Below are positions 1-64,000 of a DNA stretch of 64,000 nt, in pieces. Each line of letters opens with the position of its first letter. Position 1 is the first letter of the stretch. The position numbers and the translations under genes were made by a program. The notes below the pieces were generated by a model. That model was not told the origin of the DNA. It saw nothing but the letters and a program-made list of their open reading frames with translations, and made no database searches. The DNA is from Maribacter spongiicola (lineage in GTDB: Bacteria; Bacteroidota; Bacteroidia; Flavobacteriales; Flavobacteriaceae): positions 1 to 64,000 of the forward strand of contig NZ_SOAY01000012.1 in NCBI RefSeq assembly GCF_004364165.1, in the 5' to 3' direction.

Positions 1-47
1 TCTCGATTCCCCGGCTTCGTTTCCCTTAGGTGTTTCCCTAAGCGGCT

Positions 48-78
48 GCAAATATACAACTGTTTTTTAACCTGGCAA
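48..78 (-). promoter_or_regulatory. Promoter P1, Bacteroidota type, directed leftwards
   Basis: On the minus strand a TATATTTGC -7 box (positions 56-48) is preceded by TTG (78-76) with exactly 19 bases between them. This is the TTG-N19-TAnnTTTG consensus of the Bacteroidota primary sigma factor. The upstream side (about 85-120) is rich in A and T runs. The transcript would leave the window and begin with a leader holding a CTTAGG/CCTAAG hairpin (positions 42-23). The target gene is not in view. Confidence 0.75.
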
Positions 79-185
79 CTTTTATCGAAAAAAAATTATT
101 TTTCTTTTTTCCCAGACCTAATCAACATATATATGAACCTTTTTCCAACGCCCGGTTCAGAAACAATCTTCACCGTTTGCGGGGT

Positions 186-216
186 GCAAATGTACACACT
201 AATCTTAATATCACAA
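186..216 (-). promoter_or_regulatory. Promoter P2, second tandem promoter directed leftwards
   Basis: On the minus strand a TACATTTGC -7 box (194-186) lies 19 bases downstream of a TTG (216-214), so it has the same spacing as P1 140 bases away. Two matching promoters in tandem with no coding sequence between them suggest a highly expressed transcription unit to the left, possibly an rRNA operon. That identity is inference, because the transcribed region is outside the window. I see no gene in 1-392. Confidence 0.65.
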
Positions 217-392
217 GCCTTTTTCAAATAAAAAAAACAAAGTTTTTTGACCTAACCATAACATCATGATTTACCGCACGTTAGAATCAACAAAATTCAC
301 ATAAAAATTAACTCACTGTTTCACAGCTACTTAAAAAATGTTCCGTCAGTAGATTGCTATATATCAACATATTAAATGAATCATTCTTTATG

Positions 393-2384
393 TTAAGAAA
401 AGAAATTCCACACTAAACCAAATCTTATTACAAAATCACGATACGGATAATTAGGCGCGGAATAATAGTCTCGCCCAGAAAAAGACGCATTAAAGTGTTC
501 TGCCTTCAAATAAATTCTCGTTTGTTTAATTCTGGCATTAATAAAGAAATCTAATAAAGGATACCCACCTAACTCTTCTTTATTCTGCACATAGAACTCA
601 CCAAGAATAGGATTATACCCATTCATGTTATAACTGGAGAAATATTTAAACGTAATACCTGTTTGTAAATACATTGCTTTCTTAAATACATCTGAAGAAA
701 AATACAATGTATTTCGAGTAACTAATTGAGGGACATTCAATACTTGAGTGTCTTGGATTACATTCTGATACATCAGCGTATTATTCAAAGCAAACATACC
801 TACCTTAAACTCCTTCTCATATTTAACTTTTAAATGCGAAATAGCATTACCTTCTTGTAATGGCTTTATAAATGCATTGTTTAATCCGTCTGTTATTTCC
901 TCTTCTGACACAGGAGAAAAGTATGTATAGTTATCAAGATTACTATACTTCACCATTAAATTACCCCAAACCTTAGATAGCAGCTCCCCTTTTAAACTAC
1001 TTGTTCGTTCTTTCTCGAACACACTGCTATTATCCCAGTTATAATTAAGGTATTCACTTTGATACAATAGGTAGTTGAAATTGGGCATTCTACTAGAAGT
1101 GTGTATAGAGAATCTCAGTTTGTTATTCTCATTTATACTATATGAAGCCGATGCATTAAAGAGATTACCCGCCAGCTCACCAGAAAGATTATATTTTAAG
1201 TCAGCATTAAAATCAAATTCCCCTATCCGCTTTGCATACTTACCTACTATTCCAAATTCAGTTCCATTTAATCTATTAGGTATTATGGTACCATCTGCTT
1301 CTATAAAACGACTATTAAAATAGTAATCATAATTATATACGTTGACGCCACCTGTTAATCTACCTAGAGTTCTATTATAAAATTCTGCATTAACTTCATT
1401 ATAAAACGTTTTTAAAACTGCCTTATCATTAATACTGCTAAGAATAGCATCACCAAATAATGTATCGCTCGCTGTCTGTACAAATTGATAATATTTAGTT
1501 TCATAATCGAAACTATGACCAATTGATAATGAAGTTTTTTCAAATCGAGTTGAATCTAACTGCTTTCTAACCAATTTATAGGTATGATCGAAATAATATC
1601 TTTTACCTAAAATCTTATTATCTGCATCATCTAAATAAACATCTACTCTCGGTCTATTAATAAAATCTTCATCACCAGACTCAAATTGCTCTTCCTTTTC
1701 TACCAAACCTCCATTTTCTTCCGAAGAAATATTTTGCGCTGCTATATGTGCCCTTAGTGCATATCTACCGTTTTTAGACAAGTAATTTGTTGTAGTGATA
1801 AAGTTGCCAGATTCTATTTGTGTATCATTATACTTACCAAATGAGCGAAAACCAATATAACCAATAGAAAAATTTAATCTTCTAGATGTATTAAATGCCA
1901 AATTAGCATCTAGCAACTGCCCTTCTTCTAAAGTTGTTTTAAAAAACAGTTCGGTCATTGGCGTAGCAACATTATAATAGTTGATCTGCTCTTTTTCTAA
2001 ATACTTACGGTCTTTAGCAATAACACCTAAATTTGGATAACTTGTTACCCTTTCAAAATTTACCCCCAATTCATTATATGCTTGACCAATATTGGAAAAT
2101 GGCATTAATTCAAAATCATCTTCTCGTAGGTAATTGTACTTATACTCTTTTTGAATAGTTAGCGTAGTATCTAAATAGGTAGTGTCTCTTGCAAAAGAAA
2201 TAATCTTATAATCCTCTATTGTCAATGTAATAGAATCATTTTGCATTTTGCTTTTCGGATTTATTGGCTTAGTCTTTTTACCCAGAGGAATTGAATCGCT
2301 CTTTTTTTCAGACTTTTCAATTACATCTTGACCTAAAACAATCGAAGAAGCTAAACACAATAAAACTAGAATTATATATTTCAT
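393..2384 (-). CDS. Putative outer-membrane porin (Porin_10-like)
   Basis: The 663-residue product starts with a signal peptide (hydrophobic residues 4-17, likely cut before Gln19). A charged Ser/Lys-rich stretch follows, then a long run of alternating polar and aromatic residues typical of a beta-barrel, ending in VWNFFS. Length, the LMPFSNIGQAYNELGV segment near residues 95-110 and overall pattern match the Bacteroidota putative porin family (Porin_10, from memory). It should sit in the outer membrane; the substrate is unknown. A TAACTTTGC -7-like box at 2410-2402 lies just upstream of the start, which supports that start. It stands alone, divergent from the gene at 2547. Confidence 0.75.
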   Translation of the reverse strand: MKYIILVLLCLASSIVLGQDVIEKSEKKSDSIPLGKKTKPINPKSKMQNDSITLTIEDYKIISFARDTTYLDTTLTIQKEYKYNYLREDDFELMPFSNIGQAYNELGVNFERVTSYPNLGVIAKDRKYLEKEQINYYNVATPMTELFFKTTLEEGQLLDANLAFNTSRRLNFSIGYIGFRSFGKYNDTQIESGNFITTTNYLSKNGRYALRAHIAAQNISSEENGGLVEKEEQFESGDEDFINRPRVDVYLDDADNKILGKRYYFDHTYKLVRKQLDSTRFEKTSLSIGHSFDYETKYYQFVQTASDTLFGDAILSSINDKAVLKTFYNEVNAEFYNRTLGRLTGGVNVYNYDYYFNSRFIEADGTIIPNRLNGTEFGIVGKYAKRIGEFDFNADLKYNLSGELAGNLFNASASYSINENNKLRFSIHTSSRMPNFNYLLYQSEYLNYNWDNSSVFEKERTSSLKGELLSKVWGNLMVKYSNLDNYTYFSPVSEEEITDGLNNAFIKPLQEGNAISHLKVKYEKEFKVGMFALNNTLMYQNVIQDTQVLNVPQLVTRNTLYFSSDVFKKAMYLQTGITFKYFSSYNMNGYNPILGEFYVQNKEELGGYPLLDFFINARIKQTRIYLKAEHFNASFSGRDYYSAPNYPYRDFVIRFGLVWNFFS

Positions 2385-2546
2385 GAAGCATTGTTACCCT
2401 TGCAAAGTTAATTTTTTTGTTGCTAAGTAAATGTGAAAGTTTAATTGACTTTAAATACCTGAATATAAAGGACTGCTAAACTATTATTAAATTTTAACTG
2501 TGAACATTATTATTTTAAGGAATATTTTTCTGATTTTTATAAAAAA

Positions 2547-5500
2547 ATGTTAATGAAAGTACTGTTTTTTAATGTTTTCGCATTTTTAGCGTTTACATCG
2601 GCATCAGCTCAGTTCAATGAGAATGCCCCATGGATGAAAGATTTAACCGAGAATCAACAATCTTCAAAATCTTCTACTAACACACATTCGTTATATGACA
2701 TATCGAATGCATTCAATGAATATTGGAGCAATAAAGACTATTCTAAAAAAGGTAGTGGTTTTAAACCTTATAAAAGATGGGAGAATTATTGGAATTTTTA
2801 TGTAGATAAAAATGGAAATCTACCGACTTCTTCTCAATTATGGAATTCTTGGAAAAGCAAACAAGAGAGCATCGGTAAAGCAACAAACCCTACTGCAAAC
2901 TGGAATGCTATCGGACCCTTTACTCACGACACCTATTCAGGCGCACTTTCTGGTCAAGGTCGAGTTAATGCAATTACCGTAGACCCAAGCAATGAAAATA
3001 TTTGGTATGTGGGTGCACCAGCCGGTGGTATTTGGAAATCTGTTGACGGGGGCTCTTCATGGGCAAACCTTTTTGATGATTTTCCTCAAATTGGTGTTTC
3101 TGGCATTGCCGTTGACCCTAATAACTCGCAAATTATATACATAGCAACAGGAGATGATGATGCTGCAGACTCCTATAGCGTGGGTGTTTTCAAGTCTATT
3201 GATGGAGGAAACAGCTGGAATGAAACAGGATTGAACCCTAGCACATCGAATATTAATTTATTGATGAATGAAATTACGATTGATCCAACCAACTCTAATA
3301 TTATTTGGGTCGCCACTACTGTTGGGCTTCAAAAATCTACAGATGGTGGTACTACTTGGGAGGTAAAAGCAACAGGAAACATTCAAGATTTCAAATTAAA
3401 ACCTAACGACCCTAATACTGTTTATGCCGTAACTTCAAATACTTTTGTAAAATCTACAGATGGCGGCAACAACTTTGTAGAAATAACCGATGGTATTCCA
3501 GAAAGTTCTGGTCGATTAGTAATAGGAACAAGTGCAGCAAATCCTTCAGGAGTATATGTTCTTAGAGCATTAACTGGTGGTAATAGTTTTGCTTTTGGCG
3601 GACTATACAAATCTTTGGATAGTGGAGAATCTTTTACAAAAACTGCTAGTGAACAAGATATTTTTGAATCAAACCAGGCTTGGTTCGATCTTGCTATTGA
3701 AGTTTCACCTACTAATTTTAATGAAATATATACTGGTTGCTTAAATGTATGGAAGAGCACAAACGGTGGCGATATCTTTACCAGAATCAACAGATGGAAT
3801 ATAACTGACCAAGGTTATACCCACGCAGATATACACACTATTAAAGTCTTTAACAACAAAGTTTATGTAGGTAGTGACGGTGGCATCTATATGTCTGAGA
3901 ATGGCGGCAATACTTTTACTGATTATACAGCTGGTATTTCTATTAGTCAATTTTACAGAATATCCGTTGCAAAAAATGATTCAGGTAAAATAACAGGTGG
4001 CTTACAAGATAATGCTGGTTTTATTCGTGATCAAGGACAATGGAATGTTTTCACTGGTGGTGATGGAATGGATTACGAAATTGACCCTAACAATAGTAGC
4101 TTAGTTTATGGATTTGTACAATTTGGAGGTAGTTTATTTTTATCTTCTGATTCTGGGCAATCTATTGGTGTGGTTGGCGCACCAACTGACGCAAATGGAA
4201 ACACCATTCAAGGAAATTGGGTAACTCCTTTAGCAATAGGTTCTGACGGCTCTGTTTATGCAGGTTTTGATGCTTTATATAGACTAGAAAACAATCAATG
4301 GAATAAAATTTCTTCTTCTATTGGCTCTGGTAATATAGATGACTTAGAAATTGATCCTAAAAATCCTGAAACTATATTTGCCGCTGAAAGCAACATATTA
4401 TATAGAAGTCGAAACAGCGGTGCCACATTTAGTCTTATAAAAGTGATGGATTCTGAAATTTCGGATATCAGCATTAATTCTAACGACAGCAACATTATCT
4501 ATATAACGACTTCTGACAGAGTAGGTATAGCTTTAAGCGACCAACCATCAAACAGAGGTGTTTTTAAAGTTACCATAAGTGAAACAGAAACAACTTCTGA
4601 AAATATAACATTTGATATACCGACAGATCAAGCATTTTTCTCGATTGCTCACCAGGGCAGACATACTGACAATCCTATTTACGTAGGTACTAGTTTAGGT
4701 GTATATAGACTTGATGACACCTTAACAGAATGGGAAGAGTACTACACCAATTTTCCGAATGTTGCTGTTAGCGATATTGAAATTAATTTAGATGATGAAA
4801 AAATTATAGCTTCTACTTATGGTAGAGGAGTGTGGGAATCTACAATACCAGTTCAAATACCAGATAATGAAATTAGATTAGTCTCTATAACACCTAATTC
4901 AAATGAAGTACTATGCAATGACTTTGCACCAACTGCTACTGTAGAAAACCAAGGAGTTAATGCTATTACCGCTGTTGATATTGAGTATTCTATTAATGGT
5001 AATACTACACAAAACTTCACCTGGACAGGTAATTTACTAAGCAATGAAACAGTTATTATAGAACTACCACTAGAAACAAATGTTAATTTTGGTGAGTCTA
5101 CAATTGAGCTGACCGCCACTATTGACAACGATAGCTATGATGACAACAATACTTTACAAAACAGATTCTTTTTAAACACCCCTGGTTCAGGTGGTGAACT
5201 AAATACTTTTGAAACTGAACAAGAATCTTTGATCGCATATAATGATGGTAATTCTGAAAGCGTATGGCAAAGAGGTATACCCACAGGTTCTAACTTAAAC
5301 ACAGCTACATCTGGCAGTAATGTTTACGGAACCAACCTAAGTGGAGATTACCCAAATAGCACCAAAGCCATCCTTCTAAGCAATTGTTATGATATGACCT
5401 CTATTATCGCACCGGTTCTTAAATTTAATATGGCATATGACCTTGAACTAAATTTTGATATAGTTTATGCCGAATACTCTATTGACGGCGGTAGTAATTG

Positions 5501-6827
5501 GGATATTCTAGGTAGTATCAATAGTGAACCAAATTGGTACAGTAGTGATAGAACCAATGCCCTTTCTGAAGAAGCAGATGATTGTCAAAATTGTCCTGGA
5601 GCACAATGGACAGGTGAAAGCACCGAAATGACAACATACGCTTATGATTTTAACTTAAATGCTGCTAATGGCGAACAAAACCTTACTGGCGAGACCAATG
5701 TACTATTTAGGATTGTCTTTCAATCTGACCCTTCGGTTACTGAAGAAGGTGTAATTATTGATGACTTTGTAGTTGATGGTTCACCCGATGACGATGACGA
5801 TGATAACGACGGTATTTTAGACGTAGATGATAATTGCCCTTTGACAGCAAATGCCGATCAATTAGACACTGATAGTGATGGTGAAGGTGATGTTTGTGAT
5901 ACCGATGATGATAATGACGGTATTTTAGATATTGATGACAACTGTCCCTTAATCGCAAACCCAGGTCAAGAAGATGATGATTTAGATGGTATCGGTAATC
6001 TATGTGACAATGATAGCGATAATGACGGAGTACCAAATGATATTGACCAATGCGATGATACTCCTAACGGAACTATAGTTAATATTGAAGGTTGTGAAGT
6101 TTTCTCTTTACCGAATACTAACTTTCAAATTCAGACTACTGGCGGAGCTTGTAACTCAAGTAATAATGGAAGTATCTTAATAACTGCTGCAAATACTAAT
6201 TACACGTATAACGCAATTTTATCAAATACTGGCGGCACCACAAATAATAGCTTTACAGACGTAAGTACATTTGATGACTTAGCTGCTGGAGATTATCAAT
6301 TATGTATTACAGTTGAAGGTCAAGCAGACTATGAAGCTTGCTTTGATTTGACCATATCAGAGCCAGATGCTTTATCTGTTTCTGCTAAAATCAATTCACT
6401 GAATAATGAGGTTACATTAAGCTTCTCTGGCGGTGATTTATATACTATTTTCTTAAACGAGAAAATGTATTCTACAACGGCTAAAGAAATTACTTTACCA
6501 TTAGAGGATGCAACCACATTGATTACTGTAAAAACCGGATTGGATTGCCAAGGGGTTTATACTGAAAAAATAGTATTAAGTGATAATTTGTTTATCTATC
6601 CAAACCCAATTGAAGGTGGAGATTTAACTATATACCTAGGTGGGAATGCTGCACCAGAGGTCACTATTTCATTATTTAATGTAAATGGCACAAGTATACT
6701 ATCGAAACAAATGAAATCTACTAATAACGAAATTAAACTAAGTGTAGATGGACTAGCAACCGGAGTCTATATTTTAAACATTAAATCTGGTAACACGCTA
6801 TCTAACTACAAAATCATAAGAAAATGA
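2547..6827 (+). CDS. Giant secreted beta-propeller protein with TSP3 repeats and T9SS sorting domain
   Basis: The 1426-residue product has a signal peptide (1-22, ending SASAQ). Residues about 120-770 are sialidase/VPS10-like propeller blades with repeated SVDGGSSW and STDGGTTW Asp-box motifs. A CARDB-like beta-sandwich follows (about 775-870), then a jelly-roll or MAM-like region (about 885-1075). Thrombospondin type 3 calcium-binding Asp-rich repeats occupy about 1078-1178 (DDNDGILD, DNCPL). The last 75 residues are a Por-type sorting domain (FIYPNP near 1349, C-terminal YKIIRK). It should be exported by Sec and the type IX system and anchored or released at the surface. The catalytic residues of true sialidases are not evident, so I do not claim enzymatic activity. 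Its stop overlaps the next start as ATGA. Confidence 0.85.
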   Translation: MLMKVLFFNVFAFLAFTSASAQFNENAPWMKDLTENQQSSKSSTNTHSLYDISNAFNEYWSNKDYSKKGSGFKPYKRWENYWNFYVDKNGNLPTSSQLWNSWKSKQESIGKATNPTANWNAIGPFTHDTYSGALSGQGRVNAITVDPSNENIWYVGAPAGGIWKSVDGGSSWANLFDDFPQIGVSGIAVDPNNSQIIYIATGDDDAADSYSVGVFKSIDGGNSWNETGLNPSTSNINLLMNEITIDPTNSNIIWVATTVGLQKSTDGGTTWEVKATGNIQDFKLKPNDPNTVYAVTSNTFVKSTDGGNNFVEITDGIPESSGRLVIGTSAANPSGVYVLRALTGGNSFAFGGLYKSLDSGESFTKTASEQDIFESNQAWFDLAIEVSPTNFNEIYTGCLNVWKSTNGGDIFTRINRWNITDQGYTHADIHTIKVFNNKVYVGSDGGIYMSENGGNTFTDYTAGISISQFYRISVAKNDSGKITGGLQDNAGFIRDQGQWNVFTGGDGMDYEIDPNNSSLVYGFVQFGGSLFLSSDSGQSIGVVGAPTDANGNTIQGNWVTPLAIGSDGSVYAGFDALYRLENNQWNKISSSIGSGNIDDLEIDPKNPETIFAAESNILYRSRNSGATFSLIKVMDSEISDISINSNDSNIIYITTSDRVGIALSDQPSNRGVFKVTISETETTSENITFDIPTDQAFFSIAHQGRHTDNPIYVGTSLGVYRLDDTLTEWEEYYTNFPNVAVSDIEINLDDEKIIASTYGRGVWESTIPVQIPDNEIRLVSITPNSNEVLCNDFAPTATVENQGVNAITAVDIEYSINGNTTQNFTWTGNLLSNETVIIELPLETNVNFGESTIELTATIDNDSYDDNNTLQNRFFLNTPGSGGELNTFETEQESLIAYNDGNSESVWQRGIPTGSNLNTATSGSNVYGTNLSGDYPNSTKAILLSNCYDMTSIIAPVLKFNMAYDLELNFDIVYAEYSIDGGSNWDILGSINSEPNWYSSDRTNALSEEADDCQNCPGAQWTGESTEMTTYAYDFNLNAANGEQNLTGETNVLFRIVFQSDPSVTEEGVIIDDFVVDGSPDDDDDDNDGILDVDDNCPLTANADQLDTDSDGEGDVCDTDDDNDGILDIDDNCPLIANPGQEDDDLDGIGNLCDNDSDNDGVPNDIDQCDDTPNGTIVNIEGCEVFSLPNTNFQIQTTGGACNSSNNGSILITAANTNYTYNAILSNTGGTTNNSFTDVSTFDDLAAGDYQLCITVEGQADYEACFDLTISEPDALSVSAKINSLNNEVTLSFSGGDLYTIFLNEKMYSTTAKEITLPLEDATTLITVKTGLDCQGVYTEKIVLSDNLFIYPNPIEGGDLTIYLGGNAAPEVTISLFNVNGTSILSKQMKSTNNEIKLSVDGLATGVYILNIKSGNTLSNYKIIRK

Positions 6828-7552
6828 GAATATTAAAATATATAACTATTACATTTCTGCTTGCTACAGTTTTTATATCATGTGGTGGTGGCTCTGACAG
6901 TGAACCAACCCCGGTTGACCCAATTGCACCAGTTGTCTTAGATCCTGCTGCAGCTGGTTTAGTTTTCCCTGAAGATAATACTGAATGTAACGAAGGTGTC
7001 GTAAATGCAAACGACGAAACTAAGAGTACCGTAACCTTTCAATGGTCTGCTTCTGAAAATACCGATTCTTATGAGGTCAAAGTAAAGAACCTTGAAACAG
7101 GTAGCATAACTACAGCCATTTCTGCTACCAACCAAAAAGAAATAAGTATAAATAGAGGTACACCTTATGAATGGTATGTTATTTCTTTAGCCAATGGAAC
7201 ATCTTCTACTGCAACGAGTGAAACTTGGACTTTTTACAATCAAGGACAAGGAATAGAAAATTACGCCCCATTCCCTGCAGTTGCCATAAGTCCGCAGAGA
7301 GGCGCTACCATTTCTAGTGCAAACACGACAATTACTTTAGAATGGTCTACTTCAGATGTTGATGATGATATTGTTTCTTACGAAGTATTGTTCGATACGG
7401 CTGAAACACCGATAACATCATTAGGTGAAACAACAGAATCTTCTATAGAAGTAACAATTACTGCTGGCACTACGTACTATTGGAAAGTAATAACAAAAGA
7501 TTCTTTTGACAATACCTCAAATTCAGAACTGTTTGAATTTAGAGTAGAATAA
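6824..7552 (+). CDS. Surface lipoprotein with two FN3-like domains
   Basis: The 242-residue product has a lipoprotein signal (VFISC, Cys20) followed by the GGG linker common in Bacteroidota surface lipoproteins. Two fibronectin-III-like modules cover about 40-135 and 145-242; both contain the SYEV strand and a YEWYVIS or YYWKVIT strand. Its ATG shares four bases (ATGA) with the stop of the giant secreted protein, so the two are translationally coupled and probably work together, for example as surface adhesin and binding partner (inference). A strong terminator follows. No catalytic residues are apparent. Confidence 0.75.
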   Translation: MRILKYITITFLLATVFISCGGGSDSEPTPVDPIAPVVLDPAAAGLVFPEDNTECNEGVVNANDETKSTVTFQWSASENTDSYEVKVKNLETGSITTAISATNQKEISINRGTPYEWYVISLANGTSSTATSETWTFYNQGQGIENYAPFPAVAISPQRGATISSANTTITLEWSTSDVDDDIVSYEVLFDTAETPITSLGETTESSIEVTITAGTTYYWKVITKDSFDNTSNSELFEFRVE

Positions 7553-7561
7553 TAGAAATTA

Positions 7562-7598
7562 AAAAAGCCAAAGATGTAATTGCATCTTTGGCTTTTTC
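7562..7598 (+). terminator. Rho-independent terminator after the FN3 lipoprotein
   Basis: A perfect 10-bp stem GCCAAAGATG/CATCTTTGGC (7567-7576 with 7583-7592) is followed by five T and preceded by six A, so it can also stop transcripts from the converging gene at 7619. Confidence 0.9.
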
Positions 7599-7618
7599 TT
7601 TTAACACTAAATTTATCT

Positions 7619-8329
7619 CTATAACGAATTGAAGTAATTAAGAAAACTCACTACATCTTCCTCGTGTCTAAGATTTAAATTGTTTTCTTTCACATACAAT
7701 TTCATTTCTTCCTTTTTTACTCCTGTAAAATCTAATATCTGGTTCTTGGTCAAACGAACCTTTACTGCATGGTTCTCTTTATCAGTATTAGTTTCATCTA
7801 ACAAATAATAAGAACTATTCCAAACATATGTTGGTGGAGAATACTTTTCATAAGAGGTACTAGGACTACGTGCTTGTTTTAATAAAGCTTCTGGCTTGAA
7901 CAATAATTTTAAATTACCCTCATTCAAATTAGTGAAATAACTGGTTTTTATAGATCCGTCAGTATCAACGTACGTGTAAATACTATACATCTTACCTCCA
8001 ATTTCTACTTGTATATAAGCACGTTTTAATAAGGAATAAAAGGAATCTTTAGAGATATTATCTAAAATCTCCACTTCATTTCTATATGCGTTATAACGCA
8101 TCTTTCCTATTTCTTCGACTTTACCGTGTACAATAACCTCTCCATGTACAAATTCCTCATTTAAATACGGAGTTCCCTTTGCTTTTGTGGGTGCTATTTC
8201 AGTGCTACTAGTAACAAAATTAACAATACCCTCTTCTGGTACTGGAGAATATGCATTTTGCGCATTTACACTATTAAAAGCTAAGGCAGCAATTGTAAAG
8301 ATTGTGAACTTTTTAATCATTTTATTCAT
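7619..8329 (-). CDS. Secreted protein of unknown function
   Basis: I do not recognise this family. The 236-residue product has a signal peptide (1-24, ending SVNAQ) and a soluble charged mature part, with no membrane segment and no sorting domain. A second Met at residue 4 is an alternative start with the same signal peptide. It converges on the FN3 lipoprotein with the shared terminator at 7562-7598 between them. The 640 bases upstream are unusually long for this window and hold no other gene, so it is probably expressed as a single gene. Confidence 0.6.
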   Translation of the reverse strand: MNKMIKKFTIFTIAALAFNSVNAQNAYSPVPEEGIVNFVTSSTEIAPTKAKGTPYLNEEFVHGEVIVHGKVEEIGKMRYNAYRNEVEILDNISKDSFYSLLKRAYIQVEIGGKMYSIYTYVDTDGSIKTSYFTNLNEGNLKLLFKPEALLKQARSPSTSYEKYSPPTYVWNSSYYLLDETNTDKENHAVKVRLTKNQILDFTGVKKEEMKLYVKENNLNLRHEEDVVSFLNYFNSL

Positions 8330-8969
8330 TAATTTTTTTTCAATTTAATTGTTTATAATTGATTAGTAGGTTTAAAAAATGTTATTAAAAACTTAAATAA
8401 GGATTAGTAATTTAGATAATTACCTAACTATCAATTTAAAACGGTTTAAGTTATTTGATCATCAAAGAATAATAAAAGTAAACTGGGAAAATTGAAATGA
8501 TTTAAATTATATAGTAAATCCTAAGCCTTCAAATTCGAAGAGAGTAGAGATTTATCATTTGTAGCTTCGATTAAACTAAATTTACATGAGGTAATATTTA
8601 TTTTATGGAATTGAAAATAAAATTTTCATAAATACAAATTCTTTCTATTATAATATAAACCTATTTATCATTGTTGAATTGACTTTATCCTAAATAAAGC
8701 TGTATATAATATTCATAAATCGTTGTTTGAACTGAAACTCAATTACCATTTGCAAAAATTATAATATTACATAATCGGTAGCATCATTTTTAGAGGAAAT
8801 AAAATGATAATTGTTAATAAACGATAAAAAAAAATTTCAAAAAAAATCAGGCTAAATTGCTTCAGCCTGATTTTTAATAAATAATAAAATAATGTATTTA
8901 AATCACTATTGAATTATATGAAATTATAAAAATCCAATACTATAAAATATATAGTAAAACATTCAACTT
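8330..8969. other. Long AT-rich intergenic region
   Basis: I see no coding frame, tRNA or clear repeat in these 640 bases. The only recognised element is the terminator at 8841-8876 that belongs to the susCD operon. The rest is very AT-rich with several short A and T runs, and probably includes the promoter region of the gene ending at 8329. Confidence 0.6.
8841..8876 (-). terminator. Terminator of the susC-susD-lipoprotein operon
   Basis: Stem TCAGGCT (847-853) pairs with AGCCTGA (864-870). On the minus strand the hairpin is followed by a run of six T, and on the plus strand by five T. It lies about 95 bases after the last gene of the operon. Confidence 0.75.
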
Positions 8970-9770
8970 TTACTTGCAATAATCAATTGTAAGTGCACCT
9001 GCATCTCCACTTTCATAACCTCCGGCTACATTGCCATTAGGAGATATAATTTCAAATCCTATTTCACCATACTGGTCTCCTGGAAAGAACCACTCGGCAG
9101 ACTCAGTACCCTCAGGAATTGTAATCGTTACGGTTCCGTCTGATCCATTATTAGGTGTACATTCGCCATCTCCTAAAAAAGTACCGGCTGCACTACCATA
9201 TGGAGAACAAAGTCCTACTTCAAATACAGTACCATCACCCAAGGTAATAGTTAAACCAGAACCACCAGTAGCTGAATCTGTCTGCCAACCATCACCATAA
9301 GAATCAGTCATATTAATGACCCAATCACCAGCTGTTATAGGACATTCTCTGTAAAATTCCAATTGTAATGGTGAATCTTTAATGACAAGATCATTAGACC
9401 CAGAAACATCAACCAAATTAAGAACAAGATTTGCTCTTCCTTCTTCTGGCAAGGCATCGAAATTACTACTTATTGTAAGTGTAGCTCCGAAAGCTCCCGC
9501 AGGAATCGTTAAACCACTAAGAGTATATTGATCGGCTGTCGCTGTTGATGATGGATCAACCTCCACCGAAATAGTTCTTTCACTTTCCGTCTTTGTAGTT
9601 ACAAATACATCTACAGTTATTGTTGCTCCTTCCGTCGGAGTTGGTACCAAAATAGAACTTTCTGAAAAGTTGGCAAATGTTTGACCATTTTCACTATCAA
9701 ATACTATATTCTCTTCTTCACAAGAAACAAAAGCAAATAGTACTGCAATTATTAAAATATATTTTTTCAT
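8970..9770 (-). CDS. Lipoprotein with Calx-beta-like and DSYGDGW domains
   Basis: The 266-residue product starts at MKKYILII, 13 bases after the susD stop. A longer frame to 9821 exists but would overlap susD and bury the signal. The lipobox is FAFVSC (Cys17). Residues about 30-145 look like a Calx-beta or DUF4843-type sandwich. The C-terminal half carries MTDSYGDGWQ and several Gly/Asp turns, a motif I associate with secreted adhesin-like modules. As third gene after susC and susD it is probably an accessory surface glycan-binding lipoprotein (inference). No enzyme motifs are visible. Confidence 0.65.
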   Translation of the reverse strand: MKKYILIIAVLFAFVSCEEENIVFDSENGQTFANFSESSILVPTPTEGATITVDVFVTTKTESERTISVEVDPSSTATADQYTLSGLTIPAGAFGATLTISSNFDALPEEGRANLVLNLVDVSGSNDLVIKDSPLQLEFYRECPITAGDWVINMTDSYGDGWQTDSATGGSGLTITLGDGTVFEVGLCSPYGSAAGTFLGDGECTPNNGSDGTVTITIPEGTESAEWFFPGDQYGEIGFEIISPNGNVAGGYESGDAGALTIDYCK

Positions 9771-9783
9771 AACTCTATTGTTT

Positions 9784-11226
9784 TTAGTATCCAGGATTCT
9801 GAACCATGTTTTGGTTAGCATTAATCTCTGCTATTGGAATTGGCAATTGAAATCTAAAATTGTCAGCAGCTAAAGTTGGGAAATCCGGAGGTGTTCCAGT
9901 ACCATCAATAATGTCTCCCATCGTAGAACGCATAACAGGTTCTCCCCTACGTTTTAAATCAAAGAATCTATGACCTTCAAATGACAACTCAACTCTTCTT
10001 TCGAACTGAATTGCATCTTCAAGATCTTGACCTGCTTCACCACCATCATAAGCTACATATCTTAAATCTCTAAGCTCATTTAATGTAGACAATGCATCTT
10101 GACCTAATTCGAATTGTGCTTCTGCTTTATTTAATAAAACTTCTGCAGCTCTCATAACCTTAACATCAACACGACCATTAACCTGTCCTGTTTCTCCCAA
10201 AAATTTTGAGATGGCGTTATATTGATTATCTTGATTTAAACCAACAAAAGAAATAACATCTTTTCTTAAATCATCTTCATCAATACTATTGATAAAATCA
10301 AAATCGAAAACATATTCTGAAATTGTAGAAGTAGCATTTGACTGGCTGTATAATACACCAACATTGTTACCATTACTTTCAGAAGAAGTATTAATTGCCA
10401 ACTTAACAACTATACCCGCTTCATTTGCATCAGTATACAAACCTTCTAATTCTTCTGCAGTTGCCAATGGAACACTTACTTCATCAGCAGCATCAATAAC
10501 CTTTTGATATTCACCATTATATAAATAAACTCTAGACAAAAGTGCATAAACACCATCGGTATTTAATTTTCCTTGACCGTTATCTGCACCAATTAACTGA
10601 CTTGCTCTTTCTAAATCACCGATAATTTCGGCATAGTTGCTAGCAACAGTTTCTCTTACAGGTTCCGCAAAAGGATCTTCTGTATCTCCATCTTCAACTT
10701 TAATATAAACTACACCTAAGGATGCATTAGCATCTGCAGACTGAGTTGGTATTTTACCATAGACCCTAACAAGATCAAAATGCGCCCAAGCTCTTATAGC
10801 AAGCGCTTGACCTAAGATATTGTTTTTTTCATCACCGTCACCTAAGTTGTCAATTTGTGCAATTACCAAATTGGCTACGTTTACAGCCTCGTAAGCCTCA
10901 CTCCAATACAAATCAATTGCACCACCAGTACCGGCTACATATCTGTAATTAAAATAATCTTGGTTAGAACGTCTACCTGTTTGCGCAATAATTACGTTAT
11001 CGGACAAAATATCTGGAATACCTTGTAGACCTGAACCGGTGCTTGAATAGTAATTCCATAATTGTCTGTACGCTCCATCAACACCGTTTTGGAATGCAGA
11101 AACACTATTAAAAAATGTTTCAGGATTTCCTTCTACAAACGGTTGTAGGTCATTCAACTCATCATCGCAGGACATAAAGAACCCGAACGAAAATAAAAGA
11201 ACTAATAATTTTATGTTATTTTTCAT
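9784..11226 (-). CDS. SusD/RagB-family nutrient-binding outer-membrane lipoprotein
   Basis: The 480-residue product has lipobox FFMSC (Cys20), the TPR-like SusD helical core, and the characteristic C-terminal signature around EFERRVELSFEGHRFFDLKR (here QFERRVELSFEGHRFFDLKR, about residues 408-427). SusD proteins cap the SusC barrel and bind the ligand at the cell surface. It lies 20 bases after susC in the same operon. The ligand cannot be read from the sequence; with no glycosidase or protease nearby it might be an oligosaccharide, a peptide or another nutrient. Confidence 0.93.
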   Translation of the reverse strand: MKNNIKLLVLLFSFGFFMSCDDELNDLQPFVEGNPETFFNSVSAFQNGVDGAYRQLWNYYSSTGSGLQGIPDILSDNVIIAQTGRRSNQDYFNYRYVAGTGGAIDLYWSEAYEAVNVANLVIAQIDNLGDGDEKNNILGQALAIRAWAHFDLVRVYGKIPTQSADANASLGVVYIKVEDGDTEDPFAEPVRETVASNYAEIIGDLERASQLIGADNGQGKLNTDGVYALLSRVYLYNGEYQKVIDAADEVSVPLATAEELEGLYTDANEAGIVVKLAINTSSESNGNNVGVLYSQSNATSTISEYVFDFDFINSIDEDDLRKDVISFVGLNQDNQYNAISKFLGETGQVNGRVDVKVMRAAEVLLNKAEAQFELGQDALSTLNELRDLRYVAYDGGEAGQDLEDAIQFERRVELSFEGHRFFDLKRRGEPVMRSTMGDIIDGTGTPPDFPTLAADNFRFQLPIPIAEINANQNMVQNPGY

Positions 11227-11246
11227 TTCTTACTTTTTTTTTGTTT

Positions 11247-14200
11247 TTAAAATCCTACTTCAACACCAAAAGTATAAGACCTTGTGTTTGGATAGCTAAA
11301 TAGGTTAAATGATCCTGGTACGAAACCTACATCACCAGGCTCACCTGATTCTGCAGAACCTAAACCTACTTCTGGATCACCGCTGAAATCGGTGATTGTA
11401 AATAAATTCTGTCCAGCTACGAAGAACCTTAATGAATTTAGACCCATACCATCAATCATATCTCTTGGCATATTGTAATCTAAAGTCATTGTACGCAATC
11501 TTAAGTAATCACCCTTCTCCAAGAATCTTGTTGAAGTTTGATCAGCAGTACCTTGAAATAATGGACTAGGCAAAACATCAGTATCACCAGGTTGTTTCCA
11601 GTAATTAAAAGCATCAGTTCTTTGATTGCTATCAATGTTACCAATTGCAACACCTTCTTGCAGTTGATTATTAAAGATATAATTACCTCCTTTATAGACA
11701 AAATCACCTCTTAAACCAAAACCTTTGTAAGAGAACGCTGTATAGAACCCCCCTTCAAAATCAGCTATTGGAGACTTACCTTCTTGAATTTGTTGGAAGC
11801 TATCACTAAATTCATTTGTAATATTGCCGTCTAAATCATAATATAACGGCTCTCCATTTGCAGGATTAACACCAGCATATTCAACTGCGTAATAAGAGTT
11901 AATCTCTTCACCAACACGCAGTATGTTATCACCAAATGTACCAGTAACGATATCTTCACCGTCAACTAATTCAATAACTTCATTATCAATGAACGTGATG
12001 TTACCACCAAGTGTCCATTTAAAGTTTTGAGTTCTAATAACATCACCACTTAAAGAAACTTCAATACCTGAGTTCTGAATTTCACCAATATTAGAGAATA
12101 TAGAGTTGTTCTCATCACCAACAGTGTATGAAATAGGTCTATCTAAAAGTAATTCATTTGAATTTTTCTTGAAGTAATCTACTACACCATTCAATCTATT
12201 GTTGAATAATCCAAATTCTACACCTACATCAAATATCGCTTGAGACTCCCATTGAATTTGTGGGTTACCCACACCTACAGGCAAAGCTGTTGTTTGACCG
12301 TTATATGTATTTGCGAAATCTAGTAAGTTTAAATATTGAAAATCACCAATATTCTGGTTGCCAGAAGTACCATAAGACGCTCTTAATTTCAGAGTATTGA
12401 AAATAGAGTTCTCCATGAAGCTTTCGTTTGCAATGTTCCATGCTGCACTACCACTATAGAAATAACCATATTTATTGTCAGGACCGAATCTTGAAGAACC
12501 ATCTCGTCTAACAGATCCAGAAACGATATATCTACCATCATAGTCGTAATCAACAAATAAACCTTGAGAAAATAAAATTCTTCTTGATTCATTTGACCCT
12601 ACAGATGTTGCTTCTGCAGCCACATTTAAAAATGGAATATCTGGTGACGGAAAACCTCTACCGGAAGCGAACATGCTTGTCGCAATATTCTCATTATATT
12701 CTAACAAGAAACTAGCTGAAAGATTATGAACACCGTTAAAAGTATCTGCATACGTAAATACGTTGTTTACATTGTATTCAAAATCTACATTCAAATTATC
12801 AGTTTGAGTTCCAGGAAAGTTAGCATCACCAACAAAACCCTGTAATACACCACCCGCTATAGAACGTGAAGTTCTATTATATCTGTTACTAATTAAACCA
12901 ACACTGAAATTGTTAGAAAATTTTTCACCGAAGGTCATACCAGCGGTTATGTTACCTATCAACAATAAGTTTCTTGTATCTTCTTGCTCAGTCTGAAGAG
13001 CTAAAGCTATTGGAAAACCTGTTCTAGTAGGGTTATAAACATTGTTACCTTGATCATCAGTAACTATTGAACCATCATCATTAGTTAAGAATAAAGGATC
13101 ATAAGGATTATAATCATACATTGCTCTAAATGGGTTTTGAACATTGTTTCTATCTCTTGGCAAATCCGTAGTGCTACGCGATACCGAAACATTGGCACCA
13201 ATATTCAACCAATCTTTTGCTTGGTAATTTGTATTTAAACGAGCAGACATTCTTTCAAAACCATCTATGTTTTTGATAATGCCCGTGTTCTTGTCATAAC
13301 CTAAAGACATGTAGTACGTTAATTTTTCATCACCACCAGAAACCGAAAGATTGTTAGATTGAATGATTGAATTCTTAAGCAATGCATCTTGCCAATCCGT
13401 ATCTAAAGCAGTTAATCTTGCAATTTCTTCAGGAGTAGCATTTGCACCAGGTAAACTACTTGCAGCACCTACACCTAAAGCAGCGTACTGGCGCTCTAAC
13501 TCTAATTTCTGAGTAGTATTCATGATATCGAAGTTGTTCGGAATCATTTCACCAAAACCATAAGATGAAGCAAATTTAATTCGAGCATCACCAGCTTTAC
13601 CTTTTTTCGTCGTAATCAAAATAACACCGTTAGCACCACGAGAACCATACTTAGAAACGGTAGCCGCATCTTTTAATATTGAGAATGTCTCAATATCACT
13701 TGGGTTCAAGTTACTAATTGGATTGAAATCTCTTTCTGTATCGATAGGAATTGGAACACCATCAATTACGTATAAAGGAGTAGTTTGTGCGTTAATAGAT
13801 CCAACACCTCTAATTTGCACAAAAGCAGTGTTACCCGGTCTACCGTTTGAAGCAGTTACCTGCACACCCGCAGCTTGACCCTGTAGAATGTTATCAATAC
13901 TAGTAGAAGGCACAAATGCTTCAATCTTTTCTGTACCTACCGTTGATACTGCTGAAGTCGATAACTCTTGAGACCTTGTCCCGTAACCTACTACAACAAC
14001 TTCTTCCAACGCCTGAGCATCTTCTTCTAGCTGTACATTAATGGTATTGGAGGCACCAACACTCATAGTCATTGTTTTTTGACCTAGGTAAGAAAACCTC
14101 AATTTTTCACCTGAATTTACATTAATGGAATAATTACCATCAAAATCTGATTGAGTACCATTGGTTGTTCCAACAACTACAACGGACACTCCCGGTAATG

Positions 14201-14312
14201 GCAAACCGCTTTGATCGGTTACAACACCGGTCACTGTTTTTTCCTGTGCATAGGAAAATGTCATGAAGAGCACCAATAACGGTGTCAACATCAACGTCAA
14301 CTTCTGTTTCAT
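11247..14312 (-). CDS. SusC/RagA-family TonB-dependent outer-membrane transporter
   Basis: The 1021-residue product has a signal peptide (1-23), a carboxypeptidase-regulatory-like domain (about 25-100), a TonB-box-like EEVVVVGYG (about 103-111), a plug domain (about 120-240, with SRGANGVILITTKKG near its end) and a 22-strand barrel ending in VEVGF. This is the standard SusC layout and length. Together with SusD it forms a lidded transporter that is energised by TonB/ExbBD. The 208 bases upstream separate it from the divergent rnhB; I see no sigma/anti-sigma pair or hybrid two-component regulator next to it. Confidence 0.95.
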   Translation of the reverse strand: MKQKLTLMLTPLLVLFMTFSYAQEKTVTGVVTDQSGLPLPGVSVVVVGTTNGTQSDFDGNYSINVNSGEKLRFSYLGQKTMTMSVGASNTINVQLEEDAQALEEVVVVGYGTRSQELSTSAVSTVGTEKIEAFVPSTSIDNILQGQAAGVQVTASNGRPGNTAFVQIRGVGSINAQTTPLYVIDGVPIPIDTERDFNPISNLNPSDIETFSILKDAATVSKYGSRGANGVILITTKKGKAGDARIKFASSYGFGEMIPNNFDIMNTTQKLELERQYAALGVGAASSLPGANATPEEIARLTALDTDWQDALLKNSIIQSNNLSVSGGDEKLTYYMSLGYDKNTGIIKNIDGFERMSARLNTNYQAKDWLNIGANVSVSRSTTDLPRDRNNVQNPFRAMYDYNPYDPLFLTNDDGSIVTDDQGNNVYNPTRTGFPIALALQTEQEDTRNLLLIGNITAGMTFGEKFSNNFSVGLISNRYNRTSRSIAGGVLQGFVGDANFPGTQTDNLNVDFEYNVNNVFTYADTFNGVHNLSASFLLEYNENIATSMFASGRGFPSPDIPFLNVAAEATSVGSNESRRILFSQGLFVDYDYDGRYIVSGSVRRDGSSRFGPDNKYGYFYSGSAAWNIANESFMENSIFNTLKLRASYGTSGNQNIGDFQYLNLLDFANTYNGQTTALPVGVGNPQIQWESQAIFDVGVEFGLFNNRLNGVVDYFKKNSNELLLDRPISYTVGDENNSIFSNIGEIQNSGIEVSLSGDVIRTQNFKWTLGGNITFIDNEVIELVDGEDIVTGTFGDNILRVGEEINSYYAVEYAGVNPANGEPLYYDLDGNITNEFSDSFQQIQEGKSPIADFEGGFYTAFSYKGFGLRGDFVYKGGNYIFNNQLQEGVAIGNIDSNQRTDAFNYWKQPGDTDVLPSPLFQGTADQTSTRFLEKGDYLRLRTMTLDYNMPRDMIDGMGLNSLRFFVAGQNLFTITDFSGDPEVGLGSAESGEPGDVGFVPGSFNLFSYPNTRSYTFGVEVGF

Positions 14313-14520
14313 AAAATTTGTTTTTTGAATTAGCTTGCGCCAAAAGTCTAAAAATTTGCTTAGTATTCCAAAAGCTATCTTAACTCAAAAAAGTTATATG
14401 TTAAAAAAACACTTATTATTATTTTTTTCTTTTTAAAATGTCAAATTTGTTGAAAATAAAACAATTATTTAACATTAAATCAATATTCAAAAATCAAAAT
14501 TTTAAGTTAAAAAAATCATA

Positions 14521-15102
14521 ATGCTTCTTAAATATTACCAAAATACTAACGAAACAGGTACCGATGAGGCTGGAAGAGGTTGCTTAGCAGGCCCTGTTAC
14601 CGCTGCAGCGATCATTTTGCCGGAATCTTTTGAAAACTCCATTTTAACAGATTCAAAGCTTCTATCTGAGTATAAAAGAGAACTTCTAGAACCACTTTTA
14701 AAAGATAAGAGCATTTGCTTTGGCATTGCCCACATTCAACCTAATGTAATAGATGAAATCAATATTTTAAATGCTTCAATTCTGGCAATGCATAACGCCA
14801 TTGATTCGATGTCTCAAATACCCAAATATATAATTGTGGACGGTAACAGGTTTAAACCTTTAAATGATATACCTTATTCATGTATAGTTAAAGGTGACTC
14901 GAAATACCTAAGTATAGCAGCAGCTTCAGTTTTAGCTAAAACAGCACGTGACGCTTATATGCTTCAACTACATGAAGAATACCCCATGTATAATTGGAAG
15001 AAGAACAAAGGTTACCCTACCAAAGAACATAGAGCCGCCATAAGAAAATATGGCCCCACTAAATATCATAGAATGAGTTTTAAGCTTTTACCTGACAACT
15101 GA
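14521..15102 (+). CDS. rnhB: Ribonuclease HII
   Basis: The 193-residue product has the family signature [14 protein letters not shown] (about 13-26) with the first catalytic Asp and Glu, TDSKLLSE (about 43-50) with the next Asp, and the C-terminal HRMSFKL end. RNase HII removes ribonucleotides and RNA primers from RNA-DNA hybrids in the cytoplasm. Length is normal for the short Bacteroidota form. The gene is divergent from susC and is followed 42 bases later by a large lipoprotein gene. Confidence 0.95.
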
Positions 15103-15144
15103 CTCTAATTATACAAATAGTATAACTTTGCACAAACTTGACGC

Positions 15145-17604
15145 ATGAGGCACACTTTACTATTTGCAGCACTTTTACTTCTATGTTTCAGCTGCTCAAC
15201 TAAAACAGAATCCGAAAACTCAATATTAGAGCTAGTCCCTACCAATGCAAGTTTAGTTTTTAAGATCAATGATTTTGAAACGTTGACAAATGAATCGTCA
15301 TCAAACGAAATTTTCGATGCTTTAGAAGGTCAAGATTCATTTAAACAAATAAAGAAAAGTATAACCTCATTAAATTATATTGCTGACAAGAAAAAAGGAC
15401 TACTTGCCTTTTCTATAGATAGTACGTTAATTGATTATACCTACATTTCAACTGATAGTCTTAAAATACGAGACGGAGATAGCCTGCAAAATAAAAGTAT
15501 TGAGACACTTAGTTATGATAACCTAAAAATTATCAAATACGAGATTGAGAATTCCGTATTTTATAGTACACATTTTGACAACTACTGGGTAATAAGTTCG
15601 TCACAAACTTTACTCCAAAATAGTATAACAACTGCCGAAACTTCTGTTGTTGATGAATCTCTTCAGCAATTCTACAACGTTGCCAATAAAGATAAGGTCA
15701 TGAATATTTGGCTAAATATTGATGATGTAAATAATAAACCACTACTTGACCATCTTTTAGGAGCAGACGAAAATATTTTTAACTTCGCTAGTACTATATC
15801 CTTAGACCTTACTTTAAACGATACCGAAATTTCACTCAGCGGAATTGCTGAGTCCAACAGCACTAAAAACCTATTTTTGAATCTTTTTAATAACACTAAA
15901 CCCATACAGAACAAGGCATCTCTTTTAGCGCCAAGTGATGCTGAGTATTTGATCTCTTTTGGCTTAGATGATTTTAAATTGTATACCGCTAATAAAATTG
16001 CCATTAACCGACCGGCAACTACTATGGATTCTTTGCTAAATACGGTTGAAGAGATTGGAGTGGCAGCGTATGATAACGAACATGTTCTGTTTTTAAGAAC
16101 ATACGGTACCGCAACTCTACTTGATTATATTAATGAAGAGAAAATATCTACCGAAGAATTTAGCAGTAATGAAATTTGGGGATTAAAACCTAATACTAAA
16201 ATATTCGACCCGTTAATTCCATTAATTGGAGAGCATCCTTTTGAATATGCGAGCATCATTGAAAATACTTTTCTCTTTTCTACATCTAAGAATACTTTAG
16301 AATCTGTTATTTCTAAAATAAAAACTGGAGATACTTTTGATAAAACGAACTTATTTAAAAATGCCGAAAGAAAACTTACTTCATCATCAAGTGTACTTTC
16401 AATTTCCAATTCAAAAGGCTTCTCTTCCTTGTTAGATAAATCAGTTTCTAGAACTTTAGCCGAGACATTTCGTAAAAGCAATTTGAACGACTATGTTTTC
16501 GGGACCCAAATAATCGCAGATGCAGGATTCTTTCACACAAATTTCCTTATAAAAAAAATAACTGAGGAAGAAGATACAAATTCCGTCTCCTCAGTTTTTG
16601 AAGTAAAGTTCGATACTGACCTGGCTACCCTACCTCAGTTTGTTACCAACCACAGTAATGGACGAAAGGAGATTATAGTACAAGATCAAGAAAATATACT
16701 TTATTTGATTACTAATAGCGGGAAAATTCTTTGGAAAAAACAACTAAACGGAACTATACAAGGTAAAATTCAGCAGGTTGATTTGTTTAAAAACGGGAAA
16801 TTACAATTGGCATTTACCACGAACAACGAGTTCTTAATTTTAGATAGAAACGGAAAAGAGGTTCAACCGTTTTCCAAAAAATACACTGGCGGAAATCTAA
16901 ATTCCCTAGCCGTATTTGACTATGAGGGACGCAAAGATTATCGTTTTGTTGTTACTCAAGATAAGAATGTGTTTATGTATAACGGTAAAGGAGACGTAGT
17001 TAAAGGTTTCACTTATGACACTGCCGAAGCCCCTATAGTAGCAGCCCCTCAACATTTTAGAATTGGAAAAAAAGATTATATCGTTTTTAAATTAGAAAAC
17101 GGTCAATTAAAAATTACCAACAGGGTAGGCAAAACCAGGGTAAACGTAAAAGATAAGTTCTCTTTTTCTGATAATGATATTAAGCTATATCAAAACAAGT
17201 TTACATTTACCTCTGTCGAAGGTAAATTATATCAAATAGATACGCAGGGGAAAATTTCATCTAGCAACCTCAACCTTGCCAAAGACCACGGCATAGATGC
17301 AACGTCTAAAACTTTGGCAATCATGAATGATAACACACTAACTATACGAGATAAAAAAATTCAACTGGAATTAGGTGTATATTCTAAACCAACGGTTTTT
17401 TATCTAAACGATAAAATTTATGTCTCGGTAACCGATATACAAAATCAGAAAATATACCTATTTGACAGTCAAGCTGAATCAATTCCTAATTTTCCGATTT
17501 TTGGTAGCTCAATAATTGATATGGCTGATATAAACGCCAACAGACAACCAGAATTCGTATTTAAAGATCAAGAAAACAGTATTAGGGTTTTTAAAATACG
17601 ATAA
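15145..17604 (+). CDS. Large lipoprotein with C-terminal beta-propeller-like region
   Basis: The 819-residue product has lipobox LLCFSC (Cys17). Residues about 25-480 resemble the DUF3352-type proteins (ELVPTNASLVFKI near the start). Residues about 490-819 show repeated blades with REIIVQDQEN, LYLITNSGKILWKKQL and FLILDRNGKEV, like quinoprotein or WD-type propellers. It is predicted to be on the periplasmic face of a membrane. A TAACTTTGC -7 box (15123-15131) sits 14 bases before the start, so it may have its own promoter between rnhB and itself. Function is not known to me. Confidence 0.6.
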   Translation: MRHTLLFAALLLLCFSCSTKTESENSILELVPTNASLVFKINDFETLTNESSSNEIFDALEGQDSFKQIKKSITSLNYIADKKKGLLAFSIDSTLIDYTYISTDSLKIRDGDSLQNKSIETLSYDNLKIIKYEIENSVFYSTHFDNYWVISSSQTLLQNSITTAETSVVDESLQQFYNVANKDKVMNIWLNIDDVNNKPLLDHLLGADENIFNFASTISLDLTLNDTEISLSGIAESNSTKNLFLNLFNNTKPIQNKASLLAPSDAEYLISFGLDDFKLYTANKIAINRPATTMDSLLNTVEEIGVAAYDNEHVLFLRTYGTATLLDYINEEKISTEEFSSNEIWGLKPNTKIFDPLIPLIGEHPFEYASIIENTFLFSTSKNTLESVISKIKTGDTFDKTNLFKNAERKLTSSSSVLSISNSKGFSSLLDKSVSRTLAETFRKSNLNDYVFGTQIIADAGFFHTNFLIKKITEEEDTNSVSSVFEVKFDTDLATLPQFVTNHSNGRKEIIVQDQENILYLITNSGKILWKKQLNGTIQGKIQQVDLFKNGKLQLAFTTNNEFLILDRNGKEVQPFSKKYTGGNLNSLAVFDYEGRKDYRFVVTQDKNVFMYNGKGDVVKGFTYDTAEAPIVAAPQHFRIGKKDYIVFKLENGQLKITNRVGKTRVNVKDKFSFSDNDIKLYQNKFTFTSVEGKLYQIDTQGKISSSNLNLAKDHGIDATSKTLAIMNDNTLTIRDKKIQLELGVYSKPTVFYLNDKIYVSVTDIQNQKIYLFDSQAESIPNFPIFGSSIIDMADINANRQPEFVFKDQENSIRVFKIR

Positions 17605-17721
17605 TACAGTTGATAGTTGAATTCACAAGCATTTAATTACCGATCACACATATCGATCAAAATATTGAAATGTTTTTCATAAATTCAAATAGTTATTAAT
17701 CAGAATCTTAACTATATAAAA

Positions 17722-18414
17722 ATGAACTCTAAACTATTTTCAGTATTATTATTTTTAACAGGAACCATATCCATTACCGCTCAAGACAACTGTAGCAAGT
17801 TCTACCCTATGAACGAAGGCGTTTCAATGGAGTATACCAATTACAACAAAAAAGGTAAAGTTGAAGGCGTAAGTGCATTTAAGGTGGTTGAATCAAATAA
17901 TACAGGCGACGCCACACATGCCACCATGGCTATTAATATGAGAGATGCCAAAGGTAAAGATGCCTATAGCACCAGTTATAAATTAACCTGTAGTGGCAAT
18001 ATGGTTACTCTTGATTACGAATCGCTATTACCGACAGAAATGATGGAGCAATATGGTGATATGGATATTGAAATATCTGGCAATGACATTGAAATACCCA
18101 ATGAACTCACCGTAGGTCAAAATTTGAACGATGCTAATGTAGCTATGAAAATTAGCATGAGCGGTATTAACATGAATATGACCGTTGATATGACAAACAG
18201 GAAAGTAGAGAAAAAAGAAAGTGTAACTACGACTGCTGGCACTTACGATTGCTTTGTTTTATATAGCGAAAATCGATCTAAAATGATGATGGCTAACCAG
18301 GTGTACCCATCGAGGGTTTGGCTTGCAGAGGGCATTGGTATGGTTAAACAAGAGACCTATAAGAAAAATGGTGAACTAATGAGCAGCACGTTGCTTACGG
18401 CACACAGCAAATAA
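17722..18414 (+). CDS. Secreted DUF3108/TapB-like protein
   Basis: The 230-residue product has a signal peptide (1-20, ending ISITAQ). The mature part begins DNCSKFYPMNEGVSMEYTNY and is Met-rich in the middle (MDIEISGNDIEIP, MSGINMNMTVDM). The pattern of a beta-sandwich measuring-type domain ending in a VWLAEGIGMVKQE strand is that of the DUF3108/TapB-like proteins common in Bacteroidota. It is probably a periplasmic protein; the role is unknown. It converges on lipB and shares the terminator that overlaps the end of lipB. Confidence 0.6.
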   Translation: MNSKLFSVLLFLTGTISITAQDNCSKFYPMNEGVSMEYTNYNKKGKVEGVSAFKVVESNNTGDATHATMAINMRDAKGKDAYSTSYKLTCSGNMVTLDYESLLPTEMMEQYGDMDIEISGNDIEIPNELTVGQNLNDANVAMKISMSGINMNMTVDMTNRKVEKKESVTTTAGTYDCFVLYSENRSKMMMANQVYPSRVWLAEGIGMVKQETYKKNGELMSSTLLTAHSK

Positions 18415-18437
18415 TAACTTAACCATACACCAACTTA

Positions 18438-18465
18438 AAACCGAGGCTTACACCTCGGTTTTTTC
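18438..18465 (+). terminator. Bidirectional terminator overlapping the 3' end of lipB
   Basis: Stem AACCGAGG (18439-18446) pairs with CCTCGGTT (18453-18460), followed by a T-run on the plus strand and, on the minus strand, by a short TTTTAAG-type tail. The right arm and loop encode the last codons of lipB (Thr-Glu-Val-stop), so coding and termination functions overlap. Confidence 0.85.
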
Positions 18466-19161
18466 TTTTATCTCAGCTTCAAAAAGCACTTGAAAATGCT
18501 TTAACAATTTTTGTTTCACCTCATCTAAATCCACCTCTTTTTTCCCTAATTCTACATTTAAAGAAGTCACGGCTTTCCCTTTTATCCCGCATGGGATCAT
18601 CATATCAAAATATCCTAAATCGGCATTTACGTTTAATGCAAAGCCATGCATAGTTACCCAGCGTGATGCTCTTACACCCATAGCACATATTTTTCGTGCA
18701 AACGGGGTACCGACATCTAACCACACTCCGGTTTCGCCTGGAGATCTTTCAGATTTTATTCCGTATTCAGCTAAGGTCAAGATGACCATTTCTTCTAAAA
18801 AACGAAGGTATTTATGAATATCAGTAAAGAAGTTATCTAAATCTAAAATAGGGTAGCCCACTATTTGACCGGGACCATGGTAGGTGATATCTCCTCCCCT
18901 ATTTATTTTATAAAAAGTAGCTCCTTTATCAGCTAAGACTTTTTCATCTACTAAAAGATTGGAAATATCTCCGCTTTTACCAAGTGTATACACGTGTGGG
19001 TGTTCAACTAACAGAAAATAATTCGGAGTCTCTAAACTCAGTTCCTCTCTTCTATTTCTAATTTTAAGGTCAAGGGTTTCTTGAAACAGTTGTTCTTGAT
19101 AGTCCCAAGTTTCTTTATAATCCTTCAGGCCTAAATCTTGTACGTGCACCTTCTTATTCAT
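18448..19161 (-). CDS. lipB: Octanoyl-[acyl-carrier-protein]:protein octanoyltransferase
   Basis: The 237-residue product carries the LipB signatures RGGDITYHGPGQIVGYPI (about 87-104), ARKICAMGVR with the conserved Lys, HGFALNVN, and IPCGIKGKAVTSL with the nucleophilic Cys. LipB transfers octanoyl from ACP to lipoyl domains, the first step of de novo lipoate synthesis. A TATCTTTG -7 box at 19173-19166 lies only a few bases before the start, implying a very short leader. No lipA is seen nearby. Confidence 0.95.
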   Translation of the reverse strand: MNKKVHVQDLGLKDYKETWDYQEQLFQETLDLKIRNRREELSLETPNYFLLVEHPHVYTLGKSGDISNLLVDEKVLADKGATFYKINRGGDITYHGPGQIVGYPILDLDNFFTDIHKYLRFLEEMVILTLAEYGIKSERSPGETGVWLDVGTPFARKICAMGVRASRWVTMHGFALNVNADLGYFDMMIPCGIKGKAVTSLNVELGKKEVDLDEVKQKLLKHFQVLFEAEIKEKTEV

Positions 19162-19187
19162 CTTACAAAGATACGAAAAGGAATATC

Positions 19188-19925
19188 CTATTTTTCTAAT
19201 TCTACTTCGATGACCATAGATTCTGGATCTTTCATCATCTCTAAGAAATTTACTTCATGTACCATGGTTTTTCCATCCATAGAAAAAGTTGCTTCTTCAA
19301 TATTGGTAGCCTTTACGCGTCTTGGAAAATGATACTTAAACGTGTAGGTAGAACCAGACAAAAACATTTCTGCACTAGCCAAACTGTCTAGACTTTTTTC
19401 AAATAATTCTTGATTTAAAATTACCGTCTCACGTTTAAATTTGTTCTTATCAAAACTGTAATTTACAGTTGTTAGTTCTTCTGTTGCACCAGCTGGCATT
19501 GATTTACCGCCTGCAATAGGACCTATAGTGCTAGCATTTTGAAAAGCATTAAATGCATCATTTACTTCAGACACTTTTTTGAAGTCTGTAAACATATTAA
19601 AATTCATAACTCCTACTTCAGGATCAACTTGCATACGCAAACTAAAAGGCTCTAATCTTTTTAGCTTAGCTTGCTCTTCTGGCGACAACTGCGCTATACT
19701 ATCCTTTTTTTCTCTTAGTAAGTCTTTAAAAACTAAAGTTGAATCTATTGCCTTATCCAATTCTGTAGAATCTGTTTCTGGTATCATTTGCATCATTTCA
19801 TTACCGTCGAAAAGAATGCTCATTTTACCTGACCCGTCTTCGTTGAAATAAATTTCTTCAGTAAAATTACAGGCAGCGAAAAGTACTGTTATAACAACAG
19901 CAGATAGAATTTTAAAAAGTCTCAT
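19188..19925 (-). CDS. Lipoprotein of unknown function
   Basis: The 245-residue product has lipobox LFAAC (Cys19), followed by NFTEEIYFNEDGSGKMSI, a start I have seen in flavobacterial hypothetical lipoproteins. The rest is soluble and rich in Met, Glu and Lys, with a possible helical part about 50-95. It begins 12 bases after the stop of the small YqaE gene (19938-20093), so the two are probably one operon. No catalytic residues are recognised. Confidence 0.6.
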   Translation of the reverse strand: MRLFKILSAVVITVLFAACNFTEEIYFNEDGSGKMSILFDGNEMMQMIPETDSTELDKAIDSTLVFKDLLREKKDSIAQLSPEEQAKLKRLEPFSLRMQVDPEVGVMNFNMFTDFKKVSEVNDAFNAFQNASTIGPIAGGKSMPAGATEELTTVNYSFDKNKFKRETVILNQELFEKSLDSLASAEMFLSGSTYTFKYHFPRRVKATNIEEATFSMDGKTMVHEVNFLEMMKDPESMVIEVELEK

Positions 19926-19937
19926 GTATTTTTGGTT

Positions 19938-20093
19938 CTAGTTAGGATTATTCAATATAACTAATGCAGCGATTACCCCTGGTACCCAGCCGCAAAAAGT
20001 CAAAAGTAGAACAATTAGAAAAGAACCGCAACCTTTACCTAGAACCGCTAAAGGTGGAAAAAATATGGCTAGTAATACTCGAATTAAACTCAT
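19938..20093 (-). CDS. YqaE/Pmp3-family small membrane protein
   Basis: A 51-residue frame starts MSLIRVLLAIFFPPLAVL and contains GCGSFLIVLLLTFCGWVPG and a short NNPN end. Two membrane segments are separated by the KGCG turn, exactly the Pmp3/UPF0057 layout. Members of this family affect membrane potential under salt or cold stress in yeast and plants; the bacterial role is less clear. It lies 12 bases upstream of the lipoprotein at 19188-19925 on the same strand. Confidence 0.9.
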   Translation of the reverse strand: MSLIRVLLAIFFPPLAVLGKGCGSFLIVLLLTFCGWVPGVIAALVILNNPN

Positions 20094-20189
20094 TTGATTT
20101 TTATTTTGATTGATTGATGTACCTTATAAGTCGCAATTAAAAATACTTTGTTACAAAATCTACTAGTTTTATTCCATAGAACCCGACCA

Positions 20190-20362
20190 ATGCTTAGAAC
20201 AGTGTTTTTAATCCTTATTCTTTTCTCTTGTTTTAAAGTTTAGAAAGTAATAAAAATGTAATCATTGAAACACCTATTACAATCAAAGAAGGTGACATAT
20301 TGCAAATTGTTTCGCAAAAAGAATACATTCCTAATTACGCTTCTTCATTACATTTCGACTAA
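20190..20362 (+). pseudogene. Possible frameshifted remnant of a small lipoprotein
   Basis: ATG at 20190 opens a 17-codon frame encoding a perfect short lipoprotein signal (FLILILFSC) and then stops at 20241. A second frame, open from 20237 and ending at TAA 20360-20362, encodes about 40 residues including NVIIETPITIKEGD. The two frames meet at 20231-20243 and differ by one base register. Either a small gene broke here or the signal is accidental. This is the only content I see in the 350 bases before 20445. Confidence 0.3.
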
Positions 20363-20444
20363 TATTATTCATCAATCAAAAGCATATGAGCGTATTTTAT
20401 AGTAACTTTTAAAACCATTATAACCCCTATTACGTTAGATTACC

Positions 20445-21170
20445 ATGAAATACGCTCACATGCTCTATAAATTAACCTTCATTTTTTCGCTACTCAGCTT
20501 TATACCATCATGTAGCCAGACGGAAGAAATAAGATCTGAACAAATTGTAGACGAACCCAATAATCAAGATATTATCACCTATCTAGCCCTTGGCGATAGT
20601 TATACCGTTGGGGAAAGTGTTGATTTTGAAAATAGTTTTCCTGCTCAATTGAGTACAAAAATTGAAGAAAATAGAAATCTTCAAGTCAATACAACGGTTA
20701 TTGCACAAACCGGATGGCGAACAGATCAGCTCATTTCTGCTATTGGCAGTCGCGAATCTGCAGATTATAATTTAGTTACGTTATTAATTGGTGTAAACAA
20801 CCAGTTTCAATCTAGAACTTTTTCTCAATACGAAACTGAGTTTACCGAATTATTAAACAAAGCCATTAATCTAGCTGCTAATGATGCTAACAGAGTAATC
20901 ATACTTTCAATACCTGATTACTACTATACCCCATATGGTCAAAGTAATGGAGACCAACTAATTTCTTCACAACTAGATGAGTATAATAATTTCGCCAAAT
21001 CCACAGCCAAAGAAAAGGGGGTTACTTTCCTCGATATTACAGATATCACTAGAAAGGGATTAGACGAAAAGGAATTGGTGGCTTCGGACGGATTGCATCC
21101 TTCTGGACTCGCTTATGAAAAATTTGTAGAAAGACTCTATCCTTTAGTGTCTACAAGATTGAAAGATTAA
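20445..21170 (+). CDS. SGNH/GDSL-family hydrolase (lipoprotein)
   Basis: The 241-residue product has lipobox FIPSC (about Cys23). The block I motif ALGDSYTVGE (about 48-57) holds the nucleophile Ser; block III is LLIGVNNQFQ; block V is SDGLHPSGLAYEKF (about 219-232) with the catalytic Asp and His. SGNH enzymes are esterases, lipases or carbohydrate deacetylases; the substrate is not deducible. It is followed 39 bases later by lysS, and the lysS promoter overlaps its last codons. Confidence 0.85.
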   Translation: MKYAHMLYKLTFIFSLLSFIPSCSQTEEIRSEQIVDEPNNQDIITYLALGDSYTVGESVDFENSFPAQLSTKIEENRNLQVNTTVIAQTGWRTDQLISAIGSRESADYNLVTLLIGVNNQFQSRTFSQYETEFTELLNKAINLAANDANRVIILSIPDYYYTPYGQSNGDQLISSQLDEYNNFAKSTAKEKGVTFLDITDITRKGLDEKELVASDGLHPSGLAYEKFVERLYPLVSTRLKD

Positions 21171-21190
21171 GACATATCGATTATATTTGC
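21159..21190 (+). promoter_or_regulatory. Promoter of lysS
   Basis: TTG (21159-21161) and TATATTTGC (21182-21190) are separated by 20 bases, a close match to the Bacteroidota consensus. The -33 element is inside the end of the GDSL hydrolase gene. The start codon of lysS is 20 bases after the -7 box. Confidence 0.7.
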
Positions 21191-21209
21191 CAGCTAAATA
21201 AACGACGGC

Positions 21210-22901
21210 ATGCAATTATCGGAGCAAGAGCTTATCAGAAGAGAAAAATTAGAGAAATTAAGAGCACTAGGTATTAATCCTTATCCAGCAGCTTTATATC
21301 CTGTAGATGCTACATCTGCAAGTATCAAATCTAATTATGAAGAAGGCAAACAGGTTATTGTTGCCGGTAGACTTATGTCGCGTCGTATTCAAGGGAAAGC
21401 ATCTTTTGCCGAACTACAAGATAGTACCGGTCGTATTCAGGTATATTTCAATAGAGATGAAATTTGCACTGGCGAAGATAAAACCTTGTACAACGATGTT
21501 TACAAGAAATTACTTGATATCGGTGATATCATTGGTATAGAAGGTGATCTTTTTACCACTCAGGTAGGTGAAAAAACAATTATGGTAAAGAAATTTACCA
21601 TGCTTAGCAAATCACTTAGACCGTTGCCATTGCCAAAAAAGGATGCAGAAGGTAACATTTATGATGAATTTAATGATCCTGAGCTACGTTACCGTCAACG
21701 TTATGTTGATTTGGTGGTGAACCCAAAGGTGAAAGAAACCTTCATTAAAAGAACTAAAATAACCACGAGTATTCGTGAGTTTTATAATGCAGCCGGATAT
21801 TTAGAGGTGGAAACTCCAATTTTACAACCTATACCTGGTGGTGCCACTGCACGTCCGTTTTTAACGCATCATAATGCTTTAAATATTCCTTTATACTTAA
21901 GAATCGCAAACGAACTTTACCTTAAACGATTAATTGTTGGTGGTTTTGATGGTGTTTATGAATTCTCTAAGGATTTTAGAAACGAAGGAATGGACCGTAC
22001 CCATAACCCAGAATTCACTGTAATGGAATTGTATGTTGCATACAAAGATTACAACTGGATGATGGATACTACCGAGAAATTATTGGAGAAAATTGCGATG
22101 GATTCTAACGGTACCACTAAAATTACGGTGGGTGAGCATGAAATTGAATTTAAAGCTCCGTATGCACGTGTGCCTATTCTTGAAGCAATAAAAATACATA
22201 CAGGTTACGATGTTGCTGGTATGCCAGAAGATGAACTTCGTGAAACTGCCAAAAAATTAGGTCTTGAAGTGGACGAAACTATGGGCATCGGTAAATTGAT
22301 CGATGAAATATTTGGTGAAAAATGTGAGCATTTCTACGTGCAACCAACATTCATTACAGATTACCCAAAGGAAATGAGTCCGCTAACGAAAGAACATAGA
22401 GACAACCCTGCATTGACAGAGCGTTTTGAGCTTATGGTTAATGGTAAAGAGTTGGCTAACGCCTATTCTGAGCTTAATGACCCTATTGAACAAAGAGAGC
22501 GTTTTGAAGAGCAATTGAAGCTTTCTGAAAAAGGGGATGATGAGGCAATGTTCATTGACCAAGATTTTCTTAGAGCGCTTGAATATGGTATGCCTCCAAC
22601 TTCTGGTATTGGTATTGGTATTGACCGTTTGGTAATGTTGATGACCAACAATGCATCGATACAAGAAGTATTGTTTTTCCCTCAAATGAGACCAGAGAAA
22701 AAACCATTACAACTGTCTGAAACAGAAAAAGTAATTTTCGATATTCTCAAGGCAGAAAAGAAAATGGAACTTGATTCTCTTAAAGCTAAATCTGACTTAA
22801 GTAACAAAGCTTGGGACAAAGGCATTAAAGGGATTACGAAGCAACAATTGGCTAAAATCTACAAAGAAGACGACGTTCTTTTAGTAGAAATTATAAAATA
22901 G
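21210..22901 (+). CDS. lysS: Lysyl-tRNA synthetase, class II
   Basis: The 563-residue product has an OB-fold anticodon-binding domain (about 50-150, VIVAGRLMSRRIQGKASFAE), class II motif 2 (FRNEGMDRTHNPEFTVMEL, about 257-275) and motif 3 (GIGIGIDRLVMLM, near 470). Residues after about 500 form a C-terminal extension (SETEKVIFDILKAEKKME and onward) that is longer than in the E. coli enzyme but usual in Flavobacteria. It charges tRNA-Lys in the cytoplasm. It has its own promoter at 21159-21190. Confidence 0.97.
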   Translation: MQLSEQELIRREKLEKLRALGINPYPAALYPVDATSASIKSNYEEGKQVIVAGRLMSRRIQGKASFAELQDSTGRIQVYFNRDEICTGEDKTLYNDVYKKLLDIGDIIGIEGDLFTTQVGEKTIMVKKFTMLSKSLRPLPLPKKDAEGNIYDEFNDPELRYRQRYVDLVVNPKVKETFIKRTKITTSIREFYNAAGYLEVETPILQPIPGGATARPFLTHHNALNIPLYLRIANELYLKRLIVGGFDGVYEFSKDFRNEGMDRTHNPEFTVMELYVAYKDYNWMMDTTEKLLEKIAMDSNGTTKITVGEHEIEFKAPYARVPILEAIKIHTGYDVAGMPEDELRETAKKLGLEVDETMGIGKLIDEIFGEKCEHFYVQPTFITDYPKEMSPLTKEHRDNPALTERFELMVNGKELANAYSELNDPIEQRERFEEQLKLSEKGDDEAMFIDQDFLRALEYGMPPTSGIGIGIDRLVMLMTNNASIQEVLFFPQMRPEKKPLQLSETEKVIFDILKAEKKMELDSLKAKSDLSNKAWDKGIKGITKQQLAKIYKEDDVLLVEIIK

Positions 22902-22956
22902 TCATTTCAAGGGACGTTAAAAAATAGTAGCTTAGAAGCTGGCAAAACCAACCAGC

Positions 22957-24387
22957 ATGAATTTAAGTAGTAAAATAGGCCTGTTCGCAGGTCCTATCAT
23001 ATTTTTCATTCTTATTTCTTTACCGAATGTACTCATCTCTGAAAATGCAGACGCTGTAATTGCTGTTGCCCTTTGGATGGTTATTTGGTGGGTTACCGAA
23101 GCGGTTTCTATTTCTGTAACCGCACTGCTGCCGTTACTCCTTTTCCCTATTCTAAAAGTAATGCCTATTGGCGATGTTGGTGCAAACTACGGCAGCCCCA
23201 TAGTTTTTCTATTCTTTGGTGGTTTTGTAATGGCATTGGCTTTAGAAAAAGTTAACTTACATAAACGTATTGCTCTAAACATCATTAGACTCACAGGTAC
23301 AACAGCTAATAAAGTGGTCCTCGGTTTTATGATTGCTACTGCCGTATTAAGTATGTGGATCAGTAATACGGCGAGTACGGTAGTCATGCTGCCCATTGCG
23401 ATGTCTGTTATTAATCTATTGATTGAAGATGAAGACGGATTCACCAAACGAGATCGAAACTTTGCGTTAAGTGTGATGCTAGGTATTGCTTTTGCCGCTA
23501 ACGCTGGCGGTATTGCCACTGTTATTGGCACTCCGCCAAATTCGGTTCTCATTGGCTTATTGGAAAATGAGTACAATATTGAAATATCATTTTTAAAATG
23601 GATGATTATTGGGCTACCCTTTTCCCTCATCATGATTTCCATCTGTTATTTTGTTCTCGTAAAAGTCTTTTTCCCTACTCAGGGTTTAAAATTTAAAGCA
23701 TCAAAAACCATTATTCACGAAGAACTTGACAAATTAGGTCCTACCTCTGGAAAAGAAAAAATGGTTCTTTCCATATTCGGAGTAACTATTTTTCTTTGGG
23801 TATTTAGAACTTTAATCAATTCGATTTTTCCGAGTTTGGGGTTATCAGATACACTGATCAGCATGTTTGCGGCCATAACGCTATTCGCACTCCCTTATAA
23901 TCTCAAAAAAGGTGATTTTATATTGCAATGGCAAGATACTCAAAAGCTCGCCTGGGGAATCTTAATTCTATTCGGTGGCGGACTCTCGTTAGCCAACGGT
24001 ATGTCGGTTTCTGGTATTGTCGATTTAGTAGCAGCAGTTATCGGGCAAAGCGATTTGAGTATTCTACTCACCGCATCTTTATTGATCATACTAATGTTAT
24101 TTATGACAGAACTCATGAGCAACGTAGCACTTGTTGCCGTACTTGCCCCAGTAGTTGCTGGCATTGCAATTGGTCTTGGTATACCAATCACTTATTTATT
24201 AATACCTATTACTATTGCCAGTAGCTGTGCTTTTATGCTACCTATGGCTACACCACCAAATGCCATCGTATTTGCCAGTGGCTATATTAAGGTCCATGAA
24301 ATGGCACGCGCAGGTGTCATCTTAAACTTAATTGCAGTACTATTATTAATAGGTCTATTTCAATTTATTCTTCCGCTCATATTTTAA
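22957..24387 (+). CDS. DASS/SLC13-family sodium-coupled anion symporter
   Basis: The 476-residue product has about eleven to twelve hydrophobic segments and the family features: WWVTEAVSISVTALLP near the start, the first substrate and sodium loop MWISNTASTVVMLPIAM (about 130-146), GGIATVIGTPPNSVLIG (about 188-204), and the second clamshell SNVALVAVLAPV and MLPMATPPNAIVFASG. These are the SNT-type motifs of sodium/dicarboxylate or sulfate carriers. Dicarboxylate uptake is the likeliest role. It follows lysS by 55 bases and ends at a terminator. Confidence 0.9.
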   Translation: MNLSSKIGLFAGPIIFFILISLPNVLISENADAVIAVALWMVIWWVTEAVSISVTALLPLLLFPILKVMPIGDVGANYGSPIVFLFFGGFVMALALEKVNLHKRIALNIIRLTGTTANKVVLGFMIATAVLSMWISNTASTVVMLPIAMSVINLLIEDEDGFTKRDRNFALSVMLGIAFAANAGGIATVIGTPPNSVLIGLLENEYNIEISFLKWMIIGLPFSLIMISICYFVLVKVFFPTQGLKFKASKTIIHEELDKLGPTSGKEKMVLSIFGVTIFLWVFRTLINSIFPSLGLSDTLISMFAAITLFALPYNLKKGDFILQWQDTQKLAWGILILFGGGLSLANGMSVSGIVDLVAAVIGQSDLSILLTASLLIILMLFMTELMSNVALVAVLAPVVAGIAIGLGIPITYLLIPITIASSCAFMLPMATPPNAIVFASGYIKVHEMARAGVILNLIAVLLLIGLFQFILPLIF

Positions 24388-24401
24388 AATTCCCTAAAAA
24401 A

Positions 24402-24431
24402 ATAAAGCCCTTGCAGTTGCAAAGGCTTTAT
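24402..24431 (+). terminator. Probable terminator after the DASS transporter
   Basis: Stem AAAGCC-c-TTGCA pairs with TGCAA-a-GGCTTT (24404-24415 with 24418-24429), with one mismatch. The T-tract after it is short, so termination may be partial. Confidence 0.6.
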
Positions 24432-24579
24432 AATCGACTAATTCAGAAATGAAAAAATGTTTATTCCTACTTAATAGACGCCTTTCTCTAGTCTTTGTTA
24501 CAATTAGCCTTAAGAAATTATTAACTATTTGTTCCAGATATTATTTCAATCTTTGAAAGATTACCAAACTAACTCACAA

Positions 24580-27069
24580 ATGAAAAGAAAATTACTTGTA
24601 AAATTATTGCTATTTGTTTGCGTTTTTGGCTACCAAAATGCCGAAGCCCAAATTTTTAAAAAGAAGAAAAAAGATACTGAACAGGAAGCCAGTAAATCAT
24701 CAAAAGACAAAATTCAGCCTTATAATAAGGTTATTACAAAAGACGCCGTTAGTGATGCCGGACTTTTTACTACTCACATAGTTGACGAGAATCATTATTT
24801 TGAAATTCCCGACTCATTATTCAACAAAGAAATGTTGATGGTAAGCCGTATTTCTAAAACTGCCTCAGGTATTGGTTTTGGTGGCGGAAAAATTAATACC
24901 CAGGTTCTACGATGGGAAAAGAAAGATAAGAAGGTACTACTCCGTGTGGTTTCTCATGATGTAGTTGCGGCAGATTCTTTACCCGTGCACGAAGCCGTTC
25001 TAAACTCGAATTTTGAGCCTGTACTATTTTCGTTTGATATTAAGGCGGTGCAAAAAGATTCTTTAAACCCGACTACGGTTATTGAGGTCAATGATATTTT
25101 TATGAAAGACACAAAAGCTTTTGGCATGCCAGAACAGTACCGCAAGCGCTATAAGGTGTCTCGTTTAGATGAAGGCAGAGGGTATATTGAATCGATCAAG
25201 AGTTACCCTTTAAACGTAGAAATACGTCACATTAAAACATATTTAGCAAGTGCCGCACCTAGCAACCAAAGTTTGGGTTCTATATCAGTAGAAATCAATA
25301 ACTCTATGGTATTGCTACCTGAAGAACAAATGAAACGCCGTTATTTTGACGAACGTGTTGGTTGGTTTGCTCGTGGTCAAGTAGATTACGGATTAGAAGC
25401 GCAAGAGAGCAAGACCATCAAATTTTTAGATAGATGGCGTTTAGAGGTAAAAGATGAAGATGCCGAAAAATTCAAGAATGGCGAATTAGTTGAGCCTAAA
25501 AAACAAATTATCTATTATGTAGATAGGGCTACACCTAAAAAATGGGTGCCTTTTATTAAACAAGGTATTGAAGATTGGCAAATTGCTTTTGAAGCTGCAG
25601 GTTTTAAAAATGCGATTATTGCCAAAGAAGCTCCGACTGAAGAAGAAGATCCAGAATGGTCTCCTGAAGATGTACGCTATTCTGTAGTGCGCTATTTAGC
25701 TTCACCCATACCAAATGCAAACGGACCACATGTTAGTGATCCCCGTAGTGGTGAAATATTAGAGTCTGATATCAATTGGTACCATAATGTAATGACCTTA
25801 TTAAGAAACTGGTACTTTGTGCAAACTGCAGCTATTAACCCGGCAGCTAGGGGCGTTTCTTTCGATGATGATGTTATGGGTCGCTTAATCCGTTTTGTAT
25901 CGTCTCATGAAGTTGGGCATACTTTAGGTTTACCGCACAACATGGGTAGTAGTGTCGCATATCCTGTAGATTCGCTTCGTTCTAAAACCTTTACAAAGAA
26001 ATACGGCACCGCTCCGTCGATTATGGATTATGCCCGTTTCAACTATATAGCACAACCTGGTGACGAAGGAGTGGCATTAATGCCAGATATCGGTGTTTAC
26101 GATAAGTATGCTATTCAATGGGGATATAAGCCTATACCGAATACCACTGCAGAAGAAGAAAAATCTATATTAGATAAATGGATCATGGCACATGCAGGTG
26201 ATTCTTTATATCGCTTTGGACACCAACAGGTAGGTGATATCGTTGATCCAAGCTCACAAACTGAAGATTTAGGTGATGATGCCATGAAAGCTGGCGAATA
26301 CGGTATTGCCAACTTAAAGAGGATTGTCCCGAAATTAATTGAGTGGACAGCCGAAGATGGTAAGACTTATGAAGATTTAGATAAGTTATACGGACAAGTA
26401 TTCTCTCAATTCAACCGATACATGGGTCATGTCTCTAATAACATTGGTGGAGTCTACGAAAACCACAAAACTTATGATCAAGAAGGTGCTGTTTATACCG
26501 CTGTACCTAAAGAGAAACAACAAAGAGCAATGGCTTTTCTGCATGAACAACTTTTTGAAACACCAATGTGGATGCTGGATCAAGATATTTTGGAGCGCAC
26601 AGAGTACTCCGGTTTCTTAGAGCAAATGCGTTCTATGCAAGTACGTACATTAAACAATGTATTAAGCTTAGGCAAAATGGCACGATTAATAGAAAATGCA
26701 ACTATTGATAAGTCTGAAGCTTATTCTCTTGTCCAAATGATGAGTGAATTAAGGAAAGGAATTTGGTCCGAAGCTAAAAACGGAAAGTCTGTGGATACCT
26801 ATAGAAGAAACTTGCAAAAAGCCCACATTGATCGCTTAGCATATTTATTAACCGTAGAAAATCAAGCCAAAGCATCCGATTTCGGTGGCTACAGAAAATC
26901 AACAGTTGTCAACACTAGCCAATCTGATATTAGGACTATTGCAAGAGCAGAACTGAACATATTAAAGCGAGATATTGGAAATGCACGTAATAGAACCCCT
27001 GATATGATGACAAAATATCATTACGACGATGTTATTGAACGTATTAACGTCATTCTTGACCCTAAATAA
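24580..27069 (+). CDS. Zinc-dependent metzincin-like metalloprotease (DUF5117/DUF5118 type)
   Basis: I chose the ATG at 24580 (829 residues) because it opens the signal peptide MKRKLLVKLLLFVCVFGYQ; the upstream start at 24529 would put 17 odd residues before it. A basic KKKKKD stretch follows the signal. The zinc motif HEVGHTLGLPHN, an HEXXHXXGXXH metzincin site, is near residue 443, with SIMDYARFNY downstream as probable Met-turn. The layout matches the large Bacteroidota zinc-dependent metalloprotease family with DUF5118, DUF5117 and a C-terminal catalytic extension. Likely periplasmic or outer-membrane associated. Substrate unknown. Confidence 0.85.
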   Translation: MKRKLLVKLLLFVCVFGYQNAEAQIFKKKKKDTEQEASKSSKDKIQPYNKVITKDAVSDAGLFTTHIVDENHYFEIPDSLFNKEMLMVSRISKTASGIGFGGGKINTQVLRWEKKDKKVLLRVVSHDVVAADSLPVHEAVLNSNFEPVLFSFDIKAVQKDSLNPTTVIEVNDIFMKDTKAFGMPEQYRKRYKVSRLDEGRGYIESIKSYPLNVEIRHIKTYLASAAPSNQSLGSISVEINNSMVLLPEEQMKRRYFDERVGWFARGQVDYGLEAQESKTIKFLDRWRLEVKDEDAEKFKNGELVEPKKQIIYYVDRATPKKWVPFIKQGIEDWQIAFEAAGFKNAIIAKEAPTEEEDPEWSPEDVRYSVVRYLASPIPNANGPHVSDPRSGEILESDINWYHNVMTLLRNWYFVQTAAINPAARGVSFDDDVMGRLIRFVSSHEVGHTLGLPHNMGSSVAYPVDSLRSKTFTKKYGTAPSIMDYARFNYIAQPGDEGVALMPDIGVYDKYAIQWGYKPIPNTTAEEEKSILDKWIMAHAGDSLYRFGHQQVGDIVDPSSQTEDLGDDAMKAGEYGIANLKRIVPKLIEWTAEDGKTYEDLDKLYGQVFSQFNRYMGHVSNNIGGVYENHKTYDQEGAVYTAVPKEKQQRAMAFLHEQLFETPMWMLDQDILERTEYSGFLEQMRSMQVRTLNNVLSLGKMARLIENATIDKSEAYSLVQMMSELRKGIWSEAKNGKSVDTYRRNLQKAHIDRLAYLLTVENQAKASDFGGYRKSTVVNTSQSDIRTIARAELNILKRDIGNARNRTPDMMTKYHYDDVIERINVILDPK

Positions 27070-27166
27070 AAGGTCAAAAAAAGATCGATAAACTGCACGT
27101 ATCGATGAACAACCAATAACATCGATGAATGAAATGTATTAACCACATTTTAAATATTCTAGACAT

Positions 27167-27200
27167 CAAAAAAAGCCCATTACACAACAATGGGCTTTTT
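27167..27200 (+). terminator. Terminator after the metalloprotease gene
   Basis: Stem AAAAGCCCA (27171-27179) pairs with TGGGCTTTT (27191-27199), followed by T and preceded by A-runs. It isolates the metalloprotease transcript from the small gene at 27250. Confidence 0.85.
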
Positions 27201-27249
27201 CGTGCGTTATTCTTTTTTAGATTAGCAATGAATTTAAAACCCCCAAATC

Positions 27250-27429
27250 ATGACCAGTAAATTAAAAAGTCTTATTTATCTAGCTTGTTTCATTTTTGCT
27301 TCTGTTGTATATCATCAAAGCACAACTGAAACCAATCAGGAAGAAATTGTAACTAACACTTACGAACAAGAAGCTGATATCGTAATCAACCCTTACAAAA
27401 CAATGGAGGGAAGAACACCAGCGAATTAG
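27250..27429 (+). CDS. Small secreted or membrane-anchored acidic peptide, 59 residues
   Basis: The frame starts MTSKLKSLIYLACFIFASVV, a hydrophobic N-terminus that can act as signal peptide or anchor. The remaining 39 residues are acidic and polar (TNQEEIVTNTYEQEADIV) and end EGRTPAN. I do not recognise a family. It is enclosed between two rho-independent terminators (27167-27200 and 27454-27485), which argues for an independent transcript rather than chance. Confidence is limited by the short length. Confidence 0.5.
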   Translation: MTSKLKSLIYLACFIFASVVYHQSTTETNQEEIVTNTYEQEADIVINPYKTMEGRTPAN

Positions 27430-27453
27430 CATATTAACAAAATTTACCTACTT

Positions 27454-27485
27454 AAAAGCGCAGCTACCTACAGCCGCGCTTTTTT
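27454..27485 (+). terminator. Terminator after the 59-residue peptide gene
   Basis: Stem AAAAGCGC-a-GCT (27454-27465) pairs with AGC-c-GCGCTTTT (27472-27483) with one internal mismatch, followed by a T-rich tail. Confidence 0.85.
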
Positions 27486-27591
27486 ATTTTAAGCACTTTA
27501 CTCAGCCGTTAAACTTTTACTAAAATGAAGTTTGGCATTAAACCTCTTTGAAATATTCCTGTCAAAGAAGCAAATAAATAAAATAATAAAC

Positions 27592-28047
27592 ATGAAAAAA
27601 ATAGTAATGGCCATTTTAGTAATGGCGGCAATATCGGTAAGTGCACAAGATCATAACATGAAAGGTAAAAGAGGCGACATGAAGGATTTATCTCCTGAAC
27701 AAGTAGCTTCTCTACAAACAAAAAAAATGACCTTGGCATTAGATTTAAATGAATCTCAACAAGCTAAAGTAAAAACTATTCTTACCAAAGATGCTACAGA
27801 TAGAAAAGCAAAAATGGAAGAAAGAAAAGCCAGTAAAGACGAAGGAAAAAAAATAATGACTTCCGAAGAAAAATACGCAAAGCAGAATGAAAGATTAGAC
27901 CATCAAATAGCACGTAAGAAAGAAATGAAATCTATTCTTACCGCTGATCAATTTGAAAAATGGGAAAAAATGAGCCACAGAAAAAAAATGCGTGGTCATA
28001 GTAAAGATAAAGGCGACAAAAAAGGAAAACGTTCGTCTAAACAGTAA
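27592..28047 (+). CDS. Secreted Spy/CpxP-like (LTXXQ-type) helical protein
   Basis: The start at 27592 (151 residues) gives signal peptide MKKIVMAILVMAAISVSAQ; the frame extends upstream to 27532 but without a signal. The mature part is almost fully charged and helical, with LSPEQVASLQTKKMTLALDL and ILTADQFEKWEKM, the two LTxxQ-like motifs of periplasmic Spy/CpxP-type chaperone-like proteins. The C-terminus is very basic (KDKGDKKGKRSSKQ), which is unusual for the family and might bind anionic envelope polymers (inference). A terminator follows. Confidence 0.7.
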   Translation: MKKIVMAILVMAAISVSAQDHNMKGKRGDMKDLSPEQVASLQTKKMTLALDLNESQQAKVKTILTKDATDRKAKMEERKASKDEGKKIMTSEEKYAKQNERLDHQIARKKEMKSILTADQFEKWEKMSHRKKMRGHSKDKGDKKGKRSSKQ

Positions 28048-28068
28048 AATCAAATTTTACATAAATAA

Positions 28069-28097
28069 AAAAGACCTGCTTTTAGCAGGTCTTTTTT
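28069..28097 (+). terminator. Terminator after the Spy/CpxP-like gene
   Basis: A perfect stem AAGACCTGCT/AGCAGGTCTT (28071-28080 with 28084-28093) with loop TTT and six T at the 3' side. Confidence 0.93.
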
Positions 28098-28301
28098 GCA
28101 TTTAATCGATTCGTGTTTTGTTCTTCAAATGCCCTAAAACACAGCATTAAGCACGTAAATGATTCATTCATGGATGAATTTGCATACTTAACCATTAAAT
28201 TTTATGATACTGCTACTATTAAGGTACTTAGTTAGTTCGAATTAAAGACCAAATTAATTTTCAACCTGTGGTCTTCGATTAGAATTTTAAGATACTAAAC
28301 C

Positions 28302-31300
28302 ATGATATCAAAAAAAATAGGTTATTTATTACTTCTTATAGCCTTTAGCTTATTGACCAGTTGTCAACAAGAACTATACAAGTCTAACAACAAGTTTAAT
28401 ATTCCTGAAAAGAGTACTGAAGAACCTCTTGTTCAGTTTTTAATAGAGCCTACAAATTATAGCGCTATTCTTGAAACAGAGAATTTGGCAAAGGCTTTTG
28501 ACTATTCTAAAATTGCGCACAAAACTTTATGGGTCAATCAATTCAACGAGAAACTTAATATTGCACCTACTACGAGGGTTGTAACGGTCCACGAAACTGC
28601 AGGACTAAGTACTATTGCCATAGACAGTCTTTTAAAGTTTGTTTCTAAAGGCGGAACCTTATTCGTTACCAAAGCTGCCAAAGATGAGCGTATGTCGTAC
28701 TTTTTTGGAATGACACCTGGTGCTGACTGGAGCACGAACAAAGAAGCTTCTGGTCTATTCTTTAATAAAGCGCTTTTTCCGGGTATGCAAGGGCGTGGTT
28801 TTGATAATAAAACAGTTCACCTAGGTTTTGACGGAGCTAACTTTTCTAGCAACGTAAATGTTTTAGTAGCGGCGCATAATAGTAAAGAATATCCTGTTTT
28901 AATTGAAAATAGAATAGGTAACGGAAAAGTTATTCTTTACAACTCATCACAAATTCTTAAAAAAGAAATGAGAGGTCTTTTATTTTCCGCAAGTTTATTA
29001 GGGCTTGAAGGTATTCCTTATCCTATTGCAAATATTGGAACATTATTTCTTGACGATTTTCCATCTTCCATGTACGATGATAACGGCAAAGCGATCAACG
29101 TACAAAAAGGTATCAGCAAATCTGAGATGCTAAAGGCTGACTGGTGGCCAAAAATGAAAAAACTAGCTCAAGAAGAAGATATTAAGTACTCTGCCTACGT
29201 AACTTTTAATGCCAATGAAAAAAATACCGGAGACCCCAATTATAAAAGCTGGGATCAAACTGGCTTATTAGACGGTAAAAATGATAACGGTACCAATAAA
29301 TGGTTAACAAATGAATTTACCAATAGAGGTCATGAACTTGGCTTTCGTGGTTACAACGACTTACCGCTTTCAAAAAAATTATGGGAAGACACGGATCTTA
29401 TTTTAGACAACGCAAAAGCTTCTGCCAATAAATGGGAAGATAATGTTTCAAAAACATTGCCCAACTCTTATGTTGCTCCAGACAATCAAATAGATAGTCT
29501 AGGCCTTATAGCGCTAAAGAAAGGGTTTCCTAGCTTAAACTTTTTACACACTTCATTTTTAGGAGATGTTTATGAAGGTGGTAATAGAGAGTTTGATCCT
29601 GACCCACTAAACAACCGCTTTTTTGATTACCCGCGTTTAAGTAGCGGCTATACCATTTCACAGAAAGAACAATGGGCAATAGAATCTACATACCTGTATA
29701 CCGGTATTTGGTCTCATGTATTAAATACTAATGATGTTTTAAAAATCGGTAGCACATCAAATGCTATTGGTGAATTAAAAAAACACATTGTTGATTACAA
29801 AAAAAGGCACCCATATATGAAGTTTTTAACTGCCAAACAATCTACAGAGGCAGCAATGGACTGGCGTTACCAAAGCATCCGCCATTTAAGCTACGAAGGG
29901 CAATATGAAGTTTCAAGTTCATTAAATACCGATGAAAAAAAAGACTCGTATTGGCTCATGTATGTTGAAGAACATAACAATGTTAAAGTACATGAAAAAC
30001 TATTCTTTGATCAGGTCGAATTCTCTTCGGTTCCTTTACTAAACGGTTTTCTTTATAGTATTAAAACGAATACGCCGAATATTAGCGTACCAGATATTCG
30101 TCCAGAAATAAGAACTCTTATAGGCACCACCTCAACGTTGATTACCAACACCAAAAGCGACTACAAATCTTATAATAAAAGCAAACAGACTATGGTACCA
30201 CTCAAGCAAAAAATCGACAGATTGGTTGTGGAGGAAAAAACAGAAGAGGCAACAAACTTAATGGAGAAATTATTCAAGGATAACAAATTCATCAACTCTC
30301 AACTGATAGTCAGCTATGCAGAGGGAATGGAAAAGCAAGGGAAAACAAAACAGCTATGGTCTCAATTAAACAGTCTATACTTAAAAAACCCTTCTAGTTC
30401 TTATGCTAATTTCTCTAGAGACATTAGTACCGTAAGTAATTACCCTTCACCCGCAGTTAAAAAAATGTGGATGGAAAGACAAATGGAATGGGGTCAAAAT
30501 GACGTTAACATATTAAAGGATTATTACCTGAACTTTAATACCGAAGACAATTCTAAAATTATAGAACAAGTTTTAGAAGTGATGTACACTTTAAAGCCTA
30601 CCGAGAATAACAAATTGACCTATTACGAATTTCTAGTAAAATCCAATCACGAGGATTTGTTGAAGAAACTTGATGCTATTGAACCTTGTAGTATTTCTAA
30701 CAAAGATTTAGCTACATCAATTAGCCAAGTGTATGCCGAAAAATTAAATTTTGAAACGGCTGAACTATGGCAAAAATGTGGAAATATTTCTGCTGAAGTA
30801 GTCAAAGAATGGAAAGAAAAAACGAAGACTATAGCAAGTAAGAAGTTTACAGATTTCGAATATTATACAAGATACTTATTGGTTAATGACCCAAATAAGG
30901 CAGTCGAAGAATTACAAGATATTGAACCTTGTAGACCTGATCTAATACGATTATCTAAAAACATCGCCTTATTATTCGCTGAATATGCACAATACCAAAA
31001 GGCATTAGACTGGAGCACTTGTACGAATACTATACCCATTGCAAAATTGCTAGACTGGAATTTAGAATTTGCCAATGGCAGGTATTTAAAGAAAGTTTAT
31101 GCGAACCATATAGAAAAAAATCCTAGAGATTACAATACCATGAACCACATGGTGAAGTTGCTCTTATTAAAAGGTGATGTCAATGCTGCTGGTGAAATTG
31201 CCGTTAACATACCACCTTCTAAAATTGATCCCGATTTTAAAATTGCATTTAATAATGAGGTGAAAGCAACATCTGACGAAAAGCAATCTTTATACATTAG

Positions 31301-32231
31301 TAAGTTTAAAATATTAATGGATGATGCCATTGTAAAAAAATCAGAGGTTGAAGCAAGAAAAAAGAAAGGGCACTCTATAGGGCTTACCTCAACGGCAATA
31401 GCAGATGAATTTAACCCAACATTGTTTAATAATGCATTTCATTTTGGTTTTTATAATAAGAAATTAGATTTTCACCAGTTCTCAATTGTTCAAGGTACAG
31501 CATATACTATTTTAAAAGATACGATAATACCTAATGATATTGGTAGAGATTTACTAGGTATGGAATATATTTATAAAAAAGAATCTGACCAAAAAAACCC
31601 TATTTATGTAGGTGCAAGAGTTGAGATGGACAACTTTAATAAAGTATTTTTCCATTTTAAATCTGGTATAGATTTCGTTGGTGACACTAGTAAATCTTCT
31701 TTAGCATTAAAAGCCAACCCAGTAACAACTGGTCCGGGGTATAATTTAAACATTTACGACATACAAGTAAAAGCTAAACAAGAGTTTGAATACTCATCTA
31801 ATTTAAACCATGAATTCTATGTAAAAGCAGATTACTATACCGATAGTCAATACTATGCCATTGGTGGTACGCGCGTAGAATACAATCTACTGAACTTAGA
31901 CACATTTAAACTAGGACCGTTAGTTGAAGGAGCTTACGGTGTAGGCTCTGAAGATAGACGAAACGGTTTCCCATACTGGTTGACCGAAGACAGACTTTTT
32001 GCCGGTGGCGGATTGCAATTTCAACTTGGTAATGATGATTCTGATTTTAACCTTAAGAGTGATTTCTCTCTTTTTGCCGAGCAAGACGAAGACAGATTTC
32101 AACGTTATGAAGGTGAATTGTCATACAGAATTAAAAACTTCACTACTATCAACTTAAACTACTCGTACTTTACAATTGATCAGTTTTTCTCAAATGCTGT
32201 TCAACTAGGTATTCAATATAATTTTAAATAG
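28302..32231 (+). CDS. Outer-membrane lipoprotein: DUF2194 deacetylase-like, TPR and beta-barrel modules in one chain
   Basis: The 1309-residue product has lipobox SLLTSC (Cys21). Residues about 40-235 look like a class I glutamine-amidotransferase-like fold. Residues about 240-590 resemble DUF2194/polysaccharide deacetylases: LFLDDFPSSMY (near 246), RGHELGFRGYNDL (near 341) and SYVAPDNQID (near 388). Residues about 600-1010 are TPR-like helices, including two matching units with IEPC (near 792 and 873) and a second Cys 30-40 residues later (WQKC, WSTC). About 1040-1309 is barrel-like beta sequence ending in GIQYNFK. PelA/PelB and PgaB/PgaA split similar functions over two proteins, so this may deacetylate and export a polysaccharide (inference). 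No glycosyltransferase gene is adjacent. A terminator follows. Confidence 0.65.
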   Translation: MISKKIGYLLLLIAFSLLTSCQQELYKSNNKFNIPEKSTEEPLVQFLIEPTNYSAILETENLAKAFDYSKIAHKTLWVNQFNEKLNIAPTTRVVTVHETAGLSTIAIDSLLKFVSKGGTLFVTKAAKDERMSYFFGMTPGADWSTNKEASGLFFNKALFPGMQGRGFDNKTVHLGFDGANFSSNVNVLVAAHNSKEYPVLIENRIGNGKVILYNSSQILKKEMRGLLFSASLLGLEGIPYPIANIGTLFLDDFPSSMYDDNGKAINVQKGISKSEMLKADWWPKMKKLAQEEDIKYSAYVTFNANEKNTGDPNYKSWDQTGLLDGKNDNGTNKWLTNEFTNRGHELGFRGYNDLPLSKKLWEDTDLILDNAKASANKWEDNVSKTLPNSYVAPDNQIDSLGLIALKKGFPSLNFLHTSFLGDVYEGGNREFDPDPLNNRFFDYPRLSSGYTISQKEQWAIESTYLYTGIWSHVLNTNDVLKIGSTSNAIGELKKHIVDYKKRHPYMKFLTAKQSTEAAMDWRYQSIRHLSYEGQYEVSSSLNTDEKKDSYWLMYVEEHNNVKVHEKLFFDQVEFSSVPLLNGFLYSIKTNTPNISVPDIRPEIRTLIGTTSTLITNTKSDYKSYNKSKQTMVPLKQKIDRLVVEEKTEEATNLMEKLFKDNKFINSQLIVSYAEGMEKQGKTKQLWSQLNSLYLKNPSSSYANFSRDISTVSNYPSPAVKKMWMERQMEWGQNDVNILKDYYLNFNTEDNSKIIEQVLEVMYTLKPTENNKLTYYEFLVKSNHEDLLKKLDAIEPCSISNKDLATSISQVYAEKLNFETAELWQKCGNISAEVVKEWKEKTKTIASKKFTDFEYYTRYLLVNDPNKAVEELQDIEPCRPDLIRLSKNIALLFAEYAQYQKALDWSTCTNTIPIAKLLDWNLEFANGRYLKKVYANHIEKNPRDYNTMNHMVKLLLLKGDVNAAGEIAVNIPPSKIDPDFKIAFNNEVKATSDEKQSLYISKFKILMDDAIVKKSEVEARKKKGHSIGLTSTAIADEFNPTLFNNAFHFGFYNKKLDFHQFSIVQGTAYTILKDTIIPNDIGRDLLGMEYIYKKESDQKNPIYVGARVEMDNFNKVFFHFKSGIDFVGDTSKSSLALKANPVTTGPGYNLNIYDIQVKAKQEFEYSSNLNHEFYVKADYYTDSQYYAIGGTRVEYNLLNLDTFKLGPLVEGAYGVGSEDRRNGFPYWLTEDRLFAGGGLQFQLGNDDSDFNLKSDFSLFAEQDEDRFQRYEGELSYRIKNFTTINLNYSYFTIDQFFSNAVQLGIQYNFK

Positions 32232-32249
32232 TATTATAACTAACTCAAA

Positions 32250-32282
32250 CAAAAAGAGCCCTCATATGATGGCTCTTTTACT
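32250..32282 (+). terminator. Terminator after the DUF2194/TPR/barrel gene
   Basis: Stem AAAGAGCC (32253-32260) pairs with GGCTCTTT (32271-32278), with a TCATATGA palindrome in the loop that can extend the stem, followed by T-rich sequence. Confidence 0.85.
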
Positions 32283-32448
32283 TTAGTTCAACTAAACAAT
32301 ACTATGATATTATTTAGAATTTCTACACTATTTTAATGGTCTTTCTAGACAACCATGCTTTCAAACATAAGTAATAGTATATTTGAATAATTCTTATGTT
32401 TTAGAATAATCATTAGATTGATACTTACTTCTAATTTTAAAATACATC

Positions 32449-32823
32449 ATGAAAATTATACAAATAGTTCTAATATATTTATTTGCATTTTTAATGCTTG
32501 CAGGTGCATTCAATCATATTTATGCACCTGAAACCTATAAAGCATTTATACCAAATTTTATACCCGAACAACTAGCTAATATACTATCAACAATTGCTGA
32601 AGCAATAATTGGTATTGCTTTGATTATTCCTAAATATAGAAAATGGGCCGGACTCGGTTTTGCTATATTGATGATACTATTCTTACCAATTCATATTTGG
32701 GATTTAACAAGAGAAATACCTGCAATCGGTTCTAAAGTCGGTGCTATGGTCCGTCTTGCTGTTCAAATACTATTTATAGCTGCCGGTTGGTGGATTTACA
32801 AATCTTATCAATCTAAAAATTAA
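32449..32823 (+). CDS. DoxX-family membrane protein
   Basis: The 124-residue product has four hydrophobic segments (about 3-20, 42-60, 68-85, 97-117). The features [39 protein letters not shown] and LPIHIWDL fit the short DoxX-like family. It is an inner-membrane protein of uncertain function, sometimes linked to redox or sulfur metabolism. It overlaps the end of the converging hemL gene by four bases. Confidence 0.8.
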
Positions 32824-34100
32824 AATTCTATTTCTTTCAACGCATTTATAGTCGCATCTAAATCTTCGTAACTTAAAGCATCATTTAGAAAATAACTTTC
32901 AAAAGCACTTGGTGGCAAGTAAATACCGCGCTCTAACATACCGTGAAAATATTTCTTAAAGGTTTCATTATTACCTTTCGCTGAAGAAGCAAAATCGATA
33001 ACCGGGGCATCAGTAAAATGTACCGAAATCATACTACCATAACGGTTAATTTGATGTGTTACCTTTTTCTCTGTCAATACTTTTGCAATACCTTTATGCA
33101 GGTATTCTGCCTTATCAGCCAGACTTTTAAATACTTCAGGATTATTATTCAATTCGGTCAACATTGCTAAACCTGCACTCATCGCTAACGGATTTCCACT
33201 TAAGGTACCTGCTTGATAAACGGGACCATCAGGAGCTAGAAAATCCATGATTTCTGTTCGCGCGGCGAAAGCGCCTACTGGCAATCCGCCACCGATAACT
33301 TTACCGTAAGTAACGATATCAGCCTTTATATCCAGTACTTCTTGTGCTCCGCCTTTTGCCAAACGAAATCCCGTCATTACCTCATCGAAAATCAATAGTA
33401 TTCCTTCTTGGGTACATAGCTCACGTAGCCCTTTCATAAAAGAATCCGAAGGTACAATACAACCCATATTACCGGCAATTGGCTCAATGATAATTGCAGC
33501 CAATTCACCTTTATTTGCAGCTACCAATTCTTTCACTCCGGCTAAATCATTATAATCTGCCAACAAGGTGTCTTTTGCCGTGCCCTGAGTAACACCCGGA
33601 CTATTAGGGCTACCAAAAGTAACCGCACCACTACCCGCTTGAATCAAAAACGAATCTGAATGCCCGTGGTAGCATCCGGCGAATTTGATAATCTTGTCTT
33701 TACCCGTAAACCCTCTAGCCAAACGAACCGCACTCATACATGCTTCTGTTCCGCTGTTCACAAACCTAATTTTATCCATATTGGGCACCATAGAAATAGC
33801 CAGTTTCGCAAGCTCTGTTTCTATTTCAGTCGGCATACCAAATGAAGTACCGTTCTGTGCCTTTTCTACCACAGCGTTGATTACAGGCTCGTAGGCATGA
33901 CCTAAAATTAATGGCCCCCAAGATGCGATATAGTCAATTAGCTTATTACCATCCTCATCATACAAATAAGCTCCCTTGGCTTTCTTTACAAAAATTGGAT
34001 CACCACCAACAGCTTTAAATGCACGTACTGGTGAATTTACGCCGCCAGGTATATATTTTTTAGCCTCTGCGAACAGGGCGCTACTTCTTTGATAAATCAT
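32820..34100 (-). CDS. hemL: Glutamate-1-semialdehyde 2,1-aminomutase
   Basis: The 426-residue product starts at a typical HemL N-terminus ([20 protein letters not shown]), has [20 protein letters not shown] (phosphate-binding region), [16 protein letters not shown], and [17 protein letters not shown] with the PLP-binding Lys (about 267). It converts glutamate-1-semialdehyde to 5-aminolevulinate, entry to tetrapyrrole synthesis by the C5 pathway. Length matches the family. It is 20 bases downstream of the glucosaminidase gene and probably in one transcript with it. Confidence 0.97.
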
Positions 34101-34120
34101 TCTCTTACTAAATTTTACTA

Positions 34121-34942
34121 TTATTTGACTTTAATAGGCTGCCCAATAGACAAATCTGCACTGCGCAAATTATTCAACTTCATCAGTTCATCGACGCTCA
34201 TATAGTACTTTCTTGATAATGAATATAAAGTATCGCCTTTTTGTACCGTATGTATATTATTAGAATCTGTTGTGACTACCGCTGTATTGTTATAATTGAC
34301 TTTTCTAGATTGCTTATCATATTGATGCAAATCGTACTTTTCTATTAAATAGATAAGTTTTTGTGGATACCTTGGATCCGTTGCATAACCTGCCTTTCTT
34401 AAACCCCTTGCCCAACCTTTATAATCGGTATGCCTTAAATTAAAAAGAAATGCATATCTAGACCGTGTCGTCAAGAAAATACTATGATCTCTAAAAGAAT
34501 ACATTGGGTGGTTATATTTTCTAAAGCATTCTCCCTTTTCATCATCATCATGAAAATCATAATCACCTTCCCAACCTTTATGGCACTTTATACCAAAGTG
34601 ATTATTGGTTTTCATTGCCAATTCACCTTTCCCGTAACCACTTTCTAAAAGTCCTTGTGCTAGGGTAATACTTGCCGGTATACCATAACCCATCATCTCT
34701 AACTGAGCGGTCTCTGCAAATGTGCTGATGTATTCTGAAGGAGAATCTATACTGAACCGAATAAACTTTGAAGGCTCTGCGGGCAGATTCGCTTTTGTAA
34801 CTTTTTTAGAACTCTCTGTACTGGTATTTCTACGTTCGTTTTGAACATTTTTGGTGCGTAACTGATCTGAGTACCTTTTTTTAGATTTACACGATGATAA
34901 TCCGATACCCATCAACAACACCAATAAAATTATCTTTTTCAT
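34121..34942 (-). CDS. Glucosaminidase-LysM peptidoglycan hydrolase (lipoprotein)
   Basis: The 273-residue product has lipobox GLSSC (Cys18), a glucosaminidase (LytG/FlgJ-like) domain about 65-210 with the catalytic Glu in [18 protein letters not shown] and the [13 protein letters not shown] segment, and a C-terminal LysM domain (about 228-272, [14 protein letters not shown]). It should cleave peptidoglycan in the periplasm. Its ATG overlaps the stop of the ACC-deaminase-like gene (ATGA), so the two are coupled. A TACCTTTG box at 34958-34951 could be an additional promoter. Confidence 0.9.
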
Positions 34943-35865
34943 ATATGTAACAAAGGTAAATTTTTCTTTTTCAGTACACTATTCATGCCAGCAATACCTT
35001 GCAAACCTCCTGTATGGATTGCCAAAATCTTTGTTCTAGGTGCAAAAGTATCGCGCTTTAACATATCGAACAACCCAAAAATCATTTTTCCGGTATAAAT
35101 TGGATCTAAAGGAATACCTGTTTGTTCTTTAAACTCATTTATAAATACAATAAGTTCTTCGGATGTTTTTGCATAACCCCCAAAGTGATAATCGGTCAAT
35201 AGCTGCCAACGGTTATTGTGGACCATTTTTTCGATTTCAATTTTCAGAAAATCACCTTTCAATGCCGAAAACCCAAAAACGTTCTGATGCGGAAAAGATG
35301 CATTTATTAATCCGGATACCGTACCACCAGTACCAACACTACTACATATCACATCAAACTCCACATCATCTTCGGTAATAATTTCTTCGCAACCTTTTAT
35401 GGCCAAACTATTTGTACCACCTTCTGGCACCAAATAGAATTCTCCAAACTCATTTCTTAAAGTCTCAATAAATTCTAAACTTTCTTTTTTTCTATAGTCA
35501 CTTCTGCTTATGAATTTAAAACGCATTCCGTCATCATAAGCCTTCTTTAATGTAGTGTTCGTTTGCCAAGAATTTTCAAGCTCTTCGCCTCGAATTACCC
35601 CAATAGAACAAAATCCTTTTTCTTTTGCCGCGTAAGCCGTCGCCGCTATATGGTTAGAATATGCGCCGCCAAAGGTTAATACGGTATTCTGATTTTCTGC
35701 TTCAGCAGCCAGTAAATTGTACTTGAGTTTTCTGTATTTATTACCAGATATAAAAGGATGAAGTAGGTCTTCGCGCTTAAGAACAAGGGTTACTTGCTTT
35801 TCTGTTAATAAAGGATGTTCAACAAGTTGATTGATGCTTTGCAAGTAGGGCGAATTTATCGCCAA
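34939..35865 (-). CDS. 1-aminocyclopropane-1-carboxylate deaminase / D-cysteine desulfhydrase family PLP enzyme
   Basis: The 308-residue product has VLKREDLLHPFISGNKYRKL with the PLP Lys (about 42), FGGAYSNHIAATAYAAKEKG, and CSSVGTGGTVSGL with the glycine-rich phosphate loop. These are the signatures of the tryptophan-synthase-beta-like ACC deaminase/D-cysteine desulfhydrase group. The exact substrate cannot be decided. The only start is a TTG at 35865, because a stop lies three codons upstream; it overlaps the end of the upstream HEXXH gene by 10 bases. Confidence 0.85.
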   Translation of the reverse strand: MAINSPYLQSINQLVEHPLLTEKQVTLVLKREDLLHPFISGNKYRKLKYNLLAAEAENQNTVLTFGGAYSNHIAATAYAAKEKGFCSIGVIRGEELENSWQTNTTLKKAYDDGMRFKFISRSDYRKKESLEFIETLRNEFGEFYLVPEGGTNSLAIKGCEEIITEDDVEFDVICSSVGTGGTVSGLINASFPHQNVFGFSALKGDFLKIEIEKMVHNNRWQLLTDYHFGGYAKTSEELIVFINEFKEQTGIPLDPIYTGKMIFGLFDMLKRDTFAPRTKILAIHTGGLQGIAGMNSVLKKKNLPLLHI

Positions 35866-36185
35866 AGATATTTAATAAAGCTGAACGTTTTTCGATTCCC
35901 TAAATAATCCATATCATTTTCATGTATGTAAGCTTCACGTTCAAAGCTTAGATTTTGATATGCCTTATAGGTATCTAAATAATAAATTGCACGAATTGCC
36001 CATTCGGTTAAATACAAGACATAAAAAGGTAAAATCAATAATTCTTGTTGCTGGCGCAAATGAATTTTCTCATGATTTATAAGAACATCATCATTTTTTA
36101 AACTTCTATTTTTTAAAAATATAAAGGGCCATAGTGAAAGCCCCACATAATTTTTATAGAAGAAATGTCTAAAAACCAATATCAT
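35856..36185 (-). CDS. Small membrane protein with HEXXH motif
   Basis: I chose ATG 36185 (109 residues, MILVFRHFF) rather than a TTG at 36224, because a TATCTTTG -7 box (36217-36210) lies inside the longer version. The product has two hydrophobic stretches (about 10-25 and 52-70) and an HEKIH motif (about 38-42) in INHEKIHLRQQQELL, with a later Glu in SFEREAY. That is the HEXXH...E layout of gluzincin metallopeptidases, in a much smaller protein than usual. The function is unknown; it leads an operon with the ACC-deaminase-like enzyme, glucosaminidase and hemL. Confidence 0.6.
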   Translation of the reverse strand: MILVFRHFFYKNYVGLSLWPFIFLKNRSLKNDDVLINHEKIHLRQQQELLILPFYVLYLTEWAIRAIYYLDTYKAYQNLSFEREAYIHENDMDYLGNRKTFSFIKYLWR

Positions 36186-36381
36186 AGATTTACTTTGGTG
36201 ATACTGTAACAAAGATAAAGCCAAAAATAGGTTGTCAGAAAATTACTGGTTTTTGTTGCCAACAAAACCGTTCAATGGTCATAATATGGCTTAAGGGCTT
36301 TTATAGCTATCTTCCAAACAACTTGCCTTTAGGTTATCAACAGAAAGAAGTAACTTTATACTATTAAAAGGCGTCGGTTAC

Positions 36382-36540
36382 ATGAAAGAGATAATCCCTA
36401 TAGAGGAAGGTGATTTTTATTGGTCTGAAAACGGATTTAGGGTCTTCACCAAACAATTTCACCTTAAACGAGGATATTGTTGTGAGAGTGGCTGTAGACA
36501 TTGCCCATATGGCTATGACCCAAAAACAAACATGCAATAA
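36382..36540 (+). CDS. DUF5522-family small cysteine-rich protein, 52 residues
   Basis: The frame contains FYWSENGFRVFTKQFHLKRG followed by YCCESGCRHCPYGYD. The closely spaced cysteines (CC-x3-C-x2-C) and the FT..FHLKRGYCC signature are those of the DUF5522 family, small proteins widespread in Bacteroidota. Four cysteines and a His could bind zinc or an iron-sulfur centre (inference). It is divergent from the HEXXH gene and stands 73 bases before the DUF4136 gene. Confidence 0.85.
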   Translation: MKEIIPIEEGDFYWSENGFRVFTKQFHLKRGYCCESGCRHCPYGYDPKTNMQ

Positions 36541-36613
36541 GTTTTAACATACCTCGGCATGATATTTGTAATTAATTTTAATAGAAAATTGAGTACTTAA
36601 AACATATAACGTT

Positions 36614-37186
36614 ATGAAAAACATCAAATTACTTGGCTTACCGCTGCTACTTTTATTTTTTATTACTTCTTGCTCATCAGTTAGTGTACTTTCTGATTAT
36701 GATCAAAAAGCAGATTTTAACGGCTACAAATCCTATGCCTTCTACAAAACAGGTATAGACAAAGCGCAGATATCTGATTTGGATAAAAAAAGAATTCTAA
36801 GAGCCATTGAAACAGAAATGAGTTCTAGAGGATTTGTGAAGTCTGAAACGCCAGATATTTTAGTTAGTATTTTTACCAAAGAACAAGAAAGAGTTGATGT
36901 TTATAATAACAACTACGGCTGGGGCGGTGCCTGGGGCTGGGGTTATAACCCATGGGCATGGGGTCCTGGATTTGGTTGGGGAGGCGGTACTAGCGTAAGC
37001 GCAAGTACACAAGGTTCTCTATATATAGACCTAATCGATAACAAAACAAATGAATTGGTTTGGCAAGGTAAAGGTGTTGGCACACTATCTAACACTAAAA
37101 ACATCGCTAAAAAAGAAGAACGTATTAGAGAATTTGTTTCTCAGATTTTAGAGCAATACCCGCCTAATGCGGTTGCAATGAAATAA
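36614..37186 (+). CDS. DUF4136 lipoprotein
   Basis: The 190-residue product has lipobox FFITSC (Cys20). The core has DYDQKADFNGYKSYAFYKT and IETEMSSRGFVKSETPDILV, standard for DUF4136. A Gly/Trp/Tyr-rich loop (about residues 104-122, NNYGWGGAWGWGYNPW and following) interrupts the domain, and a LVWQGKGVGTL strand follows. These proteins are periplasmic-side lipoproteins of unknown function. A terminator shared with the converging AsnC gene follows at once. Confidence 0.85.
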   Translation: MKNIKLLGLPLLLLFFITSCSSVSVLSDYDQKADFNGYKSYAFYKTGIDKAQISDLDKKRILRAIETEMSSRGFVKSETPDILVSIFTKEQERVDVYNNNYGWGGAWGWGYNPWAWGPGFGWGGGTSVSASTQGSLYIDLIDNKTNELVWQGKGVGTLSNTKNIAKKEERIREFVSQILEQYPPNAVAMK

Positions 37187-37200
37187 TAAATGTGGATTTT

Positions 37201-37243
37201 AAAAAAAGGGCTTGGAGATAAACATATCTGCAAGCCCTTTTTA
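37201..37243 (+). terminator. Terminator between DUF4136 and the asnC-like gene
   Basis: A long stem pairs AAAGGGCTTG-g-AGATA with TATCT-g-CAAGCCCTTT (about 37205-37239), flanked by A-run and T-run, so it can work in both directions. On the minus strand it begins two bases after the natural stop of the asnC-like gene. Confidence 0.9.
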
Positions 37244-37244
37244 T

Positions 37245-37713
37245 TTATAGCAACGGAAAATGAGTATCATTCTTAACCTCGTTTAAAACGAAAGCGCTTT
37301 TAACATTACCTACACTTGGTAGAGACGCTATTTTAAATTTCGCAAAATTATAATATGCATCTAGGTTTTTGACAACTACTTTTAAATGGAAATCAAACTC
37401 CCCCCCCCACTACAAAACATTCTACCACTTCTGGATATTTCATCACTTGCTCAAAGAAATCATCCATCATGGCTCCCTTTTGTGCTTCTAGTGACACAAA
37501 ACTGAAAACAGTAATACTCTCTTCAATTTTATCTTTATTCAAGATAGCTACATAGTTCTTTATAAAGCCATCTTGCTCCAATCTTTTAATACGCTCATAA
37601 ACGGGTGTTTTAGTTAATCCCAATTGCTCTGCTATAGACTTTGCCACCGTCTTAGCATCTTTCTGTAGTATTTTTAATATCGCTCTATCTATGTCATCTA
37701 ATTTCTCTGTCAT
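37245..37713 (-). pseudogene. Lrp/AsnC-family regulator interrupted by a frameshift in a G9 tract (possibly phase-variable)
   Basis: The frame from 37713 encodes an N-terminal HTH (DDIDRAILKILQKDAKT, LGLTKTPVYERIKRLEQDGF) and the first part of the RAM effector domain, but it stops at 106 residues after FVVGGGV. The break is at nine G on the minus strand (plus-strand C at 37400-37408). With eight G the frame continues as VVGGEFDFHLKVVV and ends at 37245, giving 155 residues with a complete RAM domain. It is divergent from the aromatic amino acid hydroxylase, the kind of gene Lrp/AsnC proteins control. A sequencing indel cannot be excluded. Confidence 0.85.
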
Positions 37714-37882
37714 AACTTTTTCCTGTTTTATGATTATAAGCTACATCTAAAAAGCACTTATTCCTTTAATAATATCATTTAAAAGTCTTATTTCCTAATT
37801 CACATATTATTAACAATTAATTGGACTGTAAATGATATATTTAATAGAAATAATGTGAATCCACCATATAAAAGTTAAGTGT

Positions 37883-39640
37883 ATGAATAGTTCTGAATAC
37901 GAAAGCAATCCTATTTTAGATAAGCTTCCTAAGCATTTAAGACAATACATAAAACCTCAGAACTATGAGGATTATACACCTATCAATCAGGCGGTGTGGC
38001 GTTATGTAATGCGTAAGAATGTAGATTATCTAAGTAAGGTTGCTCACAAATCCTATTCCGAAGGATTACAAAAAACAGGCATTTCAATTGACAATATTCC
38101 CAACATGTACGGTATGAATCGTATTCTGAAGGATTTAGGCTGGGCTGCTGTCGCGGTTGACGGATTTATACCACCTGCTGCTTTTATGGAATTTCAAGCA
38201 TATAATGTTCTGGTAATCGCTTCAGACATTCGCCAGTTAGAAAACATTGCTTACACACCTGCCCCAGATATTATTCATGAAGGTGCCGGGCATGCTCCTA
38301 TTATTGCTAACCCAGAATATGCAGCTTATTTAAGACGTTTTGGTGAAATAGGATGCAAAGCAATATCTAGTGCTAAAGATTTTGAACTTTACGAAGCTGT
38401 ACGCCATCTTTCTATTATTAAAGAAGCCAAAGGAACTCCTGCAGAAGAAATTGAAAAATCTGAGAAACATATAGAATTTCTTCAAGATAATATGGGCGAA
38501 CCTAGTGAAATGGCTTTTATTAGAAACCTGCATTGGTGGACGGTTGAATACGGACTTATAGGCACTTTAGAAGACCCTAAAATTTATGGGGCGGGACTTT
38601 TATCTTCTATTGGTGAAAGTCAGTGGTGCATGACCGATAACGTCAAAAAACTGCCGTATTCTATTGAAGCCGCAAAAACATCTTTTGACATTACCAAAAA
38701 ACAACCGCAACTCTTCGTCACTCCCGATTTTGCATTTTTAAGTCAGGTGTTAGAAGATTTCGCCAATACTATGGCGTTACGTAAGGGCGGACTCTCAGGT
38801 TTACAGAAGCTTATTGACTCAAAAGAATTAGGTACTATTGAACTAAGTACTGGCTTACAGGTATCTGGTAATTTCGAAACATTGATTTCTCATGAAGGCA
38901 AACCTATTTATTTTCAGACGAAAGGGAAGTCTGCTTTGGCGTACCGAGAGAAAGAATTGGTTGGGCAAGATGTCAATCAGCATGAAACTGGTTTTGGATC
39001 CCCTATTGGCAGACTTAAAGGCATCAATATTCCTATCGAAGATATGAGTCCGAGAGATCTTAAAGCTTATAAAATCTATGAAGGAGAAATTGTTTCATTA
39101 GATTTTACAGGTGGTATCAATGTTACTGGTAAAATTATAACCGGTACGCGTAATCTACAGGGACGCATTATTCTAATCACATTCGAGAATTGCAAGGTGA
39201 CACATAAAGGCATCACACTTTTTGAATCTAACGAAGAATTATACAACATGGCTATTGGCGAAGAAATTGTTTCTGCCTACCATGGTCCTGCAGATTTAAA
39301 GAGTTTTGACCTTTTAGACCATTCACTAAGTACCGGTAGCCAAAATAATGACCAATTAGGTTTAAGCGAACTGGAATCGTACTATAAACTTATTCGCGAT
39401 TTTAGAGAAGGCAACAACACCATTATCTCTAGAACAAAGGTTTTTGAAGTTATACAAGAAAAATATCCTAAGGACTGGTTATTGCCGATTGAAATTTATG
39501 AACTGGCAATTTTAAGTAACGAAAAAATACTGCCAGAGAAAATAAAAGCACACCTTGAAAACATTAAGCGAGACCAACCTAACCTCGGACAATTAATTGA
39601 TGACGGATTAGAATTGGCAACTATAAAAACTAAGGTTTAA
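37883..39640 (+). CDS. Aromatic amino acid hydroxylase (phenylalanine 4-monooxygenase type), long form
   Basis: The 585-residue product has the biopterin-dependent hydroxylase core: FIPPAAFMEFQAYNVLVIA, the iron site DIIHEGAGHAPIIA (HEGAGH, about 134-139) and the third iron ligand in LHWWTVEYGL (Glu near 222). About 300 further residues after the catalytic core make it longer than the 260-300-residue proteobacterial PhhA, as is usual in Bacteroidota. It likely converts Phe to Tyr for catabolism. It is divergent from the asnC-like regulator (170 bases apart) and overlaps the end of the converging DUF4230 gene by 11 bases. Confidence 0.88.
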   Translation: MNSSEYESNPILDKLPKHLRQYIKPQNYEDYTPINQAVWRYVMRKNVDYLSKVAHKSYSEGLQKTGISIDNIPNMYGMNRILKDLGWAAVAVDGFIPPAAFMEFQAYNVLVIASDIRQLENIAYTPAPDIIHEGAGHAPIIANPEYAAYLRRFGEIGCKAISSAKDFELYEAVRHLSIIKEAKGTPAEEIEKSEKHIEFLQDNMGEPSEMAFIRNLHWWTVEYGLIGTLEDPKIYGAGLLSSIGESQWCMTDNVKKLPYSIEAAKTSFDITKKQPQLFVTPDFAFLSQVLEDFANTMALRKGGLSGLQKLIDSKELGTIELSTGLQVSGNFETLISHEGKPIYFQTKGKSALAYREKELVGQDVNQHETGFGSPIGRLKGINIPIEDMSPRDLKAYKIYEGEIVSLDFTGGINVTGKIITGTRNLQGRIILITFENCKVTHKGITLFESNEELYNMAIGEEIVSAYHGPADLKSFDLLDHSLSTGSQNNDQLGLSELESYYKLIRDFREGNNTIISRTKVFEVIQEKYPKDWLLPIEIYELAILSNEKILPEKIKAHLENIKRDQPNLGQLIDDGLELATIKTKV

Positions 39641-40244
39641 GAAGTTGCAAGCCATCTAATGATTCTATGGTCTGTTCTTGATACGTTAATCGCCACCCCA
39701 TAGAGTTAGTGAGAATATAGAATTTCTGTAACTCGCTAATCAACCTGTTTTCGGCATTAGTACGCAAGGCAGAAGCTTCTACCTTTTTCATTAAAGAAGC
39801 ATTTACTGTTTTCTTTATTTTGTTATAATCTTCGGCATCAAACTGGTTCAGGTAATCTGCAGTGACATCGTAATATTCAAAATCAGGATTCAGATTTATC
39901 TCTGCATCGGGTATGCTCTTAATTTTTACCGTTTTAGTTGCCTCGTCAATTTCAAAGTCGACCTTACGTAAATCATAAGCGACGGTTACATCTGCGTTTA
40001 CCACCACCAATGCTTTTTTCTCCGCTCTTAAAAGCGGACCAAAAAGTTCTTTCGAGTCTTTATAATTATAGACCTCAGCAAAATGCCCTTCTGTTACCAC
40101 TAATTTAGAAACATTGGTAATTTCTTGCTGAATAAGCATAGAATTTTCCTCTAGAATAGATTTATCTTGTTTATTATCTTGACAAGAACGAACAATGAAA
40201 ACTAATGCTAAGGTGATTAAAACGCCTGCTACAAATTTTCTCAT
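39630..40244 (-). CDS. DUF4230 protein
   Basis: The 204-residue product has an N-terminal membrane anchor (MRKFVAGVLITLALVFIV), then a DUF4230 domain: ITNVSKLVVTEGHFAEVYNY, KALVVVNADVTVAYDLRKV and DAEINLNPDFEYYDV. The C-terminal helix is charged. Function is unknown; the domain faces the periplasm. Its ATG overlaps the stop of the GSCFA gene (ATGA). Confidence 0.85.
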   Translation of the reverse strand: MRKFVAGVLITLALVFIVRSCQDNKQDKSILEENSMLIQQEITNVSKLVVTEGHFAEVYNYKDSKELFGPLLRAEKKALVVVNADVTVAYDLRKVDFEIDEATKTVKIKSIPDAEINLNPDFEYYDVTADYLNQFDAEDYNKIKKTVNASLMKKVEASALRTNAENRLISELQKFYILTNSMGWRLTYQEQTIESLDGLQLLKP

Positions 40245-41200
40245 GCTATTGAAATATTAAAATCCATAAACGGATAGTCTTTCTTTATATACGCAATTTT
40301 CTGCGCTAGTGATGTTAAGAATTTTTGATGAGCTTCTCCTTCAGAATTGAAAGCTCTATGCTGCAAACCTCGCTGAACTTCACCAACCTTTTTCATCGTT
40401 TCAGAAATAGCATTATCAATCCACACCTCAACAAACTTCTCCCAGATATAATCTATTGCCACCTCATTAGGGTGAATCATATCTTTTGCATAAAAACGAT
40501 AATCTCGAAGCTCATCCATCATTAATTCATAGCTAGGGAAATATGAAATTTTATTCTCCTCTAGAACTTTATGAATAGCAGAAATCAAGTGCGATTTGCT
40601 TAATTGATTTTCTACAAACCCGTTTTTCAAATGCCGAACAGGAGATACCGTGAAAATAATTTTAGCAGAAGCATTTGCAGACTGTACCAAGGTAATAGTT
40701 CGTTTTAAACTTTCGGCTACCTCATCGACACTTAACAATTCTTTCGTAAAATTAGACTGCGGTACTTTATGGCAATTTGCGACTACTTCATTACTTGAGG
40801 TATTGCGATACACCCAAGCGGTTCCTAAGGTGATAATGATATGACTGGCTTTTTTTGCTTGTACAGCAGTAGATCTTAATGCCTCATTTAAATCTATAAT
40901 TATTTTTTCTTTGGATGGACTACTCATACAAGAATGCGCATCAAAACTATGCCATTGCTCATTCTCATGGAACACATCTTCTTCAATAAATAATTCTTGA
41001 TTGACGCTCTTTTGAATCAGTTTTTCAATTGCCAAAGGATGAAACAATATCCCAAACGGATTCTGTAATCCCTGAAATTTATAGTATTCTAATTTTGCTC
41101 CAATATTCTCAGAAAAACAGGAGCCCAAAAGCAACAATTGACTAGTATAGTCAATCGGATTTTTAGATTTCGATAATGGTATTGTGGTTAAGAGATTCAT
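40241..41200 (-). CDS. GSCFA-domain protein (SGNH-like hydrolase)
   Basis: The 319-residue product begins with LLLLGSCFSENIGAKLEYYK (about 22-41), the GSCFA motif that names the family, and later has NPFGILFHPLAI, TLGTAWVY and DMIHPNEVAIDYIWEKF with the probable catalytic His. GSCFA proteins are relatives of SGNH esterases in Bacteroidota and some proteobacteria; the substrate is unknown. It overlaps both neighbours by ATGA (41197-41200 and 40241-40244), so three genes are tightly coupled. Confidence 0.85.
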   Translation of the reverse strand: MNLLTTIPLSKSKNPIDYTSQLLLLGSCFSENIGAKLEYYKFQGLQNPFGILFHPLAIEKLIQKSVNQELFIEEDVFHENEQWHSFDAHSCMSSPSKEKIIIDLNEALRSTAVQAKKASHIIITLGTAWVYRNTSSNEVVANCHKVPQSNFTKELLSVDEVAESLKRTITLVQSANASAKIIFTVSPVRHLKNGFVENQLSKSHLISAIHKVLEENKISYFPSYELMMDELRDYRFYAKDMIHPNEVAIDYIWEKFVEVWIDNAISETMKKVGEVQRGLQHRAFNSEGEAHQKFLTSLAQKIAYIKKDYPFMDFNISIA

Positions 41201-42048
41201 TTAGGTCGCACACTCTCGTTTAACTTATGAAACAATTGATATGGGTAAATTTCATAAATAGCATTATCTTCATTAATAGTGTTATCGGCGTATTCAAAAG
41301 CTTTTTTCTCCCACTCCGCTCCTTCTTCATTACCTGACTTTGTCATACTTCTTCCCTTAAAATAAAGTGCATCGGCAAAATTATCGTAAACCATTAATGA
41401 CATATCAAAAGATGAAATAGCTTCCTTATAATTACCTAGCTCAAAATCTGCGATTCCCAAATAATACCAATCTAAGTAATGACAGGCTTCTTGCGGCGAA
41501 TCATCAGGAAAATCTTTTAACTGCTGCTCTTTACTTAATAACAAAAACTCTTTAGCTTTAGAGAATTCATTTAACTGAAGATAATCTAAACCAATATAAA
41601 AATTATACGTATGGTCCATGACATAACCATCGCCGTACTCTTTTTTAGCCCTCATAAATTCAGATATCGATTTCAGGTAGTCTTTTGAGAAAATACATCT
41701 CATGAAGCCGCTATAATCTAAATATTTTTTAGGATCGTACTCAACTGCCTTGTCTAAAAATGGTTTGCCTAATTGGTATTTTCTAGCTTTATATAAAGGC
41801 ATTGCCTTTTGTTGCCAAAGCCAAGCATTGGTAGGATCTATGGTAAGCGCGGAATCTAAATACTGCTGGTGCTCAAGAGAATGCATGGGGGTTTGAAAAG
41901 ATTTTTCAACATACTCTCTAATATGCATAGAGTCTATACCTGACAAAACTTGTGTTTCAACACCATCCGCACTTTCTAAATCATTTTGATTTTTATTAGA
42001 AAGATTACAAGAAGCAATTACTAGTATTAAGAGAAAATACTTTTTCAT
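41197..42048 (-). CDS. TPR-repeat lipoprotein
   Basis: The 283-residue product has lipobox LVIASC (Cys14) and a series of TPR-like helices: LTIDPTNAWLWQQKAMPLYK, AVEYDPKKYLDYSGFMRC, FELGNYKEAISSFDMSLMVY and DNFADALYFKGRSMTK. It should be on the periplasmic face of a membrane as a scaffold. It heads the ATGA-linked cluster with GSCFA and DUF4230 genes. It follows alaS by 76 bases. Confidence 0.7.
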   Translation of the reverse strand: MKKYFLLILVIASCNLSNKNQNDLESADGVETQVLSGIDSMHIREYVEKSFQTPMHSLEHQQYLDSALTIDPTNAWLWQQKAMPLYKARKYQLGKPFLDKAVEYDPKKYLDYSGFMRCIFSKDYLKSISEFMRAKKEYGDGYVMDHTYNFYIGLDYLQLNEFSKAKEFLLLSKEQQLKDFPDDSPQEACHYLDWYYLGIADFELGNYKEAISSFDMSLMVYDNFADALYFKGRSMTKSGNEEGAEWEKKAFEYADNTINEDNAIYEIYPYQLFHKLNESVRPK

Positions 42049-42124
42049 AAAACTATCATATTATATAGCATCTTCAATTAATTCAACTGAAGTTTCACTA
42101 GTTACAATTTGAAGATAGCCTTAA

Positions 42125-44740
42125 TTATTTAAGATAATCTTCTGCCTTCGCCAATGCCTCTTCTATACCTGCCGCATTTTTACCACCTGCCGTGGCAAAG
42201 AATGGCTGACCACCACCGCCACCTTGTATATATTTACCAAGCTCTCGAACAATAGTACCTGCATTCAAATTCTTAGAAGCTACCAGTTCTTTTGAAATAT
42301 AACACGACAACAAAGCTTTACCTTCATGCTCGGTACCGAACAATAAAAAGATATTATCTTTTTGATTACCCATTTCAAAACTCAGGTCTTTAATACCGGC
42401 AGCATCTAAATCTATCTTTTTTGCTAGAAATTGAATTCCGTTAACTTCCTTCAACTCCGAAAGTAAATCTCCTTTTAAGCTCTTGGCTTTGTCTTTCAAC
42501 AATTCAGCTACTTGCTTTTTAAGACTTGTATTTTCTTCTTGAAGACTTGAAACCGATTTTACAGGATCTTGGGTATTACCCAGAACAATTTTTATTTTCG
42601 ATAACAACTTATCATTATCTAAATGAAAATCTTTAACTGCGTCCCCCGTAATTGCCTCAATTCTTCTAATACCGGCAGCTACGGCACCTTCTGACTTAAT
42701 TTTAAACTGCCAAATATCTGCTGTGTTTTTCACATGCGTACCACCACACAATTCTATAGACTGACCAAAACGTATTGTTCTAACCGCATCGCCATATTTT
42801 TCACCGAACAATGCCATGGCTCCATCGGCAATTGCAGACTTCATGGGTACATTTCTTTCTTCTTGTAGTTGCAATTGCCCGTCTATACGAGCGTTCACAA
42901 ATTTCTCTACTTCATGTAATTCTTCTGGAGTCATTTTAGAAAAATGAGAAAAATCGAATCGTAAATATTTAGAATGTACCGCTGAACCTTTTTGTTCAAC
43001 ATGCGTACCTAACACCTCTCTTAAAGCTTGATGCAATAAGTGTGTCGCTGTATGGTTCGCTTCAGTTCTAGCACGTTGTTTTTTATCTACAACCGCCTTA
43101 AAACTCTCCCCTATATGATTTGGCAGGTTTTTGGCAAAATGTATGATTTCATTATTCTCTTTTTTGGTATCGGTTATATACACGACATCGCCATGAGTAT
43201 CTTCTAAATACCCTTTATCACCAACTTGACCACCTCCTTCAGCGTAAAACGGAGTTAGATTGAAAACCAACTGAAACTGTGTTCCGTCTTTTTTTGAAAC
43301 TACTTTACGGTATTTGGTAATTTTCACTTCAACATCTAGCATATCATACCCAACAAACTCCTGTTCGTTATCATAAAGCAAAACCTCCCAATCTTCCTTT
43401 GAAACTACTGATGCCGATTTGGAACGGTTTTTTTGCTGCTGCATAGCTTCATCAAATCCTATTTCATCTAATTGGTATCCTTTTTCACTTAGGATCAAGG
43501 CGGTTAAATCTATCGGGAAACCAAAAGTATCATAAAGCTCAAAAGCTTTACCGCCATCTACTGTTTTACCTTTTGTATTTTTTATGATCGTATCTAAAAG
43601 TAATAATCCTTGATCTAAGGTTTTCAGGAAAGAATGCTCTTCTTCTTTTATGACATTTTCAATTAATTGCTTCTGCTCCATTAATTCTGGGTACGCATCA
43701 CCTAAAGAATCTGTCAACACATTTACCAAACGAAACATAAATGGCTCTTTGGTATCTAAAAATGTGAATCCGTAACGTACGGCTCTTCTCAATATTCTTC
43801 TGATTACATAACCTGCACCTGTATTGCTTGGTAACTGACCATCGGCAATAGAAAAAGCAACTGCACGTATATGATCACTGATTACACGTATAGCTATATC
43901 AACTTCTTCATTTTTACCGTAATCAGAATCTGTAATCGTTTCTATTTCTCGAATTAACGGCGTAAAAATATCGGTGTCATAGTTTGATTGTACCCCCTGC
44001 AAAACCATACACAAACGCTCAAAACCCATTCCGGTATCTACATGTTTCGCCGGTAAACTTTCTAACGACCCATCTGCTTTGCGGTTGTATTGCATGAATA
44101 CAAGATTCCAAATTTCTACTACCTGTGGATGGTCTTGATTTACCAAACTTGCACCTGAAACTTTAGCTTTTTCTTCTTTTGAACGAATATCTACATGAAT
44201 CTCTGAACATGGCCCACACGGACCTTGATCGCCCATTTCCCAGAAGTTATCCTTCTTGTTTCCCATGATAATTCTATCCTCGGGCACGATATTTTTCCAA
44301 AGCTCAAAAGCTTCTGTATCCAACGCTAATTTATCTGCATCATCGCTTCCTTCAAATACCGAGACATACAAACTGTCTTTATCAATTTTAAGAACCTCGG
44401 TCAATAATTCCCAAGCCCAAGTAATGGCTTCTTCCTTAAAATAATCACCAAAACTCCAATTGCCCAACATCTCGAACATGGTATGGTGATAAGTATCTTT
44501 ACCAACCTCTTCTAAATCGTTATGCTTACCGCTTACACGCAAACATTTTTGAGTATCTACTACTCTAGAGCTTTTAGGCTGACTTATGCCTAAAAAGTAT
44601 TCTTTAAACTGGTTCATGCCCGCATTGGTAAAAAGCAGGGTTGGGTCATCTTTTATGACCATTGGTGCAGAAGGCACTATTTTGTGATCTTTACCCTTGA
44701 AAAAATTCAGAAATTGAGTTCTTGTATCTTTTGAATTCAT
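42125..44740 (-). CDS. alaS: Alanyl-tRNA synthetase
   Basis: The 871-residue product has the class II catalytic domain ([20 protein letters not shown] near 82-101), [11 protein letters not shown], the editing-domain zinc motifs [11 protein letters not shown] (about 559-569) and ELCGGTHV (about 660-667), and the C-Ala oligomerisation domain with [15 protein letters not shown]. It charges tRNA-Ala and hydrolyses mischarged Ser and Gly. Length is normal. It is divergent from the M23 peptidase gene. Confidence 0.97.
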
Positions 44741-44844
44741 CTAAAATGCTAAGCTTTTACAAATTTTAACGGTTTATATAAAACTATCTTTATATTTGTT
44801 TGTTCCCTAATAATTAAAAAACAAAAATAGGATAAATAACATTC

Positions 44845-45822
44845 ATGTCTAAGGTAAAATACTATTACGACCCAGACACGCTGTCGTACCGTAAAATAGA
44901 ACCCGAAAAATCTAAGCGTTATAGAAATATAACATTCTTTATTTTGGGCGCATGCCTTTTTGGTTTTTTAGGTCTTATTCTTCTTTTAAACACCAATCTT
45001 GTTAATACCCCAAGGGAACTTTCTTTATCTCGAGAAGTAAAAAATTACGAACTACAGTACGAGTTATTGAATAAGAAAATGGAACAAATTGAAGAAGTTC
45101 TAGGCAATATCGAAGAACGAGACAATAATATTTACCGTTTATATTTTGAAGCTAACCCGATACCAGACGAACAACGTAAAGCAGGTTTTGGTGGTATTAA
45201 TCGCTATAAATCATTAGAGGGATTCAATAATTCTGAAATGATCGTCTCTACGACAAAAAGGCTAGATATCATAAAAAAGCAAATGGCCATTCAATCTAAA
45301 TCGTTAGATGAGATCACTAAATTGGCAGAAGAGAAGGAAAAATTATTAATGTCAATACCTGCCATTCAGCCCATAAATAACGAAGACCTTACTCGCATGG
45401 CTTCTGGTTACGGCTGGCGTTCAGATCCATTCACAAAGGCTAGAAAAATGCATTATGGTATGGATTTTACAGCACCAAAAGGCACTCCTATTTATGCTGC
45501 AGGTGATGGTAAAATAACGCGTGCAGATAATAATTCTTCTGGTTATGGTAAGCATATTCGTATTGAACATGGATATGGTTACTTGAGTCTTTATGCCCAC
45601 TTAAGTGAGTATAATGTTAAACCAGGACAAAAAGTTAAACGAGGCGATCTTATAGGTTTTGTAGGAAGTACAGGTCGTTCAGAAGCACCGCATCTACATT
45701 ACGAGGTGTGGAAAGAAAATGACAGAATAAACCCCATCAATTTCTATTATGGAAGTTTATCGCCAGAAGAATTTGAAAACATGTTGAAATTCGCGAATCA
45801 AGAAAACCAATCATTGGATTAA
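44845..45822 (+). CDS. M23-family metallopeptidase (membrane-anchored)
   Basis: The 325-residue product has a short cytoplasmic N-terminus, one membrane segment (about 29-52), a coiled-coil region (about 60-175) and a LytM domain (about 195-310) with HYGMDFTAPKGTPIYAAGDG (zinc His and Asp) and HLHYEVW (HxH). It is expected to cut peptide cross-links of peptidoglycan or to regulate division. A TATATTTG -7-like box (44791-44798) sits upstream without a clear -33 TTG. Its stop overlaps the next ATG by one base (TAATG). Confidence 0.9.
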   Translation: MSKVKYYYDPDTLSYRKIEPEKSKRYRNITFFILGACLFGFLGLILLLNTNLVNTPRELSLSREVKNYELQYELLNKKMEQIEEVLGNIEERDNNIYRLYFEANPIPDEQRKAGFGGINRYKSLEGFNNSEMIVSTTKRLDIIKKQMAIQSKSLDEITKLAEEKEKLLMSIPAIQPINNEDLTRMASGYGWRSDPFTKARKMHYGMDFTAPKGTPIYAAGDGKITRADNNSSGYGKHIRIEHGYGYLSLYAHLSEYNVKPGQKVKRGDLIGFVGSTGRSEAPHLHYEVWKENDRINPINFYYGSLSPEEFENMLKFANQENQSLD

Positions 45823-46151
45823 TGCAGATAGATCTCCCAGAAAAAAGATATTATGGTATTGGCGAAGTTGCCAATGCCTTTGGCGTAAACGCTTCACTAA
45901 TTCGTTTTTGGGAGAAAGAATTCGACGTGCTTCAACCTAAGAAAAATGCAAAAGGAAATAGAAAATTCACCCCTCAAGACATTAAAAACCTTCAGTTAAT
46001 ATATCATTTGGTAAAAGAAAGAGGTTTTACTCTCGACGGCGCCAAAACCCACTTAAAAGAAGAAAAGCAGAAAACGTTGTCTAATTTTGAAATCATTCAA
46101 AAATTAGAACGTGTTAAAGCAGAACTCAATAAAATTAAAGACCAATTATAA
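45822..46151 (+). CDS. MerR-family transcriptional regulator
   Basis: The 109-residue product has a winged HTH at the N-terminus (YYGIGEVANAFGVNASLIRF, WEKEFDVLQPKKNAKGNRKF) and a short helical dimerisation tail (FEIIQKLERVKAELNKIKDQL type). It lacks an effector domain and cysteine sensor residues, as in the small flavobacterial MerR proteins next to M23 peptidases. It probably controls its own operon. The overlap TAATG with the M23 gene indicates coupled translation. Confidence 0.9.
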   Translation: MQIDLPEKRYYGIGEVANAFGVNASLIRFWEKEFDVLQPKKNAKGNRKFTPQDIKNLQLIYHLVKERGFTLDGAKTHLKEEKQKTLSNFEIIQKLERVKAELNKIKDQL

Positions 46152-46161
46152 CACAACCATT

Positions 46162-46761
46162 ATGAAAAAAGGACTTATTGCATTAATCGTTATCGCTGTC
46201 ATAGCATTTGGACTATACCAATGGGGCGTAGGCTTCAACAATACTGCTATTGCTTTAAAAGAAACATCTACCAAAACATGGGCAAACGTAGAAAGTGCCT
46301 ACCAACGTAGAAACGATTTAATAGGTAACCTTGTTAAAACAGTACAAGGTGCCGCAGATTTTGAAAGAGGAACGTTGACAGATGTTATCGAAGCTAGAGC
46401 AAAAGCAACGTCGGTCAGTATTGATCCATCTAATATTACACCTGAGCAATTAACACAGTTCAATCAAGCCCAAAGCGGACTTAGTAGTGCACTGAGTAGG
46501 TTGTTGGTTACCGTTGAACGTTACCCTGACCTAAAAGCAAACCAGAACTTTCTAGAGCTTCAATCACAATTAGAAGGTACAGAGAACAGAATAAATGTTG
46601 CAAGAGATAGATTTAACGCTACCGTTGAACCTTATAACCTTCACATTAAAAAATTCCCGAATTCTATTTTGGCAGGTATTTTCAACTTTAGCGAACTAGC
46701 TTACTATAAAGCAGATGCAGGTTCTGAAAACGCACCAGATGTTGACTTTGATTTTGATTAA
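46162..46761 (+). CDS. LemA-family protein
   Basis: The ATG at 46162 (199 residues) gives the proper N-terminal anchor MKKGLIALIVIAVIAFGLYQ; the frame reaches back to 46111, inside the merR gene. The LemA core follows, with WANVESAYQRRNDLIGNLV (about 43-61) and LEGTENRINVARDRFNATV (about 140-158). LemA proteins have a membrane anchor and a helical bundle; function is uncertain. It lies 10 bases after merR and 6 bases before the TPM-domain gene, the usual LemA/TPM arrangement. Confidence 0.93.
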   Translation: MKKGLIALIVIAVIAFGLYQWGVGFNNTAIALKETSTKTWANVESAYQRRNDLIGNLVKTVQGAADFERGTLTDVIEARAKATSVSIDPSNITPEQLTQFNQAQSGLSSALSRLLVTVERYPDLKANQNFLELQSQLEGTENRINVARDRFNATVEPYNLHIKKFPNSILAGIFNFSELAYYKADAGSENAPDVDFDFD

Positions 46762-46767
46762 TAACCT

Positions 46768-47205
46768 ATGTCAAGAGTAGAAGATCTTTTATCGGCAGCA
46801 GAAGAGCAAGAGGTAGTAAATGCTATTCTTAAAGCAGAAAAGAATACCTCTGGCGAAATTAGGGTACATATTGAAGCACATACGCGTAAAGATCATTACG
46901 AGCGCGCTAAAGAGGTATTTCATTTATTGAAAATGGATAATACCAAACAAGAAAACGGAGTCTTGATCTATGTCGCCGTTAATGACAAGAAATTTGTCAT
47001 CTGTGGCGATAAAGGCATTGACAATGTGGTACCTAAAGATTTTTGGCAGACTACTAGAAATAGCATTCAAACACATTTTGAAAAAGGAGCTTTTAAAGAC
47101 GGTCTTGTTGCCGGAGTTTTAAAAGCAGGCGAAGAATTAAGAAGTCATTTTCCTTGGCAATCAGATGACACCAACGAATTAAGCAATGAGATATCTAAAG
47201 GTTAG
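46768..47205 (+). CDS. TPM-domain protein without signal peptide
   Basis: The 145-residue product is a single TPM (TLP18.3/Psb32/MOLO-1) domain: AILKAEKNTSGEIRVHIEAH near the start, ENGVLIYVAVNDKKFVICGD in the middle and DGLVAGVLKAGEEL at the end. There is no signal sequence or membrane segment, so it is cytoplasmic or membrane-peripheral. TPM domains of this type have been linked to phosphatase activity in plants; the bacterial role is unknown. It overlaps the next gene by 20 bases. Confidence 0.85.
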   Translation: MSRVEDLLSAAEEQEVVNAILKAEKNTSGEIRVHIEAHTRKDHYERAKEVFHLLKMDNTKQENGVLIYVAVNDKKFVICGDKGIDNVVPKDFWQTTRNSIQTHFEKGAFKDGLVAGVLKAGEELRSHFPWQSDDTNELSNEISKG

Positions 47206-47977
47206 TCTTTTACTACTTTTTCTCTGGTGCGTCCCGTTATGGAGTCAGTTCGAAATACCTGAAAAACCAGCATTACAGACCAGTGTTTACGATTACACCA
47301 ATCTTCTAAGCGACCAACAAAAAGTAGCTTTAAGCCAAAAATTGGTTCGATATTCCGATAGTACCTCAACACAAATTGTAGTCACAATAATTACCAGTAC
47401 CAATGGTGAAGACATTAATTACCTTGGGGCAAATTGGGGTCAAAAATGGGGAATTGGGCAAGATGGAAAAGACAATGGCATTCTACTGATTCTAGCAGAA
47501 AATGACCGAAAAGTTGCTATTAGCACCGGTTACGGTGTGGAAGGCTCACTTACCGATGCCCTTTCAAAACGGATTATTGAAAATGTAATTCTCCCAGAAT
47601 TTAGGGTCGGTAATTATTATGGCGGACTAGATAAAGGGTCTGATGTAATTTTCCAAGTCTTAAACGGTGAATTTCAAGAAGACCGAACCTTTGGTGAATC
47701 CGGAGGTACTCCATTCTCATCTCTTTTACCATTTATTATTTTTATAGTTATCCTGTTCATTCTTTGGAGTCGTAAAAACAATGACAATGATGGTAGTGGC
47801 GGAAGAAGACGCGGAGGACTTAGTCCTTGGGACATGATTATTCTTAGCAATATGGGTCGTTCTAGTAGTTCTAGCGGCGGATTTGGCAGCGGAGGCGGAA
47901 GCTTCGGTGGTGGCGGATTCGGAGGAGGTTTCGGCGGAGGCGGATTTGGCGGCGGCGGCGCTTCCGGTGGATGGTAG
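47186..47977 (+). CDS. Secreted TPM-domain protein with membrane anchor and glycine-rich tail
   Basis: The 263-residue product has a signal peptide (1-21), a TPM domain (about 30-165: YTNLLSDQQKVALSQKLVRY, WGIGQDGKDNGILLILAEND, KVAISTGYGVEGSLTD), one membrane segment (about 180-196) and a C-terminal tail of Gly and Ser repeats (about 225-263, GGFGGGGFGG units). This is the YgcG-like architecture usually found with LemA. The Gly tail makes a GC-rich stretch at 47870-47970. Overlap with the previous gene means coupled translation. Confidence 0.88.
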   Translation: MRYLKVSLLLLFLWCVPLWSQFEIPEKPALQTSVYDYTNLLSDQQKVALSQKLVRYSDSTSTQIVVTIITSTNGEDINYLGANWGQKWGIGQDGKDNGILLILAENDRKVAISTGYGVEGSLTDALSKRIIENVILPEFRVGNYYGGLDKGSDVIFQVLNGEFQEDRTFGESGGTPFSSLLPFIIFIVILFILWSRKNNDNDGSGGRRRGGLSPWDMIILSNMGRSSSSSGGFGSGGGSFGGGGFGGGFGGGGFGGGGASGGW

Positions 47978-48108
47978 CTTTGTTTCCAAAAAATTATAAG
48001 TCTGTTTTATCATTTTTTTTAATTCAACCCAGAAAAACTGTTGCTCTTTTGGAAGGAGTTACAGGTGTGTTCTAGTTTGTGAACTTATTACAATCTTCAT
48101 CATAGTAG

Positions 48109-48276
48109 CACCCACCCCTTTATCCCCTCCCAAGAGAGGAGGATTACCTTTATATCTGTGGATTTAATACCAACTGAGAGTTTTTTTTACTACAGGAGTC
48201 ACTTAGGCTGTCTTATCAAAAATGTTTAATTCAAGTCAGAAACTATTCCCCTCTTGGGAGGGGTCATGGGCGGGCT
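48109..48276. repeat. Inverted-repeat intergenic element (CCCCTCCCAAGAG type)
   Basis: The left arm (48109-48142) contains CACCCACCCC, TTTAT and CCCCTCCCAAGAG. The right arm (48246-48276) is the imperfect inverse, CCCCTCTTGGGAGGGG then GGGCGGGC. The arms are separated by about 100 AT-rich bases. The element fills most of the gene-free 400 bases between the TPM gene and der, and it is far more GC-rich than its surroundings. Similar G/C box palindromes are scattered in many Bacteroidota and cyanobacterial genomes (recollection). I see no gene in 47978-48409. Confidence 0.75.
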
Positions 48277-48409
48277 CTTGTTTGTCGACTAACACTAAAA
48301 AAAATGATCAAATAATTCTGCTTAACAAAATATTTGACCATTTCTCATTATCCCTAACCTAAGAGTAGCATTTATTCAACAAACCTAACATATCAAGTCC
48401 TTAAAAAAT

Positions 48410-49714
48410 CTATTTCTTTCTCATAAATACCGTAATAGGCACCCCAGAGAAATCGTATTCTTCACGTATCTTATTTTCAAGATAACGCTTGTAAGGCTCA
48501 CGTACATATTGCGGCAGGTTACAGAAGAATGCAAATTGTGGATACGGAGTAGGTAACTGTGTACAGAATTTAATTTTAACGAATTTACCTTTATATGCCG
48601 GTGGCGGATAATTTTCTATTATCGGCAACATCGTCTCATTGAATTTTCTGGTAATTATTTTCTTATTTCTATTATTGTAAACTTCAACAGCAGTTTCTAT
48701 GGCTTTGAAAATACGCTGTTTTGTCAATACAGATATAAAAAGAATTGGTACATCTACAAACGGCTCAATAGCCTTTTTAATTTTTTCAGTATAATGCTTT
48801 ATGGTATTGGTTTCTTTATCCTCTACCAAATCCCATTTATTCACAAGAATAACAATACCCTTATGGTTACGTTGAGCTAGCCAAAATATGTTCTCTACCT
48901 GCCCATCGAAACCTCTAGTTGCATCTAAAAGTAAAATACAAACATCGCAATGTTCGATTGCTCTTACTGAACGCATTACTGAATAAAACTCCAAATCTTC
49001 CTTCACCTTCGCCTTACGACGAATACCGGCCGTATCTACCAAGTTAAATTCAAAGCCGAATCTATTGTACTTCGTATCAATACTATCTCTAGTTGTACCT
49101 GCGATATCGGTAACGATATATCGATCTTCACCAATTAGTGCATTTATAAAAGAAGATTTACCTGCATTTGGCCTACCTACTACAGCGAATCTTGGTAATT
49201 CACTTTTTTCTTCAACTACATCTGGCAATTCTTGAACTAGAGCATCTAATAATTCTCCGGTACCACCACCATTCATACTTGAAAGCGTATAATATTCTCC
49301 TAATCCTAAAGAATAAAATTCAACGGCGTCTTCTGCACGTTTCGCATTATCAACTTTATTAATCGCTAAAAAAACAGGCTTTTTAACTCTTCGAAGTAAC
49401 TTCGCAACATCTTCATCCATACCGGTAACACCGGTCTCCACATCTACCATAAAAATTATGGCATCGGCTTCTTCAATTGCTAGCTCTACTTGCTTATCGA
49501 TCTCTTTTTCGAAAACATCATCACTACCAACAACATACCCACCTGTATCAATAACCGAAAATTCTTTGCCGTTCCAATCACTTTTTCCATAATGACGATC
49601 CCGCGTAACACCACTTACTGCGTCAACAATAGCTTCACGTCTCTGTATCAAACGATTAAAAAAAGTAGACTTACCTACATTAGGTCTTCCTACAATGGCA
49701 ACAATAGCACTCAT
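48410..49714 (-). CDS. der: Ribosome biogenesis GTPase Der (EngA)
   Basis: The 434-residue product has two GTPase domains: [14 protein letters not shown] (8-21), DTGGYV and NKVD in the first; [16 protein letters not shown] (about 180-195), [11 protein letters not shown] and NKWD in the second; a KH-like C-terminal domain ends with [11 protein letters not shown]. Der acts in 50S subunit assembly and is essential in most bacteria. A TACCTTTGC -7-like box lies at 49737-49729, close to the start. The gene is monocistronic as far as I can see. Confidence 0.97.
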
Positions 49715-49765
49715 AGCTTAAATTTGGCGCAAAGGTAGTACTTATAGTCGCAATTACACTATAAG

Positions 49766-50497
49766 TTAAATAGAGAGATTTGATTGTACCTTATCTAGGG
49801 ACTTTAATTCGGTAAAATATTGTTTTTTAGGGGTTGACAAGTACGGCTCGCCGATAGTTCTATTTCGAATAATTCTAGCAGGTGAACCATAAACCACAAT
49901 CTTATCGCCGAAATGATCAACCACAAGAGAACCAGCACCTATAACTGCATGTTCACCAATTTCAATTCCATTAATAATATTGACACCTAAACTAATTGCA
50001 GAAAATCGTCCAAGTTTTAAACCACCTCCCGCACAAACCGATGGGGCTAAACTTGAATATGAATCCATAATACCATCATGACCTAAAGATGAATTGGTAT
50101 TAATGATACAAAAATCATGAATTATTGAATTGGCATTTACTATAGCCCCTGGCATAAATACATTACCGCAACCCAGCAAAACATCTTTACCTAGAATCGC
50201 CTTTGGGTGAATGGTGTTTATGAAATTAAAATTCGGAACTACTTTAGATATTTTATCTACAATTAATTTTCTTGTCCAATTATCACCAATGGCAACTATA
50301 CCGCCAGAAACATTAAATCGATTTATTAAGTATGGTAAATCAATTTCACTACCCAGAACTTGATAACCATTTATTCTATATCCTTTTGATTTATAAGAGT
50401 CTACAAAGCCAACAACATTGTATTTACCCTCTTTTTCAAGACAATCCAAAACAACACTTCCATGACCTGAAGCTCCAAAAATAATCACATTTTGCAT
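49766..50497 (-). CDS. NeuD/PglD-family acyltransferase
   Basis: The 243-residue product has an N-terminal Rossmann-like part (VIIFGASGHGSVVLDCLEKE) and a left-handed beta-helix of hexapeptide repeats (about 95-205), with the probable catalytic His in SSLGHDGIMD. This is the architecture of acetyltransferases that modify sialic acids or bacillosamine. The C-terminus adds about 20 residues. No other sugar genes are adjacent, so the acceptor is unknown. Upstream 228 bases (50498-50725) contain no gene. Confidence 0.85.
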   Translation of the reverse strand: MQNVIIFGASGHGSVVLDCLEKEGKYNVVGFVDSYKSKGYRINGYQVLGSEIDLPYLINRFNVSGGIVAIGDNWTRKLIVDKISKVVPNFNFINTIHPKAILGKDVLLGCGNVFMPGAIVNANSIIHDFCIINTNSSLGHDGIMDSYSSLAPSVCAGGGLKLGRFSAISLGVNIINGIEIGEHAVIGAGSLVVDHFGDKIVVYGSPARIIRNRTIGEPYLSTPKKQYFTELKSLDKVQSNLSI

Positions 50498-50725
50498 TTC
50501 ATCGGGGTTTTAATACACTTAATCGATAATTCAAATGTAATCTATTCTTTTTGAAAGGAAGAATTAAAACTCAATTTGAGTCAATAAATTATTAAAAAAA
50601 GTCAAAACCTTATTCTTTAAAAATGGCAACTTATTGATACTTAAGCTATATTTAAAAAATGAAAATTATTTAAAAACTGAAAACTTGAATGGATAAACGA
50701 TAATCAGCTTAAAATCTAAATTAGG

Positions 50726-51610
50726 TTATTTATTATATCCGAATCGCCTTAACTGCTTGGCATCACTTCGCCAATTTTTATTCACTTTTACATACAGTTC
50801 TATATGCACTTGCTTACCGAAGAATTTTTCTAGGTCTTTTCTTGATTCTACACCTACTTTTTTCAATGCTGCCCCTTTATGACCAATAATAATCCCTTTT
50901 TGAGAATCTCTTTCGACCATAATTACCGAACGCATGCGAATGATTTCTTCATCTTCAAAAAACTCTTCAGTTTCAATTTCTACTGAATACGGAATTTCTT
51001 TCTTGTAGTTCAGTAAGATTTTCTCGCGAATAGTCTCATTTACAAAGAAACGTTCTGGCTTATCGGTTAATTGGTCTTTAGGATAATAAGCAGGTGACAT
51101 CGGCAATAATTCGATAATACGTTCGAATACGCCTTTTATATTAAAATTGGATAATGCAGAAATAGGATGCAATTCTACACTCGGCAACATTTCTTGCCAA
51201 TACTGAACTTGCTCTTCTAGCAACTCTTGTGTAGCGGTATCCACTTTATTCAATAATAACAATACGGGAATTTTACTATTCTTTATCTTTTCGAAGAAGG
51301 CTTCATCTTTTAACGCTTTCTCTCCTATTTCTACCATATACAAAAGAACATCGGCATCTTCAAAAGCAGATTTAACAAAATCCATCATACTGCTTTGAAG
51401 CTGATATGCCGGTTTAATGATACCAGGAGTATCGGACAGAATCATTTGAAAATCATCCCCATTCACAATACCCAGAATACGATGTCTAGTAGTTTGTGCC
51501 TTTGATGTAATTATGGATAATTTTTCACCCACAAAAGCATTCATCAATGTTGACTTACCTACATTAGGATTGCCAATTATATTTACAAATCCGGATTTAT
51601 GATCTCCCAT
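50726..51610 (-). CDS. era: GTPase Era
   Basis: The 294-residue product has GNPNVGKSTLMNAFVGEKLS (about 13-32), DTPGI, NKVD and a C-terminal KH domain with IIGHKGAALKKVG (about 240-252). Era binds the 3' end of 16S rRNA and assists 30S maturation. It starts 11 bases after the TrmH-family gene and is probably in one operon with it and the symporter. Confidence 0.97.
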   Translation of the reverse strand: MGDHKSGFVNIIGNPNVGKSTLMNAFVGEKLSIITSKAQTTRHRILGIVNGDDFQMILSDTPGIIKPAYQLQSSMMDFVKSAFEDADVLLYMVEIGEKALKDEAFFEKIKNSKIPVLLLLNKVDTATQELLEEQVQYWQEMLPSVELHPISALSNFNIKGVFERIIELLPMSPAYYPKDQLTDKPERFFVNETIREKILLNYKKEIPYSVEIETEEFFEDEEIIRMRSVIMVERDSQKGIIIGHKGAALKKVGVESRKDLEKFFGKQVHIELYVKVNKNWRSDAKQLRRFGYNK

Positions 51611-51621
51611 AGTTTTATCTT

Positions 51622-52086
51622 TTAACGTAAACGCGGTTTTGATAGATTTCTATCATACATAACAATACTACCGGCTACTGCCACATTAAGGCTTTTAACC
51701 GATTTAAAACGAACCAAATGGTGCGATTTTTCACAAGCTTTATTGGACAGTCCGTGATCCTCTGCCCCAAGTAAATATACACATCTTCTAGGATGCTCAA
51801 ATGTTTCCAAGTCTACCGCACCTTCTTTCATTTCTACGCCAACTAGCATAGCACCTTTCGGCAAATTATCATAGAACGCATCAAACGTTTCATAATGAAA
51901 ATAAGGCATAGCCTTCACCGCATGGTGCGTATCACTTGCTTGTTTGGCATATCTATTACCAATAGTGAAGATAAAACTGGCTCCAAGATTTTGTGCCGTT
52001 CGCCACAAAACACCCAAATTCTCAGGCGTTTTTCCGTTTTGGATACCAATACCAAAAAACTCATGTTCAAAATTATCAGTGCTCAC
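51622..52086 (-). CDS. TrmH/SpoU-family RNA 2'-O-methyltransferase
   Basis: The 154-residue product has the SPOUT motifs: IQNGKTPENLGVLWRTAQNL (motif 1), YLLGAEDHGLS (motif 2) and SLNVAVAGSIVMYDR (motif 3), forming the trefoil knot that binds AdoMet. It is short, like TrmL, so a tRNA wobble-base target is plausible but not proven. It starts with GTG at 52086 inside the last codons of the symporter gene, an 11-base overlap. Confidence 0.85.
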   Translation of the reverse strand: MSTDNFEHEFFGIGIQNGKTPENLGVLWRTAQNLGASFIFTIGNRYAKQASDTHHAVKAMPYFHYETFDAFYDNLPKGAMLVGVEMKEGAVDLETFEHPRRCVYLLGAEDHGLSNKACEKSHHLVRFKSVKSLNVAVAGSIVMYDRNLSKPRLR

Positions 52087-53437
52087 CCTTTAACTTCTGA
52101 AAGTATTTCTTTGCTTCTTTATTCACCTTTGGAGCCAACAAAAGTACGGCAATCATATTAGGTATCACCATTAGTGCGTATGACAAATCAATTAAATTCT
52201 TCACCAACTCCAATGACGCAACTGCTGCAAAGACAATCATAATTACAAAATACCAGTTGTAAAACTTTCCTATTTTGGCATTTGTCAAGAATGACAATGA
52301 TTTTACACCGTAATAAGAATAGGTAAACAAGGTAGATAATGCAAAAGCAGTTACAATAACCATTAGCAGCACATCGCCCCAACCAAACAAGGTTTTTTCG
52401 AAAGCGGACAAAGTCATTACTATACCACTAGAATCTTCCAAATATGCTCCACTTAATATGATAACGATTGCCGTAAGCGTACATACCAATATGGTATCGA
52501 TAAACGGACCCAGCATGGCTACAAGACCCTCTCGAATAGGTTCATCATTTTTAGATTGCCCATGATACATTGGTGCACTACCCAAACCAGCCTCGTTAGA
52601 AAACATTGCTCTACGTACCCCAATAATAACAAGCCCCCAAAAACCGCCGGTTGCTAGCGATTTAAAATTCCAAGCTTCTGTAATTATCATTTTTAAGGCT
52701 GGTAGTATTTGTTCAGAATTAAGCGCCATTACCACTATTACGGCTATTAAATATACTGCTACCATAAAAGGCACGATAGCAGATGCTACTTTAGCTATAT
52801 TTTTTAACCCTCCAAAAATTACCGAAGAAGTTATGACAGCTAGAATAATACCTATCGTCCATTTCCAATTTACCTCACTCATTTCAAATAATGTAGATGA
52901 TGGTTTAACTACACTCATGAATGTTTCGGTAAACTGATTGGCAGTGAAAACACCTAAAAATCCGAATAGCCCACAAACCGCGAAAAATATCGCTAACGGT
53001 CGAGCCCTTTCACCTAATCCTTTGGTGATGTAATACATTGGCCCGCCTTGCAAATTGCCATCAGAATCTTTACCACGATACATAATTGCCAAACTACATG
53101 AGTAAAATTTAATACACATACCAATTAAAGCGGTCATCCATATCCAGAAAACAACACCCGGACCACCATCATGTATTGCAATGGCAACTCCTGATATATT
53201 ACCTAACCCAACTGTTGCGGCAACCGCTGCCGATAAAGCCTGAAAAGAACTTACATCTCCTTTTGAGTCTTTATTATCATATTTACCCGCCGTAATAGCT
53301 ATTGCATGACCGAAAAAACGATACGGCATTAGTTTTGAATAGAAAACCAAAAAGAGTCCGCCCCCTATTAATAGTAGGAACATTGGCCACTCGGTATATG
53401 GTAGTGCGCTGGCTATAAAGTCGTTAATTGTATCCAT
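52076..53437 (-). CDS. Alanine/glycine:cation symporter (AGCS family)
   Basis: The 453-residue product has about ten membrane segments and the family features: SFQALSAAVAATVGLGNISG (about 66-85), GPGVVFWIWMTALIG, ISKGL-type QGGPMYYITKGLG and the RRAMFSNEAGLGSAPMYHG loop (about 276-294). These proteins take up alanine or glycine with sodium. It is the first gene of the symporter-trmH-era unit. The sequence upstream belongs to the tRNA transcription unit on the other strand. Confidence 0.93.
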   Translation of the reverse strand: MDTINDFIASALPYTEWPMFLLLIGGGLFLVFYSKLMPYRFFGHAIAITAGKYDNKDSKGDVSSFQALSAAVAATVGLGNISGVAIAIHDGGPGVVFWIWMTALIGMCIKFYSCSLAIMYRGKDSDGNLQGGPMYYITKGLGERARPLAIFFAVCGLFGFLGVFTANQFTETFMSVVKPSSTLFEMSEVNWKWTIGIILAVITSSVIFGGLKNIAKVASAIVPFMVAVYLIAVIVVMALNSEQILPALKMIITEAWNFKSLATGGFWGLVIIGVRRAMFSNEAGLGSAPMYHGQSKNDEPIREGLVAMLGPFIDTILVCTLTAIVIILSGAYLEDSSGIVMTLSAFEKTLFGWGDVLLMVIVTAFALSTLFTYSYYGVKSLSFLTNAKIGKFYNWYFVIMIVFAAVASLELVKNLIDLSYALMVIPNMIAVLLLAPKVNKEAKKYFQKLKGEH

Positions 53438-53516
53438 AGAATTGTAAAAAACCGAAGTTATGGATTTAATGTTTTTTAAAAGATATTGCTCTTAAAAAAT
53501 ATTATTTAAATAAGTT

Positions 53517-53548
53517 TTGAATATAGAGAAAATGTATTGTATATTTGC
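53517..53548 (+). promoter_or_regulatory. Promoter of the initiator tRNA gene
   Basis: TTG (53517-53519) and TATATTTGC (53540-53548) are 20 bases apart, matching the Bacteroidota consensus. The tRNA begins 84 bases further on. The leader between can fold: TTTATCTC (53574-53581) pairs with GAGATAAA (53615-53622), enclosing GTCA/TGAC (53582-53595) and GTC-GCAA-GAC (53601-53610) hairpins. Confidence 0.8.
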
Positions 53549-53631
53549 AGCCCGTTACAAATAGTAGCGCACCTTTATCTCGTCAGCTTAATGACCTGAA
53601 GTCGCAAGACAAGTGAGATAAAAACCCATAT

Positions 53632-53704
<73 letters not shown>

Positions 53705-53715
53705 CTAGTTAAATC

Positions 53716-53747
53716 AAGCCTTTCAGGAAACTGAGAGGCTTTTTTTA
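53716..53747 (+). terminator. Terminator after the initiator tRNA
   Basis: Stem AGCCTTTCAG (53717-53726) with GAAA loop pairs with CTGAGAGGCT (53731-53740), followed by seven T. It begins 12 bases after the tRNA. Confidence 0.9.
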
Positions 53748-53886
53748 TTACCTTCCTAAAACATACCTAAAACATTTACTCTTTATTCTGCAATCTCTAG
53801 TTATTTGAAAAAATAGTTATGATATTTGATAAACTTCTCTATTTTAACCAATACAGAACTAAATTAACCAACGGACAGTAAGTAGT

Positions 53887-55827
53887 ATGGACGGAAATAG
53901 CCAAACCCCACAGGAACAAAAACTTAATGCATTACGTGAAGTGCTACCCGAAGCTTTTGCAGAAGGTAAGATTGATTGGGAAAAACTAAAAGCTGCTCTT
54001 GGGGAAGATATAAACTTCACCAATGAACGCTACGTATTGAACTGGGCAGGAAAAAGTGAAGCCTTTAAAGTTCTGCAAGCCCCTACTACGAGTACGTTAG
54101 TTCCCGCAAAAGACGAGTCTATAAACTTTAATGAAACCAAGAATATTTTTATTGAGGGCGAAAACTTAGAAGTTCTTAAAGTACTTCAAAAAAGTTACTT
54201 CGGAAAAGTGAAAATGATTTATATAGACCCGCCATATAATACAGGTAATGACTCTTTTATTTATCCCGATAAGTTTTCTGAAACCAAAGAAGAATACGAA
54301 AAACGTGTAGGCGATAAAGACGAAGAAGGTTACATGACCAAAGATGGTATGTTTAAGAAAAACAGCAAGGAAAACGGGCAATACCATAGTAATTGGTTAA
54401 ATATGATGTATCCCCGCTTGTTTTTGGCTAAAAACCTACTCAGACAAGATGGAGCTATATTTATTTCTATAGACTACAATGAAATGGATAATCTCGTCCA
54501 TGTTATAAAAGAGGTCTTTGGAGAGGAAAATCTTCTAGCAGTAATAGCCAATGTGAACAATCCTAAAGGAAGGTCTGATGACGCTTATTTCGCTACTTCT
54601 CATGAATACCTAATTGTCGCTGCGAAAAATATAAATGAAGTTGCAATTTCGGGTTTTGAACCAGAAGAAAAAATCACTAAAAGATATAATAAGGTTGACG
54701 TAAACGGTAAAAAGTATCGTGAAATTGATTTGCGAAAAACTGGTGATGCGGATTTACGAGAAGATAGAGAAGATATGTTTTACTACTTCTATCATAATGA
54801 AAAAACTAATGAATTAAAAGTTTTCAAAGACCGACAAAATTTACAAGAATGGAGAGAAATTGTTCCTCTAAGGGAGGATGGCAAGGAAGGTAGGTACAGA
54901 TGGGGTTTTAACACAGCTAAAAGAGATATTTCTCAATTATTTGCTCGATATATGCCTAATAGAAAAATATGGGGTGTTTTTGAGATGGATTATTTAGAAG
55001 GCAGAAAGCCAGTAAAATCAACGACAAGCTGGACATTTAAAGATGTTAATAGCGAAAGAGGAACCGAACAGTTCATGGACTTAGGTTTTGAAAAAGAGGT
55101 TTACCCTAAACCAAAACCAATAGGTACACTAAAAAGAGCAGTTCAACTAACACATACCGACGATAAAAAATATATTGCTTTAGATTTTTTTGCAGGTTCA
55201 GGTTCATTTGGTCATGCCGCTTATGAATTTATATGTGAAAAGGAAAAAGAAATTCAATTCATATTAATTCAACTGCCAGAATTGCTTGAAGAAAATAAGA
55301 AAGAACATAAAGCAGCTATTAGTTTACTAAAGTCTCTCAAAAGACCTCTCAATTATGCGGAAATTTCTAAAGAACGCTTAACGAGAGCCTCCGAAAAATA
55401 TCGAAAAAAATTTCCAGATTTTAAAGGAGATTTAGGTTTCAAAGTCTTAAAACTTGCCGATAGCAATTTTAAACAATGGCAGCAAATTAAGGGTAAGGAT
55501 GCAAAAGCATTAGAAGCACAAATGAAATTATTCGTTGACCCCGTTTCCAAAAACGCCACAGTTGAAAACATGGTTTACGAACTGCTCTTAAAAAGTGGTA
55601 AAGACCTCAATAGTAAGATTGAACATAAAGAAAATTACTATTCGATTAATAACAATGAATTGATTTTTATACTCGAGAAAGCAGATAAAAAAATCGTCGA
55701 TGCGGTTTTAAAAGAACAGCCCCAAAAGGTTATCGCCTTGGATAAATTATTCAAAAACAATGACCAGTTAAAAACTAATACGGTTTTACAAATGAAGGAT
55801 TCAGGCATTGAATTTAAGACAATATAA
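53887..55827 (+). CDS. mod: Type III restriction-modification system, adenine methyltransferase (Mod)
   Basis: The 646-residue product has the catalytic motif DPPYNTG (114-120) ahead of the AdoMet motif FFAGSGSFGHA (near 434-444), the order of beta-class N6-adenine methyltransferases. Residues about 190-400 between them form the target-recognition region and are less conserved. The N-terminal part (LNALREVLPEAFAEGKIDWE) and the C-terminal helical tail fit type III Mod. It modifies one strand of a short asymmetric site and gives Res its specificity. It begins 140 bases after the tRNA terminator and is followed after 3 bases by res. No repeat tract that would make it phase-variable is seen. Confidence 0.92.
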   Translation: MDGNSQTPQEQKLNALREVLPEAFAEGKIDWEKLKAALGEDINFTNERYVLNWAGKSEAFKVLQAPTTSTLVPAKDESINFNETKNIFIEGENLEVLKVLQKSYFGKVKMIYIDPPYNTGNDSFIYPDKFSETKEEYEKRVGDKDEEGYMTKDGMFKKNSKENGQYHSNWLNMMYPRLFLAKNLLRQDGAIFISIDYNEMDNLVHVIKEVFGEENLLAVIANVNNPKGRSDDAYFATSHEYLIVAAKNINEVAISGFEPEEKITKRYNKVDVNGKKYREIDLRKTGDADLREDREDMFYYFYHNEKTNELKVFKDRQNLQEWREIVPLREDGKEGRYRWGFNTAKRDISQLFARYMPNRKIWGVFEMDYLEGRKPVKSTTSWTFKDVNSERGTEQFMDLGFEKEVYPKPKPIGTLKRAVQLTHTDDKKYIALDFFAGSGSFGHAAYEFICEKEKEIQFILIQLPELLEENKKEHKAAISLLKSLKRPLNYAEISKERLTRASEKYRKKFPDFKGDLGFKVLKLADSNFKQWQQIKGKDAKALEAQMKLFVDPVSKNATVENMVYELLLKSGKDLNSKIEHKENYYSINNNELIFILEKADKKIVDAVLKEQPQKVIALDKLFKNNDQLKTNTVLQMKDSGIEFKTI

Positions 55828-55830
55828 GCC

Positions 55831-58491
55831 ATGAAGATACATTTTGAAGCCAATCTACAATTTCAACAAGATGCCATTAAATCCGTTACGGATTTATTTG
55901 AGGGGCAGCCTTCGGATGATTCCTTACTGGAATACGATTTTGACATACAGGGCGAACTACATTCTATCGTAGGGGTTGGCAATAAACTGATACTATCCGA
56001 AGGTCAAATACTGACCAATTTACAAAGCATCCAAGAAACAAATGAAGTTGAAAAATCCACCAAATTGGATGGGATGAATTTTTCCATAGAAATGGAAACG
56101 GGAACGGGGAAAACATACGTTTATCTTCGTACCATTTATGAACTTAATAAGCTTTACGGCTTTAAGAAGTTTGTGATTGTTGTGCCTTCGATTGCCATTC
56201 GTGAGGGTGTTTTAAAGAACTTGGAAATCACTCACGAACATTTTCAAAATTTATACGACAATGTGCCTATTAATTTTCAGGTCTATGATAGCGGAAAACC
56301 TTCTACACTAAGGGGCTTCGCTATCACCAATACCATTGAGGTTTTAGTTATTAATATTGATTCCTTTGCCAAGGATGAAAATATCATCAATAAGCCAAAC
56401 GATAAGCTGAACGGGCGCAAGCCTGTCCAATTTATTCAAGCGGTAAATCCGTTTGTTATTGTGGATGAACCGCAAAACATGGAAACGGTAAAAAGAACCG
56501 CAGCCATTGAAAACCTAAAAGGTCTTTGTACGCTTCGCTATTCTGCAACACATAAAAACCAGTACAATTTAACGTATAGCCTAAACCCTGTAAAAGCCTA
56601 TGATTTGGGCTTGGTAAAACAAATTGAGGTCGATTCCATTGTTGAGGAAAATGCCTTTAACGATGCTTTTGTTGCCGTTGATAGCATTAGAGCAACAAAA
56701 ACCAAAGTAACCGCCAAACTCGTTATTAATGTGAATGATAAAGGTGGCGTTAAAAAGAAAAAGGTTTCTGTAGAAGTCGGTAAAGACTTGTACGCCCTCT
56801 CCAACGAACGGGAAATTTATGCGGATGGTTACATTGTTGAGGAAATAGATGCATCGAACGAATGTATCTCCCTTTCCAATGGTACAGTATTATACAAAGG
56901 GGATAGCCAAGGCGGTCTTTCCGATGAAATTATGAAATTTCAAATACGAAAAACCGTAGAGGAACATCTAAAAAAAGAAAAAAGGTACAACAAAAAAGGA
57001 ATTAAAGTCCTGTCGTTATTTTTTATTGATAGGGTAGCAAATTATAGACAGTACGATAGCAACGGTAATCCTTTGGATGGAAAATATGCCCAATGGTTTG
57101 AAGAAATCTACAAGGAATATGTAGCGAAAAGTGCTTTTAAAGAATTAGACAAATTCCCTATCGAGCAAATTCATAACGGTTATTTTTCACAAGATAAAAA
57201 GGGAAAAATAAAAGATACTAGCGGTGTTACCAAAGCCGATGATGACACGTATAGCTTGATAATGAAGGATAAAGAAAAGCTTTTAAGCTTGGATAATCCG
57301 TTGCGGTTTATCTTTTCGCATTCTGCACTTCGTGAAGGTTGGGATAACCCCAATGTTTTCCAGATTTGTACGCTAAACGAAACAAAATCGGAAATCAAAA
57401 AACGTCAAGAAATAGGAAGGGGTTTGCGTTTGGCAGTTGACCAAAATGGTAAACGAACCTATGACCAGAACATCAACCGTTTAACTGTTGTTGCTAATGA
57501 AGCCTATGACGATTTTGCGAAAACGCTACAGAAAGAAATCGAAGATGATTGCGGTGTTTCTTTCCAAGGACGTATCAAAAATAAAAGAGAACGTACCCCA
57601 ATTAAATACCGAAAAGGTTTTGAAGCTGACCCCAGATTTTTAGAAATATGGGAAAAGCTAAAACAGAAAACTACCTATCGGGTAGATTATAATACAAGTG
57701 ATTTAATCACATCGGCAGCAAAGGTCATAAGTGATTTACCTAAAATCAAAGCCCCTGCCCTGCGCTCGATAAAAACATCTGTAACAATGGATGAAACCGA
57801 TGGCGTAGGTGGTGAGTATAAAGGCGAACGATTAGAAACCTATGAAGGGCATACGTGGCAAATCCCCGATGTATTGGGTTATATCCAAAGTAAAACCGAA
57901 TTAACACGTTCGACCATTCAAGAAATTTTGAGTAAATCAGGGCGTATTGGCGATATATTGGTAAACCCGCAATTATTCTTAGACCTAGCTGCACAAGAAA
58001 TAAAAAGAGCGTTATACGCCATTATGATTGATGGTATTAAATATGAGCATATCGGCAGTTCTGAATATGAAATGGCGTTGTTTGAAGCGCAAGAATTGGA
58101 AGTCTATTTGAATGATTTTACATTCAATGTTTCAGATACTTCCAAAACCATCTATGAAGAATTCATACCCTTGGATTCAGGCGTTGAAAGTAGGTTTGCA
58201 AAAGATTGCGAAACAAGCGACCAAATAAAATTCTATTTCAAATTGCCAAATTGGTTTAAGATTCCAACACCTATTGGAAATTATAATCCAGATTGGGCTT
58301 TGGTATTTCAGGACGACAATAAAATTTATTTCGTAGCCGAAACCAAAGATACAGGAACGCCCGAAGTTGATTTATCAAAACTTAGTGGCGATGAACAATT
58401 AAAAATCAAATGCGGTACTGCCCATTTCAAAGAATTTGAAAAATTGGAATACAAAGTTGTAAACAAGGTTGGGCAGCTCGTAGAAAAATAA
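55831..58491 (+). CDS. res: Type III restriction-modification system, restriction endonuclease/helicase (Res)
   Basis: The 886-residue product has helicase motif I METGTGKTYV (about 88-97), motif II VIVDEPQNM (about 209-217), a motif VI-like QEIGRGLRLAVD (about 525-536) and a C-terminal nuclease PDWALVFQDDNKIYFVAETK (near 820-839), a PD-(D/E)XK site. It translocates or diffuses along DNA and cleaves when two inverted unmodified sites are met, together with Mod. Length is close to the usual 880-980. It looks intact and is 13 bases ahead of the primase-like gene. Confidence 0.93.
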   Translation: MKIHFEANLQFQQDAIKSVTDLFEGQPSDDSLLEYDFDIQGELHSIVGVGNKLILSEGQILTNLQSIQETNEVEKSTKLDGMNFSIEMETGTGKTYVYLRTIYELNKLYGFKKFVIVVPSIAIREGVLKNLEITHEHFQNLYDNVPINFQVYDSGKPSTLRGFAITNTIEVLVINIDSFAKDENIINKPNDKLNGRKPVQFIQAVNPFVIVDEPQNMETVKRTAAIENLKGLCTLRYSATHKNQYNLTYSLNPVKAYDLGLVKQIEVDSIVEENAFNDAFVAVDSIRATKTKVTAKLVINVNDKGGVKKKKVSVEVGKDLYALSNEREIYADGYIVEEIDASNECISLSNGTVLYKGDSQGGLSDEIMKFQIRKTVEEHLKKEKRYNKKGIKVLSLFFIDRVANYRQYDSNGNPLDGKYAQWFEEIYKEYVAKSAFKELDKFPIEQIHNGYFSQDKKGKIKDTSGVTKADDDTYSLIMKDKEKLLSLDNPLRFIFSHSALREGWDNPNVFQICTLNETKSEIKKRQEIGRGLRLAVDQNGKRTYDQNINRLTVVANEAYDDFAKTLQKEIEDDCGVSFQGRIKNKRERTPIKYRKGFEADPRFLEIWEKLKQKTTYRVDYNTSDLITSAAKVISDLPKIKAPALRSIKTSVTMDETDGVGGEYKGERLETYEGHTWQIPDVLGYIQSKTELTRSTIQEILSKSGRIGDILVNPQLFLDLAAQEIKRALYAIMIDGIKYEHIGSSEYEMALFEAQELEVYLNDFTFNVSDTSKTIYEEFIPLDSGVESRFAKDCETSDQIKFYFKLPNWFKIPTPIGNYNPDWALVFQDDNKIYFVAETKDTGTPEVDLSKLSGDEQLKIKCGTAHFKEFEKLEYKVVNKVGQLVEK

Positions 58492-58504
58492 GGAAACCAT
58501 TGAA

Positions 58505-59485
58505 GTGAACTGCGAACAAGCCAATAAGATACCTTTAGAAACGGTCCTGAAAAGCATGGGTTATGCGGCTTTGGGCAAACATTCGGGCGGTTCGGAACAA
58601 TGGTTTGAGAACCCTTTTCGAACGGAAAGAACCCCTAGTTTTTCAGTCAATCACAAGAAAAACCTTTGGCAAGATTTAGGAACTGGCGAGGGTGGTTCGG
58701 TCATAGACCTTGTAATGCAGTACGGCAATACAAGCGTATCAGGTGCGCTCACATGGCTATCCGACCATATCGGTGGTAATTCCCTCCCCCAAATCAATCG
58801 AACGCACTCCACGGGCGAATTTGAGCAAAAGAAAGCCCGTTACGAAGTACGAAAATCAGGCATTGTTATGAATCCCGCTTTAGTGGGTTATATCGAACAG
58901 CGTGGCATTTCTCAAAAGGTCGCCCGAAAGCACTTAAAGGAAGTGCGCTATTTCGATACTGAAACGGAAAAGGAATTTTTCGGACTTGGAATGCAAAATC
59001 ATTTAGGCGGTTGGTCAATTCGCAACAAATACATGAAAACCGTTATCGCTCCCAATGGGTTCGCGGACGTTCGAGGAAACGGCGAGAAGGCGAACACGGT
59101 AAACGTTTTTGAAGGTATGTTTGATTATTTAAGTTATTTGATGATGACCGACCAAACGGATGCCCGTATGCGTTCCATTATCCTCAATTCAACGAAAATG
59201 GCAAAGCAAGCTGCGGATTATCTTAGGAAAGATTTAACGGTGCAAAATGTAGTCTTGTGGTTCGATAATGAACCCGAAGGCTCAAAGGCTTCCGAAGCGG
59301 TAGAACAAGCCACGGCACACTTTACCGCCCTGCCCTACGCCGTATATGATGCTCGTAATACTTTTTATGGTTACGAGGATTTGAACGCTTCTTGGGTCGC
59401 AACCAAAGAAAAGAACCGTATCGAAATTCGCCCGATTAAATACCATGACAGCGACCAAAACGACAATTTACAAATGGATTTGTAA
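58505..59485 (+). CDS. ICE-type Toprim primase-like protein with degenerate zinc-finger domain
   Basis: The 326-residue product starts with GTG after an AGGAAACC ribosome-binding site. Residues 1-85 match the CHC2-like N-terminus of Bacteroidota mobile-element primases (NPFRTERTPSFSVNHKKNLW, DLGTGEGGSVIDLVM), but the zinc cysteines of DnaG are replaced. Residues about 190-290 are a Toprim fold, with the Glu in VFEGMFDYLSYL and an acidic WFDNEPEGSKA. Proteins of this type are carried by CTnDOT-like elements and are thought to help replication after transfer. It is in the same operon as mod and res, linking those to the element. Confidence 0.8.
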   Translation: MNCEQANKIPLETVLKSMGYAALGKHSGGSEQWFENPFRTERTPSFSVNHKKNLWQDLGTGEGGSVIDLVMQYGNTSVSGALTWLSDHIGGNSLPQINRTHSTGEFEQKKARYEVRKSGIVMNPALVGYIEQRGISQKVARKHLKEVRYFDTETEKEFFGLGMQNHLGGWSIRNKYMKTVIAPNGFADVRGNGEKANTVNVFEGMFDYLSYLMMTDQTDARMRSIILNSTKMAKQAADYLRKDLTVQNVVLWFDNEPEGSKASEAVEQATAHFTALPYAVYDARNTFYGYEDLNASWVATKEKNRIEIRPIKYHDSDQNDNLQMDL

Positions 59486-59493
59486 AGCCCGTT

Positions 59494-59907
59494 CTATTTA
59501 CCGAATAGCCGCCCGAAAAAACCCTTTTTTACAGGGGTTTCTTTTTGTTCGTGTGTAAGCTGTGCGAACAGTTTCCACCGTTCTTCACTTTCCTTGTCCA
59601 GTCGTGATTTATAATCTTCCTTGTCAGCTTCAAGTGCTTTTACTTTTTCATTCACTGCTTCAAGTTGCACCTCTAACACTTTGATTTTGTGCTGTGTTTC
59701 GGTGTTCGCCTTGGGGGTTTCCAATGGTTCGCCCTTACTGTTTCTTTTTTCGTTCTTGGGGTACACCCTAAACAATTCGGCAGGGTCTATTTTAAACCCG
59801 CTTGAATCCTTGGACACATAGGAAATCTTACCGCTATTCAACGCTTTTGAAATGGTTGATTTGCTTTTTCCCGTTGCCTTCGCTGCCTGTCCAAGTGATA
59901 AATACAT
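59494..59907 (-). CDS. HTH and coiled-coil protein of plasmid/ICE type
   Basis: I start at ATG 59907 (137 residues), preceded by AGGAAAAACACC; the frame also reaches a TTG at 59940. The N-terminal 50 residues are a MerR-like HTH (MYLSLGQAAKATGKSKSTIS) ending FKIDPAELFRVYP. A Lys/Glu-rich coiled coil (about 80-125) follows, and the C-terminus is GFFGRLFGK. This exact plan, with FRVYP and a terminal RRLFG-like patch, is common in proteins of proteobacterial plasmids (recollection). A role in partition, replication or regulation is possible, not shown. Confidence 0.65.
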   Translation of the reverse strand: MYLSLGQAAKATGKSKSTISKALNSGKISYVSKDSSGFKIDPAELFRVYPKNEKRNSKGEPLETPKANTETQHKIKVLEVQLEAVNEKVKALEADKEDYKSRLDKESEERWKLFAQLTHEQKETPVKKGFFGRLFGK

Positions 59908-60107
59908 GGTGTTTTTCCTGATTTTATAAGGGGTTGCCAATCGTTCTTAAAAACGATTATGAAACAGTTTACCGAACGAACGGTGCAATTACACCTATTC
60001 TATGACCTTCATCCACAAAATTCTTCTTCTTTTTCTTTTAGCAAGTCATATTTAAGTCCTTTCGCCTTAGCGAAAGTCAATTTTATGCTAAAAATGAACA
60101 TTGCATA

Positions 60108-60662
60108 TTAATCGGGAGCTAAGGTAATACCGTTTCTAACTGCCAATAGGTTCAGTTTATTTAAAAACTCTGTTTCTTGTGGCGTATTTTTCCTTTTATA
60201 TTTATAGTTATTATTAGTGTCAGCCGTATGTGTCGTAGCCTGTTTTCTGCGCTTTTTTGGTTTCGTAGGTTTCAAAGCCAAGAAATTCAGGTGAATTTTA
60301 ATACCAGTATAATAGCCCCAACGGTTCTTAGTACGGCTATAAAACAAATAACCTTCTTCAATGGCATCCTTTAGATATCGTTGCACTTGGCGAACACTGC
60401 GCCCTAGCTTCTTTGCAATTATGCCCATAGTAGTTTCCAAAGGTTGTTCCTGTCCTGCCCATCCCAAGAGCATTAAAACCATGCATCGGGTCATGGGCAT
60501 TAAACGAGGGTTTCGCACAAAGTCCTGTTGAACGGGTTTTACAAAACCAAAATTAGGTGATTGCAGTTCCAAGGATTTTCGCTTGGGCGCGTCAGGCTTT
60601 TGTTTTTGTGAGTAGGGGGCATTTATTATTCGGATGTTTCCGATGTCTGCAAGGTGTTTCAT
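60108..60662 (-). CDS. HTH protein, putative replication or regulation protein of the ICE
   Basis: I start at ATG 60662 (184 residues, MKHLADIGN), which follows AAAGGAAACACCCA; a GTG 36 bases upstream is less likely. The middle holds a winged-HTH-like region (TTMGIIAKKLGRSVRQVQRY, LKDAIEEGYLFYSRTKNRWG), with a Lys/Arg-rich linker and a short C-terminal part. I recognise it as the type of HTH protein found in mobile elements near primase genes but cannot name it. The region 59908-60107 between the two minus-strand genes shows no gene. Confidence 0.6.
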   Translation of the reverse strand: MKHLADIGNIRIINAPYSQKQKPDAPKRKSLELQSPNFGFVKPVQQDFVRNPRLMPMTRCMVLMLLGWAGQEQPLETTMGIIAKKLGRSVRQVQRYLKDAIEEGYLFYSRTKNRWGYYTGIKIHLNFLALKPTKPKKRRKQATTHTADTNNNYKYKRKNTPQETEFLNKLNLLAVRNGITLAPD

Positions 60663-60747
60663 TGGGTGTTTCCTTTCCAAAAAGGAAGAAAATTGCACCG
60701 TTGCATTAAGGTCGCAAAAAATTGTTACAAGAAATCATTTTTTCCTT

Positions 60748-60843
60748 GCATCGCTCTTTATATTAGGCGATGCTGTGAGTGTTCAGTTCAGGTTGCATTG
60801 CCTACATAAAGATTTTTTAAAGACCGCTTCGGCGGTTTTTTTC
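60748..60843 (+). ncRNA. Candidate structured leader or small RNA with alternative hairpins and terminator
   Basis: GCGATGC (60767-60773) can pair with an upstream GCATCGC (60748-60754) or, as GGCGATGC (60766-60773), with a downstream GCATTGCC (60795-60802, one G-U). The two pairings exclude each other. A terminator-like hairpin ACCGC-TTCG-GCGGT with eight T (60823-60843) follows. The nuclease gene starts 103 bases later. This looks like an attenuator or a small RNA; the switch is inferred only from pairing. Confidence 0.5.
60821..60843 (+). terminator. TTCG-loop terminator upstream of the nuclease gene
   Basis: Stem ACCGC/GCGGT (60823-60827 with 60832-60836), UUCG tetraloop, and a run of eight T. 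It ends a transcript that must start upstream on the plus strand, where no open frame is convincing. Confidence 0.8.
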
Positions 60844-60945
60844 TTGCCTGTTATTTCGTTGTATTTCTCCAAAAGTTTGAATCGTTCTTTAGTTTTCCCG
60901 TTTTCATCCACTAAAGCAATCACAAATTATGGGGATAACTTACTT

Positions 60946-61413
60946 ATGGACAGAAAAATGGTTGATATACCTATAAGCCTAAATGCTCATTATACTATGT
61001 TTCAGACTATTTGCATTATTGGGATAAGTGTTTTTCTGGCTTCATTGCTTACGCATTTGCTTAATCCTTCAACTTTTCCACTTCAAGCAAAACGAAAATT
61101 TGGAAAAGTGCGCTATATTCATGATGGCGATACCTTATATTTATATGGATTGAAACCCGCCATACGCTTGTGGGGTGTTGATGCTCCAGAAGTAGGAGAA
61201 ATGGGCGCACAATTAGCCACGGATGCCTTAACAAAGCTTACTAAAGAAAAAAGAATATCCTATATCCCGATTGATACGGATAAATATGGACGCATTGTTG
61301 CCCGTGTGTTTCTTCCGAATGATAACGAATTAAATTGTATGCTCATAGGGCAGGGCGTTGTTAAACAGTATCGGAAATATTCCAAAGGTTTTTATGATAG
61401 CTGCGAACCTTAA
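60946..61413 (+). CDS. Membrane-anchored staphylococcal-nuclease-like (SNase) protein
   Basis: I start at ATG 60946 (155 residues); the open frame upstream to 60634 crosses a terminator and has no signal. One membrane segment (about residues 17-38) is followed by the SNase domain: VRYIHDGDTLYLYG with the metal-binding Asp, IRLWGVDAPEVG with the catalytic Arg and Glu, and DKYGRIVARV with the second catalytic Arg. All three catalytic positions appear kept. Orientation suggests the domain is outside the inner membrane. Such nucleases are frequent on ICEs and may process DNA or RNA during transfer (inference). Confidence 0.82.
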   Translation: MDRKMVDIPISLNAHYTMFQTICIIGISVFLASLLTHLLNPSTFPLQAKRKFGKVRYIHDGDTLYLYGLKPAIRLWGVDAPEVGEMGAQLATDALTKLTKEKRISYIPIDTDKYGRIVARVFLPNDNELNCMLIGQGVVKQYRKYSKGFYDSCEP

Positions 61414-61824
61414 TTGGGCTTAGTGAAGTGAGACAAGCAAAGATTTAAGTTAAGCCCCCGAAGGGATCTTAACGTAATTTTGCGCAGCACGAACAAGATA
61501 AGAACAATGAGAATTAGAATGATAATAGGTATTACGAAAAATGATTTGTAGTAATTATTAAATATTGAAAAGCAATATAAAAGGGTCTGCGAGTGCAGAC
61601 CTTTTTTTTATTTCAAAATCGCAATATTCATTTTCACTTTTTGGTCTGTGAATACTTTCCGTATCGAAAAAGTGCGCGGTGGCAAAAAGGAACTGTTGAA
61701 ACGATTTTATTTTTCTTAAAATCGCTTTCATCTGTTCCCGCGCGTTTGAAATTTTGGTTGATTTAACCATGCGCTTTTTCGCGCCTGGTTAAATCTATCC
61801 TGAATGGAAAAATGGCATTCTTTA
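61414..61824. other. Gene-free ICE segment with hairpin
   Basis: These 411 bases hold no convincing gene. An imperfect palindrome pairs GTTAAG (61449-61454) with CTTAAC (61468-61473) around CCC-GAA-GGG. A terminator lies at 61581-61609. The rest is AT-rich with a G/C-richer part at 61730-61790. It could be the 3' end of the nuclease transcript, a small RNA or a cis site of the element. Confidence 0.5.
61581..61609 (+). terminator. Terminator downstream of the nuclease gene
   Basis: Stem GGTCTGC (61584-61590) with loop GAGT pairs with GCAGACC (61595-61601), followed by eight T and preceded by A-rich sequence. Confidence 0.85.
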
Positions 61825-62334
61825 CTAATTGCAGCGATATATGAGTTTTCTCCCTGCAATAACCGTTTCCGAATAGTCAACGGCTAAATCCCTCGCAATA
61901 GCTTCATAATCTATATAATTGTTCAAAGCTGCGGGAATTTCTCCAAATAATCCTTCATCTATAAATTGTTCGGCTAGCTCTTTCATGTTATCCATAATGT
62001 AAATATCTACTTCAAAATCAGAAGGGCTTACTGTATTGGGGTCGAAACTATATCCACACTCCCCAACGGCAATGATAAAAATTTCCTTTTCGTGTTCCTC
62101 CCATTCTTCAATGGTATTAAAGAACACTTCGATATTGTTTTGATAAAGACCATAAGCCTTGGCAAAATCACAATCCAGATATGAGCCATCAATAAATTGT
62201 ATTTCGTACTCTTCTACGGGGTCGCCATAATCATTTTTATTACTTGCGGCTTTAGCTTTATAAGTTTCATAGTCATTGAAATAAAAACCGTTTGCAGAAA
62301 TATCGTAAGGTTGTGCATGTAGTTGAACAGTCAT
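61825..62334 (-). CDS. ardA: Antirestriction protein ArdA
   Basis: The 169-residue product is strongly acidic, like the DNA-mimic antirestriction proteins. It has the ArdA-type end: GEIPAALNNYIDYEAIARDL, where the YIDYEAxARDL block is diagnostic, and an IQFIDGSYLDCDFAKA-type start region. ArdA inhibits type I (and some other) restriction enzymes in a new host and so protects incoming conjugative DNA. AAAGGAACTGAAA before the start is a ribosome-binding site. The 246 bases upstream are GC-rich and gene-free. Confidence 0.92.
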   Translation of the reverse strand: MTVQLHAQPYDISANGFYFNDYETYKAKAASNKNDYGDPVEEYEIQFIDGSYLDCDFAKAYGLYQNNIEVFFNTIEEWEEHEKEIFIIAVGECGYSFDPNTVSPSDFEVDIYIMDNMKELAEQFIDEGLFGEIPAALNNYIDYEAIARDLAVDYSETVIAGRKLIYRCN

Positions 62335-62580
62335 TTTCAGTTCCTTTTGTTTTGGTTTTAAAGAAAACGGCTATGCCGCTTCTCTTGAAAACCTGAACTG
62401 CTGGCGAAGCATGGGGGTAACAAGTGCAATGAAAATCTGTATCGTTTAGGTGCGGGCAGGGGCGTTTATGCCACAACACGGCTATACTTATTTTTGTTGT
62501 GGGCGTGAGGGGTAAAGCCCCTTAGTAAATTCTTCTATTTTTTCAGGCACTACCTAAATAGGAATCCGTACATTTATTCT
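62335..62580. other. GC-rich non-coding leader between ardA and the next plus-strand gene
   Basis: No gene is supported here. Two short palindromes stand out: CGGC-TAT-GCCG (62368-62378) and AGGGG/CCCCT around TAAAG (about 62509-62523). Base composition is richer in G and C than the rest of the element. It probably contains divergent promoters for ardA and the 62581 gene. Confidence 0.45.
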
Positions 62581-62739
62581 ATGATTAGAATGAAGGTAAA
62601 AGACGGTTTTTCTATTTCAATATCAGGAAGGAATCTTGATAAATTGGATTTATCCTCTTTTAGCGTGGAGCATAGTAAAATCCCTAATTCTGAACGTCTT
62701 GATTTTAAAAAAGTATTATTAAATCAAAAGAAAGCATGA
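62581..62739 (+). CDS. Small unknown protein, 52 residues, coupled to the next gene
   Basis: The frame encodes MIRMKVKDGFSISISGRNLD, then SFSVEHSKIPNSERLDFKKV and a Lys-rich end. I do not recognise it. Its stop TGA (62737-62739) overlaps the ATG (62736) of the next gene as ATGA, a strong sign that both are translated. There is no signal peptide or membrane segment. Confidence 0.6.
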   Translation: MIRMKVKDGFSISISGRNLDKLDLSSFSVEHSKIPNSERLDFKKVLLNQKKA

Positions 62740-63062
62740 AACAGGACAGCCCAAATAATCCCGAACTACGCCCATTACCTTGGCATATACTAACAGAAAA
62801 AACGTCAAGTTCGGAAGAACGAAAAGGGCGGTTAATTCATGTGGAAGAACCGAAATTTGAATGTCGTTTCTATATAGGAAATGAGGAAATAGAAACCAAA
62901 GGGCTTTCAAGTCTAAATACTGAAACGGGCGTATTATTGTACGATGTAGTTTTGCCAAAAGACGAAAACATTGCATCTAACATCAGGGAAATTAATGGAT
63001 GGATGAAAGAGGGGGCTAGGGTTTTATATGACATGCTGTATCTGCCTTATTTTAGAAAATAA
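62736..63062 (+). CDS. Unknown ICE-associated protein, 108 residues
   Basis: The product is soluble, with LRPLPWHILTEKTSSSEERK at the start, ECRFYIGNEEIETKG and NGWMKEGARVLYDMLYLPYF at the end. I do not recognise a family. It is translationally coupled to the 52-residue gene and ends before a strong terminator, so the two form a small operon of the element. No catalytic motif is seen. Confidence 0.65.
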   Translation: MKQDSPNNPELRPLPWHILTEKTSSSEERKGRLIHVEEPKFECRFYIGNEEIETKGLSSLNTETGVLLYDVVLPKDENIASNIREINGWMKEGARVLYDMLYLPYFRK

Positions 63063-63074
63063 CCGCTAAATAAA

Positions 63075-63112
63075 AAAGCTGCATACCTTTAGGTTATGCA
63101 GCTTCATTTTTT
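63075..63112 (+). terminator. Bidirectional terminator between converging ICE genes
   Basis: Stem AAGCTGCATA (63077-63086) pairs with TATGCAGCTT (63095-63104), with T-rich sequence on the right and A-rich on the left. It separates the plus-strand pair from the minus-strand gene at 63128. Confidence 0.88.
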
Positions 63113-63127
63113 CGTAAACTTCAAAAA

Positions 63128-63598
63128 TTAATTTGCACTAAAAACATTGTATTTGCTTTTAGCTATAAACTCCCAAAAGCTTTTACATGTTACTTCTGTA
63201 CTAAATTCGGGATTAAATATTTCAGCAATTAAAACCCATCTTTTCACAAATCCATGTGCATAAGGGTCATAACGTTCACATGTTACACGTTTGTTTCTAT
63301 AGTCATGTCTCAAACGAACAGCAAAACCTTGGGTAATGAAATATTGAAAATCTCTACGGTTCAATGAGGGGTCAATATTTAACTTAACATTTTCGTAACT
63401 GTTTATTGCAATATGCTCCCAAAAATTAATGGCGTTTACTTTTTTAAAATGTTCTTTTTCGATAAGCTTTGCCATACGCCAATCAGAAACAAAATCTTGT
63501 TTCGATAAGTCGTAACGTTCTACTTCATCCCATTTTCCTTGTCCGTCAAGTTCCACCCTTACCGAATGGACACCTTGAATATAATATAAATACCCCAT
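63128..63598 (-). CDS. Unknown ICE protein with an internal duplication
   Basis: The 156-residue product consists of two related halves. In the first, VERYDLSKQDFVSDWRMAKL (about 26-45) is followed by INFWEHIAINSYE (about 57-69). In the second, CERYDPYAHGFVKRWVLIAE (about 107-126) is followed by KSFWEFIAKSKYN (about 139-151). Each unit is about 55-60 residues with an ERYD...FV..W...A core and an FWE.IA..... motif. No signal peptide is present. It lies 33 bases downstream of the coupling protein gene, so it may be part of the transfer operon. I do not recognise the family. Confidence 0.75.
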   Translation of the reverse strand: MGYLYYIQGVHSVRVELDGQGKWDEVERYDLSKQDFVSDWRMAKLIEKEHFKKVNAINFWEHIAINSYENVKLNIDPSLNRRDFQYFITQGFAVRLRHDYRNKRVTCERYDPYAHGFVKRWVLIAEIFNPEFSTEVTCKSFWEFIAKSKYNVFSAN

Positions 63599-63631
63599 AA
63601 CCGAATATTTTACATAGTTTGTGTGTTTGAA

Positions 63632-64000
63632 TTAATACGTGTTCTTGCCATACTGACTTCGCTTGAAAAGCTTAAAGAAAGGTACTCTTTTTAGCTTTAA
63701 CGGATGCCCTTGTCTTGGAATAACTAATTGATTTTTTGTTCCCACATCTAAGAAGGTAGCAACTTCAACCGCTTCCATTAATTTATAGTTGCGTTCGCCT
63801 TCTTTAGCTTTTAGAGTATAGCTGCCTAAAATCTCTGAAATGTAGTTTGCAGTCTTATTATCTTTTTTATCCAAAGCGAAGATTTGCAAATCACTACTTC
63901 CCAAAAAATCCGAAGCATTTTTATAGTTGGTCGTCAATTGTTCGATATTCTGAAGAATGAACCAAAATTTAATATGACTACTGGCTGCAATGGTTATTTT
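63632..64000 (-). CDS. Type IV coupling protein (VirD4/TraG family), C-terminal part
   Basis: The frame is open to the window edge, giving at least 122 residues of the C-terminus; the internal TTG at 63937 is not the real start. FWFILQNIEQLTTNYKNASD and TANYISEILGSYTLKAKE match the end of the VirD4/TraG ATPase domain (the part after the Walker B region, with the YISxxLGxYT signature). A basic tail LKLKRVPFFKLFKRSQYGK follows. This ATPase brings the relaxase-DNA complex to the conjugation channel. It identifies the right part of the window as a conjugative element. Confidence 0.85.
   Translation of the reverse strand, partial: KITIAASSHIKFWFILQNIEQLTTNYKNASDFLGSSDLQIFALDKKDNKTANYISEILGSYTLKAKEGERNYKLMEAVEVATFLDVGTKNQLVIPRQGHPLKLKRVPFFKLFKRSQYGKNTY

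Follow-up and report, generated by a model that had tools for sequence, protein, structure and literature searches.

A single open reading frame of Maribacter spongiicola raises the question of what a lipoprotein may do that carries, in one chain, a deacetylase-like domain, a TPR-like solenoid and a barrel-like C-terminus. The gene lies at 28302..32231 on the + strand of the window, i.e. the whole stretch of 64,000 nucleotides analysed here; an earlier note on this DNA had its coordinates and strand correct, and all features given below are on the same strand. From the ORF and its homology to DUF2194 and PelADA, we describe the product as an orphan fused Pel-type exporter, a 1309-aa lipoprotein composed of pseudo-deacetylase, TPR-like and barrel-like parts. 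The lipoprotein signal peptide (28302..28364), read from the sequence, extends to Cys21 of the lipobox LLTSC, a cysteine present in 14/15 copies of the window clade, the 15th (G015) having an ORF interrupted by stops. The ORF encodes a real fused protein with a DUF2194 part, a TPR-like solenoid and a beta-rich C-terminus. In our best reading, to which we assign a probability of about 0.6, the protein carries a pseudo-deacetylase and is an exapted, Pel-type conduit or binder of glycan at the outer membrane.

The DUF2194 part, already recognised in the earlier note, was matched by Pfam (PF09960) over residues 29-556 with E 6e-47 (160.7 bits against a curated cut-off of 30.4); an NCBIfam search of the protein gave no match. 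Using phmmer, residues 60-522 were matched to the structure of PelADA from Bacillus cereus (PDB 9ZAU; CE26 + CBM114) with E 2e-37. The relation covers both domains in a like order, a CBM114-like alpha/beta/alpha domain (residues ~41-243; 28422..29030) being followed by a CE26-like esterase domain (residues ~244-520; 29031..29861) that is predicted to be inactive. PelADA has a membrane helix, whereas the window protein is a lipoprotein with additional TPR-like and barrel-like parts and, unlike in the PelADA setting, none of the Pel genes searched for was found in its genome.

Downstream of these domains, the AlphaFold model of residues 590-1309 displays 25 helices up to ~1021, in support of the TPR helices that had been noticed before. 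We place the TPR-like helical solenoid at residues ~601-1015 (30102..31346) from this model and from Pfam TPR_14 matches in the family (E <= 1 in 8/18 members scanned, best 4.5e-5; the window protein has no match). The two halves of the protein were modelled with 8 close sequences each, giving mean pLDDT values of 29.7 and 47.2; a block over about 730-839 and 850-909 reaches 70-87, with lower values in the rest of 590-1309, and this helical core would form a TPR arm ahead of the barrel part, a PelB-like feature. The two IEPC units with paired cysteines correspond to Cys796-Cys826 (30687..30779) and Cys877-Cys907 (30930..31022), and all four cysteines, predicted to form two disulfides, are invariant in 18/18 aligned family members. 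Residues ~1016-1309 (31347..32228) make up a beta-rich part that is probably an outer-membrane barrel: its hydropathy shows a beta-type alternation (z 4.3 versus shuffles; z -0.9 for the TPR part as control), an indirect support. Speaking against a barrel or silent on it are the low pLDDT across this part (21-34) and Pfam OMP_b-brl, found in 2/18 members (best E 0.011; window protein without match). No related solved barrel was found in the PDB with the barrel-part profile (sole match E 2.5), and no PelB chain was present among the PDB matches of the C-terminal profiles. The C-terminal-half profile matched designed PPR proteins (best E 7e-10), where no single segment of the top-ranking chain scored more than 8 bits. 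Note that the other, weaker PDB matches of this profile include kinesin light chain TPRs.

The earlier note had proposed a search for the same fusion in other Bacteroidota and for co-occurring synthases, and both were found. The samples comprised 60 relative genomes (36 of the genus), 397 of the family and 395 of the phylum. Homologues of pelF and pelG lie near the fusion in 17/17 regions fetched from other Bacteroidota genera, and a homologue of a 659-aa protein stands immediately upstream of the fusion in 36/37 loci. Maribacter itself has paralogues in pel operons, which adjoin a PelF (NCBIfam, E 1e-50) and include a PelG-like protein (E 8e-6, below the Pfam cut-off). The 23 phylum loci mostly end before the gene does; the barrel profile matched at E <= 1e-5 in 12/23 of these loci, and in 5/6 of the full phylum copies (the exception being G679). 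The operon protein (L048-L051, L055-L067, L069 and others) is a full-length homologue that shares the architecture of the window protein, and family members also have all four TPR cysteines in common with it; the operon protein keeps the metal site and adjoins pelF and pelG, whereas the window clade has neither. The fusion in these relatives combines the PelA-deacetylase and PelB-like roles in a single chain as part of a pel operon, and the sequence comparison shows that the window gene descends from such a fusion. In the open-access literature, we found no description of a fused deacetylase-TPR-barrel Pel protein or of a Bacteroidota pel operon, which is weak evidence for their novelty. An extra gene is present in four of the fetched pel regions.

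PgaB and PgaA display a like division of labour for PNAG, with a deacetylase family that differs from DUF2194/CE26; the neighbourhood of the relatives is pel, not pga. Because pelF and pelG adjoin the fusion in relatives, a PNAG, alginate or cellulose reading was dropped, and of the two systems to which the protein had been likened, PelA/PelB stays as the closest while PgaA/PgaB falls away. The roles of PelA and PelB in Pseudomonas aeruginosa are alike by analogy, borne by two proteins there versus one chain here; PelA belongs to CE21 and is also a hydrolase, the window protein being CE26-like. The deacetylase docks on a TPR arm ahead of a 16-strand barrel, as sections of two reports describe (PMC12022489, PMC12141448), and a passage of a third terms the link between Pel deacetylation and export in Gram-negative bacteria unclear (PMC13254593). 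A fusion of deacetylase, TPR arm and barrel in fixed order provides this coupling as one molecule, open to purification and structure solving.

Comparison with PelADA gives a different picture of the chemistry in the window copy. Of the CE26 metal ligands Asp, His and His, Asp252 alone is kept: RGYND (residues 349-353; 29346..29360) replaces the metal motif HGYNH, with Arg349 and Asp353 in place of H350 and H354, and Asn475 (29724..29726) replaces the catalytic acid H488. In PelADA, mutation of H350, H354 or H488 leaves free amines undetectable, according to a section of PMC13254593. Both metal histidines are replaced in 15/15 clade copies, which read RG[YF]ND, versus 0/41 other copies, which read HG[YFQ]NH (4 + 14 + 23 = 41/41); the acid histidine is missing from 14/15 clade copies. 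The window protein retains Asp251-Asp252 (29052..29057), equivalent to the base D262 and the metal ligand D263, as well as Arg445 and Pro393, with the base and the arginine (D262 and R458 of PelADA) kept in 13/13 clade copies, and a loop of ~25 residues adjoining the active site is missing from the clade protein. Among positions invariant in operon copies, 24/59 are altered in the CE domain of the clade, 5/55 elsewhere and 0/18 in the CBM, a concentration (Fisher p 1e-4) that describes one stem branch with related rows. Note that G015 (stops), G020 and G259 (both cut by contig ends) are excluded from this test, from the invariant-position counts and from the tree, and included in the metal-motif counts. 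On these alignments, the window protein is very probably related to the Pel fusion but devoid of catalysis. With other residues in place of the two metal-binding histidines and of the catalytic acid, the window copy is by sequence not a modification device: the earlier proposal of a polysaccharide modification and export chain holds for the fusion of normally split roles and for the relatives in pel operons, not for modification by this copy, and the metal site on which it depended is absent from the DUF2194 part by comparison with the solved relative.

The synthesis genes are not found either. PelF, PelG, GH114 and the 659-aa operon protein have no match in the window genome (assembly rated 100% complete), and the searches for pel-type genes gave nothing within the 64-kb window. 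Synthase genes of this type do not adjoin the window gene, in line with the earlier remark that no glycosyltransferases lie next to it, and the expectation of a partner Pel synthase elsewhere in the genome fails on the same searches. The genome gives ten GT2-type matches, which include GT2 genes at C1:490938, C2:641290 and C3:283602, with three longer GT2 proteins, so a synthase of a non-Pel kind may be present; nothing ties them to the fusion gene. GH114, found outside any operon in 8/15 genomes with a clade gene, was rejected as a partner because it is absent from the window genome and present in two genomes that lack the gene (G008 and G036).

We propose that the window gene is paralogous to the fused exporter encoded last in the Bacteroidota pel operon. 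In the operon fusion, PelF/PelG would hand the polymer to the lipoprotein chain, whose CBM would bind it, the CE domain would then de-N-acetylate it, the TPR solenoid would guide it and the chain's own C-terminal barrel would pass it. The window copy, descended from such a chain, stands alone at a fixed Maribacter locus and has lost site residues and loop; its product would still bind glycan as an outer-membrane conduit or holder. With the metal site and the sugar-making genes lost, the conduit seems to have been retained in evolution and the chemistry given up. The kept function is fairly likely to be glycan passage or holding at the outer membrane; the cargo would be a non-Pel polymer for which deacetylation is not required, its passage resting on the probable barrel. 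More tentatively, at slightly under even odds, the fusion replaces PelA and PelB by one chain in Bacteroidota, and a Maribacter duplicate was freed from Pel, lost the chemistry and was retained as a stand-alone outer-membrane glycan conduit for another polymer.

An outer-membrane lipoprotein that binds glycan without export, its CBM and dead CE groove holding a polysaccharide (own or algal) as an adhesin or sensor and its barrel being a plugged anchor, is unlikely. In its favour, the CBM positions invariant in operon copies are all kept in the clade (18/18), the CE dN/dS is still low despite the loss of catalysis (0.028-0.056 in 5/8 pairs, the other three saturated), no inner-membrane partner was found among PelF, PelG and the 659-aa protein in the window genome, and Maribacter has been studied for CAZymes (PMC8072126). 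However, the TPR and barrel parts are also kept (28/32 invariant positions), for which an adhesin has no obvious need, and of three residues through which the CBM of PelADA makes contact, E115 is kept in 13/13 clade copies versus 7/17 operon copies, W147 and D231 being neither retained in the clade nor conserved in operon copies.

The conduit or binder proposed above also has to be set against a relic, a gene decaying after loss of the Pel system. The window clade is found in Maribacter only, at its own fixed chromosomal locus, and is set apart in the tree by a branch with support 100/100 and a stem of length 0.9. Evolution can dispense with the gene, which is missing from 21/36 genus genomes (some incomplete), two of which hold remnants at the same place (G014 and G019), and the G015 copy, from a draft assembly, has three stops; moreover, the CE dN exceeds the CBM dN in 8/8 pairs and the barrel dN in 5/8. 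Against decay, thirteen clade copies, the window's included, are full length and open, and the dN/dS, calculated for eight of the remaining twelve full-length copies, is 0.036-0.070 in 7/8 pairs (the eighth saturated), where dS ranges between 0.5 and more than 3, with the CE dN below the TPR dN in 7/8 pairs. The gene is also away from the operon's place, G025 carrying the clade and operon types on one contig more than 1 Mb apart. These ratios indicate purifying selection on all parts of the gene, the seemingly dead domain included, and make a relic improbable.

A re-purposed enzyme, in which Arg349 and Asp353 with the kept Asp pair form a different active site for other chemistry, is less probable still: Arg and Asp are fixed at both places in 15/15 copies, beyond the need of free drift, but the residue at the acid position is not fixed (N in 13, S in one and H in one of 15), the D490 position of PelADA holds five different residues among 13 clade copies and the loop beside the site is gone. 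Least probable is the original view, in which a working deacetylase and exporter would be served by a synthase encoded at another genomic site, and for which the fusion, the operon logic of the relatives and the four kept active-site residues would speak, against the replaced metal histidines and acid and the failed searches for PelF, PelG, GH114 and the 659-aa protein.

Read as an exapted conduit or binder, the Maribacter copy would be a natural separation-of-function case, asking whether a conduit is useful without deacetylation, and proteins annotated just as DUF2194 gain a likely role together with a caution over activity. The mean net charge of the barrel part is -7.6 in the clade (-11 to -4) versus +2.8 in operon copies (-11 to 17); as these ranges overlap, we dropped a charge shift as a sign of changed cargo. 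Finally, a terminator-like hairpin followed by a T run, seen by eye between the upstream gene and the fusion gene (28067..28097), suggests that the latter forms a separate transcription unit.

The window protein is encoded by an open reading frame of 1309 codons at window positions 28302-32231 on the forward strand, and it starts with a lipoprotein-type signal extending up to Cys21. Residues 29-556 correspond to DUF2194 (E = 6e-47), and a sequence search returned a single solved relative, PDB 9ZAU, spanning residues 60-522 (E = 2e-37). This structure is PelADA, the Pel deacetylase of Bacillus cereus, reported as the founder of CE26 and CBM114 (PMC13254593), an esterase (CE) and a carbohydrate-binding (CBM) domain. 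The DUF2194 part is followed by a helical solenoid carrying Cys796/826 and Cys877/907, and then by a beta-rich C-terminus, for which sequence alternation, position and analogy suggest a barrel. The four TPR cysteines are fixed across the aligned family members, but were not seen at the equivalent places in the 23 fusions of the phylum sample, where the alignment is uncertain.

We sampled 60 related genomes, 36 of them from the genus Maribacter, and found a second type of fusion in four (35-47% identity over matched stretches). In all four it is the last gene of an operon ordered GH114 - pelF - pelG - GH114 - 659-aa protein - fusion, the genes being labelled by Pfam and NCBIfam in G032 only, and by size, order and searches in the other three genomes. 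In G032, the PelF match is clear (173 bits versus an NCBIfam cut-off of 100); the PelG match is weak (25.5 bits versus 29), yet it is the sole Pfam match of that protein. The fusion was also present in 17 of 397 genomes of the family sample (Flavobacteriaceae), 14 of them outside Maribacter, and 27 of 395 genomes of the phylum sample (Bacteroidota) gave a match, many over the DUF2194 half only; 23 of these matches were new, and the barrel profile was hit in 12 of the 23 as well, the remaining loci being mostly cut. Outside the genus, 36 of 37 loci have a homologue of the 659-aa protein as the gene immediately before the fusion; the exception is G679, where the GH114 gene of this order is missing and the fusion is preceded by two other genes. 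Homologues of pelF and pelG were present in all 17 longer regions fetched from among these 37 loci, and the order pelF-pelG-GH114-659-fusion is kept in 16, including four from other families (L117-L120) with an extra gene of 518-543 aa between pelG and the second GH114.

The fusion thus sits in pel operons, and a single deacetylase-TPR-barrel chain therefore occupies in Bacteroidota the place of PelA and PelB, which are two proteins in Pseudomonas aeruginosa. Independently of the operon finding, a DUF2194 gene and pelF/pelG are reported to be downregulated together in Fusobacterium nucleatum (PMC9848294). The upstream protein, 658-662 aa long (L048:9009-10988, reverse strand; L049:8281-10257; L050:8174-10162; L051:10401-12389, reverse strand), may stand in for PelD/PelE. 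For the one tested, from L048, neither Pfam nor NCBIfam gave a match at E ≤ 0.1, and its sole, weak hit among solved structures was DspB (E = 0.05). Past the first GH114 gene of G192, an extra 317-aa ORF (L110:11163-12116, reverse strand) matches the PelG profile (E = 7e-39), possibly a partial duplication. Between the fusion genes of L050 and L051 (G026 versus G028), dS is 0.08 in the TPR part and about 0.2 in the other parts, as if the former had been exchanged by recombination.

In PelADA, zinc is reported to be held by D263, H350, H354 and H488, with D262 as the base, and free amines were undetectable in mutants of the three histidines (PMC13254593). By alignment, the two aspartates are retained in the window protein (D263 as Asp252, D262 as Asp251), whereas H350, H354 and H488 are replaced by Arg349, Asp353 and Asn475. 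The Arg and Asp substitutions of H350 and H354 are common to all 15 window-type copies, while both histidines are kept in every other copy: those of the Maribacter operons (4/4), the family (14/14) and the phylum (23/23). The acid position, equivalent to H488, is N in 13 of the window-type copies, S in one and H in one, and the ~25-residue loop that follows it is missing. Judged by this alignment, the active site of the window copy is gone.

The predicted catalytic loss is focused in the CE domain and is old. Positions invariant among 17 operon copies were scored for changes in the 13 intact window-type copies: 24 of 59 are changed in the CE domain, versus 0/18 in the CBM, 1/5 in the beta-rich part, 1/12 in the TPR and 3/20 in the barrel part (CE versus rest, Fisher p = 1e-4; the copies being related, this reflects one stem branch, not many events). 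In the tree, the window clade forms one side of a branch with support 100/100, its stem measuring 0.9 changes per column and its inner branches being short. Within the clade, dN/dS against the window copy is 0.036-0.070 in seven of eight pairs, and 0.028-0.056 for the CE domain in five of eight, the others being saturated; one operon-type pair gave 0.146 for comparison. Individual values are imprecise where dS exceeds 1, yet no ratio comes close to 1. CE dN exceeds CBM dN in 8/8 pairs, and is below TPR dN in 7/8 and below barrel dN in 3/8; the dead CE domain is therefore constrained, though it is not the most constrained part. Our reading is that the window type probably arose through a single fast change in which catalysis was lost, and has been held ever since.

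None of the pel-operon genes (pelF, pelG, GH114, 659-aa protein) lies within the 64-kb window. Searches of the whole genome (18 contigs, rated 100% complete) returned no match for PelF, for the 659-aa protein, for GH114, or for PelG, either by Pfam or with Maribacter PelG as query; Maribacter PelG and the 659-aa protein were found in exactly the four of 60 genomes carrying the operon-type fusion. At the level of sequence comparison, these data show a protein descended from a Pel fusion, deprived of its catalytic residues and under constraint, in a genome without Pel synthesis genes. Pel was reported undetected in B. cereus and P. aeruginosa with an inactive deacetylase (PMC13254593), so the dead fusion is not expected to serve Pel even with a synthase, and the evidence stands against a simple Pel role. 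In P. aeruginosa, PelA is described as interacting with the PelB TPRs, and Pel as passing through the 16-strand PelB barrel (PMC12022489, PMC12141448). The window protein probably still binds a glycan in its CBM/CE groove, and would let it through the outer membrane or hold it there.

Of the 36 genus genomes, a set that takes in incomplete ones, 15 carry the window type: 13 copies are full and open, one has three stops and one is ended by a contig end. Remnants of the orphan gene lie at the same syntenic place in G019 and G014 (L053:8328-9470 and L054:9182-9358), and G025 carries both fusion types on one contig, >1 Mb apart, and just one of the two retains the metal motif. Three compared relatives (L052, L028, L032) have the same upstream genes before the fusion and the same aminotransferase gene after it as the window; the small DoxX-like gene in between is missing from two of them. 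A DUF5117/DUF4953 zinc-protease-like protein (window 24529-27069, forward strand, E = 8e-128) is a conserved neighbour in all five loci compared.
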